From assembly GCF_963678975.1 (NCBI RefSeq), contig NC_089277.1, positions 23,882,672 through 23,946,671 of the forward strand: 64,000 bases of DNA, written 5' to 3'. The DNA comes from Dysidea avara. Its lineage: Eukaryota > Porifera > Demospongiae > Dictyoceratida > Dysideidae. The notes beneath the pieces are model-generated. The model was not told the DNA's origin. It ran no database searches and saw only the letters and a program-made list of their open reading frames with translations. Each line of letters begins with the position of its first letter. Position 1 is the first letter of the stretch. The position numbers were made by a program, and so were the translations under genes. This document shows, piece after piece, positions 1-64,000 of this stretch.

Positions 1-510
1 AGATTTTACCCAACCAACACTGTCATGTCGTCATGAGGGGAAAATGAGGCAAGTTTTTGGGTGACATTTTATCACGGGCCATGCCTACTCCTTCGTAATG
101 ATCAGTTTCATTATAGAGGACTTGCACGTGTGACGACATGGGTTAGCAAGTTGTCAAGCGGTCATGTTTTGGGACAACTTTCTATGGCGCACATTGGGTC
201 AGAGCGAAGGTAATAACATACATTTACTAAGGGCTAGATATAGTGACACTGGAAAGCAGGGCTAGGTTCGAAATAGAATTCCTCAACATTGGCTACGTGA
301 AACAGGTGGCCAATTAGTTTTTGATGAATTGCTCACCAATTCTAGCTTCTTCACTGTTTCTAATGAGCTGGATGCTATTTACTCAACAGAACTATACACA
401 TCCGCTTCACTATAGACGATTACAAACAGTAAGAAGGCGATTTTCAGTCATCACGTTGTCCCAAAACATGACCAACAGCTGCGGTTGCTTAGCAATTACG
501 ATGAATTATG

Positions 511-1255
511 CAGACATGGGGTCAAGTACATTTAAAAGTACTTAAGTAAAGTACTTTTGAATTTTCCAAGTACAAGTACAAGTACTCCTGCAGCAATCAA
601 GATAGTACTTAAGTAAAGTACAAGTACATGCTGGAAGACTTAAGTAAAGTACTTTTGAATTTTCCAAGTACAAGTACAAGTACTCCTGCAGCAATCAAGA
701 TAGTACTTAAGTAAAGTACAAGTACATGCTGGAAGTACTTAAGTAAAGTACAAGTACATTTTGCTGTAGTAAAATATACACTGTATTCAGTGTATCGTAG
801 TATGTAAGTGTGCCTAGAGGGGTTGATACTTTCAGGTTTTTGTCAACCATTCTCTCTCTTAAACTCTTAAAATGCACTGCCTTGAACAGCAGCATTGTTT
901 TTGTTTGCTAGAAAGCTATGACATCATTAATCGTGGCAACATGATACATAGTATGGTTGGGAAGGTAGTAGAAGAATCGCAAGTAGTTGTAAATTGCACA
1001 TTCATACAATTTTGTCATTCTCATTGTACACCCACTGTGTACAAACTACGTACAGTGTTTGCAGTACTTACAAGTACTTAAAAGTACTTTAAGTACTCAA
1101 GTACATACAAGTACTTAGTACTTAGTAAAGTACTTGAGTATAAGTACAAGTACATTGGGAAAATTAAGAAAGTATTTAAGTAAAGTACAAGTACTTTCAA
1201 ATTTGTACTTAAGTGTACTTAAGTATAAGTACTCATGTACTTGGCCCCATGTCTG
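511..1255. mobile_element. hAT-type foldback element rich in AGTACTTAAG repeats
   Basis: The ends are inverted repeats beginning CAGACATGGGG. The element is flanked by a perfect 8-bp direct repeat, GAATTATG (503-510 and 1256-1263), the hallmark TSD length of hAT transposons. The interior has long blocks of AGTACTT/AAGTACT repeats in inverse orientation at both sides, so the single strand could fold into a large hairpin. It encodes no transposase and is presumably non-autonomous. The short open frames inside are not credible genes. Confidence 0.8.
541..737. repeat. 98-bp tandem duplication inside the hAT-type element
   Basis: Two adjacent near-identical copies of about 98 bp, each containing TTTTGAATTTTCCAAG and CTCCTGCAGCAATCAAG, embedded in AAGTACAAGTAC repeats. 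It forms the left subterminal array of the surrounding element. Confidence 0.8.
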
Positions 1256-2644
1256 GAATTATGTCACCCTGCAAGTCCTCTATAGCACTGTAACCTTGTT
1301 CAGTAGTAGTCTATCAAGTACAAGAGACTCACTTGAGATTAGCAATGAAATACCCTAATAAAGCAGTCGCCATAATACCATGTACCATATTCTAATAGAA
1401 CAGTCATGGCCATACTATAGCTATTCATATACAACAAGTATAAGGAAAAATTAGGATCATACGAGAAAAAGTAAAGAAAAGTGTGAGAAGCACCAATCCA
1501 GACACTATGAAAACTTCCATTACAAATGTAGGGAAGCCATCATGCAGTGCTGTCATGAACTGAAACCTTGCGCTGTCAGAGAAGAGATTGGGACACAAAG
1601 TAGACCATAGGTAAGTCCATGATGCATGCACTGTATGCACTGTGGCATGCCAAAAGGCACCTGTCAAGCTGAAGAACTTGAAAAACTGTAGCCTTAGCTG
1701 CTTTAAATTGTTGGGGTGAGCCTGAGCGAGCCCCACAAATGGCAGTAGTCACTCATACGTCCGACCATTCCTGAGAGTTCACGTAATGAACACGGACAGC
1801 CCCACACTGGTAATGCTCAACTCTACGTACGACTGTACATCTGACCATTCCCAAGAGTTTACGTAAGGAACATGGAAAAATGCGCCACATGGCTTAGAAT
1901 TTGTCACTTCGCTCACAACTTATTCTACAAAGAAGACCGACTTGGAAGAAAGCTGGGAAAGAACAAGACAGGGCGAGGAGGGAACACCGGCTGGTGAATG
2001 CCCGAGTGAATGGTAGTCTACGTGTGTCATGTTCACGAAAACTTCCCATACGAAAAAGGCTGCATTTGCACCACTTGGCTTAGAATTTGTCACGTGGGTT
2101 ACAACTTCTTATCTACATAGACATGGACAAAGAAGACCATCTTTGTTGTATTGAATACCTGACCATGGAAGACCACATAATGCATTGTCACCACCCCTCC
2201 TGCATGATTCTCACAAGTTGAGGTGCAAGTGTATGCTCCCATATCTATGGCATTAAATCTCATGCCTATAAGCAATGAAGCTTTATACATCCATTAAACA
2301 GTCCTAAAATTATAATGTTTAATGAGGATGAATCAGGGTACAGTTTTAAGACATGCATGGCTGCTGAAGTTTCCAAGAGTAGACATCAATGATAAAAGAA
2401 GCAGAGTATTTCACTAGAAACTGTTATCTGAGTTTTATGATATGAGCTGGGCCATATGTCCTAAAGTGATAACATGATATACTACAAGATGAAATATAGG
2501 AGATACACAATACAGGAGATACAATGCAGGTGATACACAATACTGTATGCAAGCCAACAAAGGGAGACAGCCAAGCTGTCCATAAGCCAGGAGACTGCAA
2601 GGTGAAGGCAAAATGTACAATACAAGAAAACATTAAAACATACC
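1256..2644. other. Intergenic stretch with dispersed repeat copies
   Basis: About 1490-1710 resembles a segment at about 41,775-42,015 (shared GACACCTTG/CACCTGTCA-type blocks ending in GCCTTAGCTG), so it is a dispersed repeat or paralogous exon rather than a unique gene. On the minus strand it can encode a hydrophobic helix, but no gene structure was established. A TCTAATAGAACAGTCA copy of the recurrent CTCTATTAGAG module lies near 1390. At 1745-1880 a block containing GACCATTCC is duplicated. Apart from the possible exon at 2159-2265 nothing else was recognised. Confidence 0.4.
2159..2265 (-). CDS. Possible immunoglobulin-like domain exon (partial gene)
   Basis: The minus strand encodes a peptide with the pattern D-M-G-A-Y-T-C followed by N-H-A-G-G, matching the F-strand 'DxGxYxC' signature and following glycine turn of Ig-like domains. 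The segment is bounded by a plausible acceptor (TATAG upstream) and a good donor (CAG followed by GTATTC). It would carry the second half of an Ig domain in a secreted or membrane receptor. No partner exons were identified with confidence; the hydrophobic segment at about 1490-1700 on the same strand is a candidate but also looks like a dispersed repeat. This could be a chance match or the relic of a receptor gene. Confidence 0.3.
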
Positions 2645-3214
2645 ATCAAGAGTTAATAATAAGAGAGGAGAGTGTCTAATGCCGTATAGTCCTGTAACAG
2701 ATGATTGCGTAGAAGTTAAACGGCTTCTTTTCTACGTAACGTACAGACTGGCTAGTAAATTTTCGCATTTAACCACAAAGACTATCCCAGACACAAGGGC
2801 GTGCGTTCAACTCGATGTTCAAGTTCACCACGAAGAGCATCGCTCTGTTGCGTAAAGAAGCGTGGCTGTTAACCTCAAAGATAACTCTGGGGAGAGCGTC
2901 TGAGAAACCAATAAACACTGAACCAAAGGCAGAGTATCGCTTCAAATTTTCACTGCGTCACCATGTTACCCTACCTTTGAGCATTCTTCAATTGAAGAGC
3001 ACTGTTCCCTGTACACACAGCTCAGTCTTTAGTTTAGTCTTTGAATATTCTCGAAGATTCATCACGGTGCGGCTAAACTAATTGCGGTAAGGAAACGAAC
3101 AAATACTAGAAGCCTATACGTTACACGGAAAGGAAGCCGTTTAACTTCTGCGCAATCATCTATTACAGGCCTATACAGCGTTAGACACTCTCCTCCTTAT
3201 TGTTAACTCTTGAT
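2645..3214. mobile_element. 570-bp MITE with terminal inverted repeats over 100 bp
   Basis: The left arm starts ATCAAGAGTTAA and continues through GAGTGTCTAA, AGATGATTGCG and AGAAGTTAAACGGCTTC. The same series appears in reverse complement at about 3100-3214. ACC occurs immediately outside both ends and may be a 3-bp TSD. The 88-codon open frame at 2815-3081 inside it is not recognised. Confidence 0.65.
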
Positions 3215-5025
3215 ACCATGTTCTTTACATTTACAAACACTAGAGGTAGCCAAGCCAACTAGAGCCTAGCAAGCCAGGTGGAAGTACAAAATACAAACAT
3301 ACTGCTAACTTGAGACTTGGTGTGCCAGCTGGCAACAATCCCAAAAACAAATAATCAGTAGTTTGTTGGTCTAGATCACTGTCTGGTCGTTTAACTGCAT
3401 TGTAGTGGGTGTCACCTGCTAGCTACTTTGATTGGCATTAAATAGAATGGTCGTATGGTTTCTATCACCTCCACAAAACACACCCATCCATTATACGATT
3501 GTCTCTTCATACAACATGGATTCTATTCCTAGTGAGTGCGAAGCCTTACACCTTGTAGTTTTCTTAAACATTATTTATTATTTATTTATTTATTTATTCA
3601 TTCATTATTAATGACATAATTTTAACCGCATTTCATATTATCTTTAGTACTTGGTTGCATAATTACTACTTCTTACCGTTTAGATCCCAGCTTCATTTCT
3701 TTCCAAATGTTTTACTTATATAACAACATCCCTACCTCCATTAGTCTACTCCTCTACATTGAGAGATTCAGTGGTCATATACTGGTCAGAAATACTACAC
3801 CAGCAGCAAAGGTTGCTTTTATAAGTGAAGGCTGGCCCCTGTTTGTAAACAGCACCCAAAATGCTACATATTAATCTTTACGTTTTTGTTTGCAGGTTGT
3901 ACGTTTGTTAATTTTACATACATCAAACCCACTGAATGGAAAGTAAGATGTAAACACAAAATTAAGTAATAAATTTCATAGGAGGAAAATTCTACACAGA
4001 GGTAAAAATGATTTATTGCTCATACACTCATCGTGATATATCAACATCAAATAACACTGCAGGTTCGCCGCATTTATCAAAAATTACACAACATACAATA
4101 TGTACATGTATGGTAAGGCCTGTGCAGGATACTAGTCCTGCACCCAGGAGGACTTGCCTGTAATGACTCCTAGTACCTGATTATAGTACACAGGTGATTC
4201 AAGGTTTCACTTTGTGGGCATGACCATGTATATGACAGCTGAAGGCTGGCTGTAGTGTGCGTGTGTGCGTGCGTGCGTGCATGTATCACTGCAAGCATAC
4301 TTCTTTATACAGCCTTATCATTTTAGCTTTATAAGACTTGTGCTTTAGAATCTAGGGTATTTGCAGTAATCAAAATATCGGACGGTATCAAAAGTGGTTG
4401 GACTAAAATATTATCACGTTCAGCACTACACTATAGTGGCATATGGGGATACGGTACATGTGTTTTGTAGTTCTATGTGACTTTAAAGGTTAAAGCACAC
4501 ACACAGTAAACACCATCCGAGTGCCAACTATGCCTTAGCAAACCCTACTGTTTTGTTTAGCACTCACTGCAGTTAGAACATTCAACTTTTAAGTGGCATT
4601 TCATGCATGCTAACCCTCCTCGGACATGTACACTTTTTTGAGCACCGTATGCGTAGATATGTACCAGTAATCCACCACAATCCCATCATATGCACGTGCT
4701 CAAGGACAGTACAATAAGTAGACAGATCACTGGGACTAAACACTTCGCACACATAAGAGGTAGCTACCATGAGTGGTTCATTACACTCATATTCAACCAG
4801 GATCACAATCAAACCTAGCAATCAAGAGGTTAATTTGTACTGAATCAAGTGATCAAGAAGTACCCAAAAGAGGCAATAAAGTGTGTGTCTTAGACAATTA
4901 ACCTAAACAAAATACTTTTGTATTACGCTGTCAAAAGATCACGGTTCTTTTTCAGGTGAAATCAAGGGATCAAGATTTTAGGTGATCAAAAATCATTATG
5001 GTCACTGATGGTTCTACAGGGCTAT
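3215..5025. other. Intergenic, no gene recognised
   Basis: AT-rich DNA with a TTAT/TTTA-type microsatellite near 3570-3610 and a short GTGCGT-type run near 4255-4285. No coding exon, RNA gene or clear transposon end was identified. Confidence 0.5.
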
Positions 5026-5281
5026 TGCAAGGAGGTGTCACATAGGTACACAGTATAGATTGATTTGTGACCACGATTAAAGTCTTGACTGGGCAAAGTT
5101 TCATCTTGACCTGTGACTTCAAGCATCTTGACCTGTGACTTCAAGCATTTATCAATGTTTGACCTATGACTTAAGTGTTTTCTCTCATTGTTTATTTTCA
5201 TATTTTCCAATGTGCGCTAGTGCCTTAACATAGTTTAATATTTTCTTCGTGCAAGCTTCTATAACTATGAAAGAAACATCA
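5026..5281. repeat. Diverged direct copy of the adjacent MITE arm
   Basis: The sequence from about 5026 (GGAGGTGTCACATAGGTAC, then TGTGACCAC and AAAGTCTTGACTGG) is a diverged copy of the left arm of the 5282-5540 element. It also contains a local duplication of CTTGACCTGTGACTTCAAGC (5106 and 5129). Confidence 0.5.
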
Positions 5282-5540
5282 CAAGGGGGTGTCATGTAGG
5301 TACGTGCTGTAGGCAGATCTGTGACCACAGTCAAAGTCTTGACTGGCCAAGATTTTGCTTTGACCTGCGACTAAGAGCCTTTTTCAATCTTTGACCAGTG
5401 GCTTGGTGACAATAATTCAGTACTTTTCGATCGTGGGTTGAAAACTTTTACCTGACAGTTGACTTAGCATGATTTTGGTGGCCTTTACCTTGACCACAGT
5501 CACAGATCTACCTAGTGAGTGCCTGTGTGTCACCCCCTTG
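5282..5540. mobile_element. 259-bp palindromic MITE
   Basis: Terminal inverted repeats begin CAAGGGGGTGTCA and include AGATCTGTGACCACAGTCA. The right end reads CACCCCCTTG. CATCA lies directly outside both ends (5277-5281 and 5541-5545), consistent with a 5-bp TSD. It is non-coding. Confidence 0.6.
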
Positions 5541-6779
5541 CATCATTACAAGTAGATCCCCTTATAATGGTTGTGCCTACCCCTTTGATACACAACAAAG
5601 ACAAATCTAGTAAAGATGAACCTTAAGACGACACGCCAAACACCCTTCATGGGATTATAATATTATTCTTATTAATGCCCATTGTGCTGTGCGTGTACAA
5701 GACTACTTGTGCGCAGACAACACACACTATAACAATACGGTGCAACTTACCTTAAGACAAACACGCTCTATTCTTGTCATAAACATAGCTTAGCACTCGT
5801 AGCCTTCATGATCGGAACACAAGACACAAGGCGCTTTATACACAAGCGCGTCCAGTAAGATTTTAAGTGGTCCTCGTAGTGGTTTGTGTTCAACGCAAGA
5901 ATCAATAGATTATGATGCAAGCATAGATAATAGACAGAAGTTAAATGAAGCATGTATATTAAATCCCTCCAGCGGGCTGTCCAAAAAAAATGCAGACAGA
6001 AGGTTATTAAAAGTCGAGATAAAAGTGAACTCCGGAGGTACGCTTGGAACCGAAGATGAAAAATTTAATTCCAGCATCACGAAAGTTATTGAGAATCACT
6101 AGGAAATGAAAATATTTGGGAACAGTAGGTACACACTTATGAAGGTGCCGCAGCTAACAAAGATCAGATTCTTTTTTCAGTGTACAGATACAAACAAACA
6201 TATTGTAGAGTAGATGCTGCATATATGAGACACCAAAATGCAACCACATGCTATTCCAGAAGGAAATAGTTGTTGACCTCCAAAGTTTTGGTGCGTTTAG
6301 TGTATCTACCCTAATATCTTTGGGTGGTATTTAATCATAATAATTATTGTTTAGAGCAGCAAAGTAGACAGTAGAGCATGGCATGGTCAATGACCAATTA
6401 TGGGACTTTGGATGGGTTATGAGACACCCGCATTCAACACTTCGTAAAAACAAAAGTACTGAAATCACCCAAAGCATTGAAACTTGGGATGTAGTTACAG
6501 TCACTATTGCTCTATTTATTGGTGTAGTAAATTTTTCAAAATCATGGTATACCAGCAAGAAATGCTGAATAAACAAAATACAGTCAATTAACCAATTATG
6601 GGACACTCGCAGCAATTATGAGACACTTGACTTTAAAACGTTTTACTGCATCAATTCATGAGTGAAACATATTCTAATATCAGTTTCACTTCTCAATTAA
6701 TGACAAGATAAAACCAAGAGTACCTAGCCGGGGCTACTCTATTATTATGTACTCTTGATAAAACAGTACATAATAAACA
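5541..6779. other. Intergenic, no gene recognised
   Basis: Contains two similar short blocks with AATTATGGGAC...ATGAGACAC around 6400 and 6595, probably repeat-derived. No convincing exon was found. Confidence 0.45.
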
Positions 6780-7470
6780 AGTTAGCTTCTTAAATATGGG
6801 CCTCAGCGACCTGCACAGAAATCGGTGCCTCAGCAATGGACAGTGCAAACTGGACCTGGCACCGTGAATGCACATAATTGCAGACCTCAACAATGAGAAG
6901 TTTAATTTACATCTCAGCCATCCGCAGCCATCCCATCACTATTCCATACGAAAGACTGTGCTTTGCACTCAAAAGGTTGGCTAATCTCTTATAAAACTGA
7001 GTAGCAGCATCGCCCATTCCACCAGTAGTAGTAAAAATTAAGGGAGTATATGAGGCATTCTCTACTCCATGAACCCGTTGTTGGTATTCACGTCTCTTTT
7101 CCTTGTCATGACATCGGTATGCATGCAGAGTGTAGGGGTTGATCTGAGGGAGCACTAGGTTAAAATTTCTGACATCAAAGTATGATCTCTCAAATCGTCC
7201 TTCCCAAAAACCATTTGCTGCAATGTCAAGCCTTGCGTTATCATCACGATTAGCTGTTTGGTATTGAAGGGTCTCACCAGAAAGAGGCTGAAGGTGGGGT
7301 TCAATGACAACATTGTTATAGACCTCGGAAAGTAAATTGGCAGTTAGATCACGTACTTCATTATGTCTCAGAAGGAAACCCGCCTTTTGAACAAGACAGA
7401 GCATGTTTTATGGTAAAAGAGTGACCACAGGTACAGGAAGTAGGGCAGGCAGATGGTAGCCAATGATAAT
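6780..7470 (-). pseudogene. Broken C-terminal (zinc-knuckle plus nuclease-like) part of a retroelement protein
   Basis: Read on the minus strand, three frames in succession encode one recognisable protein. First comes a zinc-binding stretch with C-x-C-G and H-A-L-x-C around 7380-7450. A frame change near 7380 leads to a segment with RHNEVRDLTANLL and a long conserved body (7404-6907). A second frame change near 6905 leads to LLRSAIMCIHGARSS (about 6880-6840). This order matches the C-terminal domain of reverse-transcriptase-associated proteins common in sponges and cnidarians, which carry a restriction-like nuclease fold; that family statement is from general knowledge. The two frame changes and the MITE cutting it at 7471 show it is dead. 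The upstream reverse-transcriptase part is missing, either lost or never copied. Confidence 0.6.
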
Positions 7471-7702
7471 CAGGGGTGGATCCAGAGTTTGGAAATGGGG
7501 GTGCACTTTGCTGAAAAGTTGAAGACCAAAAAAAAAGGTCACAGCAACAATGGCTGCCCTTTACCAAATGTATTTACTATAAAGTATATAAAGATCCTTC
7601 TTCATAGTGAAGCTACGCTGCCTCATGTACACTTTGACTGCTTTATTAGAGTGACTGCTCTATTAGAGTATCTCGATTTTGTATCCCCTGGATCTGCCAC
7701 TG
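7471..7702. mobile_element. MITE with CAGGGG(T/C)GGATCCAG ends
   Basis: The left end is CAGGGGTGGATCCAG and the right end CTGGATCTGCCACTG, inverted relative to each other. The interior has an A-run preceded by GAAGACC and two CTCTATTAGAG modules followed by TATCTCGAT. It is the short relative of the 55,854-56,198 element. No clean TSD is visible, so its assignment to hAT rests on the family ends. It interrupts the retroelement relic at 6780-7470. Confidence 0.65.
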
Positions 7703-8521
7703 GTGAAGTGCAAAGATCAGATGGCATCCCTTGTTTGTTTGATGATAATGCTAACATCTGGAAAATAATGAGAGATTCAATCATTATGGACTCATTTGTT
7801 TGCCATCCAAACGTACGCTGATAGATTACACACACTGGCACACCAGGTTTTGATGCTGCCATTGATCAATCATCTAGCTAAGAGAGGAAGCAGAAGTAGA
7901 CACCTTGGCTGATCTGCAAAAGTATTATTTTTAATAAGTCAGTCTTACTTAAACATGATGTTGTGCTGTCTGCTTGTAGTTTTGTTATTTGATGAAGTGA
8001 AAATCCATGAAGATCTGGTATTTGACAAACTACATACGGGGATAATAAAGGGTTTTGTTGACTGGCCAGGAAAGTCTCGATTGTTGGTTCTCAGTTTTAG
8101 CAGAAGAATATTTCCAATTTGCAACTATAGGTCTATTATTCTGTGTACATGCATAGTAGATCTCACCACCTCATTGTAAGCACAACAAATTATTGTCAAT
8201 ACAAAAGAGTATATGAGCATAATATTTCAGAACAATGGATGTGGAGCTGGCCAAAGTGAGTGCAGCTGACTCAGGACTGCATACTGGGCAAAAAAACTAA
8301 ACAGAGACCATTTACATGTAGTTTTAACATCCTATTCAAGAATGATTGTTTGCTGAACTGTATGGGTATCAAGTGTCTTGTTTTAAATTAGGCAGGTTAT
8401 ATAGAGCCGGTACCGGTTACACTGTTTTGCCGGCTATTTTGCCGGCAGTGGAGGGTATAATACTTAGAATGTTACATGCATTAAAAAAAAACTTGTACAA
8501 AAAACCTAAGAAAGCAAAAAA

Positions 8522-8598
8522 AAAAGTTGTCTAAGCGAGGGTTCAAACCCGGGCATCCGTACTCATAAGCAATGTTTGTAACGATTATACCACCGGTG
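8522..8598 (-). other. tRNA-like segment (pol III box A/box B resemblance), probably SINE or tRNA relic
   Basis: On the minus strand TGGTATAATCGTTA (box A-like) is followed about 30 nt later by GGGTTTGAACCC (box B-like). Spacing fits a tRNA, but acceptor and T-stem pairing is poor and no CCA-adjacent terminator stands out. It is more likely a tRNA-derived repeat than a working tRNA. Confidence 0.35.
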
Positions 8599-8734
8599 CT
8601 GCACCTAGTCATATTATTTAGTTTCTACGTTATAAACATCCGACTGAAGTGACTTCTATATATAACAAGAGTGAAGAAGAAACCAAAGCTGAACCCTAGC
8701 CTACCCCTAACGCTAAGGAACTACTTTTCGCATC

Positions 8735-8807
8735 CCCTAAAGTTGAATGCTCGGGGCAACCTACTAGACGCGTGCCCTAAAGTTGAATGCTCGGGGCAAC
8801 CTACTAG
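8735..8807. repeat. Direct repeat of 33 bp
   Basis: CCCTAAAGTTGAATGCTCGG and the bases following it to ACCTACTAG occur at 8735-8767 and identically at 8775-8807, separated by 7 bp. Confidence 0.9.
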
Positions 8808-10417
8808 TGCCGGCACAATAGCCGTTAGTGTTTGCAAACCAGTACCAGCTAAATATACACTTCGTTTAAATTAATAATGGTGAATCATGACATATACAAA
8901 CAGGTGTTGAGTTCTGCAGTGGCAATGTTTAAAACCTTAAGGGATGATGTCAAGTGATACACAAAGAAACAGAAAAATTATATCGAATGTTTGACCTTTT
9001 TTTACATTTTTAGCACCCAGAGTCTGAAGGAGGTAGACAGAAATTTGAAAACAAACTTTAAGCCAATGATGTTCAGTTTAAGGTAAACATATTTATGAAG
9101 GCTGCACAAAACCTATGGCACTTTTCTAGTGGATTGAAGTTATGCTTTTGCCATACCTGAGCAACTAGGAACCATAGGTTTCAGAAATCATAAAGAGGCA
9201 AAATAGTATTATGCTTTGCCACAGCCAGCAGGCACTGGGATTTGTGGTAAATATTATAAGAATACGTAATTAAATTAATGTGTTTTAATTATAGCACATA
9301 CATTGCCTGATTTTGTCAACTTCTTAGCAGAGTATACCTATTGACTGAGAGATTTAACCAGGACCCAGTAAAAGTTTCTTTGCTCAGCAGTGAGCTAGAG
9401 GTTATCGTAATGATATTAATAGTATAGTTACAATTATTTGTGGATATTATACTCAGGAATTGATTGTGATTGTTCAGAAATCCCCTGCATTGAGGGGAAG
9501 TAAAGGTAGCATCACTCGGAAAGACAAATGCTGGACATCGCCTCTGTCAAGACCATTGCCCAAACATCCATGCAGCAGGATACTGACCTTTACATATAAT
9601 AGGGTCCGCAACGCGAAAAATCGATATCCTCCAATCAACTACCTAACTATTGTCATGTGTTAGGCTAAGTGTAACTTGAATAACACCAGCGTGGCAACCA
9701 AGTTTGTCACTTTCTTCTGGTAGAAAATGATACAAATGTCTTAAAATCACGTGATTTTTCGTTGCAGCAGTTCGTAGGGTTCTTCGTATGCCACGATATT
9801 CACTCTCAACATTGTTCAAGTAGTCTATCATCAACTCAAAGTATTGGTGGTTTGATTTTATTGGTCAGTTTCTGGTGGCAGCACGATCTGTAATGCTTTT
9901 TGGCGACAGACAAAATGTTTCTTGCCGTCTGGAGCACAGGACAAGCAGAGCAACAACTGCGCCGTGGGTCAGAAATGACCAGTACTAGGTAAAGTACCTG
10001 CATGCGGAGTATGGTTATAATTGAAGCTTGTCAGTTAGCCATCTGGCTGAGCCATCTATATGCTGAAATTAGGCCAAAATGACGCGATTTTTGCAAACAA
10101 ATGCCAGAATGGTTGATACATCAGTGAGACAGTCTCCAACAGCAAGGATACGAAGCTTATAAACACCTAACAATACGGCTATCTCACCCAGTAAACGCAC
10201 AGAGCAATCCAATGCATGAAATAGGCACTCACGTGATCGATATTCAAATCTCGGAAAATACAACCATAATCTACATTAAAATAACTTGGAATCGAGTGAC
10301 AATCAGTTTGTGGGCATTAGGTTCAACATCTCGATTAGCCCAGTACTCTGAGACTCTCCCTGTGATGCCATCGCAGCATAAAACAAACCTGCACTGCCCG
10401 TCTGCTATGATGGCAGT

Positions 10418-10791
10418 CAGCGGCGGAGGAAGTAGTTGATATGAGGGGGGGCTGGGCTGGGCTGACCCAGACTTATTTCTATAGTTTGGTAAGGTGAGAC
10501 CAAAAAAAAAAAAAAAAAAAGGTCACAACCAACTGACAAGAGCTTTCCACCTCACCAGCTACCATTTCTAGCTGATAAACAACATAAAAATCCTTACATA
10601 GCTCGCTACACACTGACTACTTCATTAGAGTGACTGCTCTATTAGAGTATCTCGATCTTTATCACGGTTTTCAGCCCCACTCCAAGAAAGATAATTTCGG
10701 TGTGATATCATTCTGAGGGGGGGCTAAGCCCCCCCTCAGCAGACCGAGGGGGGGCTTTAGCCCCCTAGCCCCCCCCTTTCCGCCGCCTATG
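10418..10791. mobile_element. hAT MITE, family B, copy 1
   Basis: It starts CAGCGGCGGAGG and ends TTCCGCCGCCTATG, with a perfect 8-bp TSD ATGGCAGT (10410-10417, 10792-10799). The interior holds a poly-A run flanked by GAGACC and GGTCAC, the CTCTATTAGAG module, and a strong GC-rich hairpin (GGGGGGCTAAGCCCCCC). A nearly identical copy lies at 61,558-61,921 with its own TSD, so the family was recently mobile. It encodes nothing credible. Confidence 0.9.
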
Positions 10792-10799
10792 ATGGCAGT

Positions 10800-11396
10800 G
10801 GACAGCAGGTTAAAACGTCTATTCCTCGTAAGAGAGTTAAAAGAACTGATTGTGGACATGAAAGTCAAGGTGAGAACCAAGGTGATTTAAAAGGCCTTTT
10901 AATACTACACAACAATAACAGGGGCAGAACGTACAACTGTATAGTTTCTGACTCTACTGTACATCTATAGTGTTAAGAATTATCGATTTTAGACCATGCA
11001 GTCGGTTGTCACATTGCGAGCTGTAGTTGCATTTTGTGCTTCAGCCCTAGCGTCGGTTTTGATAATTCTTGGGTTTTTTGACACTGAACTTAAATCCCTA
11101 TACTACTGCATTTGTCTTGCACCTTTGTAAAGATTAAGATTATGAGCTTAAATGTGACTGGGTCTGGGAAAACTGGTCTTGTTGTTCACATTAGACACTA
11201 CCGACAAACACATTAATGCACTATTAGTCAGCCAGAGTTGAGTTTGTTCACTGCTTTTTTCTAGCTCAGTGGCAAGCCATATGAGTGGTCTGGGTCCTTG
11301 ACAGAGCCTTGACCAACCAGGAGATGGCAGCTATGTGTGGCTTTACAGTTCTGTTTAAGTGTTTTATTGAATAATTTATTACCTGTCAGGGGAAGA
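10800..11396. other. Intergenic, no gene recognised
   Basis: No transposon ends, exons or RNA motifs were identified between the family B MITE and the next element. Confidence 0.4.
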
Positions 11397-12504
11397 TCCA
11401 GGGGGGCCAGTGCCCCCCCCTTCAGAATTTTTTTTTATAGTGTTGCTCATTGAACATAGGTAGGCACTTTAGACATCATTCAAACATTTTTATGCGATTA
11501 ATGACTATGTGTAATATAATAAATGTGTTTGTAGCAAATTGTTACCAATATTGACATAGCACAAGGGGAACTAGGTGGGATAGAGCACCCTCTACGTTTA
11601 GAGACCGAAATACTCTAATAGAACAGTCATTTACTCTAATAAAACAGTCAAGAGTAATAATTATAAAAACTGTTTGTCGTTTTAAACACCTAAAACACCT
11701 ATTCTAAATTGAGTTAATGACTCTATCCACACCCTAGTGACTATAGAAATTCTCTGGAGATTCAGCTGCATGTCAAATGCCAGGATTATCTATATGTTTA
11801 AAATATTTGTGACACTTGTGCAGGGGGACTTTATATATGCCAATTCAACTTAATTTTAGCCAAAATTAGCAACAAAATCATTCTCAAAGTCATTTTTTTC
11901 AAAATTTCTTTATAGACTTCATAGCTACTACAGCTCAATAGCATTCATACCTCCAGCATTAAATGTTCATAAACATTTACAAATTTTAGTCAAAATTATC
12001 TCACAATGTTAAGTTTTCAAAATTTCAATAGGGACTAATTCTGCATGGTTTTTAACTCAGTATCTTCCAGTGTTAGAAAGTTTCAACAAATTTCAGTCAA
12101 AATTGTCATCAAATTCATTCTCAGAATGTTAATTTTTCAAAAATTTTCTTAGGCCTTTCTTTACACTAATTCTGGTTATTAACTCAATAGCTTCCATGGA
12201 GTGTTTGAACTATCAACAAATTTCAGTCAAAATTTCCACTAAATCCAATTTCAGAACATTAAATTTTCAAAATTTCCTTAGGGCCTTTATACTAATTCTA
12301 GTCTTTAACTCAGTATCTTCCGGTGTTTGAGCTGTCAACAAATTTCAGTCAAAATTGTCACCAAATTCAATCTCAGAACATTAAATTTTCAAAATTTCCT
12401 GGGGGGAATGCCCCCAGACCCCCCTAGAAAGCTCATGCTTCGCATTTCGTGGAAGTGACGTCTACCTGTGTGCCCCTCCCTTAGCAAAATCCTGGATCCG
12501 TCCC
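11397..12504. mobile_element. 1.1-kb hAT-like non-autonomous element
   Basis: The left end is CAGGGGAAGATCCAGGGG and the right end CCTGGATCCGTCCC, inverted. The flanks TTACCTGT (389-396 of the 11-kb block) and CTACCTGT (12,504-12,511) match at 7 of 8 positions, in line with an 8-bp TSD whose right copy merges with a damaged terminus. The interior holds a CTCTAATAGAACAGTCA module (11,610) and a tandem array, with no transposase. Confidence 0.65.
11860..12400. repeat. Diverged tandem array, unit roughly 110-120 bp
   Basis: About four to five copies of a unit containing CAAATTTCAGTCAAAATT, then TCAGAACATTAAATTTTC, then a TTAACTCAGTATCTTCC-like block. Copies differ by point changes and small indels. 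The array lies wholly inside the 11,397-12,504 element. Confidence 0.75.
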
Positions 12505-12938
12505 TACCTGTGCTCTACATTTCCTCTCATTTTAGCCAGTTTTGAGCCCTGATTGGCCCATTTAGCATCCCTGCTCATTCCACTGTAATTTTTTAAACAG
12601 CCTCTTGCCTACTTTCCAGGCCTCACCTCCCACCCCTTTTAGAACTTGCATGATACAGTGAACCTTGGTTTAAACGGTGGAAAACTTAGCTGTTGATTAT
12701 TTGTTCAGTGGATGATCTGGAAGTTAATATATTGTTGTAATGCGTAACTACCACCATTGGCATGCTATGATTATTTGAATATTTAAAACTGTCATTTCTC
12801 AATACTAAGACTGATTTTCCCAGTAACGGTCACAAATAATGTGACCCACAATTCATTCATGTAATGAAATTCAGTAGAAACTGTTATTAGATTTAATCTA
12901 ATCAAAAACAGCCAAGCTGTAAAAAAAGGTGCAGCCCC

Positions 12939-13060
12939 TGTAGGATTGACACGAGGCATATCATTAAATCACGTGACAGTACATACAATATGGACATGTG
13001 TACAACTGTGTGTGCATCTATGATTATCATTGTTCATGTTCTAATTACATAGTTCCTACA
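12939..13060 (-). repeat. 3' LTR of the Ty3/Gypsy-like element
   Basis: 122 bp beginning TGTAGGA and ending TCCTACA. By eye it is identical to the other LTR at 17,314-17,435. LTRs this short are unusual for Ty3/Gypsy elements, which commonly have a few hundred bp. Confidence 0.95.
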
Positions 13061-13072
13061 CCTCCCCCCAAG
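13061..13072 (-). promoter_or_regulatory. Polypurine tract
   Basis: On the minus strand CTTGGGGGGAGG lies immediately before the 3' LTR, the expected plus-strand primer site for LTR-element reverse transcription. Confidence 0.8.
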
Positions 13073-13102
13073 CATTTGTGAGGGGCACAATACTGACAAT
13101 AA

Positions 13103-16100
13103 TTAAGGCCAGTTTGGATCTTCTATAAGTCTTTTGGGTGCCTGGTGGGTGTGAGTTGAATGTCGTGGACTTGAACAGACTTCTGCTGAGGTACTTTGTT
13201 GTGGAAAAGTTTGCTGTGGTTGTTCAGGGGGTGCTGGTGTTGTTGATGGGAGCAAGGATGTTGCAGTTCTGCGTCGTAGGAACCTGCGGTTTCTTGTCAG
13301 GATTCTGCCATTTTGAGTCTTGATAAAATAGCGGTGGTGAGGACCAATGTCAACAACAGTTCCGTAAATGTCCCACATTTTCGTTTGTGGATGTTGCAGT
13401 GCAACGCGTGAGCCTATTCCAATGTCTGGTAGTGTGTGGGCATGGAGATTGTAATATGCTTGTGTTTGCTCCAATGAATTTGTAGCCTGTGTTTCTGCTT
13501 CCGTGACTGCTTTTTGCCAACATGGTAGAAAAGAGCGGTGGTGAGCTGGGAGTGAGTCTTGCACTGGTGTACCAAAATTAATAGTTTTTGAGCAAGTGAT
13601 AATCCATCCTTGCGAGATGGGGTGTTTCGGTACTGTAAGAGTGCACGGCAAAGCGCATCTTCATTGAGAGAACGTTTGTTCCAGGAAGTGGCAATGAGTT
13701 TTTTCATAGATTTTACCATGGCTTCGACTTTGCCGTTGCTTTGTGGGTAATATGGTGACGACACTTTATGGATAAAGCCCCACTGTCTGGAGAAGTCGTG
13801 AAAGCATTTTGAAGTGAATTGTGGCCCGCCATCTGACCACAGTATATCTGGCACGGCAGTGCGACAAAAGCATTGTCTCAGTACTCTAACAAGGTGGGAG
13901 CTGGTAGTGTTGTGGCCCATTGGGATTATGTCAGGCCAATCTGTAAAGCAATCAGCAACGATGAGGTAGTCCTGACCACCATAGCAACAAAAGTCTGCAC
14001 AGATCTCTTAGAATGGTCTACTTGGCTTGTCTTTGCACACAAGAGGTTCTCGAGGATTGGAGGGAAGGAGATCTTGACACTTTTTACATGAAGTGAGCAT
14101 GTTGTCGATGTCATTGTCCATTCCTGGCCAATAAACCGTAAGGCGCGCCCGTTGTTTAGTGCGTACAGTGCCCTGGTGCGATTCATGAAGATGTGACAGT
14201 GTGGTGTGACGCATAGAAGGTGGTATCAGTAGACGGCATCCGTAAACTATCAAATTGTCATCAATGGAAAGGTGCTCACGTGCATTCCAGTAGGGTCTAC
14301 ATGACTGTGGAAGCTGGCCGCGGTGATCTGGGAAGCCGTTGAGTATTATATTGTACAGCTGTTGGTATTCTGGATCCTGAGAAGCATGGTAGCGGACGTC
14401 TTGCAATTTCAAGCTTTCGTGGGTGTCAGTGATGATAGCTCTCAACTCTGTAATAGATAAGGCTGGTTCATTAGGCGAGTCATGCTCTGCAAGGGCATCA
14501 CTATTGTGAGGATTAGATACAGGATTGCGGGATAGAGCATCAGGGCCATCATTAACACTTCCCTCAATCCACTTTGCCGTAAAGTTATAAGACATCAGGC
14601 GAGACTTCAATCGTTGAAGGCGTGGGTTCTCAATTTCATCTAAGCGGCGGCTGTTGAGAATAGGGACTAGAGGGTTGTGATCAGTCAAGAGGCAAAAATG
14701 CTGGAGGCCGGAAAGAAATAGTTTGCACTTTTGGATGGCCCATGCGACAGCTAGCATCTCCAGTTCAATAACAGCATATCTAGATTCTGTGTCGGTGAGG
14801 AACCGGGACCCAGCCTGGATGAGGGTCCACTTGTTATTGGATTGCTGTTGGAGGATGAATCCAAGACCCTGTCTACTGGCATCAGTGCTGAGACGGGTGG
14901 GATGATTGAGATTGAAGAATGACAAGACCGGTGGCTTGGTGAGTGACGCCTTGGCTTTTGCGAAGGCTTCATCATGATCGCTAGACCAGAGAAAATCGTT
15001 TTTAGTACTCAAAAGTGGTCTTAGTGGTGTCAGGAGTGCGGCTATGGTGTCAGTGCTTGAGGACAATTGGTTTACTAAGCCAAAAAAGGAGCGAAGGTCA
15101 GTTCTGGTGTTTGGCTTTGGATATTGCGAAATAGCCGTAGTAATCGTTGTGTCCACTTGATATCCATCAGAAGATAACCGAAAGCCAGCAAAAGTGACTG
15201 CTGATTGAAAGAACTGACATTTATCCAGGTTAAGGGCAGTATTCTTCTCTACGCACCGCTGTAAAAACTGTCGCACATGAGCAGCATGGTCTGAAGTATT
15301 ATTGTCATAAATAACAATGTCATCAACTATGCGACGAAAGCCTTGTAAACCAGCAAAAGCTTCTGCCATTCTGCGGTCATAATGTTCAGAAATCGATGAT
15401 AGGCCATACGGGGCCCTGAGATATTTGAAACGACCTTGAGGGGTTATGAACGTGGTTAAGAGTTGACTGGACTCATCTAGTGGACACTGGTGGTATCCTT
15501 TCAGTGCATCTAGTACAGTGAATATTTTTGCATCTGTTGCTGCTATATCGGCCACAGCTTGAGCAGGTGTGGACGATTGATAGCGTTCTCTACGCACGAA
15601 CTTGTTGAGGTGAGATAAGTCTACACACATCCTGATGCGATCGCTGTTCTTCTTAGGGGTGACCACGATTGGTGCACACCACTCTGTGACCGTAGTGACT
15701 GGAGCAATGACCTTTTGTGACAACAGTAAGTCCAACTCATCTTTCAACTTGTCGCGGTAAGCGAATGGGATTGAACGTGGTGTCTTAATGCAAAAGGGTT
15801 TTGCATCTTGCGTGAGGCTAATGTGAAATTGCTCACCATCCATGGTTCTTATCTGGTCATCAAAGATGGATGGGAATTCTGTGATTAGTGTTTGCGACTG
15901 TGGTTGACTTGACTGTGGAAGGAAGGTTGTAGCATGTACATTCAGCTGTGGGCGAAGCTCTACATTACTAGGGCGTGGGTAACAGTCTGGTAGTATCCCT
16001 AAGTCCTTGGAAGCTCTCCATGAAAGTATAGTACCAGTGATATTTGGATAGACGTGCACATTGCTAGTGCATTGTCTCTTGCCGAGTGTGAAAGTGACAG

Positions 16101-17178
16101 GTAAGTATCCAAGGGGATACATCTTATGGCCATTTGCAGTGTGAGGGACGACATCCGAGGGGATGAGGTTATGAACATGATCGTTAAGAAGAGTTAACAG
16201 TGGTGGGCCAGCAGCTGAGATATCTGCTCCTGAGTCTGGCAGAACGTTTGTCGAGCAAGAACCATTCAGTGAAGTGAGGTGAATAGGAATGGTCGGAGCT
16301 GGGTCATTGGTGGCTACCTGTTTGATGGTGGATAACGTAGACGGTTGCGTCTCAAAGCCTGTGTTTGTGTGTACCTGAATTTGCCTTGTTGATGGCGGGA
16401 GGCTAGGATGAGATGGTGGCTGAACTTGTTTAGAGTGGCAAACACGTGCATAGTGGCCAACCTTCTGACAGTTGTGGCACGTGGAAGAGTAAGCTGGGCA
16501 GCGAATGCGGCCTCCTTGGTGCGGCTTGCCTCCACATCCTGGACAGTCGGGACTGGTGGGCTGAAGGCCAGCTCTCTTGTGATATAGTCCTTGTTTTCGT
16601 AAGGTAAGGATGGTGTCTGATTGTGGCTGAGAAATTGCAGAGCGTTGCTTCTTTGCAGCTTCTTCTGCTCTACATGTTGTGATGGCAGTATCTAATGTAA
16701 GATCTTGTCGCTGGAGCAAGTGTTCAACCGTGTCACCCTCTAGGATACCTTCGATGATCTGGTCCCGGATATTCTTTGCTGTGCATGCGGGTGAGCAAAA
16801 GCTGCAAGTCTTAACTAATTCACGAAGAGCCACCAGGTAGTCATCGAAGGTTTCACCACGCTGTTGGATCCGTTTCCGAAAGTTGCGACGCTCGACTGAT
16901 TCGTTGATGTGGCCGTCAACGTATCGTTTAATAGCGGCGATAATAGCTTGCGTGTCTTTACGCTGGTCTGTAGTTAGCCCGAGATTATCGACGATACTAA
17001 GTGTCTCACGTGAGAAGCACAGTGTTAATGCGTGCACTTGTGTTTCAGCTGACTCCTCACCTAGTCCGGATAGACTAACATATGAGCTCCATTGGGTCTT
17101 CCAAGCAACGAAGTCGGCGCCTCTGTCCACTTGGAGGTCGAGTTTGGGGAGATCGCTAAGTCTGAAGGTGTATGGCAT
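13103..17178 (-). pseudogene. Ty3/Gypsy gag-pol polyprotein, interrupted in integrase
   Basis: Starts with ATG at 17,178 and runs open for 1056 codons. Visible domains: gag-like N-terminus; zinc knuckle C-x2-C-x4-H-x4-C near residue 234; aspartic protease D-S-G-A-D near 315; reverse transcriptase with the V-D-D catalytic pair at about 619-620; RNase H with T-D-A-S near 764; and the integrase zinc-binding H-x-H...C-x2-C region near 990-1035. A TAA at about 14,008 interrupts the frame just before the integrase catalytic core, which continues in the same frame (13,920 onward, with W-S-D-G-G-P-Q-F and Y-Y-P-Q-S-N-G-K-V-E). A single-base frame change near 13,580 moves the C-terminus into another frame, ending at 13,103. 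Gag and pol share one frame with no programmed shift. No chromodomain was recognised. Confidence 0.9.
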
Positions 17179-17295
17179 CTCAGTGGAATGCTGCAGAGAG
17201 GAAATGCCCGAAACACAGTCTAATACAATGGGTTCACCTTAGCGGGTGCCTCTAACCGGCACCAGGGAATCAATCAGCTGGTTACAATAGAGTCG

Positions 17296-17313
17296 TAGCT
17301 GCTCGCGGCGCCA
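17296..17313 (-). promoter_or_regulatory. Primer-binding site
   Basis: On the minus strand TGGCGCCGCGAGCAGC begins directly after the 5' LTR without a spacer. The initial TGG is expected, since it pairs with the CCA end of a primer tRNA. The tRNA identity was not determined. Confidence 0.75.
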
Positions 17314-17435
17314 TGTAGGATTGACACGAGGCATATCATTAAATCACGTGACAGTACATACAATATGGACATGTGTACAACTGTGTGTGCATCTATGATT
17401 ATCATTGTTCATGTTCTAATTACATAGTTCCTACA
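17314..17435 (-). repeat. 5' LTR of the Ty3/Gypsy-like element
   Basis: 122 bp, TGTAGGA...TCCTACA, identical by eye to 12,939-13,060. It should carry the element's promoter on the minus strand. No clear TATA box was picked out. Confidence 0.95.
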
Positions 17436-17929
17436 GCCCCCATAAAGGCCATGGTGAAAAAAGATGTGAAATCCAAGGTGGTGGCCAAGAAATGGCTGTG
17501 ATGGTAGGTTAATGGTTAAATTTTAATAACAACAATTCAGGTGAATTTTATGCCGCTTGGTCTTGGAACCAAATTCACTTGAATTGTCATTATTAAAATT
17601 TAACCATTAACCTACCATCACAGCCATTTCTTGGCCGCCACCTTGGATTTCACATCTTTTTTCACCATGGCCTTTATGGGGGCCGCACCTTTTTTTACAG
17701 CTCGGCTGTTTTTGATTAGATATCACTTCTTTTTGTATTTGTATACTGCAAAGCCGGCCTATGGCTGGCTTTGGGGCTTTTGTAACCCATGTGTTTTTTT
17801 CTTTACCACAGGAAGAAGAAAAGAACTTAAAGAAGATTTTTAATACTTCAATTATTTTTGATTTTATTAGTAATTATACAAATTATATACATATATTTAT
17901 TACATGCCCATTATTCCCCACAGGATATT

Positions 17930-20900
17930 TTTTTGTAGCTGATCTCTCTACTGGGTGACTTGAAATGTAGCTGAACTATCTACAGGATGGTTTCTTTGTA
18001 GCTGAACTCTCTACAAGGTGACCTCTTCTAGCTGGTCTCTCTACAGGGTGATTTGTTTCTAGCTGAACTCTCTACAGGTGATTTGTTTGCAGCTAAACTC
18101 TCTAAATGGTGGTTTCTTAGAAGCTGAACTCTCTACATGATGGTTTCTTTGTAGCTGAACTCTCTACAAGGTAACTTCTTCTAGCTGATCTTTCTACTGG
18201 GTGATTTGTTTGTAACTGAAGTTTCTACAGGGTGATTTGTTTGCAGCTGAACTCTCTACATGGTGGTTTCTTTGTTGCTGAACTCTCTACAAGGTGAATT
18301 CTTCTAGCTGATCTCTCTACAGGGTGATTTGTTTGTAACTGAACTCTGTACAAGGTGCATTTTTGTAGGTGATCTCACTGCAGGTTGATTTGTTTGTAGC
18401 TGAACTCACTAAAGGGTGATTTGCTTGTAGCTGAACTCCTTGCATTGTGTCTAGTTTCTAGCTGATCTCTCTACAGGGTGATTTGTTTGTAGCTGATCTC
18501 TTTACAAGTTGATTTGTGTGTAGCTGATCTCTCTGCAGGTTGATTTATTTGTAGCCGATCTCTACAGGGTAATTTGTTTGTAGCTGAACTATCTATAAGG
18601 TGATTTGTTTGTAGCTGATCTCTCTGCAGGTTGATTTATTTTAGCTGAACTCTCTACAGGGTGATTTGCTTGTAGCTGAACTCCTTACATTGTGTCTAGT
18701 TTCTAGCTGATGTCTCTACAGGGTGATTTTTTTTTAGCTGAACTCTCTTTAGGGTGATTTGTTTCTAGCTTATCTCTCTACAGGTTAATTTGTGTGTAAC
18801 TGATTTCTCTACAAGCTGATTTGTTTGTAGCTGATCTCTCTGCAGGTTGATTTGTTTCTAAATAATCTCTCTACAAGTTGATTTGTTTGTTGCTGATCAC
18901 TCTAAAGGTTGATTTGTTTGTAGCTGAACTCTCTGCAAAGTGTATTGTTTGTAGTTGATCTCTCTACAAGGTGATTTTTTGTAGCTGAACTCTCTTCAGG
19001 GTGATTTGTTTCTAGCTGATCTCTCTACAGGGTGATTTTTTGTAGCTGATCTCTCTTCAGGGTAATTTGTTTGTAGCTGATCGCTCTACAGGTTGATTTG
19101 TTTGTAGCTGAACTCTCTACAGGGTTACAGGATGATTTGTTTGTAGCTGATCTCTCTATATACAAGTTGATTTGTGTGTAGCTGATCTCTCTGCAGGTTG
19201 ATTTGTTTGTAGCCAATCTCTCTACAGGGTAATTTGTTTGTAGCTGAACTCTCTATAATGCGATTTTTTTGTAGCTGATCTCTCTGCAGGTTGATTTGTT
19301 TTAGCTGAAAAGTGATTGCTTGTAGCTGAACTCCTTGCATTGTGTCTAGTTTCTAGCTGATGTCTCTACAGGGTGATTTTTTGTAGCTGAACTCTCTACA
19401 GGGTGATTTGTTTCTAGCTTATCTCTCTCTCTACAGGTTGATTTGTGTGTAACTGATCTCTCTACAAGCTGATTTGTTTGTAGCTGATCTCTCTGCAGGT
19501 TGAATTGTTTCTAGCTGATCTCTCTACAAGTTGATTTGTTTATTGCTGATCGCTCTAAAGGTTGATTTGTTTGTAGCTGAACTCTCTGCAAAGTGTTTTG
19601 TCTGTAGTTGATCTCTCTACAATGTGGTTTTTTGTAGCTGACCTCTCTTCAGGGTGATTTGTTTCTAGCTGATCTCTCTACAGGGTGATTTTTTGTAGCT
19701 GACCTCTCTTCAGGGCGATTTGTTTCTAGCTGATCGCTCTACAGGTTGATTTGTTTGTAGCTGAACTCTGTACAGGGTGATTTGCTTGTAGCTGAACTCC
19801 TTACATTGTGTCTAGTTTCTAGCTGATCTCTCTACAGGGTAATTTGTTTGTAGCTGATCTCTCTACAAGTTGATTTGTGTGTAGCTGATCTCTCTGCAGG
19901 TTGATTTGTTTGTAGCCGATATCTCTACAGGGTAATTTGTTTGTAGCTGAACTCTCTATAAGGTGATTTGTTTGTAGCTGATTTCTCTGCAGGTTGAATT
20001 GTTTTAGCTGAACTCTCTACAGGGTGATTGCTTGTAGCTGAACTCCTTGCATTGTGTCTAGTTTCTAGCTGATGTCTCTACAGGGTGATTTTTTGTAGCT
20101 GAACTCTCTACAGGATTATTTGTTTCTAGCTTATCTCTCTACAGGTTGATTTGTGTGCAACTGATCTCTCTACAAGCTGATTTGTTTGTAGCTGTTCTCT
20201 CTACAGGGTAATTTGTTTGTAGCTGAACTCACTGCAAGGTGATTTGTTTGTAGCTGATCTCTCTGCAGGTTGAATTGTTTTAGCTGAACTCTCTACAGGG
20301 TGATTGCTTGTAGCTGAACTCCTTGCATTGTGTCTAGTTTCTAGCTGATGTCTCTACAGGGTGATTTTTTGTAGCTGAACTCTCTACAGGGTTATTTGTT
20401 TCTAGCTTATCTCTCTACAGGTTGATTTGTGTGCAACTGATCTCTCTACAAGCTGATTTGTTTGTAGCTGTTCTCTCTACAGGGTAATTTGTTTGTAGCT
20501 GAACTCACTGCAAGGTGATTTGTTTGTAGCTGATCTCTCTACAGGGTGATGTGTTTGTAACTGAAGTCTCTACAGGGTGATTTGCTTGTAACTGAATTCC
20601 CTATATTGTATCTAGTGTCTATATAGCTGATCTCTCTACAGGTTGATTTTTTTGTAGCTGAACTCTCTACATGGTGATTTGTTTGTAGCTGATCTCTCTA
20701 CAGGGTGATTTGTTTGTAGCTGATCTCTCTACAGGGTAATTTGTTTGTAGCTGAACTCACTGCAAGGTGATTTGTTTGTAGCTGATCTCTCTACAGGGAG
20801 ATTTGTTTGTAGCTGAACTCTCTACAGGGTGATTTGTTTGTAGCAGATCTCTCTACAGGGTGATTGTTTGTAGCTGATCTCTCTATTGGGTGATTTGGTT

Positions 20901-22316
20901 GTAGCTAATCTCTCAACAGTGGGTGATTTGTTTGTAACTGAAATCTCTACAGGTTGATTTGTTTGTAGCTGAAGTCTCTACATGGTGTTTTGTTTGTCGC
21001 TGATCTCTAATTTGTTTGTAGCTGAACTCACTGCAAGGTGATTTTTTGTAGCTGAACTCTCTACAGGGTGATTTGTTTATAGCTGAACTCTCTACAGGAT
21101 TGTTTCTTTGTCACTGAACTCTCTACAAGGTGACTTGCTTCTAGCTGATCTCTCTACAGGGTGACTTGTATAGCTGAACTCTCTACAGGGTGATCTGTTC
21201 ATAGCTGAACTCTCTACAGGGTGATTTGTTTGTAGCTGATCTCTCTACAGGGTAATTTGTTTGTAGCTGAACTCTCTGTAAGGTGATTTGTTTGTAGCTG
21301 ATCTCTCTGCGGGTTTATTTGTTTTAGCTGAACTCTCTATAGGGTGATTTGCTTGTAGCTGAACTCCTTACATTGTGTCTAGTTTCTAGCTGATCTCTCT
21401 ACAGGGTGATTTGTTCGTAGCTGATCTCTCTACAAGGTGATTTGTTTGCAGCTGAACTCTCTACATGGTAGTTTCTTTGTAGCTGAACTCTCTACAATTA
21501 GGGACCCGCCGATTATGCTCATAATTTTACCTATTATGCTATGCTGCACTGCTCAAAAATTCACCTATTATGCTTAAATTAATGCTCAATATTTACCTAT
21601 TATGCTCGATTATGCTCAATGTTCATGCCTTAGTTCATATGCTTTGCTACTAGTTTAACACTGTATAGAAAAAAAATGAGTGGCTGGAGCATAAATAATA
21701 AATTCTTGCTGCATTTAGAGAAAAGATCGATATACTCTAATAAAACAGTCAGTTTGATGATTGTTCTATTAGAGTTACTGAATGCTCTATTAGAGTATAT
21801 CGATCTTAGTTTGCAATTGTCATTTTTCCAGCAAGAATTTATACTATCGTACAAATATTTAACCTATTACGCTGGCATTATGCTCAATGCTTTTAGGTAC
21901 CTATTATGCTCAAAATTATGCCGGCATAATCGGCGGGTCCCATCTACAATGTAATTCTTCTAGCTGAACTCTCTACAAGGTGACTTCTTCTAGCTGATCT
22001 CTCTACAGGATGACTTGTTTCTAACTGAACTCTCTACAGGGTGATCTGTTCATAGTGGAACTTTGTAGTGGGAGATTTGTTTGCAGCTGAACTCTCTACA
22101 CGATGGTTTCTTTGCAACTGAACTCTCTACAAGGTAACTTCTTCTAGCTGATCTCTCTGCAGGGCAATTTGTTTGTAGCTGAATTCTTTACAGCGTGATT
22201 TGTTTGCAGCTGAACTCCCTACATGATGGTTTCTTTGTAGCTGAACTCTCTATTAGGTACCTTCTTCTAGCTGATCTGACTACAGGGTGACTTGTTTGTA
22301 GCTGAAGTCCCTACAA
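17930..22316. repeat. Satellite array, about 31-bp unit
   Basis: Over 100 copies of a unit like GTAGCTGAACTCTCTACAGG followed by GTGATTTGTTT; variants read GATCTC, CAGGTTGATT or CAAGGTGA. A longer-period pattern is visible: a marker unit TTGTGTCTAGTTTCTAGC recurs near 18,445, 18,695, 19,340, 19,808, 20,055, 20,330 and 21,375, with similar neighbours each time. That suggests higher-order amplification of blocks of roughly 250-280 bp or multiples. The array is interrupted by a hAT MITE at 21,499-21,942. Open frames with repeated Q-I-N-L-type peptides on the minus strand are artefacts of the repeat. Confidence 0.95.
21499..21942. mobile_element. hAT MITE, family A, copy 1
   Basis: The ends are TAGGGACCCGCCGATTATGC and its inverse, with a perfect 8-bp TSD TCTACAAT (21,491-21,498, 21,943-21,950). 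The interior has many ATTATGCTCAA and ACCTATTATGCT blocks and a central hairpin built from two inverted ATACTCTAATAGA modules next to GATCGATA. Copy 2 is at 43,593-44,030. It is non-coding and inserted into a satellite unit. Confidence 0.92.
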
Positions 22317-23593
22317 AATAACTTGCAATGTAATATAATTCTATAATGGAGTAAATTATAAACGTAGCTGAATGCTCTATTAGGGTGACTGTTCTATTAG
22401 AGTATCTCGATCTCGCATATGCTACACGTAGTTGGCTTTTGAATCATAACTCAGTGGTTTGTAAACCGATTCTTCTGTACTACTGCAAGGACTTTCTATG
22501 ATAATTATTCCAGCTACACACCGATTTTCAGCTCACTGCTCTAAGCGGTTTTCCTGGTAGGCGTGAAAACTAATTGTTTTTATATTCATAAAAATCAATC
22601 GCGTAATTTTGACACAGGTTGGGTTTTGTGTCATATATTGATGGCCTTTAACTGGATTCCTTTCAAACCACAAAACGCACTCCTACGATAGTTACTCCAT
22701 CTACATAGCAATTTTCAGCTCATTCCTTCAAGCGGTTTACCCTGTGGGCGTGACAAACCTTAGACCTAATTTTACCAAATAATCGGTCATTACTCCATAG
22801 ATATTAGAGAGAACTCTAATATCTATGATTACTCCGTGAATGTTCATCGGATTCCTTCCACACTTGGTACTGAGGTTCGCCTTAATGAGCCCTTTACGTG
22901 TACCAAATTTCAGCCCGATTGAAGCACGCATTCGTGTTTTATGGCGGATTTTGCAAAGTGTGCGAAAAGAAGATGAAGAAAAAAACGAAGAAAAAAAACC
23001 AAACTTTGGCCGCTCGTATCTCGGAAATGGCTGGAGCGATTTTCTTCAAATTTGGAATGTGGACTCCCCTACCTAGCCGGCACTTCTGTAGCAACTTTGG
23101 TTTCAATCGGATAAGGAATCACGGAGCTACAAAGGTGTGAAAACCGCATTTACTTTCTTCCTGTAAATATACTCACTGTGTGGCGCGCCGGCTTCTTGGG
23201 CCGCACGACACACTACCATGTGTCTTGATCTCAGAAGCCTAAATGTACAAAATTTTCTAGTGGGGGCACTGTTGATACTCCCAGACCACCTAGACAGGAA
23301 CATGCTAAGAGTGCTTTGCAAAGCTACTGTATCTACTAGTTACTTCCTTTCTTATTCACCCACGATAAACTGTTTTTCCATTTGCTTCCAACCTTCAGAA
23401 ATTCTGGATCTGCCTTTGTGTGAGCCCTTCTTATATAAATAATACTTTGACCAACTACTCCACTATTATTGTCAGTTATATCAACCCCTATCCCCTCTAT
23501 CATTTTAACACATTTCTCATAAAACAAGGAGATCTTCTGCTGGTTGTTCTATGTGTGATAATATTTTAACAAGCTTGCTTGTTCATCTCACAG
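22317..23593. other. Repeat-derived intergenic stretch
   Basis: A CTCTATTAGGGTGACTG/CTCTATTAGAGTATCTCG pair lies at 22,370-22,412. Several blocks look like a dispersed repeat: GATTTTCAGCTCA appears at about 22,525 and again at 22,705, and 22,790-22,835 carries a short inverted repeat around AATATCTA. The open frames here are not recognised and no gene is supported upstream of 23,594. Confidence 0.4.
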
Positions 23594-24202
23594 ATGTGGA
23601 CCAACATTTGGAAACACTTGGATATACATTGGGAACTGTAAGTAACAGTTGTGTTATTTCAGTGATGTGTAAGTGCTGTCCATGTATTCTAAGTGATGAA
23701 ATGTATTCATAGGAAGGTGAAGATGGTACATGCGGTACAACTCGACGGAAGGCAGCTAAAGCCGCTTCCAAAACTATGCCTAATCTTGATGAAACAGGCA
23801 TAGTTACAGGTGGTTGCAGACATGTCATAGCCCAGAAAGCAGTGAACATGTTCAGGGGTGAAATGTAGGTACCATTGTTTGCCTTCATTTATGCATTATA
23901 TACTTAACACACAGATATGGCTACTCACATTATTTGCATGAGAAAATATTTTCCCCACGTAATGTTGAATGGCTATGGCAAGATGTCATATGCCAATACT
24001 GGGAGTGGGCGCGGAGTAAGACAGCACTTTTTCCAGGGTCCAAAGCAATGGACATGAAGCCAGCTAGCTCTATCTGTGATGCATGCAAAAGCACACTCTT
24101 GGCACTGTCAGGTAACTGTTCACACAAGAAGAACACTGAGCAACACACATGTACACATGTACACCTTCACCATACACACACATGTACACATGTACACCTT
24201 CA

Positions 24203-24286
<84 letters not shown>

Positions 24287-27200
24287 GCACACACATCGCT
24301 AAAGAATCTCATACTCAATATGGATGTATCAATGACTAGATCGTTTGGGGAGGTAGATGGCAGGATGGTGCTGGAGGTGGGGCTGGAGAAGACATGGAGC
24401 AGTTGTTCTCTTATATTTTATGCTGGGGCTCAACATCAAAGAATATGCTTCCAGAAAGTATGGTGCAGCAAGCAATTAAGCTAAAATTTAATGGATTTTG
24501 TTGGATTTAATTAAAATTTATGAGACTGCTTTATTTTAACTGTACTTTGTATGTATCTTTAGCAAGGATAGACCACTTGACTGAAGCTGCAGGTTTTTGG
24601 AACAGCCGGAAGATTAAAGCACTACCATTTTCGCTGAGTAGTAGGCTTAATAAGGTACTTTGAAGAGTGTAGCAATTGTAATTGAATATTATTTATGTTG
24701 TAGACTAGCGCGGTACTTATAGAAACTAAACAGGAATTACAACAGCTGCAATCCAACTTTGATGTCTGCTTAGATGAAACAGTACTAGGCTCTTTCAAGA
24801 GAATATATTGCGCAAGGTTTTACTAATGGCTATTAGTGCATGTGTAAATATATGTACATTGTAGCTGAATTATCTTCATTTACTCCTGATGCCATTTTGT
24901 CGGATGCAGCTAAATACTTTCAAATGAAGGAACAAGCTGCACTTGCCAGCAATTTGCCTAGTTATTTGACGGTAGCTTCAGAACCATTGAGCATAGTACT
25001 ATGTACATAGATGGCTGTATTACAATATGAAACTCTTTATGAAAAGATGTTAATAGGGGTATAGTATGCTACATAACACTAGTATTATTTACCTTTTGTA
25101 GCATGTGATGATTTATACACACAAGCTGTCGATTTCACCAAGAAGTGTAATGGGCAAGTGAACAGGATTCAGCAAATGGAGATCTAGAGTAGGCTGGATC
25201 AGCAAACATCCGCTGATGGGAAAAAGGACATAGTGCAATACTCTCTTGTGAAGCTACAAGAGGAGATGGAAGTCATTAGCCTAACAATGAAGAAATGCCA
25301 GGAGGCCTTGCAGAAGGCAACAAGTTTGTTTACAATTCATCATAAGCACAATGCTTTTTGCGTAGTGCATAGTGCATGTTCATTTACCAATGTAATATAA
25401 ACATTTAATAAAAAGTAAAAGCTTTACTGAACTGTTACACAGAATCACAGCCAACTGCCATGTGTTGATGCCTGTGTGGGAATTATTGATCTAGGGCTAG
25501 TACACAATGACTCGCACACATAGTGTGTACCAGCTTCACTGAAATGCATGGATCTTTTGAGATACAGTGTTGGGGAATGGAAACCAAGACTAACTATAAT
25601 TTTACTGGTCACTTTAACCATAACTGTACATGGTTAATCATACAGAAACCTACCTTAATATTATTTACCCACGTTATTGCATGCTTGTGTTGTGCCTTTG
25701 TTTTGAAAGAAGGGACACTGTTGAGTGTATTACATTTCAGTATACTTGTCATTTATTGTAGCTTCCAGTAAGCAGCGTTCTAATTTGAGGAAGGCAATTA
25801 CTGCTGATAAGAACAAGCTGCGAACGACCATCCAGAAGTATTGCAGTGTCCAGGAGTACCTTCAACCCAATGAATGTATTCAGATAGCTGAAGTTGATAT
25901 TGTAGCAGGACAGTTTCCTTGGTCTGCTTTAACAGGTACTGCATGTGCACACAAACCAGTGTTGTGCTTATCTTGAATACAAATGTCAAAATTTTGCAAT
26001 AATATTCATATTTATACTGTTAGAGTTGGGAAATTTCAATGTGATCAAGGTATTAATACACATCGGAAGGTATTTTTTATATTGTGATAATTGAAACACC
26101 ACAATATATTGCAAATGCCGACAAGATACCTTTGGCATAGTGAGCCATTCCAAAGCATTTTATTAATGTAAGGCTGGTTTGTACTTTCAAAATACTGTGA
26201 TTTTTCAGTGAAACATTATATTCAAGTTTTTTACATACCCTGTCACACAATCTGTGAATCTTTTGCCAGCAAATCCTCTAATATTAATGAAGTAATCCCT
26301 GAACATGGTTGTGTGTAATAGGCCGCTTCAAAATCATGGGGTGAATACATTCACATTGATTTTATTGATGGTACAATAAAATATTGCTGCTCTCTGCCAT
26401 AATACTCTTCAGGTCGTCATAACATGGAAACTAAGCTTCAACTTGAAGCCACTGAGAAGCACAACCTTACCTGTCGCCTGAAAGAAGAAGAGCTGCTCAT
26501 ACTGAAAGAAATGAAGTCTTACGTTTCCTTTTATCAGCGTTGCATAACAGAATTACAGGATGCCATTAGAGGTATTTGTTGCATCTATTTTATTGCCATA
26601 ACTATATCTCTTTCTTGTACATGAAACATAGTGGAAGAAGTTGCTCTAGTTGGTAAGGGATAAATGTTGTAATGTGAGAACATCAGTTTATATCAATGTC
26701 TCCATTGCAGCCACACCTACGTCAGCTGTTCCCAGTGGTAAGGAATAAGATTAATATTGTGACGTGGGACCATCAGTTTATCAATGTCTCCATAACAGCC
26801 ACACTGACATCAGCTGTTCCCAGTGGTAAGGAATAAAATTTAATGCTGTAATTTGGGAACAACAGTTTATTAATGTCTCCATAGCAACCACACCTACATC
26901 AGCTGTTCCCTGTGGTAAGGAATAAATGTTTTTTCGGAACATCAGTTTATCAATGTCTCCATAGTAACCACACCTACGTCAGCTGTTCCCAATGGTAAGC
27001 AATATATATATTGTAATGTTGGAACATCAGTTTGTCAATGTCTCCATAGCAACCACACCTACGTCAGCTGTTCCCAATGGTAAGGAATTATATTGTAATG
27101 TGGGAACATCAATTTATCAGTGTCTCCATAGCAGCCACACTGACATCAGCTGTTCCCAGTGGTAATGAATAAATGCTGTAATTTGGGAACAGTTTATTAT

Positions 27201-27900
27201 TGTCTCCGTAGCAATCACACCTACGTCAGCTGTTCCCAGTGGTAAGAAGTAAATGTTGTAATGTGGGAACATCAGTTTATCAATGTCTCCATAGCAACCA
27301 CACCTACATCAGCTGTTATGTGGCAACATCAGTTTATCAATGTCCTCATAGCAACCATACCTACGTCAGCTGTTTACAGTGGTAAGGAATAAATGTTGTA
27401 ATGTGGGAACATCAGTTATGAATGTCTCCATAGCAACCACACGTACATCAGCTGTTTCCAGTGGTAAGTAATAAGTGTTGTAATGTGGGAACAAGTTTAT
27501 TAATGTCTCCATAGCAGCCACTCCAGTGTCAGCTGTTTCCAGAGGTAGGGAATATTTATTCCTTTTTCTTGCAATGTAACAGACAAAACTCTTTGTTTTG
27601 TATAGATTGCAATGTCCAAGAAACTGCATACAGTGAGTCCATGCAGTAATTGTGCCATGAGAAATAAAGGTAATGTACATGCATAAATTATTATAGGGAA
27701 GATACTCTTCGAGTAGCATTCGTTCTGGATTTTTGCGAGGAAAAGTTGCCTTTCTCAAGAAGCAGCTTATCTGTGCCAGGACATTTTTGTCATCTGTTCA
27801 GAACTTATTAGAAGTCCATGAGTGTGATGAAGAGGATCTGCTGGGTGGAGATCAAATGTCTGATTATGAATCAGGCAGTGACGAAAATGACGATTTGTGA
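23594..27900 (+). CDS. KDZ-type transposase-like gene, multi-exon, N-terminus not found, probably degenerate
   Basis: A chain of exons with good GT-AG borders encodes a KDZ (Kyakuja-Dileera-Zisupton) transposase-like protein. Exons: 23,594-23,637; 23,713-23,864 (G-C-R-H-V...K-A-V-N-M-F-R-G-E); 23,915-24,111 (Y-G-Y-S-H-Y-L, W-Q-D-V-I-C-Q-Y-W, then V-M-H-A-K-A-H-S-W-H-C-Q); 24,340-24,457 (V-W-G-G-R-W-Q, G-E-D-M-E-Q-L-F-S-Y, T-S-K-N-M); 24,563-24,654; 24,704-24,816. Later coiled-coil-like exons lie at about 24,867-25,330, 25,760-25,935 and 26,413-26,570, then a mini-exon array, and a last exon 27,697-27,900 ending in an acidic tail. Conserved blocks and order support the family, which cuts and pastes DNA in the nucleus. 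One frame change near 24,065 and a TAG near 25,185 interrupt the reading, and not all exon phases could be joined. Alternatives are a host gene domesticated from the family, or sequencing indels in a live element. No terminal repeats were found around it. Confidence 0.6.
24142..24298. repeat. (AC)n microsatellite with ACATGTACACC repeats, intronic
   Basis: Two copies of a CACATGTACACATGTACACC-type block are followed by about 95 bp of almost pure AC repeats. It lies in the intron between the exons ending at 24,111 and starting at 24,340. Confidence 0.95.
26631..27550 (+). repeat. Tandem array of about 11 mini-exon plus intron units
   Basis: Each unit (about 80-90 bp) has a 27- or 30-nt block ACACCTACGTCAGCTGTTCC preceded by an intron-type end (TCTCCATAG or similar) and followed by GTAAGG or a near variant. 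The first block, just after 26,630, is different in coding sequence (reads like V-E-E-V-A-L-V) but has the same following intron. Block length is a multiple of three and both borders fall in phase 1, so any number of units could be spliced in without breaking the frame. The encoded peptide is about T-T-P-T-S-A-V-P-S per unit. One unit (near 27,310) has lost its donor by deletion. The array lies inside the KDZ-like gene. Confidence 0.8.
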
Positions 27901-29136
27901 CCGGATTTCATATAACAAGACTTCCACACACACAAAATCAAACTTACGATTTTACCAGAAATGGATTGCTGGTCTAATACACTATCATATTTCACACTGT
28001 ACTTCCTTCAGCACTGGCAAGTCTGGTTTCTGTAGCAGCTTTCTTCCGACCCTGTCAAAGCCACGAGTGTGAGATTGGCACCATTAAATGGCCATGGCTT
28101 TGTGATAATGGTGTGTAGTGAGCTGGGACTTCACAGAGAGCTCGCCAATAGTGTTCTCAGTCAATTTGGAGTAATTTGAGGGCCATGGGGGCCATGGAGA
28201 GCCAAACTTGGCCTCTGGATTCCAATCGTCTTCTTACTTCATTTTATGGAGTGTAAAATGAAGTAAGAAGACGTTACAATATTAATTTTACGTTACAATA
28301 AAATAACGTAAAATTATTTGTTCGAGCCGGCGTTACAATATTAATTTTATTAAGACTACCGTCCACCCCCACCCTCCCACCCTATTACTACCACCTGTGA
28401 TATTATAACCCGCTCGAAAAAAGCTGCTCAAAACAGGGCAAATTTTGGGTATCAGAAATGTATACACCCACTCAGTGATAGCTAGTGAACAATTGGTACA
28501 AATTTTGTTTGCACAGCTGTATTGTAGGCACTGGGAAGTTATTACACAATGATTCCTTAAAATCGCCATATCTCCTAACAAAGCTTTGTACGTCGAAGCC
28601 TTGTTTTGTCAAATTCAGTCACATGCATTTTTAGCTATCACAGTCTTTATATACACCATTACGTGTTTTTCTATTTATACACCATTACGTATTGTGTACA
28701 TATACATGTATTGATGAATCTTACTATGTGGTGAGGCAGAATAAAAAACAATAAGCTAGCACGTAAATAATTAAAATTTTATTATGTGAGTTTCTGCAGC
28801 TGACCATGATTGGGCATATGTATGCATTTATTATGCGTTGTGCATAGTTCTGTTCACTTATATGCTTATGTTTATATAGCCTAATTCTTATATTTGACCC
28901 TCTTTGCATTGGTCATCAAAATCACCTTATCAGCTCTAAGACTTGCATGCATATTTGGGAACACCAGTGAATGCAAATTTCAAACCTCACCATACCCTGC
29001 AAACAGCACTAAAAATGAAGAGCTAACAACCTTCAGGCCTTTAACCAGCAGTTTATTATACCCAATCATAAATTATTTATTTTTATACATTGAGTTTTTT
29101 AACTTAGGTCAATAAAGTGTATGGAAATGTGCATAA
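27901..29136. other. Intergenic, with a perfect hairpin
   Basis: No exon was recognised. A GTTACAATATTAATTTTA block occurs at 28,273 and again at about 28,331, near the hairpin at 28,227-28,273. The remainder is AT-rich with no clear features. Confidence 0.4.
28227..28273. repeat. Perfect 20-bp inverted repeat with 7-nt loop
   Basis: CGTCTTCTTACTTCATTTTA at 28,227-28,246 is followed, after TGGAGTG, by its exact reverse complement at 28,254-28,273. It could fold as a strong hairpin. It may be a tiny MITE remnant, as repeated sequence continues to its right. Confidence 0.95.
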
Positions 29137-29139
29137 CAC

Positions 29140-29945
29140 AGGAAAATTTTCATAATTCCCGTGATGGGAATTATAAAGGGAATGCTACTATTCCCATCAC
29201 TGATTCCCATTATGGGGAAAGTGGAACAATTCCCATCATGGGAAAGTTTTAAATTCCGATCATGTGTATAAGCAATTCCCATAATGGGAATACTAATTAT
29301 TCCATTATGGGAATCCTTATTCCCATCATGGGTACATTGAAATTCCATAGCATTATTTCTATTCCCAACATGGGAATGGTGAAGTTCCCATTGCATAAAT
29401 TCTATTCCCATCATGGGTATATTGAAGTTCCCGTTACATTAATTTTATTCCCAAAGTGGGTATATTGAAATTCCCATTATGTAAATTCTATTCCCTTCGT
29501 GGGAATCGTAAAATTCCCATTTCATTAAATTGTATTCCCATCATGGGTATATTAAAATTCCCCTTATGTATAGTCTATTCCCATAATGTGTATATTGAAA
29601 TTCCCATTTCGTAAGTTCTATTCCCATCATGGGTATATTAAAATTCCCGTTGTGTAAAGTTTATTCCCATAATGGGTATATTGAAATTCCCACAATGTAT
29701 ATTCTATTCCCATTATGGTAATGCTGAAATTCCCATTGCATAAATCCTGTTCCCATCATGGGTATATTAAAATTCTCCTTATGTAAAATCTATTCCCATA
29801 ATGTGTATATTGAAATTCCCATTTCGTAAGTTCTATTCCCATCATGGGTATATTAAAATTTCCGTTGTGTAAAGTCTATTCCCATAATGGGTATATTGAA
29901 ATTCCCATTACATAAATTCTATTCCCACCATAGGTATGTAGGTAG
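29140..29945. repeat. Left subterminal array of TTCCCATnATGGGAA-type palindromes
   Basis: More than 20 blocks of ATTCCCAT, many as the palindrome TTCCCATCATGGG or TTCCCATAATGGG, usually followed by TATATTGAAATTCCC. Spacing is about 30-50 bp. Subterminal repeats of CACTA elements are known transposase-binding sites; that role here is inferred. Confidence 0.9.
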
Positions 29946-30073
29946 GTTTCACTGTACACGAAATAGCAGATACGGAAGATAACTGTATAATATTATCATA
30001 CATGTATATGTGAAGAGTACAATCATAGATTAGAACAATACACATGTAATCAAACGTACAGCTAGTCTCTGAG

Positions 30074-32547
30074 TCAAAAAGATTCTATTTCCTTTAGTAC
30101 ATCCTCTCTACTTAGGTTATTAATATCGGCTTCATCTTTAACACTGACAACACCCTCTCTCAAGAGTAGGGAAGCAAGCGGAATTATTAGATCTTTTTTG
30201 TCACATTTAGAAAGGTTTTTCTTTTCCTCGCTGGTACAGTACAGTCTGGCAGCAGAATACAGTTGGGATCGTGACACATTCCTTATGTTGTTTATACTAA
30301 ATGCACAGAAAATGACAGCTGTGGCACTCTGCTTAGTCAACTCTATAATTCAGAGAAAAACACAAAACAGACAGGATAATTTTTTGGTAAGTAATTGTTA
30401 ATTGTAATGTACATGATTATATCAAGTATTGTTATAATAATTGCTTAAAAATTATGTATCTACATGGTTGAAGTGAAACATAAACATGCAAATGTTTTCA
30501 CTGGAGTTGATTTGCATTATGCAAAGTATAATATGCCAATGAAATTATTTAAGCACACATGTATCTACATAGACATACCAGGTGGCAATGTCCTGCCTGC
30601 AGTACTAGTGGGATTGTCGGACACCTTCTTACTCTTTCCTTTATTCGTACTCCCATTTGATTCCTCACTCTCCTCTTCACCAGAATCTGAGAATACATCA
30701 CTGGGTATGACAACCTTAAGCTTGTCATGTGACAATGTCCTGCCTGCAGTACTAGTGGGAGTGTTGGACACCTTCTTACTCTTTCCTTCATTCTTACTCC
30801 CATTTGATTCCTCACTCTCCTCTTCACCAGAATCTGAGAATTTGTCACTGGGTATGACAACCTTAAGCTTGTCATGTGACAATGTCCTGCCTGCAGTACT
30901 AGTGGGAGTGTTGGACACCTTCTTACTCTTTCCTTTTTTTTTGCTCCCATTTGATTCCTCACTCTCCTCTTTACCAGAATCTGAGAATTCGTCACTGGGT
31001 ATGACAACCTTAAGCTTGTCATGTGAGTCATGGGTTTGTGAAGAAGACGCCTTATAATCATCAGGAAGAGTGGCCTTGCTGGTTGACAATTCTGCAACCC
31101 TTTGTTTTCCACTATCATTCTTTACTATTTCGTCAGCATGCTTAGTAGCAGATCCTTTTTCTTTCTTAACTCTTGACCTCTTTGCAGGTGGCTAATACAG
31201 TATAACAATATACAATATAAGTATAGCATGTGTAAAAGTATGCATGTGTTACAGTAATAGTGTGTTAATTTATTTTGTTTTATTATACAGCCCCCTGTAC
31301 TGGAGAAATATATGCTACTGCACATATATGTGCAAGCATATATTATGGTAGAATGTGATTTACCTTTTCATAATCATAGCCCTGGTTAATCTGCCTCTTC
31401 CTCTCACGGAGACAATCTTTAATGTGTTGTCTGATGGCCTCTTCACCAAAACCATCCATTGAATAGTCTTTTGCAAGCTCCTTTGCAAAAGCAGTGAGCT
31501 CTTCTTGCAATGCTTTATTGTTGCGGAAACTAGGAATATTATTTCCTGGCCACTTCTCTGCAGCCTTTGTGGACACCATGTTTCTCCTAGTAAATAATCA
31601 GCATAATTAGGTAATAGTACAGCCACTTGTACCACTAACTTCATCAAGTACATCCGTTTATCCACATCTTTCATACTTCTCATGGCATGCAACGTTAGTT
31701 TAGAATTGCGTGTTAAGTTTTTTCCTACTGGGTCTGCTTTTTGAGAATTTGAGGTTGCTGGGTTTGTGTCAGCTGAAGAGCTAGCTTGTGATCCAGCAAT
31801 GAGTTTGCGAAGTAACAGCTGCTGCTTCAGAGTACAAAGACCACAAGAATTCAACATCTCCATAGTAGCACAGCTCCCAAGCATCAGTAAGGTTTCCCCA
31901 TCAACTTCTTTCTCTAGGAGATGATGAAAAGACAAAGTAAATATAATTATATACACACACGTGCTAAATACAATATTGTTATTCACAAGTATGTTATATA
32001 AGACTTGTACAAGTAGCTTACAATTAAAATGCATGCTCACTATGTCCAAGATACAACTAAAACCAAACAATGTAACAAAATCACCACCATTTGACCAGTT
32101 AATGTTCCACCAAGAAACTTGGACAACTCTTCAATTCACCATACACACTATAGGGTACAGACTTAGGTTCATAGTTATAGGTTTTTCATTGGTCTTGTCC
32201 AGGGTTGCTAGCTAGCTATATAGTGTGTATGATACTTGAGTAGAGGATTGCCAGAAGAATAACTAATTTTCAGGACAAGAATGAGACAAAATTGCTAGCA
32301 ACTAGGCCATATAATAAGTGCTACAAATATATAGAGGCACAACAAAGACAGCATAGGTGACAACAAGTAATACATAGTTTGTGAAGTGTGAGCAAACAAA
32401 AATACCAACACCTGATATGTGTTTACGTACAGCAACTAATTCCATACCTTCAAAACGCTTCACAACATCATCACTGAAGTGCTCACTAGCCCATCGCGCT
32501 GTCTCCTCACAGGTCCAATTAGCGATTTCAGTCTCATTGCTCGCCAT
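30074..32547 (-). CDS. SAM-domain-like accessory protein of the CACTA element, four exons, one frame break
   Basis: ATG at 32,547. Exon 1 (32,547-32,448) begins M-A-S-N-E-T and carries W-T-C-E-E-T-A-R-W...V-V-K-R-F-E. Exon 2 (31,913-31,364) continues with K-E-V-D-G-E-T-L-L-M-L...L-K-Q-Q-L-L-L-R-K-L-I. Together these read as a sterile-alpha-motif (SAM) type helical domain of about 65 residues, split by an intron. A single missing base near 31,590 shifts the frame within exon 2; after it comes a basic/amphipathic segment (K-A-A-E-K-W-P-G...Q-G-Y-D-Y-E-K). Exon 3 (31,191-30,579) encodes a charged region with three 49-residue repeats rich in S, E and K. Exon 4 (30,342-30,074) encodes a C-terminal helical segment. 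Donor and acceptor phases match throughout. SAM domains mediate protein oligomerisation; a role bridging transposase or transposon ends is inference. The gene is head-to-head with the transposase. Confidence 0.7.
30584..31025 (-). repeat. Three tandem 147-bp coding repeats
   Basis: CAATGTCCTGCCTGCAGTAC recurs at about 30,586, 30,733 and 30,880, each starting a 147-bp unit. The unit is a multiple of three (49 codons), so the reading frame of exon 3 is preserved. The near-identity of the copies implies recent duplication. Confidence 0.9.
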
Positions 32548-32829
32548 AGATAACGGTGATGAACAACGACGGACGGCTACAAATAACCAGGGCTCAGGTG
32601 GCAGACAGTAGCTAAACAGCTCAGGTTTTGTATTCAAAGTATCGTCCTACTTGTTTCTCGAAACCCTCGTCGAAAACAAACTCGTTAACAAATAGATCCT
32701 GGAGCAAATCACTTCTCACACAAATGAAAGCGTGCGCCTCCGCGTTCAATGGATCCGATTGGATAAAGTTATCCATTACGCAATGCGCGCATAGTATTCC
32801 CTCCATTTACTTGCCGCGAAAAGAGTCGA
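32548..32829. promoter_or_regulatory. Shared divergent promoter region of the CACTA element
   Basis: 282 bp separate the ATG codons of the minus-strand SAM-like gene (32,547) and the plus-strand transposase (32,830). It is somewhat richer in GC and CpG than its surroundings (for example ACGACGGACGGC and AATGCGCGCAT). A bidirectional promoter is inferred from layout; no specific box was identified. Confidence 0.5.
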
Positions 32830-35800
32830 ATGGATGGATGGAGTAGAAGCGAAATTACTTGCTGTAACTGCGCAGCTTTGAGCTATATTCATGTCCACTG
32901 CCCTTGCTATCGGTGTAGAAAGAAAGCTGTTTCTAGGTCAGTAGAGTACCGCCATTGGAAGCAATCCAAATTGCTTTCCACAAGCCAGACTTCCACACTG
33001 GACATTGCTATGCTTAATCCCAATGATGTCAGTACGGAAGAAAGTCCTATTGGTGAGCCTTTCTACATTAGCTACCTATACAACTAGCATGTTGGGAGGT
33101 TGATACCGTAAGGCAAGAAAATTTCGCGGGGTTCAAATTTTCGAGGGTCCCCTTATAAAAAATTTACAGAAAACGTATTGAGATTGATGTCTAAGCCATG
33201 AACATTTGTTCCACGGAAATTACTGATTTAACCTCATTTTGGCATTCCTTGAAAAATTTTTGCCTTACAGTAATTTGCGTGAATGTGTAGCTACATGAAC
33301 TTAAATCATAGGTGATGTAGAAATTAACAATATGGAAACAGAAATGGATGAAGTATGTAATGAGCAACCTGTATCAAGAAATGGGCAAAATAGTGGACTT
33401 GTTTGTGACAATGGGGCTGAGCACAATATAAGTGACCATAATATGACTGACGAGCTTGACAGAAATGATTGTGGATCAAATGAATCAACTACTCATAGTG
33501 ATGATGCTGAAGTTGTACAGGCAGTACTGAAAGCTTTTGGACTTGCTGAAGAAATGAGTGCGTCACAGAAAAACTTGATGGAAATAATAGAATATGGATG
33601 TGACTTATACTGTCAAGGGATCACAGAAAAACTAAATAGGTGGCCAAAAAATTATGCAGCTTGCTTACAAGTTCTAAGAAATGCTGGTTACAAAGATCCA
33701 ACCATATATCGGGTATGTTTGAATGAAGCTCACCCTAATTTATGGAGCTGCATTAAAGATCAAACTGCAAATTGTCAGTATTGTGGTCAACAAGGGTCTA
33801 TAATGTATTATTACTTAAGCTTAGAAGACAAAATCAAAAGGTGGTGTTCAGATGAAGAATTTTGCTACAAGATGACAGCACATTGGAGGGAACGTGTGAC
33901 ATGGATGAACTCTGGATATTCAGACAGTTGGCTAATGAATGAGGCATGGCACGGAAAAAGGTAATAGCCATTGTTTTAAGATATATGAATTGTATGCATG
34001 CAAGTTGTCTGGTATAAAACTTGAAGACTCAAAACTTAGCCATGTGTTCCATTTTTAGGCCATTTTATCTATTGATTTGTATTACTTTATTACCACATTA
34101 ATTATTATACCTACTTTTAATAAATTTTAATAACTATGTTCTTTTTTGGATATATGTAACACAATTTTAGGTTTGCTGAATTGAGTTGGTTTTGGGACTT
34201 GCGTCAACAGTGGATGCTCCCATTTAGATGCACTTCTTGCAAGCATGTTATCAGTACTGATCACATCACCAAGAGTCTAGGCCAAGAAGGTTTTCATGGG
34301 CAAGCAATATCTCTGCTGTGTCCCCACTGCTGCAGTCGAGTTGAACATACACTTCATTATGCCACTGGTGACCCTCGTAATATAGCACTTATTGCACACT
34401 GGGATGGCTGGCAGCCATTTTCTACATCACTGAAGCATAGCTGCGGTATGAATTCTACTAGTTCAAGTGACAATATTTTGCAACCATAAAAATATTGTTT
34501 TTTTAGGATCTTTTGAAGTGAAAGTAGCTACAATTACTAAATTGGAGAGGTGCAAGGTTAATGAAGTGTATGTTTGTGGGTTTGTGCCGAGCTATGCTTT
34601 GCCCAATCGAGCACCATGGTCATTAGACCCATTTTTGGACCCACTCATTACAGAATTGGAAGATGCTTTTATTGATGGTATATATAATTATTATTAATAA
34701 AGGACATACATATTGTATATATACCAATTATTACACGTATAGGTATTTCAGTCAACTATTCTGCAACGATTGGGGGCATTGAAGTTGGACCTGCTGTAAT
34801 TCGATGTATTTTACTATGTTGGACTGGTGACCATCCTGCCCAGTGTGAGGTTGGAAAGTTTTTAGGAACAGGTGGTGCACATCCTTGCAGACGTGATAAA
34901 GTAGAAGGTACTTAGTTTCACCTAGCTTATTATATCATCTTATTTAAGTAATGTAAGTATAGGAGCTCGATCCAGCAGTGGGAGCAACCAGTTGTACTAC
35001 GGAAATTACCGTTTCCATTACCGTCATCAGTGGCTGCCAAGAACATTGGATGAGTCGCTGCCAGACATGGAAGAGGTTGATCAGGAAGATAGGGTAACTG
35101 TGAGACATCAAAAGGCTAGCGAGAGTGGCTTCACAGGAACATCCATTTTGCACCGCCTCCATGTACTATACAATTTTAATATCTTGGAGGATTTTGTATT
35201 CGATGCAATGCACACTATCCTTTTGAGGAATATTAAAAGGCATCTGGATTATTACAAGGAGAATGGTTTTTTTAAATGATAATGTTGAAAATGGTTTAGG
35301 CAATATTCCATGGACTGCAGGTACTTATAGAACTTTGATACATTAGAGAATAGTGGTGATGCACAGATATAAAATTGTTTATAGATATTTCTATCAACAG
35401 ATAAAATAATATTTGATGGCCATACAAAAAATTAGATTGGTTACTTTTATCAGTTGATGTCATTAAGTAAAATGAAAGCATCACTAGAGTATCTCAACTT
35501 TGGCTGACAAGTTTCTGTGTGCATGGATTTTTATCATCTAATTCAAAACTACACGTTTACTCAAACTATATGGCCTGTAGCTGTTTGTATATATTTTTTT
35601 AGAATTGAAGGATGGACGTATACCAGAAGGTATCACACGAAGAATGGGGTTCTGGAAGGCTGAGGAATACTTAAAGTTCACATATCCAGCCTCAGAGCAT
35701 ATTCTTGGTGGAGTGCTGCCTGAACAACATTACAACACCTGGATTTTGATGGTCAGGATAGTTGAGCTTGTGTTTGGATGCTGCAGGAATGGGTGGACCC

Positions 35801-37317
35801 CAGAATTAGTGGAACTGTTGAAACAATTAATTTGGCGACATACGAAGGGTTAGCTAATTGTACTATTTCCTTGCACAACCTCACCCATTTGCCTGATGAT
35901 ATTGTACGACATTCTAGCCCTGACAATTACTGGTGCTTTGTGTTTGAGCGAGCAGTACACAAGTATGTTGAGAAATCATCAAATAATAAAAATCTCGAGT
36001 ATACATTTGCCAAGGCCGAATGTAGGAGGGAATTGTTAAAATTTTGCCAGTCTAGGTCATCTGAGGCAATTGAACAGCATCAACCTGGGAAGGTAATCAA
36101 TTTTTCTTATATTTATAGTTATATTTACGTGTATTATGTATATTCCATTCAATTAGGTCAGGTAAACTTGATAACTTATCTCATTGCCCACAAAATTATT
36201 TTGGGATTCACATTCGGTCTAGGGCATTTTTCATTGTTCATTATTGAAGAAAGACTCCACAACACTACAACAAGAAGCTAACTGTTGCTATAAAGTACTC
36301 TAAATGTTAGTACCTCCATTTTAGCACCTTTGTTGAACTGCAGGGACATTTCATGTGCTGTAAAAATTAACGATAGTTAGCTCGAGCCAGCTTTCTTTAT
36401 GTGATTTAATATTAGCAATTTGAGGTTGTAGGGAGTGGGGATGAGAATAAGTAATCAAGTAAGTGAGTAAATGCACATATAAAAATATTTATCACTTAAA
36501 ACACATTGTATTTACATATGCATATACAATTATGTAGCTCCTTCATGCAAAATCTCTGGCTGAGGCAAGAAACAGGTATAAAACTGTCACTTTGCCAATA
36601 TTACTTGGTGGGAAGAGGCAAATTTTAGTCAAGCCTTCTGACATTTTATCAGTTGGTGAAATCAGCTTTGTTGATAGTGATCAGGATAGGATTGCCATAT
36701 CTTGTCGAAGCATGTTGATGAATGCTCATGGGGTTAATGGAACCTTATACAGAACTGGAGAGCATATATTATTGAAAAATGATGGTGAAGACTCTGTTGT
36801 CAAGGCAATTGAATACTTTGCCATTTACAATTCTGGACAGCATTACACATTAGTTAAGGGGAATGTATACCAACTTGATGGCCATGTACATAGTTACAGT
36901 GGCAGTTCAATTGTGCTGCCAACTACAATAAACAAAGTGTTCCCTGCATCTAGTGTACTAAGAAAGGTCATGCTTTATCCCAATTCTGTAGATACTCCAG
37001 AATCATTTGTACTAATAGACCACTTAAGACCAACGCCTCCAATATGTGTAGATGATGTAATCGTTCCGGTATATCCAGAGGAAGGAGACATGCTTAACGT
37101 CAGAGGTGAAACTGATGAGATATGGTTTGCCCATGTATTGTCTAGTGATGAGAGTGTTAAAACAAGCAAGGTACATTTTTATGTTGAAGACCCTCGTGTA
37201 TCTAACAAATACATTCGAGAGAGCATTGGAAGAATGTCAGTAGAGACAATACATTGGGATTCCATTATTCAGATTGCATCTGGGCAATGGCATGGTACAT
37301 CTTGGCTTAAACTATAG
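32830..37317 (+). pseudogene. TNP2-like (CACTA/EnSpm) transposase, eight exons, two frame breaks
   Basis: Exons with matching phases: 32,830-33,052 (cysteine-rich start, C-x2-C...C-x-C-x2-C, zinc-binding); 33,312-33,960; 34,171-34,445 (C-x2-C pairs); 34,507-34,677; 34,743-34,907 (W-T-G-D-H-P-A-Q-C-E-V-G-K); 34,963-35,320 (F-V-F-D-A-M-H-T, the D-x-M-H block of TNP2 transposases); 35,603-36,092 (H-N-L-T-H-L-P-D-D-I, F-V-F-E-R); 36,538-37,317, a C-terminal region perhaps BAH-like. The total is about 1,030 codons. One extra T in a run of seven at 35,267-35,273, and one missing base near 35,840, break the frame. Splice sites are otherwise intact. Family knowledge: this enzyme excises and reinserts elements with CAC ends, making 3-bp TSDs, which fits the flanking TAA. 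The D-x-M-H block and its position between CACAG ends make the assignment fairly firm. Confidence 0.75.
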
Positions 37318-37580
37318 AGTGATGATATGTACAATCTGAAGCTTATTTTTGTATGGTAATTAGCAATACCGTGACATGTAATCAAGTAATATGCTTACAC
37401 TCTATCTTATTGCTACAGTTAAATTCTTATAATTATTAATTTGTATATGCACATATATATAGCATTAATAAATAAACTAAGCATTAATAAATAAACTAGT
37501 GTCCATTTGATTCTACTTGGGGTACTTAGAGATGATGAGTTACTCTCTAGAATTCCTATGGATATAATTACATGAAAATA

Positions 37581-37805
37581 ACAAGGAGAAAACATCCTGA
37601 CCACCTGGTAGACTCCTGTAAGCGTTTGAGCGTAAATCGGATGGTTGCAGGTTCGAGGCCACCTAGGTCCAGTCATCGATTTTTTCTCCTTTCTCCAACT
37701 TTTCAAACACCTTCTGTAGCTAAAGTCTTTGAGCAGGCTGTAGGACCAGGTGTCCTACAGACCTTCAGCACTTGTGCTGTAAAGCATTAATAAAAATATA
37801 TATAT
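37581..37805 (+). mobile_element. tRNA-derived SINE, family S, full-length copy
   Basis: A box B-like GGTTCGAGGCC lies at about 37,652 with a box A-like region (TGGTAGACTCCTGTAAG) upstream, followed by TCCTTTCTCCAACTTTTC, AGGCTGTAGGACCAGG and an AT-rich tail (AATAAAAATATATATA). Related copies are at 59,528-59,750 (minus), 57,755-57,816 and 48,308-48,422. It inserted into the CACTA element between the transposase gene and the right array. Confidence 0.75.
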
Positions 37806-37904
37806 ATATAATATGTGTAGCTGAGAAACAAGACAATTTAATATAATTCACATCAAATTTAAACTATAACAACTTTCATAATATCAAACCTGTAACATTC
37901 ACTG

Positions 37905-39150
37905 TCATGGTTCTGAGGATTCCCATGATGGGTATAGAACCAGTAATATATTTCCTCTTCATGGTTTTAAGAATTTCCTGCATTATTTCCCCTTCATGGG
38001 CTTGAGGATTTCCCTAGAATCTGTATTATTTCTCCATTACGGATTTGAGAATTCCCATGATGGGAATAGAGCCTGTAATATTTCCCCTTCATGGGCTTAA
38101 GAATTCCCATGACGGCAATAGAACCTGTATTGTTTCCCTTCATGGGTTTGAGCATTCCCATGACGGGAATAGAACCTGTATTGTTTTCCCTTCATGGGTT
38201 GTAGAATTCCCATGATGGGAATATAATATGTATTGTTTTCCCTTCATGGGTTTCAGAATTCTCATGGTGGGAACAGAACCTGCATTATTTCCCCTTCATG
38301 GGTTTGAGAATTTCCCTTGATGGGAATAGAATCTGTATTATTTCCCCATCACCTGTAATATTTCCCTTTCATGGGTTTCATAATTCCCATGACAGGAATA
38401 GAATCTGTATTGTTTCTCCTTCATGGGTTTCAGAATTCACATGGTGGGAACAGAACCTGCTTCATGGGTTTCAGGATTTCCTTAGAATCTGTATTATTTC
38501 CCCATTACGGGTTTGAGAATTCCCATGATGGGAATAGAACCTGTAATATTTCCCCTTCATGGGCTTAAGAATTCCCATGACAGGAATACAACCGATATTG
38601 TTTCCCTTCATGGGTTTGAGCATTCCCATGACGGGAATAGAACCTGTATTGTTTTCCCTTCATGGGTTGTAGAATTCCCATGAAGGGAGTATAATCTGTA
38701 TTGTTTTCCCTTCATGGGTTTCAGAATTCACATGGTGAGAACAGAACCTGCATTATTTTCCCTTCATGGGTTTGAAGATTTCCCTAGAATCTGAATTATT
38801 TCCCCATTACGGGTTTGAGAATTCCCATGATGGGAATAGAACCTGTAATATTTCCCCTTCATAGGCTTAAGAATTCCCATGACGGGAATAGAACCTGTAT
38901 TGTTTTCCCTTCACGGGTTGTAGAATTCCCATGATGGGAATAAAACCTGTAATAATTTCCCTTCATGGGACTGAGGATTCCCATGACGGGAATGTTGAAT
39001 TACTTTACTCCCTTCATGTGTATTCTCTATTCCCATTATGGGATTTTGTTGCCATGATGGGAATTAATAAATTCACACCCTAATCTGATATATATTCCCA
39101 TGATGGGAAGTATTTTATCATGGGAATATTGTAAATCCATTGATGGGAAT
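37905..39150. repeat. Right subterminal array of TTCCCATGATGGGAA-type palindromes
   Basis: About 25 units of 40-60 bp. Each carries GAATTCCCATGATGGGAATA or a variant, followed by GAACCTGTAATATTTCCC and CTTCATGGG. It is longer than the left array and built from a different unit around the same palindromic core. Confidence 0.9.
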
Positions 39151-39402
39151 TTAAGATTTTTTCCTGTGTAAGTTGGCAACATTTTTTGTCCTAGGACGTA
39201 AACTAGGAAGTTAAATTAACATAGTGCTTCCTCATGATCATACTGCTCCCATATATGTAGGTGAACATGAATGATTACAAAACAGAAATTGCTCTTCATA
39301 AGGAATGTACTGGCCATGGGAACCAGATTGTTTAGGCCGTTTTTGCAGCACTAGCAATATGTTTCCGTAATTCTGGTCATCTACAGAGGTACGTAAAATG
39401 TA

Positions 39403-39723
39403 CACTGTGAAAAAGATAGGATATAAGATGGTATTTCCAGTGGCTTATTGAATACAAATAAGCCTTAATATATTATACTCATGTTATATATAATGCATAC
39501 TATACTAGTACATATATGGTTTCAGTATATTTACCACATTACCTGAAATAGCTTATATCAAATATAAGCCCACACTATACCATCACATATATGGTTTCAG
39601 TATGTTTAACACATTAACTAAAGCCTTATGTGAGATTGTTAGTATAATACAAGTTATACCAAGCTTTTTTGTATTCAATAAGCCACTGGAAATACCATCT
39701 TATTTCCCTCTTTTTTCACAGTG
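39403..39723. mobile_element. CACTA-type MITE, 321 bp
   Basis: The ends are CACTGTGAAAAA and its inverse TTTTTTCACAGTG, with GTA on both sides (39,400-39,402 and 39,724-39,726) as 3-bp TSD. Inverted subterminal blocks include GTATTTCCAGTGGCTTATTG, and internal ones ATATATGGTTTCAGTAT. It belongs to the same family as 46,176-47,264. It is non-coding. Confidence 0.85.
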
Positions 39724-39749
39724 GTATAAAGCCCAATTTGTATTTGTTT

Positions 39750-40083
39750 ATTCTTATGAAGAGCTCATCAATGGAGCTACAATTTTAATATTACTTCAGT
39801 ATGCCACTTACTGTAAAGCCAAAGAAGCATCGCCTGATCAGAGAAAAGTTATTAAGATAGGTCTTGGTTTGGTTGCTGCTTCATTGAATTTTCCAAGCCT
39901 GTGACAATCCCTGATAGAACTTCGTTCAAGTGGTAAATCTGTTTGGGAAAATGCTAGAGTAATGTTAGTCAAATCCTGGTCTAGTCTAGTTGGTCTGTTT
40001 GTATTTGGAGGAGACTCCTTAATTCCGTACATTACAGCTTTTACGTAGTCCCTTGTGGGTGTGGCCCGAAGTATGGACAACAA
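39750..40083 (-). pseudogene. LINE ORF1-like relic
   Basis: The minus strand encodes a fragment with Y-G-I-K-E-S-P-P-N-T-N-R, then S-I-R-D-C-H-R-L-G-K-F and R-P-I-L-I-T-F, typical of the RNA-binding ORF1 region in LINE-type retroelements of sponges and other invertebrates (recognition from memory, not searched). Stops follow immediately downstream (39,838 and beyond). It is a small dead fragment. Confidence 0.45.
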
Positions 40084-40397
40084 TGCAGCAATGCTGAAAA
40101 TGTCAATGTTGAGTAACCACTGAATCTACCCAAGAATTCACTGGACTTGCAATGATAGAAAAACTTTAAGAATAGGGAGTACAATTACTTCACTGGAAGT
40201 ACAAACATAAACCAATCAATGAGCCTCAGCCCATCACCAACTGGAAGCTACATAATAAAATCCCCAGTTGGATAACAACAAATTCTGCCCAGAAAACAGA
40301 AAGACAGCAGCCTGGCTATATATGTGTAGTAGACTAAAATGCAATCATTCAGTAATTCTCTATATATATATGTATGTACGTACGTAGTGTAGTGTAC

Positions 40398-40559
40398 CTT
40401 CTTGATCATTTGCTGCCAAACTTTTGTGGGGTACTTCCGCTCCAACTCTGACTGTGACAATGGTATATCCCGTTTCTTTGTAAAAGGAGCTTTACAAGTC
40501 GGGCACAGGGAGTACCGAATATGGCACTTGCTGGTGCAAGACTGACATGTTTTGAGCAT
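40398..40559 (-). CDS. Possible first exon with a zinc-ribbon-like motif
   Basis: Starts at ATG 40,559 and encodes C-x2-C...C-x2-C spacing (C-Q-S-C, then C-P-T-C), followed by basic and Q/W-containing residues, ending I-K-K at a consensus-like donor (AAG followed by GTACAC). Short zinc-ribbon first exons of this type occur in transposon-encoded and host proteins of sponges. No second exon was found, so it may be an isolated relic. Confidence 0.3.
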
Positions 40560-42825
40560 CGGAGCTAATTATCAAATATACATTTTATAAATATGCATTA
40601 AAATACAAAATTTAAAAGGGGACAGTAATTACTGGAGTTCGCAGTAATTAGAGGTGAACCGATATACAGTACATATTGGCACTTATATGACATTGGTTAT
40701 TGGTAAAAAGTTGACTTTGTAGCCAATATTTTACTATAGAGTTCTATTGTGTATAAGCCTGGCATTACCAATGGCCAGGGTTCAATCCCCAAGTTAAACT
40801 TGTTTATTTTGCTTTGCACAACTTTTTCATCATCCCTCTAATACAAGTGGTTTTTTTTTTTGGTTTTTTTTCAGTAACTGTATTTATAATTTTCTGTCCA
40901 CACTAAAATCCTTTACATTCGGGTGCAATCCACCACTAAAAATATCATTACCGGTATTGAAATCATTAATTCTGTAGCCAGTATATTGGTTATCAAAATA
41001 CTGGTAAATTGCCATATCAGTGCACGGGATGGTACTAGTACAATGTATTTTTCCTTCCTTTCAATTCTTCTCTAAAGTTAAACAATTTAAAAATACTTGC
41101 AAAACTTAAATGTATAATCCAAGTACTATATGTGAATGCTATCCCACTAGGGACCTGTGAGAAGGCTAAAGCCTTTAAATACAGGGAGTCAGAAACATGT
41201 AACTAAAACGTTAGAGATGCAGAAAAAATCCCAGAGCCAGTGGTGACTTGATCCCCAGCAACATGTAGTCTATAGTGTATAGTGTTGCTTGCCAAGTGCA
41301 TACTGTATGTACATTGCATATGATAAAAGATTTGAGTACATCTCAATGTGTTACAAGTGCAGTACAAGGAGAAATTAGGAATTTTCAGTTCGATTAGGGA
41401 TAATAGAAAAAGTAGTGAAACAAGTGAGGTCACCTACACCTGAAGATAGACTAATGGACATTTCGTAATTCATGACTACCTCACTTGACTGAATTGGGTA
41501 CACTAGTATATCTGCACGTGCAGGTGTCTTCCTTGTTCACTACTTTTTATATCATTCCCAATTGAACTTAAATTCCTTGTACTTGTTTCTTTACTTTTTT
41601 GTAACATTATAATGACTGGTGAATCCACACAAAGCATTGGACTGAATGTTACCATGTAAACACTTGCTCCAACTATCAATTCAATTACTGTCTGAAAAAT
41701 GATGTAGACATTATGCTTTGTTGTCAATTGTGATCAGCCCCTTACACAGCATTACGAATGAAGAGCTGTTAGAGAGCCTCTTCTGCAATAATAGTAGCCA
41801 CTACAAAAGTAAGGATGATTTTTCCATAAAAACCTAGAAAAGTCATCATGCTCTATCACAAATTGACACCTTGCACTATCAGCAAGGATAGATGAGAAAC
41901 AAAGGAAGACACATGTAAGTCCATGAAGCATGTATTGCACACACTTTGGTATGCCAAAAAGTACCTGTCAGGCTGAAGTGACATCAAACAATGAAAACAT
42001 CAAGTATAGAGCCTTAGCTGTTAGTAAAAACGTGTGTGTGTGTACCTATCTATCAACCTATCTCATTACCAAGTTTGGATGGACATGATGTTATGATTAA
42101 AAAAGGAAAAATAATGTATTGCAAACATATGGGAATGCAAATTTAAGGCAACATGGTGCAGCAATGAAAAGACTGCTGCTGTTGAATAGCATCAAAAGTT
42201 GTCAGCCATCTATTAAAATATGATTTAGCATCAGAAAATCAGGAATATATTGGTGTTGTCATCTGGCAATTCGCAGAATTTTATAATATTGCATTCCTAA
42301 TACAAATGTACTAGAAATGCAGAGACAAATGCTTTGCTTTGCATAGCTTTGTATACAGTTACAGAGGTGACCGCTTAATGCAAATTATTTCTGTACAAAC
42401 TGATTGGGAATTGGTCGGGACCGTAGTCACGTGGCTGCTATGTTGAGGTGACCGCCCAACTCTGGTGACTGTTAAGGAAGGTTCCACTGTAATCATTATG
42501 ACTGGTGAACCCACACATACCGCATCTGAAATGGTGCCGCGCACCCCAGCTATATCAATAAAAGTGAAGTATCCATTATGCTTCATTGTCAGCTATGTTC
42601 AACCCGTTACACAGCATACTCTAATAGAACATGCATGTAAATATCCATGTCCATATGAAGTTTTTCAGACATTCCAACATTAAATGCAAAACTTAGCATG
42701 ACCTTATATATACTGCTATAGCTTTGGTGTGCAGTGTTTAAAGATATAGAGCTCCAGTAATTTATCACTTGTGTTATGCAAAATGAATTCATGCTATGCA
42801 TATTTGTATAGTTACAGACCTTCCA
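40560..42825. other. Intergenic with dispersed repeats
   Basis: 41,775-42,015 is paralogous to about 1,490-1,710. The block at 42,360-42,495 (AGGTGACCGC, GGTTCCACTGTAAT) resembles 60,680-60,795 (GGTGACCATTATAGACCGG, TTCCACTGT) and is probably a decayed MITE. A lone ACTCTAATAGAACA module occurs at 42,618. No gene is supported. Confidence 0.4.
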
Positions 42826-43236
42826 GGTTATCTAGCTAGTTCCAGCCCCCCTAGTACCATCCAAACCAATCTTTCCTCCACCCTCAGCAGGCCTGACTTG
42901 GTATTGGTTTCTAATGATTTGTTCGAATTGACAGTACCAACTAATACCCAGCAACATCTTCTTGCTGCTAGAGCTAGATAGGAAGATCGATATAGCTCCT
43001 TGCAATATGACCTTCAGCTTTCTGGGATAACTGTCAATCTTGTTCCCATTGAAATTGGTTGTTTAGGCCACTTTTTGTCAGAAACAATTGCTCAAATGGC
43101 TACTGCTTGTGAAGTGCCAAAGAAAATCGTAAGATCCTTGTTTGAGCAGGAAGCTCGCATTGCTGTGTCCTGTTCTTACAGAATTTTTAATTCTAGAGCC
43201 TCCCTGGACTGGGATCCTTTAGACCACCTTAGGTAA
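42826..43236 (+). pseudogene. 5'-truncated retroelement fragment with restriction-like nuclease domain
   Basis: The reading frame contains R-P-D-L-V-L...F-E-L-T-V-P, a PD...(D/E)-type nuclease signature, followed by N-T-Q-Q-H-L-L-A-A-R, E-I-G-C-L-G-H-F and I-A-V-S-C-S-Y-R-I-F-N. This is the C-terminal region of a reverse-transcriptase protein family seen in sponges. A TAG at about 42,979 interrupts it, and no reverse-transcriptase part lies upstream. It is from a different lineage than the relic at 6,780 or the intact protein at 50,476, as the surrounding motifs differ. 5' truncation is typical of target-primed retrotransposition. Confidence 0.55.
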
Positions 43237-43592
43237 ACTTTAAGTATTACATATAGATATATGTAGATTTTTTTTGGTGTATTGTAATTTAATTTAATTT
43301 TAGTTAATGTAAGTCTTTCCAGGGCTCCTGTACTGATCCATCAGCCCATGGTACCCTTGTGTCTAGGCCCCGTATGCTTGTAATGTATATTTTGTCTTAA
43401 TCATTAAGATGTTTATTATCTCTTGTTTTGATTGTCATTTGTATCAGTGGATTCATGGCTCCTATACCACAGTGAGATATAACCATCACTTACAGATTAC
43501 TATATGTGTCTCTATGTGTTATGCTATCTGTTTCCACTAGGTGACTTTATCTAGTACTACCTTCATCCCAGGGGTACTTAATGCATCATAAT

Positions 43593-44030
43593 TAGGGACC
43601 CGCCGATTATGCTCAAAATTTTACCTATTATGCTATGCTGCACTGCTCAAAAATTTACCTATTATGCTTAAATTTATGCTCAATACTTACCTATTATGCT
43701 CAAATAATGCCCAATTATTTATGCCTCAGTTACCATGCTCTGCTAATAATTTCCAGTTTATGGATAAACTATAGTAGCTGAAGCACAAACTTACTTGTTA
43801 AAATGCATATCACAGAAAAGATCGATATACTCTAATAGAACAGTCAGCGTTGTGATATTTCTATTAGAGTTACTGACTGTTCTATTAGAGTATATCGATC
43901 TTTCTGTGAGGGTTTTAAGCAAGAATTCATACTGTTACAAAATGTTCTACCTATTATGCTAGCATTATGCTCAATGCTTTCAGGCACCTATTATGCTCAT
44001 AATTATGCCAGCATAATCGGCGGGTCCCTA
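43593..44030. mobile_element. hAT MITE, family A, copy 2
   Basis: The ends are TAGGGACCCGCCGATTATGC and its inverse, with a perfect 8-bp TSD ATCATAAT (43,585-43,592, 44,031-44,038). It has the same internal ATTATGCTCAA blocks and central GATCGATATACTCTAATAGA hairpin as copy 1 (21,499-21,942). Confidence 0.92.
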
Positions 44031-44038
44031 ATCATAAT

Positions 44039-45583
44039 TAATGTACTTTTTGCATAAAATATAGCAATTTGCTGAGTTTTGCTTCATTAAAATATTGAAA
44101 GGCTCTCAGCGGCTGGGGGCTGTGCCCCCAGACCCCTGCTTCTAGTAACTCAATGCTGGTTCTGGAACCCCCCTTCAAAAAATCCTGGCTACGCCCCTGA
44201 AAAACGTAGTGTCGGGTGGAAGGTAGTCACTGGTGCTTACTTTAAAGTACGTAGTTACTTCGCTTGGGTTAGCGATTTTCAGCTCCAGAGCAATTTTCTG
44301 ATGGCTGTGTCATCAGCTCAAAAGTATAAACTACTTCAAAGTCAGCATAACAATGCCATGATTGAAACCACAATTCCACCTTAATTAGGTATTGTTGCAT
44401 CATTGTGATACCTCCACTTTAGTTGTTTACCTTTATAAGTTGTTAACTTGATATTTTTACATACTTGAGATAGCTACGTGCCTATGAGTGTACACCATTG
44501 TATTGAGACGTGTGCAGAAGGTGAAATATATTTGCTCACCACAAAGCATACAAAGATCGCTGAGATTTGATCCAATCAGAAATTATTCTCATTACATGTA
44601 CAAACTTGCAGCTAGAAGCAACTGCAGTTTCAAGATGGTCCAGATTGTTAAATGGCTTACTGATTCAATTTGCTGTATTTGTTTCAACTGTGCTGTATTT
44701 TTCCCTTTGATCCCAATACAGCACTGTTGAAACAGTAAACAACAACTCGACCAAAGCATACAGACACATTATCGCATTCCTTTCACCAAACCACTGCAAT
44801 GTTATGAAGCCATTCAACAATTTTGATGTATCATAAACACAGAACAATGCCAAGACCATGGCAGCTTAAATTTAAGAGAATGTTAAAATTCACTACACTG
44901 CCAGCTAGAGACATATTAGATATGTAGCTAGCTAGCTAACCATGTCTAGGAAGTTTTTAACTTTACTATAAACATGGCTTGTCAGCTTGTCAGCTGACCC
45001 CACAGCTTAAAACATACATGCAGTAATGCATTTCCAATATGTTGATTGCACATCTCTAGCTAATACTAGTACTGTTCATGTGATTATGCATGATCGTAGT
45101 TGTGTGGTTATAACTTACACAAAGACTGACACCACCACACATAAGCCAGTATATAATATACTGTCCCATTCCCATTCTAAAATAGCTTAACTGAGATGCA
45201 AGCTATCCATGGATGGCTTCTAGAGCAGTATTTGGATTATGTGAATGTTGTATGGTGTCCCAGCCACTGTTCATCAAAGAAGATACATATTACAGCTGTA
45301 ACTTTGCTAGTACCCACCAGGGGCTGATCCATGCGGATGGATGGAGTGGCTAGCCATCCACCATGCATGACCTTACAAACCACTCAGATATTTTGCAGAA
45401 AAGATTCTGTAATGCGACACTCTTTCATTGTTACGTTTACCTATTATAGTCACTAATTATTTGCATAATTATTTTATCAATGTGATGAATGCATTGCCAT
45501 CCAATGTTTATCAATTTAATGTAGCTAGTATGCATGAATTACAAATATTGGGCAGAAGATACTGGAGTTCTTGGGGAGGGTTT
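44039..45583. other. Intergenic with a hAT-end remnant
   Basis: At 44,104-44,199 GGGGCTGTGCCCCCAGACC and TCCTGGCTACGCCCCTG are a remnant of elements with CAGGGGCG ends. Nothing further was recognised to 45,583. Confidence 0.4.
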
Positions 45584-46175
45584 CACTGAGTTGGATGATT
45601 TTGCTTTACACATTATATACCCATTATAATACTGTTGGCATAATTGCCACTGGTCACCTTATAGGCGTTATACTATTATGCCACAACCCTTTGTAACACT
45701 GAGTGTGGTTTTTATAGCATGTGGCAAAAAATGTATATTAGTTGGCTTTAATAACCTTTAATTGAAGGTGACGCTTCTTCTTGTGGGATTAGTAGGAGAT
45801 GGTTGATTCACATTTAGCTATTTAATGAACTAAACATAAGGTATCATCTCCTACATATCCGGCACACATATGACAGAGGAATATGCACTCAAGGTTACAA
45901 GTGCTATACACACAATGTACTATTTAGTACCTAACTATCATTGCCCCCTGTATCTAGTTTGTCATTACACTTATCAAATGAGTCAAGGCATTACTATAAG
46001 ACCTTCAGATGCAGGTAGCGAGAGTTGTATTTACAAAAATACAGTTCCAGGTAGCTAAAGGATATCAGGTAACAAGAGCTGTATTCATGAGCAGACTAGC
46101 TGGAGTTATTTGATATACGAGAATTGAACGATTGCTATATATAGCACACAGCCAACAAAGGCGATAACAAACCTG

Positions 46176-47264
46176 CACTGTGAAAAAAGAGGGATATAAG
46201 ATGGTATTTCCAGTGGCTTATTGAATACAAAAGGCTTGATATAACCTGTATTATACTAGCAATCTCATGTAAGGCTTTAGTTAATGTGTTAAACGGTTGT
46301 ATACAATCACTGGACTGGACTAGTGGACTGGACTGGTGGACTGGACTGGTGGACTCAGTTTTTTTTGTTTGTTTTTCATTTTAGCACATATTTGGGCAAC
46401 TGGTCGTAGCTATTGCTACATTGAATGTAAAATATGCAGATGAATCTGTCTACTTGGCACTGTCTGTTATCTTAGAATTGTGTGCAATTCTCTCTCTCTT
46501 GGCATAATCTGTATTGTACGACTACCATTTGTCTTATCATGAAGTACAAACCATACAGTACATGTGTATGTAGTAACCATGCAAGTTATAGTCATGGAGT
46601 CAGCTAAATTAAGTGGCGACAGTTAACTGTCTTGCTATTTATTCAATAGCTGATAAAAAGGTTCTATAGTTTTTGCACGACGGCAATAACAAGTGAAATC
46701 ACATGCACAAGATTTCAACCAATCAAATTGATCCATTTTGAACTTTAAACTATAATTACCGCATGTGACTTCTGTTTTAGATTTGTTGACATGTAAGAAC
46801 TATTAGAACCTCTGTACATAGCTGAAGCTGGGCAATGTTGACAAGTCTGGCATGATCACACCTTTCTTTGGTTTGTGTGTGGGTTTCTTTATGTGTGGGG
46901 GAGTGGTCTAACTACATGAGACTAACATACTTTCAACCATTTGCCCAAATATTTGGTTAAAAAAGGGAAAATACCTGAGTCCAGTAGTCCAGTCCACCAG
47001 TCCAGTCCACCAGTCCAGTCCAGTGATTGTATACAACCGTGTTAAACATACTGAAACCATATATGTGATGGTATAGTGTGGGCATTATACTAGATATAAG
47101 ATATTTCAGGTATTGTGGTAAATAAACCGAAACCATATATATAATAGTATAGTATGCATTATACTAAAGTATAACATGAGTATAATACAGGGTTTATATT
47201 AAAGCTTATTTGTATTCAATAAGCCACTGGAAATACAATCTTATATCCCACCTTTTTCACAGTG
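46176..47264. mobile_element. CACTA-type MITE, 1,089 bp including a nested element
   Basis: The ends are CACTGTGAAAAAAG and the inverse CTTTTTCACAGTG, with CTG on both sides (46,173-46,175 and 47,265-47,267). The paralogous empty site in the second duplication copy reads AAACCTGTCATTTAG, with a single CTG, directly proving the insertion and its 3-bp TSD. Without the nested element it is about 340 bp, like 39,403-39,723. Confidence 0.93.
46295..47038. mobile_element. Nested foldback element with 9-bp TSD
   Basis: The ends are GGTTGTATACAATCACTGG and its inverse, followed inward by GGACTGGACTGGT repeats in both arms. GTGTTAAAC flanks both ends (46,286-46,294 and 47,039-47,047), a perfect 9-bp TSD as made by Mutator-like or similar transposases. 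It is non-coding. Confidence 0.85.
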
Positions 47265-48307
47265 CTGTCATTTAGAAGGCTGTCATACCAGCTGGAGAGC
47301 ATACAGGTTGTATCAACACAAGATGCAAGTAATATTTAGGATGAATTGTCTTGTATATACCACTGAGTTGGATGATTTTGCTTTACACATTATATACCCA
47401 TTATAATACTGTTGGCATAATTGCCACTGGTCACCTTATAGGCGTTATACTATTATGCCACAACCCTTTGTAACACTGAGTGTGGTTTCTATAGCATGTG
47501 GCAAAAAATGTATATTAGTTGGCTTTAATAACCTTTAATTGAAGGCGACGCTTCTTCTTGTGGGATTAGTAGGAGATGGTTGATTCACATTTAGCTATTT
47601 AATGAACTAAACCTAAGGTATCATCTCCTACATATCCGGCACACATATGACAGAGGAATATGCACTCAAGGTTACAAGTGCTATACACACAATGTACTAT
47701 TTAGTACCTAACTATCATTGCCCCCTGTATCTAGTTTGTCATTACACTTATCAAATGAGTCAAGGCATTACTATAAGACCTTCAGATGCAGGTAGCGAGA
47801 GTTATATTTACAAAAATACAATTCCAGGTAGCTGAAGGATATCAGGTAACAAGAGCTGCATTCATGAGCAGACTAGCTGGAGTTATTTGATATACGAGAA
47901 TTGAACGATTGCTATATATAGCACACAGCCAACAAAGGCAATAACAAACCTGTCATTTAGAAGGCTGTCATACCAGCTGGAGAGCATACAGGTTGTATCA
48001 ACACAAGATGCAAGTAGTATTTAGGATGAATTGTCTTGTATATACCATAACATATTGTTGTTGTGGCTTTTTTGTTGCCTATAAATCTTACTAGACACGT
48101 ACCTCATAATCATTAATAAGGCCAACATCATGAACTACTCTCAAAATTTTGTGCAAAGCAGTACCTATACAAGCACCTGTTTTATCTAGTGCTATGTAAC
48201 TGAAGGCATTCTTAACCTGAAGGTATAACTATTTTTTATCCATGCAATGTTACTGTATACTGTATATTTGATACAGTTACCTATCCCAGTTAGTAGGGTA
48301 TATGTGG

Positions 48308-48422
48308 GCAAATTCCCAGGTCCAGTCATGGATTTTTCTCTTTTCTACACCTTTTCAAACATACCACCTTTAAACAGGCTGTAGGATTGTCCTGTAGACT
48401 TTCAGCCTTAATAAATATTTTT
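48308..48422 (+). mobile_element. SINE family S, diverged 3' part
   Basis: CCCAGGTCCAGTCATGGATT, CACCTTTTCAAACA, AGGCTGTAGGA and TTTCAGCCTTAATAAA match the middle and tail of the copy at 37,581. The box B region is too diverged to identify. Confidence 0.65.
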
Positions 48423-48501
48423 TTCAAAAATGCGAAAAAGCTAGCCAAACCATTGTGGATGACTGTGTCATACTATCATAGCAAACTACACATTTCTTTA
48501 C

Positions 48502-49875
48502 CTAATAGTTCTTGTCATAAAGTTCCTTCATCCAGTTAATGTAGTCAGTAAGATGCTCCCTTAACTTGTCCTCATCTACATAAAGACTGGATAGGCTTCG
48601 GTTATACTTGGGATCATATGTACTCTTCCTCTTTGCACGATTGTGTGTACTGCTCTGTAGTGAAAAAGCTTTAGACAACACCTCAACTGGTAAGGGAATG
48701 TTTAAAAATGAGTAAATGTTTTGAAGTGTACCAGTTAAGTTATTAACATAACTAGTAAAAGAAATGGCAAGTTTATTTTTTGTGTTCTCTTCAGACTGAT
48801 TGTAGAACAACATCTCCTCTTCACAATAAGATATTGCTGTTTCTACAGTCCAATCACGTGCTACTCTCCATGTCAATGGAAACAACCCAAGAAGTCTACG
48901 TGGTGCAGCATTAGATGCCTTCACCTTTGTGTAGTTAACTAAACTTTGGATTCGTGCAATTGGATCTCGTACTGTGGTGATAAATTTAGAACCTTGATAA
49001 TTTTTCTCCAAATATTTAGCAGCAAACAAACAATGTCCTTTAATCACTAAACGTTGCATTGGTAAGCCACGGTGATACATCACTTTTTTCATTATACAAT
49101 CGTTTACGTCAACAAAGCATTTACAAAGCTGTTTATCTACCGGATGATTCTTTAAGGCAGAGAACACAAACCCCCACTTAAAAAATGAACAACCTAAATA
49201 TTGACAGAGAAAAGTCAGTAAGTGTCCTGAGCCCAGTATAACTTCCCAGGTGTCAGACTTGTATAAATCAATATTGTGGCGTTTCCTGATCTCTTCACTG
49301 GATCCTGATAAAAACCTTGCTTCCATATGTCTATCTATTCCCAGTATTTTACAACTTGGTAGCACCAGCCTCCAAACCCAAATGTAAGGGAACAACCCTT
49401 CGATCACCATAGGAACAATGAAATTATCTTTATCCTCACCTATATATTCAATTAACTGTGTGGAGCCACTGCGCATAGCCGATATGATGAAGACTGGATC
49501 CTTAATATCAGTATTGTGGTATGAAGGGTAGAGGAGTTCATCCAGGAACCAACAAACTCCGTTGATGGGTGACTTTATTATAACGTCAAGTATAATTTGA
49601 AATACCAAAATTCTATTAGCTAAAGGAATACTATCCTCGGATTTTCCTTCTGTCCATGTAGCAGTGAAATACCTGTAGAATCTAGACCATGATGGTATTG
49701 TAGGAGGTCGTCCCCATATGATCAGACCAGGCAGGTATAATGGTACACAAACTATCGATAACGGGATCCATAATAACGACGCGATACACTGAAACAACAT
49801 AGTTATTAAAGCGCTGAAAATACTTGGTTTTAGCGGTTGGTCTTCAACTGTGTTGATATCCTTGTAATATTCCAT
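48502..49875 (-). CDS. Membrane-anchored sulfotransferase-like protein, intronless
   Basis: 457 codons, ATG at 49,875, no intron. An N-terminal hydrophobic segment (about residues 20-55) suggests a type II membrane anchor, as in Golgi sulfotransferases. Residues 127-139, P-V-F-I-I-S-A-M-R-S-G-S-T, match the phosphosulfate-binding loop of the sulfotransferase fold (family knowledge: binding of the 5' phosphate of PAPS). V-R-D-P-I-A-R at 302-308 fits the 3'-phosphate-binding motif. The enzyme would move a sulfate group from PAPS to a carbohydrate or other acceptor in the secretory pathway; the acceptor cannot be told. Length and motif spacing fit the Sulfotransferase_3-like group. The frame is intact, unlike most others here, so it is probably a working host gene. 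It may be a retrocopy, but no poly-A tail or TSD was seen. Confidence 0.75.
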   Translation of the reverse strand: MEYYKDINTVEDQPLKPSIFSALITMLFQCIASLLWIPLSIVCVPLYLPGLIIWGRPPTIPSWSRFYRYFTATWTEGKSEDSIPLANRILVFQIILDVIIKSPINGVCWFLDELLYPSYHNTDIKDPVFIISAMRSGSTQLIEYIGEDKDNFIVPMVIEGLFPYIWVWRLVLPSCKILGIDRHMEARFLSGSSEEIRKRHNIDLYKSDTWEVILGSGHLLTFLCQYLGCSFFKWGFVFSALKNHPVDKQLCKCFVDVNDCIMKKVMYHRGLPMQRLVIKGHCLFAAKYLEKNYQGSKFITTVRDPIARIQSLVNYTKVKASNAAPRRLLGLFPLTWRVARDWTVETAISYCEEEMLFYNQSEENTKNKLAISFTSYVNNLTGTLQNIYSFLNIPLPVEVLSKAFSLQSSTHNRAKRKSTYDPKYNRSLSSLYVDEDKLREHLTDYINWMKELYDKNY

Positions 49876-50145
49876 CCTGAAGTAGGGGGGTTCACTCGAT
49901 TGGATGATTTGTTGGACCGCGATCAGTAGCGATTTTCAACCAACCAATTTTTCACACATATTTTTGCTACTTAAATTACACACCTTCAATAAATGCTTCA
50001 CAAGCTGACATTCCAGTTCAGGTTAATCGTAGTAAGTGCTTCGTACTTCGTAATGCACTTTACTGGATTAAAATCCATGCGGTATTTATTGAAATATGTC
50101 AAATCAAAGTTTGAGAAATAAAGATCCCCATAGGAATCCCATACA
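49876..50145. other. Short intergenic region upstream of the sulfotransferase-like gene
   Basis: It should contain the minus-strand promoter of the sulfotransferase-like gene. No TATA box or other site was identified with confidence. It ends at the left 9-bp TSD (50,146-50,154) of the next element. Confidence 0.4.
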
Positions 50146-50154
50146 AATAACAAT

Positions 50155-50241
50155 TAGTCTCGCATGGCCTGACCCTTTCCGCGCAACCGCTTATTGATTG
50201 CAAATTATAAGCGCCGCGCTATAAGGGTCTGGAATAGTTCA
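50155..50241 (+). repeat. Left terminal inverted repeat of the reverse-transcriptase element
   Basis: 87 bp beginning TAGTCTCGCATGGCC and ending CTGGAATAGTTCA. It pairs with 53,655-53,741 at all but 8 positions, without gaps. It is itself an imperfect palindrome: GACCCTTTCCGCGC near one side and GCGCTATAAGGGTC near the other. Confidence 0.95.
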
Positions 50242-50475
50242 TGAACATGAAATTTTTCGACACGGTATTGGTGACAATTGATTGATTGGGTAACACCTAA
50301 GATACAAAGGTACAAAATGCAACGTGTGTTCCCTTGAAGCTTTAGTCTGTTTTGATCGGCAAATCCGCTTAAAACCTTTCGCCTACTTTCCCTGTAACTC
50401 GAGATGAACTGAGCTTGTTTGTCTTTATTCAGCCGTACTTGTTGAAGATTCAGTAGTAGGTAGAAGGAACAGAGA

Positions 50476-53352
50476 TTGGTGGTGAAGCGTCAGTCTCCCA
50501 CTTCTCCTTCACCACCTTCCTTAGCTTTCTCCACCAGTATTCCTTCTGATCCTTTAGAGTTAGCCCTTCTGTCAGCTTCTGCATGTTCTTTTGTTGGCCC
50601 TCTTCATCTTGAGTCTGAGGCTCTTTCTGTAGTGATGAATTATGTTATGACCTGTCCTGTCTCAACTGTTGTTCACATTCCCCGCAGTGTTCATCCTTTG
50701 CTAGCTAGAGTCTTGTCTACCGAGTTTCGAAATGCAATTTCTTCAGTCTGGGGCTTTATGCGTCTTTTTCTGTTTGCTAAACTGGCACTACGTATGCCTC
50801 CACTTCGTCAGCGCCGCCGTCGTTTTATTTTAGCTTCTGTTTTGCTAGACCGCCTTCATCTCTGGTCTCAGCCCGATGGTTTGTATAATCTTTGGAAAGC
50901 TATACAAGATGATTTACATGTCTCTCGCTCCAGTCACTGTATTCAGTCTTCAAAACACAATATTTCTCGAGCTTTGTTCTGGGCTCGGGAAGGTAGGTAC
51001 AGTAATGCTGTACAGTCTCTTACTTCTACTGGTGTGGCTGATAAGAATGATGATTTGGCATTTCAAGAGTTGCTTCAGCGGCATCCTGTCTCTGATCCAC
51101 CTTCTTGTTCGACCCCCAAGACTGCTTCTTTAGTTGTAGATGAATCTGCTGTATTAATATGTTTGAAAGGTTTTCCTCGTGGTACCAGTCCTGGTGCCTC
51201 TGGTTTACGGGCACAACACCTTCTTGATGCAGTCAGTGGCCACACTGCACCTTCTGCTGAACTTTGCCTTACCACCCTCACTCGTCTGATGAACTTTTTG
51301 CTTTCTGGAAAAGCTTCTCCATCGCTTGCCCCTTGGTTGTGTGGTGCCCCTTTAACAGCTCTTCTGAAAAAGAACGGGGGTGTTCGCCCTATTGCAGTTG
51401 GTGAAATTCTTCGTCGTCTTGCCAGTCGTCTGTGCTGTCAGTTTGCTCGTCCCTTTCTCTCTGACTTTTTCCTACCTTATGGTCAAGTGGGTGTTGGTAT
51501 CCCAGGTGGTCTTGAGGCAGCTATCCATGCTGTCCGTCATTCTCTTTCCCAATTTGGCAATGATGAATCTCTAGCTCTACTCAAAATAGACATGAAGAAT
51601 GCATTTAATGAATGTAATCGCTCAGCTTTTCTTGATGGTGTGTGTAAAGAGTTTCCAGAGATTTCCCCCTGGGTGTATTGGTGCTACAGTCAACCTGCTG
51701 AGCTGAGGTTTGGCCACAGGCGTATTCTTGCTTCCACAGGTGTCCAACAGGGAGATCCTCTTGGTCCCTTACTTTTTTCTTTGGTGTTGGTGCAATTTCT
51801 TCGTTCCATCTCTTTTAGTGAAACATGTCTTCTTAACCTGTGGTATTTAGATGATGGCACATTTATAGGTACTAGATGTTGTCTTCACGCATTACTTTCA
51901 CATTTTACTGAGTCGGGTCCCAGTTTTGGTCTTTACATCAATCTATCCAAGTGTGAACTATACTGGCCTTCTGGTGACAGTTCTTTTCCTAACTTTCATC
52001 CTGCCATCAAGCGTATCAACCCCAAGAACAGTGGTTTGGAGCTTCTTGGATCTCCTATTTGGGGACCTCCACAGTTTTACGATGCCTTTTTATCTGTTCA
52101 ATTTGATAAAATAGTTGCAATTCAGGATAAATTGGTTGACCTCGAGGACCCTCAAGTAGAGTTGCATCTGCTTAGGAGCTGTCTTAGCGTTTGCAAGGTC
52201 ACTCACCTTTTACGTTGTGTGCCATCTTCCTCTTTGGGTTCCTTTCCCTCACATTTTGACCTTAGGTTGCGAGAATGCCTTAGTAGAATCTTGTGTTGTG
52301 GAATTTCTGATAGTAGTTGGACACAAGCCACCTTGCCATTTAGGTTAGGAGGCTTGGGCCTACGTGAATCTGAGCGTTCTGCTGCTCCTGCATTTGTGGG
52401 GTCCTGTAATTCTTCCCGTATTTTAGTGTCGCGTTTAGTGGAAACTTTTGATGTTTTTATGCCATTTCCCGGGGAGGATTGTTCCCTCGCTTTCTTCGAA
52501 GGTATGTCTGTTTCTGTGTTGCAAAACTCCTCTCAAACTGACCTTCAAGCCATTTTAGATGATTCACTTTTTAAACAGCTTGTAAGCAGTTCCACCATTT
52601 GTGATCAAGCACGTCTGCGTGCTTTATCACATTCTTCTGGCACCAGCAGTGGTTGGCTTAAAGCACTTCCACAGCCTGCTTTGGGTCTAGCTATTCCTCC
52701 TCACGATATTACTATAGCTTTACGTTTGTGGCTTGGCATTCCTTTGTTCCCTTCTTTACCACTCTGTACTTGTCTATCTGTCATTGACCAGTTTGGTGAT
52801 CATCTGCTGGGGTGCTCTCATGGTCCCTTGAGGATCCAGCGTCATAATGCTTTAGTGTCTGTTGTTCACCATGCCTTGCTCCAAGATCACCCTGGTGTTC
52901 TTAGGGAGCAAGGCATTCCATCTGACCGATCTCGTCCTGGCGACGTATACCACCCTGACTTTCATCTTGGTCGTCCTGCCTATTTTGATCTCTCCGTCAG
53001 GAGTACCACTCAGTCTGCTGTCATATCTTCTGCTTCTTCTCAGGCTGGGGTGGCCGCTGCTGTTGGTGAGATAGCTAAGGACAACCAATACCAGGACATT
53101 GTAAATGATAATGGAGGAGATTTTATCCCTCTTGTATGTGAGACCTTTGGTGTTTGGTCACCATATGCCCTATCAATTTTAGGATCCATAGCTGACAGAA
53201 CAACTGTTAGAAACGGTTTACCTCGAAAGTTTGCTAGGCGCCAACTTCTCCAGCAACTGTCTGTGACTTTGTGGAGGTACAATGCAAAAATGATACTTCG
53301 CCAGTATTCGCTTACTGCTGAGGACGAATTTCCTGACTTTGACATTGGTTAA
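50476..53352 (+). CDS. Reverse transcriptase with C-terminal zinc knuckle and restriction-like nuclease domain
   Basis: 958 codons, uninterrupted. The open frame extends from 50,464. The first ATG in frame is at 50,635 (residue 54 of this frame), so either translation starts at a non-ATG codon (TTG at 50,476) or there, or an upstream exon is spliced on. A conserved block F-P-R-G-T-S-P-G-A-S-G-L-R lies near residue 235. The reverse-transcriptase core has catalytic D372 in K-I-D-M-K-N-A-F, G-V-Q-Q-G-D-P-L-G-P at 422-431 and Y-L-D-D at 457-460. A cysteine/histidine knuckle starts at C764 (C-T-C...D-H-L-L-G-C). The nuclease domain has R-P-G-D at 820-823 and F-D-L-S-V at 837-841, a PD-(D/E)xK-like layout. 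This architecture matches the early-branching LINE lineage with restriction-like endonuclease (R2-like in a broad sense): RNA copied into DNA at a nick made by the nuclease. No RNase H or apurinic endonuclease was seen. Codon frame and motifs are intact, so it may be active. Confidence 0.85.
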   Translation: MVVKRQSPTSPSPPSLAFSTSIPSDPLELALLSASACSFVGPLHLESEALSVVMNYVMTCPVSTVVHIPRSVHPLLARVLSTEFRNAISSVWGFMRLFLFAKLALRMPPLRQRRRRFILASVLLDRLHLWSQPDGLYNLWKAIQDDLHVSRSSHCIQSSKHNISRALFWAREGRYSNAVQSLTSTGVADKNDDLAFQELLQRHPVSDPPSCSTPKTASLVVDESAVLICLKGFPRGTSPGASGLRAQHLLDAVSGHTAPSAELCLTTLTRLMNFLLSGKASPSLAPWLCGAPLTALLKKNGGVRPIAVGEILRRLASRLCCQFARPFLSDFFLPYGQVGVGIPGGLEAAIHAVRHSLSQFGNDESLALLKIDMKNAFNECNRSAFLDGVCKEFPEISPWVYWCYSQPAELRFGHRRILASTGVQQGDPLGPLLFSLVLVQFLRSISFSETCLLNLWYLDDGTFIGTRCCLHALLSHFTESGPSFGLYINLSKCELYWPSGDSSFPNFHPAIKRINPKNSGLELLGSPIWGPPQFYDAFLSVQFDKIVAIQDKLVDLEDPQVELHLLRSCLSVCKVTHLLRCVPSSSLGSFPSHFDLRLRECLSRILCCGISDSSWTQATLPFRLGGLGLRESERSAAPAFVGSCNSSRILVSRLVETFDVFMPFPGEDCSLAFFEGMSVSVLQNSSQTDLQAILDDSLFKQLVSSSTICDQARLRALSHSSGTSSGWLKALPQPALGLAIPPHDITIALRLWLGIPLFPSLPLCTCLSVIDQFGDHLLGCSHGPLRIQRHNALVSVVHHALLQDHPGVLREQGIPSDRSRPGDVYHPDFHLGRPAYFDLSVRSTTQSAVISSASSQAGVAAAVGEIAKDNQYQDIVNDNGGDFIPLVCETFGVWSPYALSILGSIADRTTVRNGLPRKFARRQLLQQLSVTLWRYNAKMILRQYSLTAEDEFPDFDIG

Positions 53353-53654
53353 GTTAAGTACGTATAGGTAGTAATAAGTATATAGTTAGGTAATAAGTAG
53401 TAGTATGTTGTAGTTTTCAGTATGTAATATTATGGCTTCATTTGTTATTGTATTCATTTGTATGCTCGTTTAAAAAATAATTATCGTTGTGATGTTGAAA
53501 AAAAAAGGAAAAACCTACACGGGTCGATACTCGTCATCCCCAGAGGCCTTCTTCAGTTCATTCTTCAGTAATCAGATTTCTTTGGGGATTAAGGGATCGC
53601 GTGAGCCAATTTACACTCCCCAACCACTGGGGATTGTAGATTTTTTTAAATACG
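53353..53654 (+). other. 3' untranslated region and possible poly-A tail of the reverse-transcriptase element
   Basis: After the stop at 53,352 comes AT-rich DNA with repeated GTAATAAGTA motifs, then GATGTTGAAAAAAAAAGG at 53,493-53,510. The A-run may be an internal poly-A tail. Beyond it, CCTACACGGGTCGATACTCG and CCCCAACCACTGGGGATT lead to the right TIR. Confidence 0.5.
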
Positions 53655-53741
53655 TGAACTATTCCAGACCCTTGTATCGCGGCGCTTATAATTTACAATC
53701 GATAAGCGGCTGCGCGAAAAGGGTCTGGCCACGCGAGACTA
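53655..53741 (-). repeat. Right terminal inverted repeat of the reverse-transcriptase element
   Basis: Inverse of 50,155-50,241 with 8 mismatches and no gaps; it ends GGCCACGCGAGACTA. The mismatches show the two arms have diverged independently or came from different copies. Confidence 0.95.
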
Positions 53742-53754
53742 AATAACAATTGCG

Positions 53755-53876
53755 TACGGCCGGCAACGGTGATAGCCAAAGGAAGAGTACGGCAACGGTG
53801 ATAGCCAAAGTTTCCGAGTGTTTCCCCGTCAATCTGTGGCAGATGAGGACGAAGAAAGTGTTCCTGGGCAAACCGT
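53755..53876. repeat. Short tandem duplication
   Basis: CGGCAACGGTGATAGCCAAAG occurs twice in tandem near 53,761 and 53,790, with a GAAGAGTA spacer. Nothing else was recognised. Confidence 0.7.
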
Positions 53877-54133
53877 ATATGTGACCGGGCCTGCGAAAAT
53901 AGGGCATGTGGGCACAAACTACACCTCGTCACTCTACAGGTCATATCTCAGTATTGGAACAGAATATTTGCATTCTGTAAGTTGCATCATAACGTCACAT
54001 AAATGCTTACTAAGAGCTGAAAATGTCATTGCCATACCATACTTGTACGAAAAGTTATGTACAATGGAATTTTGAAAAAGTAGGTAAAAATCATGTGCCC
54101 ACATGCCCTATTATCGCAGGCCCAGTCACATAT
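53877..54133. mobile_element. 257-bp MITE with 38-bp terminal inverted repeats
   Basis: The left arm ATATGTGACCGGGCCTGCGA continues AAATAGGGCATGTGGGCAC; the right arm is its inverse with two differences. No clear TSD was seen beyond a possible TA. The interior is non-coding. Confidence 0.75.
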
Positions 54134-54725
54134 GCTGATTTCAATTGTTCCGTGTTTTTGATTGAAGGACGATTGACGTTGGATTAAGACGAAAATGTGG
54201 CACTTTTAAAGGTAAATCGTCATCTAACACTGTTCAGAATTCTGCATTACAATCACCCTGGGCTTCAAGGCATCCCTCTGCATCGATGCAAATATAGTTT
54301 AAAGGTGAGCAGTTTGTTGTCTTGCGCGGAATTGCATCAATAAACCATCTTTAGTGCAAAAATAACAGTTGGCTGTAGTATTGTGCACAGCTCCCGGTCA
54401 GGGTTTACCAAAAAATCTCCCGCTCCCCCTCCCCTCCCGGTTTTACCAATACCCGTATAGGGTTCAAGGTTGAGCATAATTTTTCAAAAGTGGAGACTGG
54501 CATGTGATACCATGCAATTTTACATGGCTTCACACTTACCTGTTGTTATATTCTGGTGTATTTACTGCTGTTTTTATCCATTTTATAGCAGCTTCAGTGA
54601 TTGTAATTTTGGTCAGAAACTATTAATAATTTCTCTTTGTAGTATAGTGATGTCATTGTGTTATATAATAATTATCCTTAGTACTTACAATGTGACCAAA
54701 CAAATCTATTTTAATAGTAATATTG
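54134..54725. other. Intergenic, no gene recognised
   Basis: A 101-codon open frame at 54,470-54,775 has hydrophobic stretches but runs into the next transposon end and has no other support. The C/T-rich block near 54,395-54,450 is low complexity. Confidence 0.35.
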
Positions 54726-55585
54726 CAGGGGCGGATCTAGGATTTATAAAGGGGGGGGCTAACTCAAGATACTAATCTCTTGGCTAGAGATGTGTGAAGC
54801 ACACTTCCCAGCATGCGAAGCATGCTGGAACTAGGGGGGTCTGGGGGCATGCCATGCCCCCCAGGAAAATTTTGAAAAATAGATGCTAAAATACTGCAAT
54901 TTGGAGACATTTCCACATAAAATTCATAATATTTTCTGCCTGTAGATATTTTATATACTGCCATTAGATTGTAGGTATGGCTCTCTGAAGCATTTTGCTA
55001 ATGGAAAAGTTTGGGTAGGTACAGACAACCAAGTACATGATGCACCCCTCTCACAATTGCACAACACTGAATAGGTGCATGTTAGAATAATAACGTTGAA
55101 AGTGGAAAATTTTGAAATTTGAACAATACAAGATTGAATCTGAGAGCATTTTCAATGGAAATTGTGTACCTGAATTAAGTATTGCCATAAATATAAGCAC
55201 TTTAAACAGACCAATGCACTTCACTGCATGTATAGGTGCAGGAAGATTTTGAAAAATTCCTTAACAGAACCAACTACATGTTTCCAGTGAATGTTCTATT
55301 AGAGTAGTTAGCTGACTGCTCTATTAGAGTATCTCGATCTTGTACACCTCTAATGCTGATCCGGGTCCTTGTTGCATAAACTTTAGCATAAATCCACTAA
55401 TAATACCTTGGAAAGATGTTCATAAGGTGGTTTTATGAGTATTTGTGTTATTAGTGATCATATAATTATGCTAAGACAAAATTTCATTATAATACTCAGC
55501 ATATTGATCAAGTAAAGCCTAAATATGAAGGGGGGGCTTCAGCCCCCAAAGCCCCCCCCCCCCCCCCCTCCTGGATCCGCCCCTG
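54726..55585. mobile_element. 860-bp element with CAGGGGCGGATC ends
   Basis: The left end is CAGGGGCGGATCTAGG and the right end CTGGATCCGCCCCTG. Left subterminal sequence has GGGTCTGGGGGCATGCC and right subterminal has GGGGGGCTTCAGCCCCC, palindromic. A double CTCTATTAGAG module is at 55,291-55,340. The flanks (TAATATTG, TACTGGTC) do not form a TSD, so it is old or a composite. It is non-coding. Confidence 0.65.
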
Positions 55586-55639
55586 TACTGGTCTTACATT
55601 TTGCTATCTGTCAGGTTTCCGAAGTATTTGTTAATAGCC

Positions 55640-56560
55640 GAATTTCATAATAAGGAATTTTAAACCGTTGCCCATAGCAACCTGAATTTTGCCTTATTTT
55701 GTAGGTGTGAATGTCAAAAGTAACATATCCAATTTTTAAAAGGATAGCATATATAGGTCATGAGATATGACATTTTAAAGTTTGCAGTTTTCCCATACAT
55801 TATCTATGGGAGGGGATAACAGTTGCCCCTTCTGGGAAATCACATAGATAATGCAGTGGCGGATCCAGGATGGGGCATTTGGGGCAAATGCACCCCCCCC
55901 CCTTCAAGAAATTGCATACAAGATCGAGATACTCTAATAGAGCAGTCAATTACTCTAATAAAGCAGTCACAATGTTCATGAGGCAGTGTAGCTTACCTAT
56001 GAAGCTACAAATAGGATTTTATTTTACATAACAGACGTGATATAGTTGGTAAGGATAACTAGCTATTATTGTTGTGACCTTTTTTTTTTTTTTTTTTTTT
56101 TTTTTTTGGTCTTCAACTGGTTTTCAGCAAGTTTTTTTGGTCTTCAACTGTTTTTCAGAAAGGTGCCCCCCTCTTTCGAAACTCTGGATCCGCCCCTGTA
56201 ATGTATGGGAAAACCACAAATTTCAGAATGTGATATCTCATGATCTATATACTCTATCATTTTAAAATTCAGAGAGGTTATTAATTGTGAGATTCACACC
56301 TACAAATAATGTTAAATTGAGAGATGACATTAATTGAATTTTCTGTTTTCCCACACATTATTTATATGATTGCCCAGAAGGGGCAACTGTTGTCCCCTCT
56401 CATAGACAATTTATGGAAAAATGACAAACTTTAAAATGTTATATCTCATGACCTTTTTATGCTATCTTTTTAAAATTTGGAGATGTTACTATAGACATTT
56501 ATCCCTACAAATAATGTAAAATTCAGGTTGCTAGGGGCAACTTTAGTTATTATGAAATTC
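55640..56560. mobile_element. Long palindromic MITE (about 575 bp) split by a younger element
   Basis: The left arm from AATTTCATAATAAGG and GTTGCCCATAGCAACCTG through GTCATGAGATATGAC to ACAGTTGCCCCTTCTGGG recurs, in the same order but inverted, in the right arm ending TTATTATGAAATT at 56,560. The arms are about 250 bp and roughly 80 percent alike by eye. The 55,854-56,198 element sits near its centre. Confidence 0.8.
55854..56198. mobile_element. 345-bp MITE with CAGTGGCGGATCC ends
   Basis: The left end is CAGTGGCGGATCCAGG and the right end CTGGATCCGCCCCTG. TAATG occurs next to each end, but an 8-bp TSD is not clean. The interior has two inverted TACTCTAATAGAGCAGTC modules, a poly-T run of about 28 and two GGTCTTCAACTG blocks. 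It is the longer relative of 7,471-7,702, in the opposite orientation. Confidence 0.75.
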
Positions 56561-56891
56561 ATCCCTTGTAACTTGTGATGCCATTACTTACCATCATCGG
56601 TTATATAATATTACTAATTTTTCTAGTTAGTTATCCTTGAAAATGCATTGGGTACCTGTGTATACTTAGTATTACATAATACACACAGTTGTATTTGTGA
56701 ATCACTTGCTTTATCCATGTAATATTCTGAGTGGTCAGTCTACAAAGAAGAGGTGACTCTTGAGAAGTTTTACCTAGCTCATATGTTGTTCTCCATAAAA
56801 TAGTTAAGTGATGAAAATTTCATGTCATTATTAGTTTTGTATGAATCGTATCTAGATTTATGACACTTTGAATATTGTGTTTGGTGCCATG

Positions 56892-57402
56892 CAACGTTGA
56901 AACCGGGTCACTACTGCTGACCCGGATGACCCACTGACCCGGATAGCAATCCTGGTCAGACCCCGATGTGACCCGGATTAATTAAAGCCGAGACGTGTTT
57001 CAGCTAGTCTCGAAGGAGCGAACGAGTCTACATTTTGAGCGTTCCATTCGTGTTGAGTAAATATTGCAACTTCAGCCTAGCTGTAGGTTGAAGACCAAAA
57101 AGAAAAAAAAAAAAAAGGTCTTCACCTACTGACAATAGCTACCTCTCACCATAGATACCCTCAGTTTCGTGCTACATACTACACTTACTAACAAATGGGC
57201 GTGGCTGAGCGTATGTTGGTAATGCGATAAGTGGGCGTGGCTCACGAAAGAGCTACGCGATAGCGTTTATAAGTTTCCACGTCGTCAAACGAACAATTTT
57301 GTTTCTCACGTGATCCAATCCGGGTCAGACCCGGATAAATTGTAAACCGGGTCAGACCCGGAGAAAATGTGACCCGGATGACCCGACCCGGTTTCAACGC
57401 TG
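56892..57402. mobile_element. hAT MITE with CCGGGTC-rich ends, 511 bp
   Basis: The left end is CAACGTTGAAACCGGGTC, the right end its inverse GACCCGGTTTCAACGCTG. A perfect 8-bp TSD GTGCCATG flanks it (56,884-56,891 and 57,403-57,410). Subterminal GACCCGGAT repeats occur on both sides, plus a central GAAGACC-polyA-GGTCTTC hairpin. It is non-coding. Confidence 0.92.
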
Positions 57403-57754
57403 GTGCCATGTGATATATGTAAAAAGCATTGAAAATACTGTACACGAAAATCATCACACTGTCAACTTCTTTTGCTTAGCTATACCTTTTGATAGGAACC
57501 ACCGATTGGAGTGAGGTTTGTACTAAAATGATCCTGAAAAATAGTACAATATATGTCATACCAATGAATGCATGGAATGTTAATTATTTAATTTAGTTGG
57601 AAATCTCTACTATCAGTGAACGGAACGGAAACTACGGAACAGAACGCTTTCTCAAATTAAAGCTTGCAGTTTACCATTGCTGAGGATCAGCAACTACTTA
57701 CAAGTTGTAGGTGGACCTGCAGCGGGTGAATCAAACATACCCCCATGCAAGATA

Positions 57755-57816
57755 GCAGGCTGTAGGACCAGGTGTCCTACAGACCTTCAGCACTTGTGCT
57801 ATAGAACATTAATAAA
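57755..57816 (+). mobile_element. SINE family S, 3' fragment
   Basis: AGGCTGTAGGACCAGGTGTC through GCACTTGTGCTATAGAACATT and AATAAA matches the tail of the 37,581 copy; 5'-truncated. It ends exactly where the TAGTCTCGC MITE begins. Confidence 0.8.
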
Positions 57817-59105
57817 TAGTCTCGCAGGCCAGACCCTCAGGGGCGTAGCCAGCCAATATTTGATGGTTGGGCATAACATCAACTTAGTTAACTACACACA
57901 CGAGAAACACGCTCACTTTTAGCTATGTGAGACATTTAATATCAAAGAAAAATGAAAAGTGTATGCACACATGGCCTACACCTACCTATGCTATAGTGTA
58001 AACAAATGCTGCTTGCATGCATGCAAACATTTACTAGCTATATGCTATTCTATTAAACTTGTAGGGCAGGAATCCACCAACGATCGTCGTAGTCGAGCAT
58101 CACGTGACATCAAACTACTGAACCTAGATCTACAAGAACAAACAATGCAAACAGTTTATCACATATTTACTACAATTAACTGGCAGTATAGCTTACAGAC
58201 CAACCACCACAGTGATATGTAATGCTTTTTCAAGTAAACGCCACATGGCCCAAAATAAAGACCGGCGGCGCTAATTTATGAACTATAATGAATCTTATCA
58301 CAAATATCGGCATGCCAAGAAAGCTTAACTTCGTCCCAGACTTATTGTAAAGGATCCGGTGTAAATCACAACTCGGTTAATCAGTACAAATTGTGCACGT
58401 GACACTTTATAATGACGTGACCTTTCCTCCATTTCCAGCTCCATTTGCATATGCCATTATTGTTATCTAGAATCTAGAAGAGTACGTTATCCCATTTTCT
58501 TTCATCAGCAGTAAGTTAGGCTATACGGTACTTTCCTTATCAAAAAAATACGCTTAGTGACAAGTCCACTGAAACGAAATCTTTTGCTGCCAGCACCATC
58601 CACACTGAATCCTACTGACGATTATCACTCAATGTGAATTAGATATACAGTTCGACTCCATTTTAAATTTCGAATTTAAACCGCCAAGGAGCATGGCACG
58701 TGCGGCTACATGAACTGTAATTATAGGGACTTCCTAAGGGATTTTCCTAGTAATGGATCACGTGATGAACCATCTATCTCGATCTCTCTGCTTCGAAGTC
58801 ATGATTCAACAAATGAGGTATACGTTTACGCTTTACAGTATTAAAGTTGGGTTGTTTTGTTTGCTGCTGTGAATCCTCGCATGAATTTTAAGCTACTTGT
58901 GATGGTTGGGCAAAAGTTTGTGATGGTTGGGCAAGAAAGTGTGATGGTTGGGCAAATGCCCGCCCATGCCCACCCTTGGCTACGCCACTGCAGACCCTAC
59001 TCCACGCAGGGCGTTATCACTTTCAGTATAAGCGCCCGCGCGGAAGGTGTTTAGTACTGAAAGCGATAACGCCCTGCGCGGAGTAGGGTATGGCCTGCGA
59101 AACTA
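57817..59105. mobile_element. TAGTCTCGC-type MITE interrupted by a hAT-type element
   Basis: The left end TAGTCTCGCAGGCCAGACCC and the right end (inverse, TAGTTTCGCAGGCCATACCC) share about 50 bp once the inner insertion is removed, including AGGGCGTTATC and CTTTCAG. Its terminal 20 bp resemble the TIR of the reverse-transcriptase element. No TSD was found at the outer ends. Confidence 0.75.
57838..58990. mobile_element. 1,153-bp hAT-type non-autonomous element
   Basis: The ends are CAGGGGCGTAGCCAGCC and the inverse TTGGCTACGCCACTG. A perfect 8-bp TSD CAGACCCT flanks it (57,830-57,837 and 58,991-58,998). GATGGTTGGGCA occurs at the left and three times near the right end. No transposase was seen; open frames inside are not recognised. 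Confidence 0.9.
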
Positions 59106-59527
59106 CCCTCTAGTCAACCTATTATCTTAAGTTATATGGATAAATAGTCCAAAGGTACATATTGCGTTAGTATGGACTATCGGTCTATACGACCAGTATA
59201 GAATAATATACGGAAGTGTTATACTGGCAGTAAATTACACCGCTGTATATACGGCTATTGGCGCACACGTGGCCACGTGTACACTATAGATGGACTCGCA
59301 CGTAGAAGGTTGATATGGAGCTGGAGAACCAATCTGATGATGAGTGGCAGGTATGACTGGATGGAACATACATATCTGGACGCGCATATTGTAAAAAAGA
59401 AGGTGAACAGTATATTATGTGATTGGCAGTTGCGCAGTCAATCCATCCCCCCTCCCTGGAGCTATAGGGAAAATGGTAGCATTTGACTGTTTGAAAACAC
59501 TCAGGGGGAATGCATCACTAGTGGTCT

Positions 59528-59750
59528 TTTTTTAATTTAAGGCTTTACAGCACAAGTGCTGAAGGTCTGTAGGACACACCTGGTCCTACACAGCCTGTTT
59601 AAGGTTGTTGCATAAAGTGTGTTTGAAAAGGTGGAGAAAGGAGAAAATCCATAACTGGACCTGGGCAGCCTCAAACCTGCAGCCATCAGATTAATGCTCA
59701 AATGCTTACAGGAGTCTGCCAGGCGGCCAGGATGTTTTCTCCGTGTAAAT
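59528..59750 (-). mobile_element. tRNA-derived SINE, family S, near-full copy
   Basis: Reading on the minus strand: GGAGAAAACATCCTGGCC, CCTGGCAGACTCCTGTAAGC (box A-like), GGTTTGAGGCTGCC (box B-like), CACCTTTTCAAACA, GCTGTGTAGGACCAGG, GCACTTGTGCTGTAAAGCC and an AT tail. It aligns along its length with 37,581-37,805. Confidence 0.75.
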
Positions 59751-61557
59751 TTCAAGTATATATATCCATAGAAATTATAGTGGTCGATGTTTTAGGTGGT
59801 ATATATACATATACGGCTGCAATACAGTTTAAGAAATAGGTTAGCCAATTCTTATGTAGCTTGAAAGTTAATGGGGCAGAACTTTGAAACATCAAATCGG
59901 ACTAAGATTTCCTACTAATCTAGTAAGCCTGGGAGTGGGATAGTGAAGCTTAATATTGTTACCTAGGTGCATAAGTGTAGAGACATTGGGTATACCCGAC
60001 TGCTCTATTAGAGTATATACCTGACTGCTCTATTAGAGTATATACTTGACTGCTCTATTAGAGTATATCGATCTTTTTAACAAGTTTTGAAGAGGGCTCA
60101 TGTTACCTCTGTAAATCCTTCCCTGAGAGATGAATGTAAGTTTTATCAATTGTTGTGCTGTGCCATTACACTATATTGCTCACTCATTTTGTCCTGCCAC
60201 ACTAAATGGTGTGTTAGAATCCTGCTTGCAGAAGTCTAAATTTTACAGGGGGAACCTCCCTCCCTACACCCCTGTTTTTTTTTTTAAGTTTTGAAGTATT
60301 CTACATGGCTACATTACAAGGCTTGAAAAGATTACAAAAGTGCACAAAACTTACTTATATGTAACACGCACGATAAAACTAAGATTTTCATGATGATCAG
60401 CGTGTGGACAAACCCCACAGCGATTTTCATCCTCATTCGAGCTTGGACGACGGAGCAATCCCACGTTAAACACGAGTTATTATTTTGTGCCAGGGTTCTA
60501 TTGGGGAATATACGGAGAATTTTTTAATTAAAAAATCTTGGATACTGGAATGCCTGCTTTCAATGAATATATCAGGCTTTATTGCTTAAGCATATTCAAT
60601 AGCTATAACCAACAGCTATTCACTGTATTGCGGTTGGCGCGAGCCTCTCAATAACAATTACTCATTTATAACGGTCATAGCCACTAAAATGCTGCTGACC
60701 ACCTTATGCAGGTTTTCTCTATAACAGCCACCTGTATATAAAGGCCAGGTATATCTGGTCCCAAGGTGACCATTATAGACCGGTTCCACTGTTAACACTT
60801 AAAAGAAAAAAAAACAACTAGACTGGCCTTTCAACAAGAAATGATGTCATGTAATTCATGGTGCATAAAAGTTACAGAATTTAATCGCTTTAACGATTAT
60901 TAGTATAGACAATGTTTGACACAGTGATGAGATACATAGTGCACAAGTCAAGTAGAAGAGGTTCAATTTCAACATATGCACTGGTTTTTGTTCCTTGTAG
61001 TTTAGAAGAGTTTTAATGATGAATGTTCTATAGAGTATAGCTGACTGTTCAATTGCAGCTTTTTAGTGGTTTTTACATCTGAAATATAATTATTTTTTTG
61101 TTGATTTCTAGAAGATATCAGCTCTTCCCATCTTTTCATAATTCTGTTCCCATGTGTGCTTAAGATATTACACAGTTGCACCTACATGTACTGTAGCTTC
61201 CACTATATAGCTCTCTATAGCTAGTACATGATAATAGAATTTTGGAGGAGGGGTGCTGAAGCTTCAGCTCCCCCACTAAATCTGCCCTTGATAAAGCAGA
61301 TGCAATGTGTTGACTGTGTATATATGTACATGGTGTTAACCCAGTTGTTGTTGGCTTGCAAAGGTATGTACTCTGACCCTGCCTGGTCTCCACCACAGTA
61401 AAAACATAGTTGCATAATAATTACCAAATGTGACTGAATTTTGGGAAATCACACATATGGGTGCATATGAAATAATTAAAATTTTCACATTTAGTGGGTT
61501 GCTAATAAGACCATGGCACAGTTAAAAATATTTCAAGAATTTTAAGGTATTGAGAAT
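59751..61557. other. Intergenic with small repeats
   Basis: Contains the triple CTCTATTAGAG block at 59,998-60,074, a decayed MITE-like block near 60,680-60,795 (see 42,360) and a GAGGGGTGCTGAAGCTTCAGC hairpin near 61,250. No gene is supported. Confidence 0.4.
59998..60074. repeat. Three tandem CTCTATTAGAG modules
   Basis: GACTGCTCTATTAGAGTATA occurs three times at a spacing of about 25 bp, the last followed by TCGATCTTTT. Here the module stands outside any element whose ends could be defined. Confidence 0.9.
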
Positions 61558-61921
61558 CAGCGGTGGAGGAAGTAGTTGATATGAAGGGGGGCTGGGCTGA
61601 CCCAGAACTTATTTCTATAGTTTGGTAAGGTGAGACCAAAAAAAAAAAAAAAGGTCACAACCAACTGACAAGAGCTTTCCACCTCACCAGCTACCATTTC
61701 TAGCTGATAAACTACATAAAAATCCTTACATAGCTCGCTACACACTGACTACTTTATTAGAGTGACTGCTCTATTAGAGTATCTCGATCTTTATCACGGT
61801 TTTCAGCCCCACTCCAAGAAAGATAATTTCGTGCGATATCATTCTGAGGGGGGGCTAAGCCCCCCCTCAGCAGACCGAGAGGGGGCTTTAGCCCCCTAGC
61901 CCCCCCTTTCCGCCGCCTATG
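61558..61921. mobile_element. hAT MITE, family B, copy 2
   Basis: It starts CAGCGGTGGAGG and ends TTTCCGCCGCCTATG; perfect 8-bp TSD TTGAGAAT (61,550-61,557, 61,922-61,929). It is almost identical to 10,418-10,791 over its whole length, with differences mainly in homopolymer lengths. Confidence 0.93.
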
Positions 61922-61929
61922 TTGAGAAT

Positions 61930-62656
61930 GGCTTACAACCATTAACAAGTATAATATTTGCACTGTAAGATTTGTGATTTGATCATATTTTAGGCGTCAA
62001 ATGCGCCCATATGGATGATTTCCAAAATTCGGTCACAAATATGCTTTCTTCAAATTTTGGTGCAGTACTGCCACATCCTTCAAATTTTAAGTCACTATAA
62101 AAGTCATGTGGTCTTCATACAGTTGTAAGAAGAAGCTTAAGATATCTACTCAGTTGGTCAACACTTGTGAAGAGTTCGTCCTCCTTTGCTACGGAACCAA
62201 TAGTGACATAACGCGCACTGAATAGCTCCATGTTGATGCAAATATAACAGTGATGTGGTGTTGTTCAATTGGCAGTGATCTCTCTGCCAGACATTTGTGT
62301 CGCTTCAGATCACTAGACTGGTTATTAATAAAGATGTTGCACATACAGAACATTGTATCCTATCTTCCACTGCTGGAATTGGTACATGTTCAATTGTATT
62401 GTGTTTGATGGGATTGAGTTCATTACAATTATGAACTCACTCACTCACACACACACACACACTTTACCTTAGATTAAATTATCAATTTGTCAAAGACATG
62501 GGTACACAGAAGGCAATGCCTGCAAGGGTGCTCCCCACACAAAACATACAAAGATAAACACACACACGTACACACGCAAACAGTAAACAGAAGACACAGA
62601 CAAGTTTAAACTTTACACAAAAGAAATGCTTTAGGATTTGGATGCAGAGAGGAATA
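61930..62656. other. Intergenic, with an (AC)n microsatellite
   Basis: CTCACTCACTCACACACACA and further AC repeats at 62,430-62,463. No gene was recognised. Confidence 0.5.
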
Positions 62657-62940
62657 TAGTCTGGCGCCGCCCGCCCCTTCGCAAAAAGTAAGGGTCTGGA
62701 GAAATACAAATACCTAATCATTTCAAAAGGAATTCAATTAGACAGCGTACGTAATGCTTGTTACGTCAGATGATTGCACTTCAATTCGAACAAAAGCATT
62801 GTGTTGCCAAGGCGATTTCTGTATGAACGTCATTGGCATGCACTAATTGGCTAGCGCCGAATCTGGGCGCTAGAAATGATTTAGTATCTGTATTTCACCA
62901 GACCCTCACTTTATGCGAAGGGGCGGGCGGCGCCAGACTA
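62657..62940. mobile_element. 284-bp MITE with TAGTCTGG ends and 9-bp TSD
   Basis: TIRs of about 40 bp begin TAGTCTGGCGCCGCCCGCCC and include CTTCGCA and AGGGTCTGG. A perfect 9-bp TSD AGAGGAATA flanks it (62,648-62,656 and 62,941-62,949). End pattern and TSD length match the reverse-transcriptase-bearing element at 50,155-53,741, suggesting mobilisation by the same or a related transposase. Confidence 0.9.
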
Positions 62941-62949
62941 AGAGGAATA

Positions 62950-63840
62950 GTGGTCACGCATGCACTCACGTACACACACACACGCACACAATACAGTATA
63001 TGTTTGGGTAATTTGGTGAGGAATATATTTTAGAGTTTACTGATATGAGAATGCAGGGCCGGAGGAGGGAAATTTGAGTTGGTCAGGCCATTGACTATAA
63101 TGTTGAAATTGCTACTATATACATGCCAATGAGAGAGGAGCTGTTGCACAGTGTGCGAAGCACACTCTGCGAAGTGCGAAGCACGAGCATTCTAGGGAGG
63201 TCTGGGGGCATGCCCCCACAGGAAATTTTTGAAAATTAGACACTCAGATACGCAATTTTAGTGATATTTCACTGCTGCTAGCTATATAAATATGCTCAAG
63301 CCTATCTGTTGTTCTTCAGACTTTCTATACTATGTATAATTGTAGACCTGACATAGCTACAGGGGACACAGCATGAAACTTGCTGTATGGTTCATTTAGT
63401 TATAGCTGGCAATTAGAAGTTCAAGGGGGGTCTGGGGTGCAACCCCCGGGAGCTGCAGAATTTTTGCAATTTAAAGGCTTGAAAATGCCTTAAAATTTAA
63501 AATTGATGCTAAATTTTAAAGTAAAACTAGCTAGCAACTTGCAACTTTCCCCCCAAATTTCACAGGGAACCCATACAGCATGGCCCCCTTTAGCTAGGAT
63601 ATAATCACTATACAGTGAATTCACGCAGCTAAAATAAAAGGCTACACAGCTACAAAAATACAGTATACTACTATACTGGTTTGTATGAAGTGAACGGATC
63701 ATCACATAAATATACTGGTGGACAGTCACGACATCAATCAGTATTCGAAAATGGCGCGATGTGGGTGAGACTGAGAGTTTGCTCAGTATCTCGACAGGAC
63801 GAGTGGGTAGTTGAAGAGGAGTGATTTCTACTCAGTGTTG
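62950..63840. other. Intergenic with fragments of CAGGGG-ended elements
   Basis: GGTCTGGGGGCATGCCCCC near 63,200 and GGGGTCTGGGGTGCAACCCC near 63,424 resemble the subterminal palindromes of the 54,726 and 11,397 elements. GTGTGCGAAGCACACTCTGC near 63,150 forms a short hairpin. No gene is supported. Confidence 0.45.
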
Positions 63841-63854
63841 CCATGCTGTGAATA

Positions 63855-64000
63855 AAGTTCATAGATTTATGAACTTTTTGTCTTGTTTGTGAACCTGAAA
63901 TAATCTATGAACTTTTTATGAACTTTTGGCTGGTTTGTGAAACTGAAATAATCTATGAACTTTTTTATGAACCTGGAGTAATCTGTGAACTTTTATGAAC
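63855..64000. repeat. Tandem repeat of about 45 bp, running off the window
   Basis: Units contain AATCTATGAACTTTTTATGA followed by a TTTGTGAAACTGAAAT-like block; about three to four diverged copies are visible before the end. Confidence 0.85.

Follow-up and report, generated by a model that had tools for sequence, protein, structure and literature searches.

The 3.6-kb unit at positions 50155-53741 of the window (the whole 64,000-nucleotide stretch of Dysidea avara DNA analysed here) combines 87-bp terminal inverted repeats (TIRs), a 9-bp target duplication and a long reverse transcriptase (RT) frame. We conclude that it almost certainly reflects two nested events at one site, the insertion of a MITE followed by the insertion of a LINE inside that MITE. 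In brief, uninterrupted copies of the MITE exist, so that the LINE is an interruption of it; the LINE carries a target duplication of its own, and the junctions between the two were each found once among the candidates scored. Of the explanations offered in the preliminary description of the unit, this supports a LINE that landed inside a MITE.

The two TIRs, at 50155-50241 and 53655-53741, align without gaps and agree at 79 of their 87 positions, in line with the 8 mismatches reported earlier. The best of 200,000 random 87-mer pairs drawn from the window had 44 matches. The 9-bp duplication, AATAACAAT, was likewise confirmed as perfect on both sides of the unit (50146-50154 and 53742-53750).

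Between the TIRs, the plus-strand frame at 50464-53352 is uninterrupted for 962 codons from stop to stop, and its first in-frame ATG is residue 58. A Pfam scan places the reverse transcriptase domain RVT_1 (E 4e-13) at frame residues 302-501, positions 51367-51966. The C-terminal region at 52765-53349 has no Pfam match; read by eye, it contains C, C, H, C and HPD residues that are conserved and make up a putative CCHC and restriction-like-endonuclease (RLE)-type region, and it has a weak colinear match to R2 proteins. Approximately 954 codons of the frame are derived from the retrotransposon. The frame had been called an intact RT/nuclease frame of 958 codons; it is indeed open and encodes an RT, but compared with the parent protein, of which a relative encodes 1390 codons, it is missing approximately 436 codons at the N-terminus and is not intact. 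The predicted structure of the window protein has a mean pLDDT of 36.7 and the model is unusable.

The outer element is a MITE of approximately 546 bp, on the plus strand, with a left part at 50155-50469 and a right part at 53505-53741, each including one TIR and each aligning contiguously to uninterrupted copies. In these copies the stretches corresponding to unit positions 1-315 and 3351-3587 are directly adjacent, overlapping by 6 nt. Alignments of at least 500 nt to the joined flanks were found at 25 of 30 fetched TIR loci, with 90.8-96.3% identity. The 25 loci represent 22 distinct elements, L033/L037, L045/L046 and L053/L054 each being the two ends of one element; the remaining loci are the window itself (L031), L047, L050, L051 and L060. 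The 9-bp duplication is perfect at 11 of the 12 MITE loci with checked ends (10 of 11 elements, L033 and L037 counting as one), the exception being L048. The family is short and non-coding, with TIRs, a fixed-size duplication and many copies. The outer element shares its length, TIRs, 9-bp duplication and numerous similar copies with these MITEs, and differs from them in that the window copy is split by a LINE. TIR-bearing MITEs that are contiguous across the position of the gene, which the preliminary description had named as evidence against a new kind of element, were found.

The inner element is a 5'-truncated LINE copy on the plus strand at 50489-53474, with the 3' end placed at 53474-53478. 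It starts at the equivalent of nt 1502 of the L002 reference, which has its ATG at nt 193. The LINE is flanked by a 6-bp target duplication, AAGGAA, at 50464-50469 and 53505-53510; these are the 6 nt that both parts of the MITE share when aligned to its uninterrupted copies. At the 5' junction there is a 19-nt filler (50470-50488, plus strand) that matches neither the aligned MITE nor the aligned LINE copies, and a search of both strands of L002-L005 allowing up to 4 substitutions gave no match. An A-rich 3' tail and junction follow the LINE at 53475-53504 (plus strand).

A search of the 551-Mb genome with the gene gave 56 match rows from the best 47 of 3351 candidates scored. The other 29 fetched LINE loci have no match before unit position 335, apart from L010 and L030, where there are short TIR-like hits. 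At 2 of the 30 fetched LINE loci, the window and L010, the LINE is enclosed by TAGTCT ends that are flanked by a 9-bp duplication. This agrees with most gene copies being without TIRs, the second observation named beforehand as evidence against a packaged RT, at least within loci that span 1500 nt past the protein match, where some TIRs may be missed. The LINE copies have ends and flanks of their own: their 5' starts differ, and A-rich tails, variable duplications and variable 5' truncation, the insertion marks of target-primed reverse transcription, are present. In L062 the duplication is 18 bp long and in L063 it is 8 bp, and both copies have A-tails. Among eight further copies tried, L004, L005, L009 and L010 have duplication candidates, that of L004 not being flush with the junction; no duplication of at least 6 nt could be identified at L002, L003 and L019, and L016 has no 3' end inside its locus.

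We read the order of events as follows. A non-autonomous MITE with 87-bp TIRs, presumably mobilised by a transposase from a related autonomous element, inserted and produced the AATAACAAT duplication. A LINE without its 5' third then entered near the middle of the MITE, leaving the AAGGAA duplication and the A-rich tail; this anatomy suggests target-primed reverse transcription. The LINE part has up to 99.3% identity to other copies and the MITE part up to 96.3%, which fits a later arrival of the LINE.

The LINE family could prefer these MITEs, or their palindromic arms, in which case nesting would be recurrent rather than accidental. Besides the 2 of 30 loci that lie inside such MITEs, MITE-like sequence was found in the flanks of three more (L030, L015 and L012). 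We nevertheless consider a preference very unlikely. The 64-kb window alone has two TIR elements with TAGTCT ends and a 9-bp duplication, indicating that such elements may be dense, and the 20 3' flanks examined of a related LINE family have no common target, although two of them end in the same repeat. Of two TAGTCT-ended MITEs previously proposed near the unit, the one at 62657-62940 was recovered, with 68-nt arms of 91% identity and the duplication AGAGGAATA. For the other, at 57817, no partner end was found in a scan for TAGTCT[CG] ends 60-6000 bp apart with at most 1 mismatch in 9.

It is very unlikely that the nested composite later moved at least once by means of the MITE TIRs, which would make the outer duplication younger than the LINE insertion. 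Neither the TIRs nor the outer duplication have decayed much, and a single locus cannot date the outer duplication against the inner insertion. However, in searches across the two junctions an end-to-end match was found only at the window, among the best 40 of 117 and the best 40 of 77 candidates, and the MITE part is more diverged from its relatives than the LINE part is from its own, as expected for an older MITE that was hit later. The V domain in MER6 is likewise a retroelement-derived sequence inside a TIR element; according to the title of PMC6887750 it spread with the DNA transposon, whereas the composite described here was found once.

L010 also contains an RT copy between related TIRs, with the 9-bp duplication CGATATCAT. 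Its MITE is much shorter, and the insertion point and the 5' end of the LINE are different. Because of these three differences the nesting in L010 is read as independent of that in the window, and a single origin for both enclosed RT copies was rejected. That a DNA transposon family has the RT as cargo or as its mobility machinery, with the 3.6-kb unit moving whole, can be practically discounted: the TIRs, the 9-bp duplication and the long RT frame are all real and L010 gives a second case, but uninterrupted MITEs span the position of the gene, both junctions are specific to the window among the scored candidates, RT copies elsewhere end on their own terms, the window copy is 5'-truncated, and L061, a candidate autonomous element sharing these TIRs, has no RT in the seven frames scanned. 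The idea of an undescribed mobile-element organisation is consequently abandoned, as the composite is not a repeated unit among the scored candidates.

L061 is a 5.3-kb element flanked by the 9-bp duplication AGTAAGAGT. It encodes a DUF6589 protein (Pfam E 3.8e-28) and a helicase in two frames (Helicase_C, E 6.9e-13, and DEAD, E 1.3e-7). With this content, L061 is consistent with an AcademH-type element. AcademH duplications are 9 or 10 bp long according to an excerpt of PMC10045372. The MITE and L061 share the TIRs and 9-bp duplication with AcademH, and L061 also the helicase; the second L061 protein is DUF6589, and the likeness concerns the TIRs, the duplication and the helicase. A literature search on DUF6589 returned no match.

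Full-length copies of the LINE encode a SAND domain at the start of the protein, in one frame with the RT. The order is SAND, a low-complexity linker, a C2H2-like finger (19.7 bits, below the Pfam cut-off of 25.2), RT and the CCHC/restriction-like-endonuclease-type end. SAND and RT share one frame in two further families, giving at least three families in all, of which the most distant have approximately 26% identity from RT to C-terminus. In one copy, L011, SAND was not detected at E 0.01, although its frame contains the KNWK stretch that is conserved in SAND. Between subfamilies dN in SAND is well below dS, whereas the near-identical L002, L006 and L009 have few changes and are uninformative. 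In animal nuclear proteins SAND serves to read DNA and chromatin, and by analogy the domain probably helps these elements to recognise DNA or chromatin.

Among solved structures, the RT is most similar to R2 proteins (profile E 6.9e-10; single-sequence search E 0.26). The C, C, H, C and HPD residues are conserved across LINE subfamilies, and the second-domain match to R2 proteins is colinear and weak (best 4.5 bits). When the long proteins of L002, L025 and L062 were scanned against Pfam, no apurinic-type endonuclease was found. SAND-LINEs and R2/RLE LINEs have in common an R2-like RT, the lack of an apurinic-type endonuclease in these scans and a C2H2-like finger, below cut-off, before the RT; a C-terminal CCHC followed by an RLE-type motif, in weakly colinear order, may be a further likeness. 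They differ at the N-terminus, where R2 has a zinc-finger/Myb front end and SAND-LINEs have SAND.

They also appear to differ in their targets. R2 inserts into 28S rDNA, as given in abstracts, whereas the 20 3' flanks examined of the second SAND-LINE family have no common motif and do not show the site-specific insertion of R2-like LINEs. The commonest 7-mers in these flanks are A-rich and occur in at most 5 of 20, and raw CpG sums are 56 in the first 50 nt and 39 in nt 100-150. RLE LINEs are mostly, though not all, site-specific according to the abstract of PMC4640811. A literature search on RLE non-LTR elements in sponges found no papers, and one on the SAND domain and retrotransposons found no SAND-bearing element in titles and the beginnings of abstracts. 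SAND in such elements may not have been described before. We tentatively raise the possibility that RLE-type LINEs with an N-terminal SAND, including the window gene, are an undescribed assemblage in which SAND may act as a module for target or chromatin recognition, replacing the zinc-finger/Myb front of R2.

Nesting accounts for the packaged RT that had been a candidate for an undescribed type of mobile element, and there is nothing out of the ordinary in the package. The case illustrates that a single copy can be deceptive even when it has TIRs, an exact target duplication and a long frame free of stops. Any novelty is confined to the parent families of the LINE. If SAND is fused in frame to RT in several divergent families, the N-terminal parts known from LINEs would be extended by a module that reads chromatin, and the fusion offers a testable idea about the choice of insertion sites by these elements.

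The unit at 50155-53741 of the window is bounded by terminal inverted repeats (TIRs) that agree at 79 of 87 positions; among 200,000 random pairs of 87-mers from the window, the best reached 44. It is flanked by a perfect 9-bp duplication, AATAACAAT, and contains a 962-codon frame (counted between stops) that matches reverse transcriptase (RT; Pfam RVT_1, E 4e-13). The preliminary description had reported this combination of TIRs, duplication and RT frame, and all three are present. The unit is an ordinary nested insertion, a LINE inside a MITE.

We searched the 551-Mb assembly, in which the window lies on contig C6, with the left TIR. The best 40 of 302 candidates scored were listed as matches, and 30 were fetched as loci. 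With the LINE left out and the window flanks joined, at least 500 nt aligned with 25 of these 30 loci at 90.8-96.3% identity; the search with the TIR alone, proposed in the preliminary description, thereby gave MITEs that are contiguous across the position of the gene. The remaining five are the window itself (L031), L047, L050, L051 and L060. Three pairs (L033/L037, L045/L046 and L053/L054) are the two ends of single elements, and the 25 loci represent 22 distinct elements. In copies with no interruption, the segments 1-315 and 3351-3587 of the unit lie next to each other with an overlap of 6 nt, AAGGAA; this overlap is the duplication that the inner insertion made. A perfect 9-bp duplication was found in 11 of the 12 MITE loci with ends checked, the exception being L048, or in 10 of 11 elements with L033 and L037 counted as one. 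Because of these uninterrupted copies with 9-bp duplications, the outer element is an ordinary MITE of approximately 546 bp. Also in the window are a second TIR element with TAGTCT ends and the 9-bp duplication AGAGGAATA at 62657-62940, and long adjoining frames at 13103-17238 on the negative strand that by eye resemble the gag-pol and integrase regions of an LTR-type retrotransposon.

At the protein level, the genome search listed 56 match rows, with the best 47 of 3351 candidates scored; we retrieved 30 loci, including that of the window. Apart from short TIR-like sequences in L010 and L030, the other 29 loci had no match to the unit upstream of position 335, and in many the match ends near position 3272. 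The window LINE breaks off where other copies continue upstream as LINE. Position 335 corresponds to nt 1502 of L002, the reference copy of this family, which has its ATG at nt 193 and encodes 1390 codons with no stop. The window copy is therefore short of about 436 N-terminal codons, with its first in-frame ATG at residue 58, and the RT frame previously described as intact is that of a fragment.

The 5' starts of the LINE copies differ. L002 and L016 both begin at one point shortly before the ATG; L003, L005, L010 and L019 start further in. Flanking duplications were checked in eight copies (L002, L003, L004, L005, L009, L010, L016 and L019). Candidates of 8 nt and 10 nt were found in L005 and L004, that of L004 not flush with the junction, and the matches in L009 and L010 are confounded by repeats. 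No duplication of at least 6 nt was found at the copy ends of L002, L003 and L019, and the L016 locus does not include the LINE 3' end. In L010 the duplication ATCGATAAG was seen by eye. The duplication and tail in the window, together with the marks in other copies, lead us to infer target-primed reverse transcription as the mode of LINE insertion. A 19-nt filler is located at the LINE 5' junction (50470-50488), and 10 nt of it resemble, by eye only, the adjoining start of the LINE in reverse complement.

In the preliminary description, an undescribed mobile-element organisation was conditional on repeated full-length copies of the composite. Sequence across the left junction (50400-50530) matched end to end in the window only, among the best 40 of 117 candidates, and so did that across the right junction (53430-53560), among the best 40 of 77, which argues against such copies. 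Nor do the LINE copies generally have TIRs: TAGTCT ends with a 9-bp duplication enclose the LINE in 2 of 30 loci, the window and L010; since each locus stops 1500 nt past the protein match, outer TIRs could have been missed. We read the nesting in L010 as a separate case, since its MITE is far shorter, its outer duplication is CGATATCAT, and its insertion point and LINE start both differ from those of the window. In L030 a 141-bp MITE lies about 210 nt past the downstream end of the LINE match, and weaker MITE-like matches were seen in the flanks of L015 and L012. The best identity to other copies is up to 99.3% for the LINE part and up to 96.3% for the MITE part, which fits a LINE insertion later than the MITE.

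One TIR pair in the genome, L061 (G000:C3:5065626-5070908), encloses 5283 bp; its TIRs are 98-99% identical to a MITE copy and its duplication is AGTAAGAGT. It encodes DUF6589 in two frames (1.1e-7 and 3.8e-28) and, in two frames on the opposite strand, helicase domains (Helicase_C 6.9e-13, DEAD 1.3e-7). Of 11 listed frames, seven were scanned, and no RT was found in these. The excerpts of PMC10045372 and PMC10799480 report that AcademH elements encode a helicase and have duplications of 9 or 10 bp; L061, with a 9-bp duplication and a helicase, is no more than consistent with AcademH. We regard it as a candidate autonomous partner of the MITE.

At the N-terminus of the L002 protein (L002:1498-5670, negative strand) is a SAND domain (PF01342, E 5.7e-14, bit score 52, cut-off 22); after it come repeats, a C2H2-like finger under its cut-off (19.7 vs 25.2 bits) and the RT. 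SAND was over the cut-off in eight of nine further N-terminal frames, with no match in L011. L002 and L006 encode SAND and RT in a single open frame; in others the frame is broken between the two. The L002 N-terminus matched five solved structures (E 2e-8 to 0.0028): 1ufn (putative nuclear protein homolog), two SP140 entries, SP100-B and GMEB1. Between subfamilies, dN/dS over a 47-codon stretch of SAND ranged from about 0.12 (L002-L018) to about 0.31 (L018-L025), values that are rough, with dS of at least 1.6 in comparisons with L025. By eye, the N-terminal linkers of L002 and L025 hold in-frame tandem repeats before the finger, with different unit sequences in the two subfamilies. The window copy descends from SAND-bearing families and has lost their distinctive part.

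We found 107 SAND matches in the genome (132 candidates scored). From the SAND loci that do not belong to the family of the window LINE, we picked four for their long frames (L062-L065); in each, as judged by eye, a single frame encodes both SAND and RT. L062, the sole one scanned with Pfam, matched SAND (1.9e-12) and RVT_1 (1.2e-7) in the frame L062:136-3504 (+). L062 and L063 share 99.7% identity across 3450 bp, have different duplications (18 bp and 8 bp, respectively) and both carry A-tails, so the SAND domain is part of the mobile unit. Between L062 and L002, identity is 26% in the 709 residues that run from RT to C-terminus and 46% in 81 SAND residues. L064 represents a third family, 56% identical to L062 and 28% to L002 over the alignment. 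LINE proteins of at least three diverged families have an N-terminal SAND domain in one frame with RT. A profile from five of these proteins had R2 proteins as best match (E 6.9e-10), making the RT most like that of R2 among solved structures, and also matched SAND structures; in the CCHC and endonuclease region the match was a weak colinear stretch of at most 4.5 bits. The window protein alone, in a single-sequence search, reached R2 at E 0.26 only. A 166-codon frame at 6907-7407 of the window (negative strand) resembles the C-terminal end of the L062 family (50% identity, 151 residues) and has no Pfam match.

For this second family, we compared the 3' flanks of 20 copies reaching the C-terminus, from 46 match rows. 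The same end motif is found in all 20, directly followed by at least 7 A in 18, and the 20 flanks have no common target. Two of the 20 (L071 and L079) end at apparently the same point of one repeat. On the 5' side of L002 and L064, similar sequence was seen by eye; these likenesses may be read as a shared target, a nested repeat or a duplication. We infer, by analogy, that the SAND domain may guide insertion.

Literature searches, judged by titles and the starts of abstracts, found no SAND-bearing retrotransposon; as far as these limited searches go, which is not far, such LINEs are unreported. The value of the nested insertion is as a pointer to SAND-bearing LINE families.
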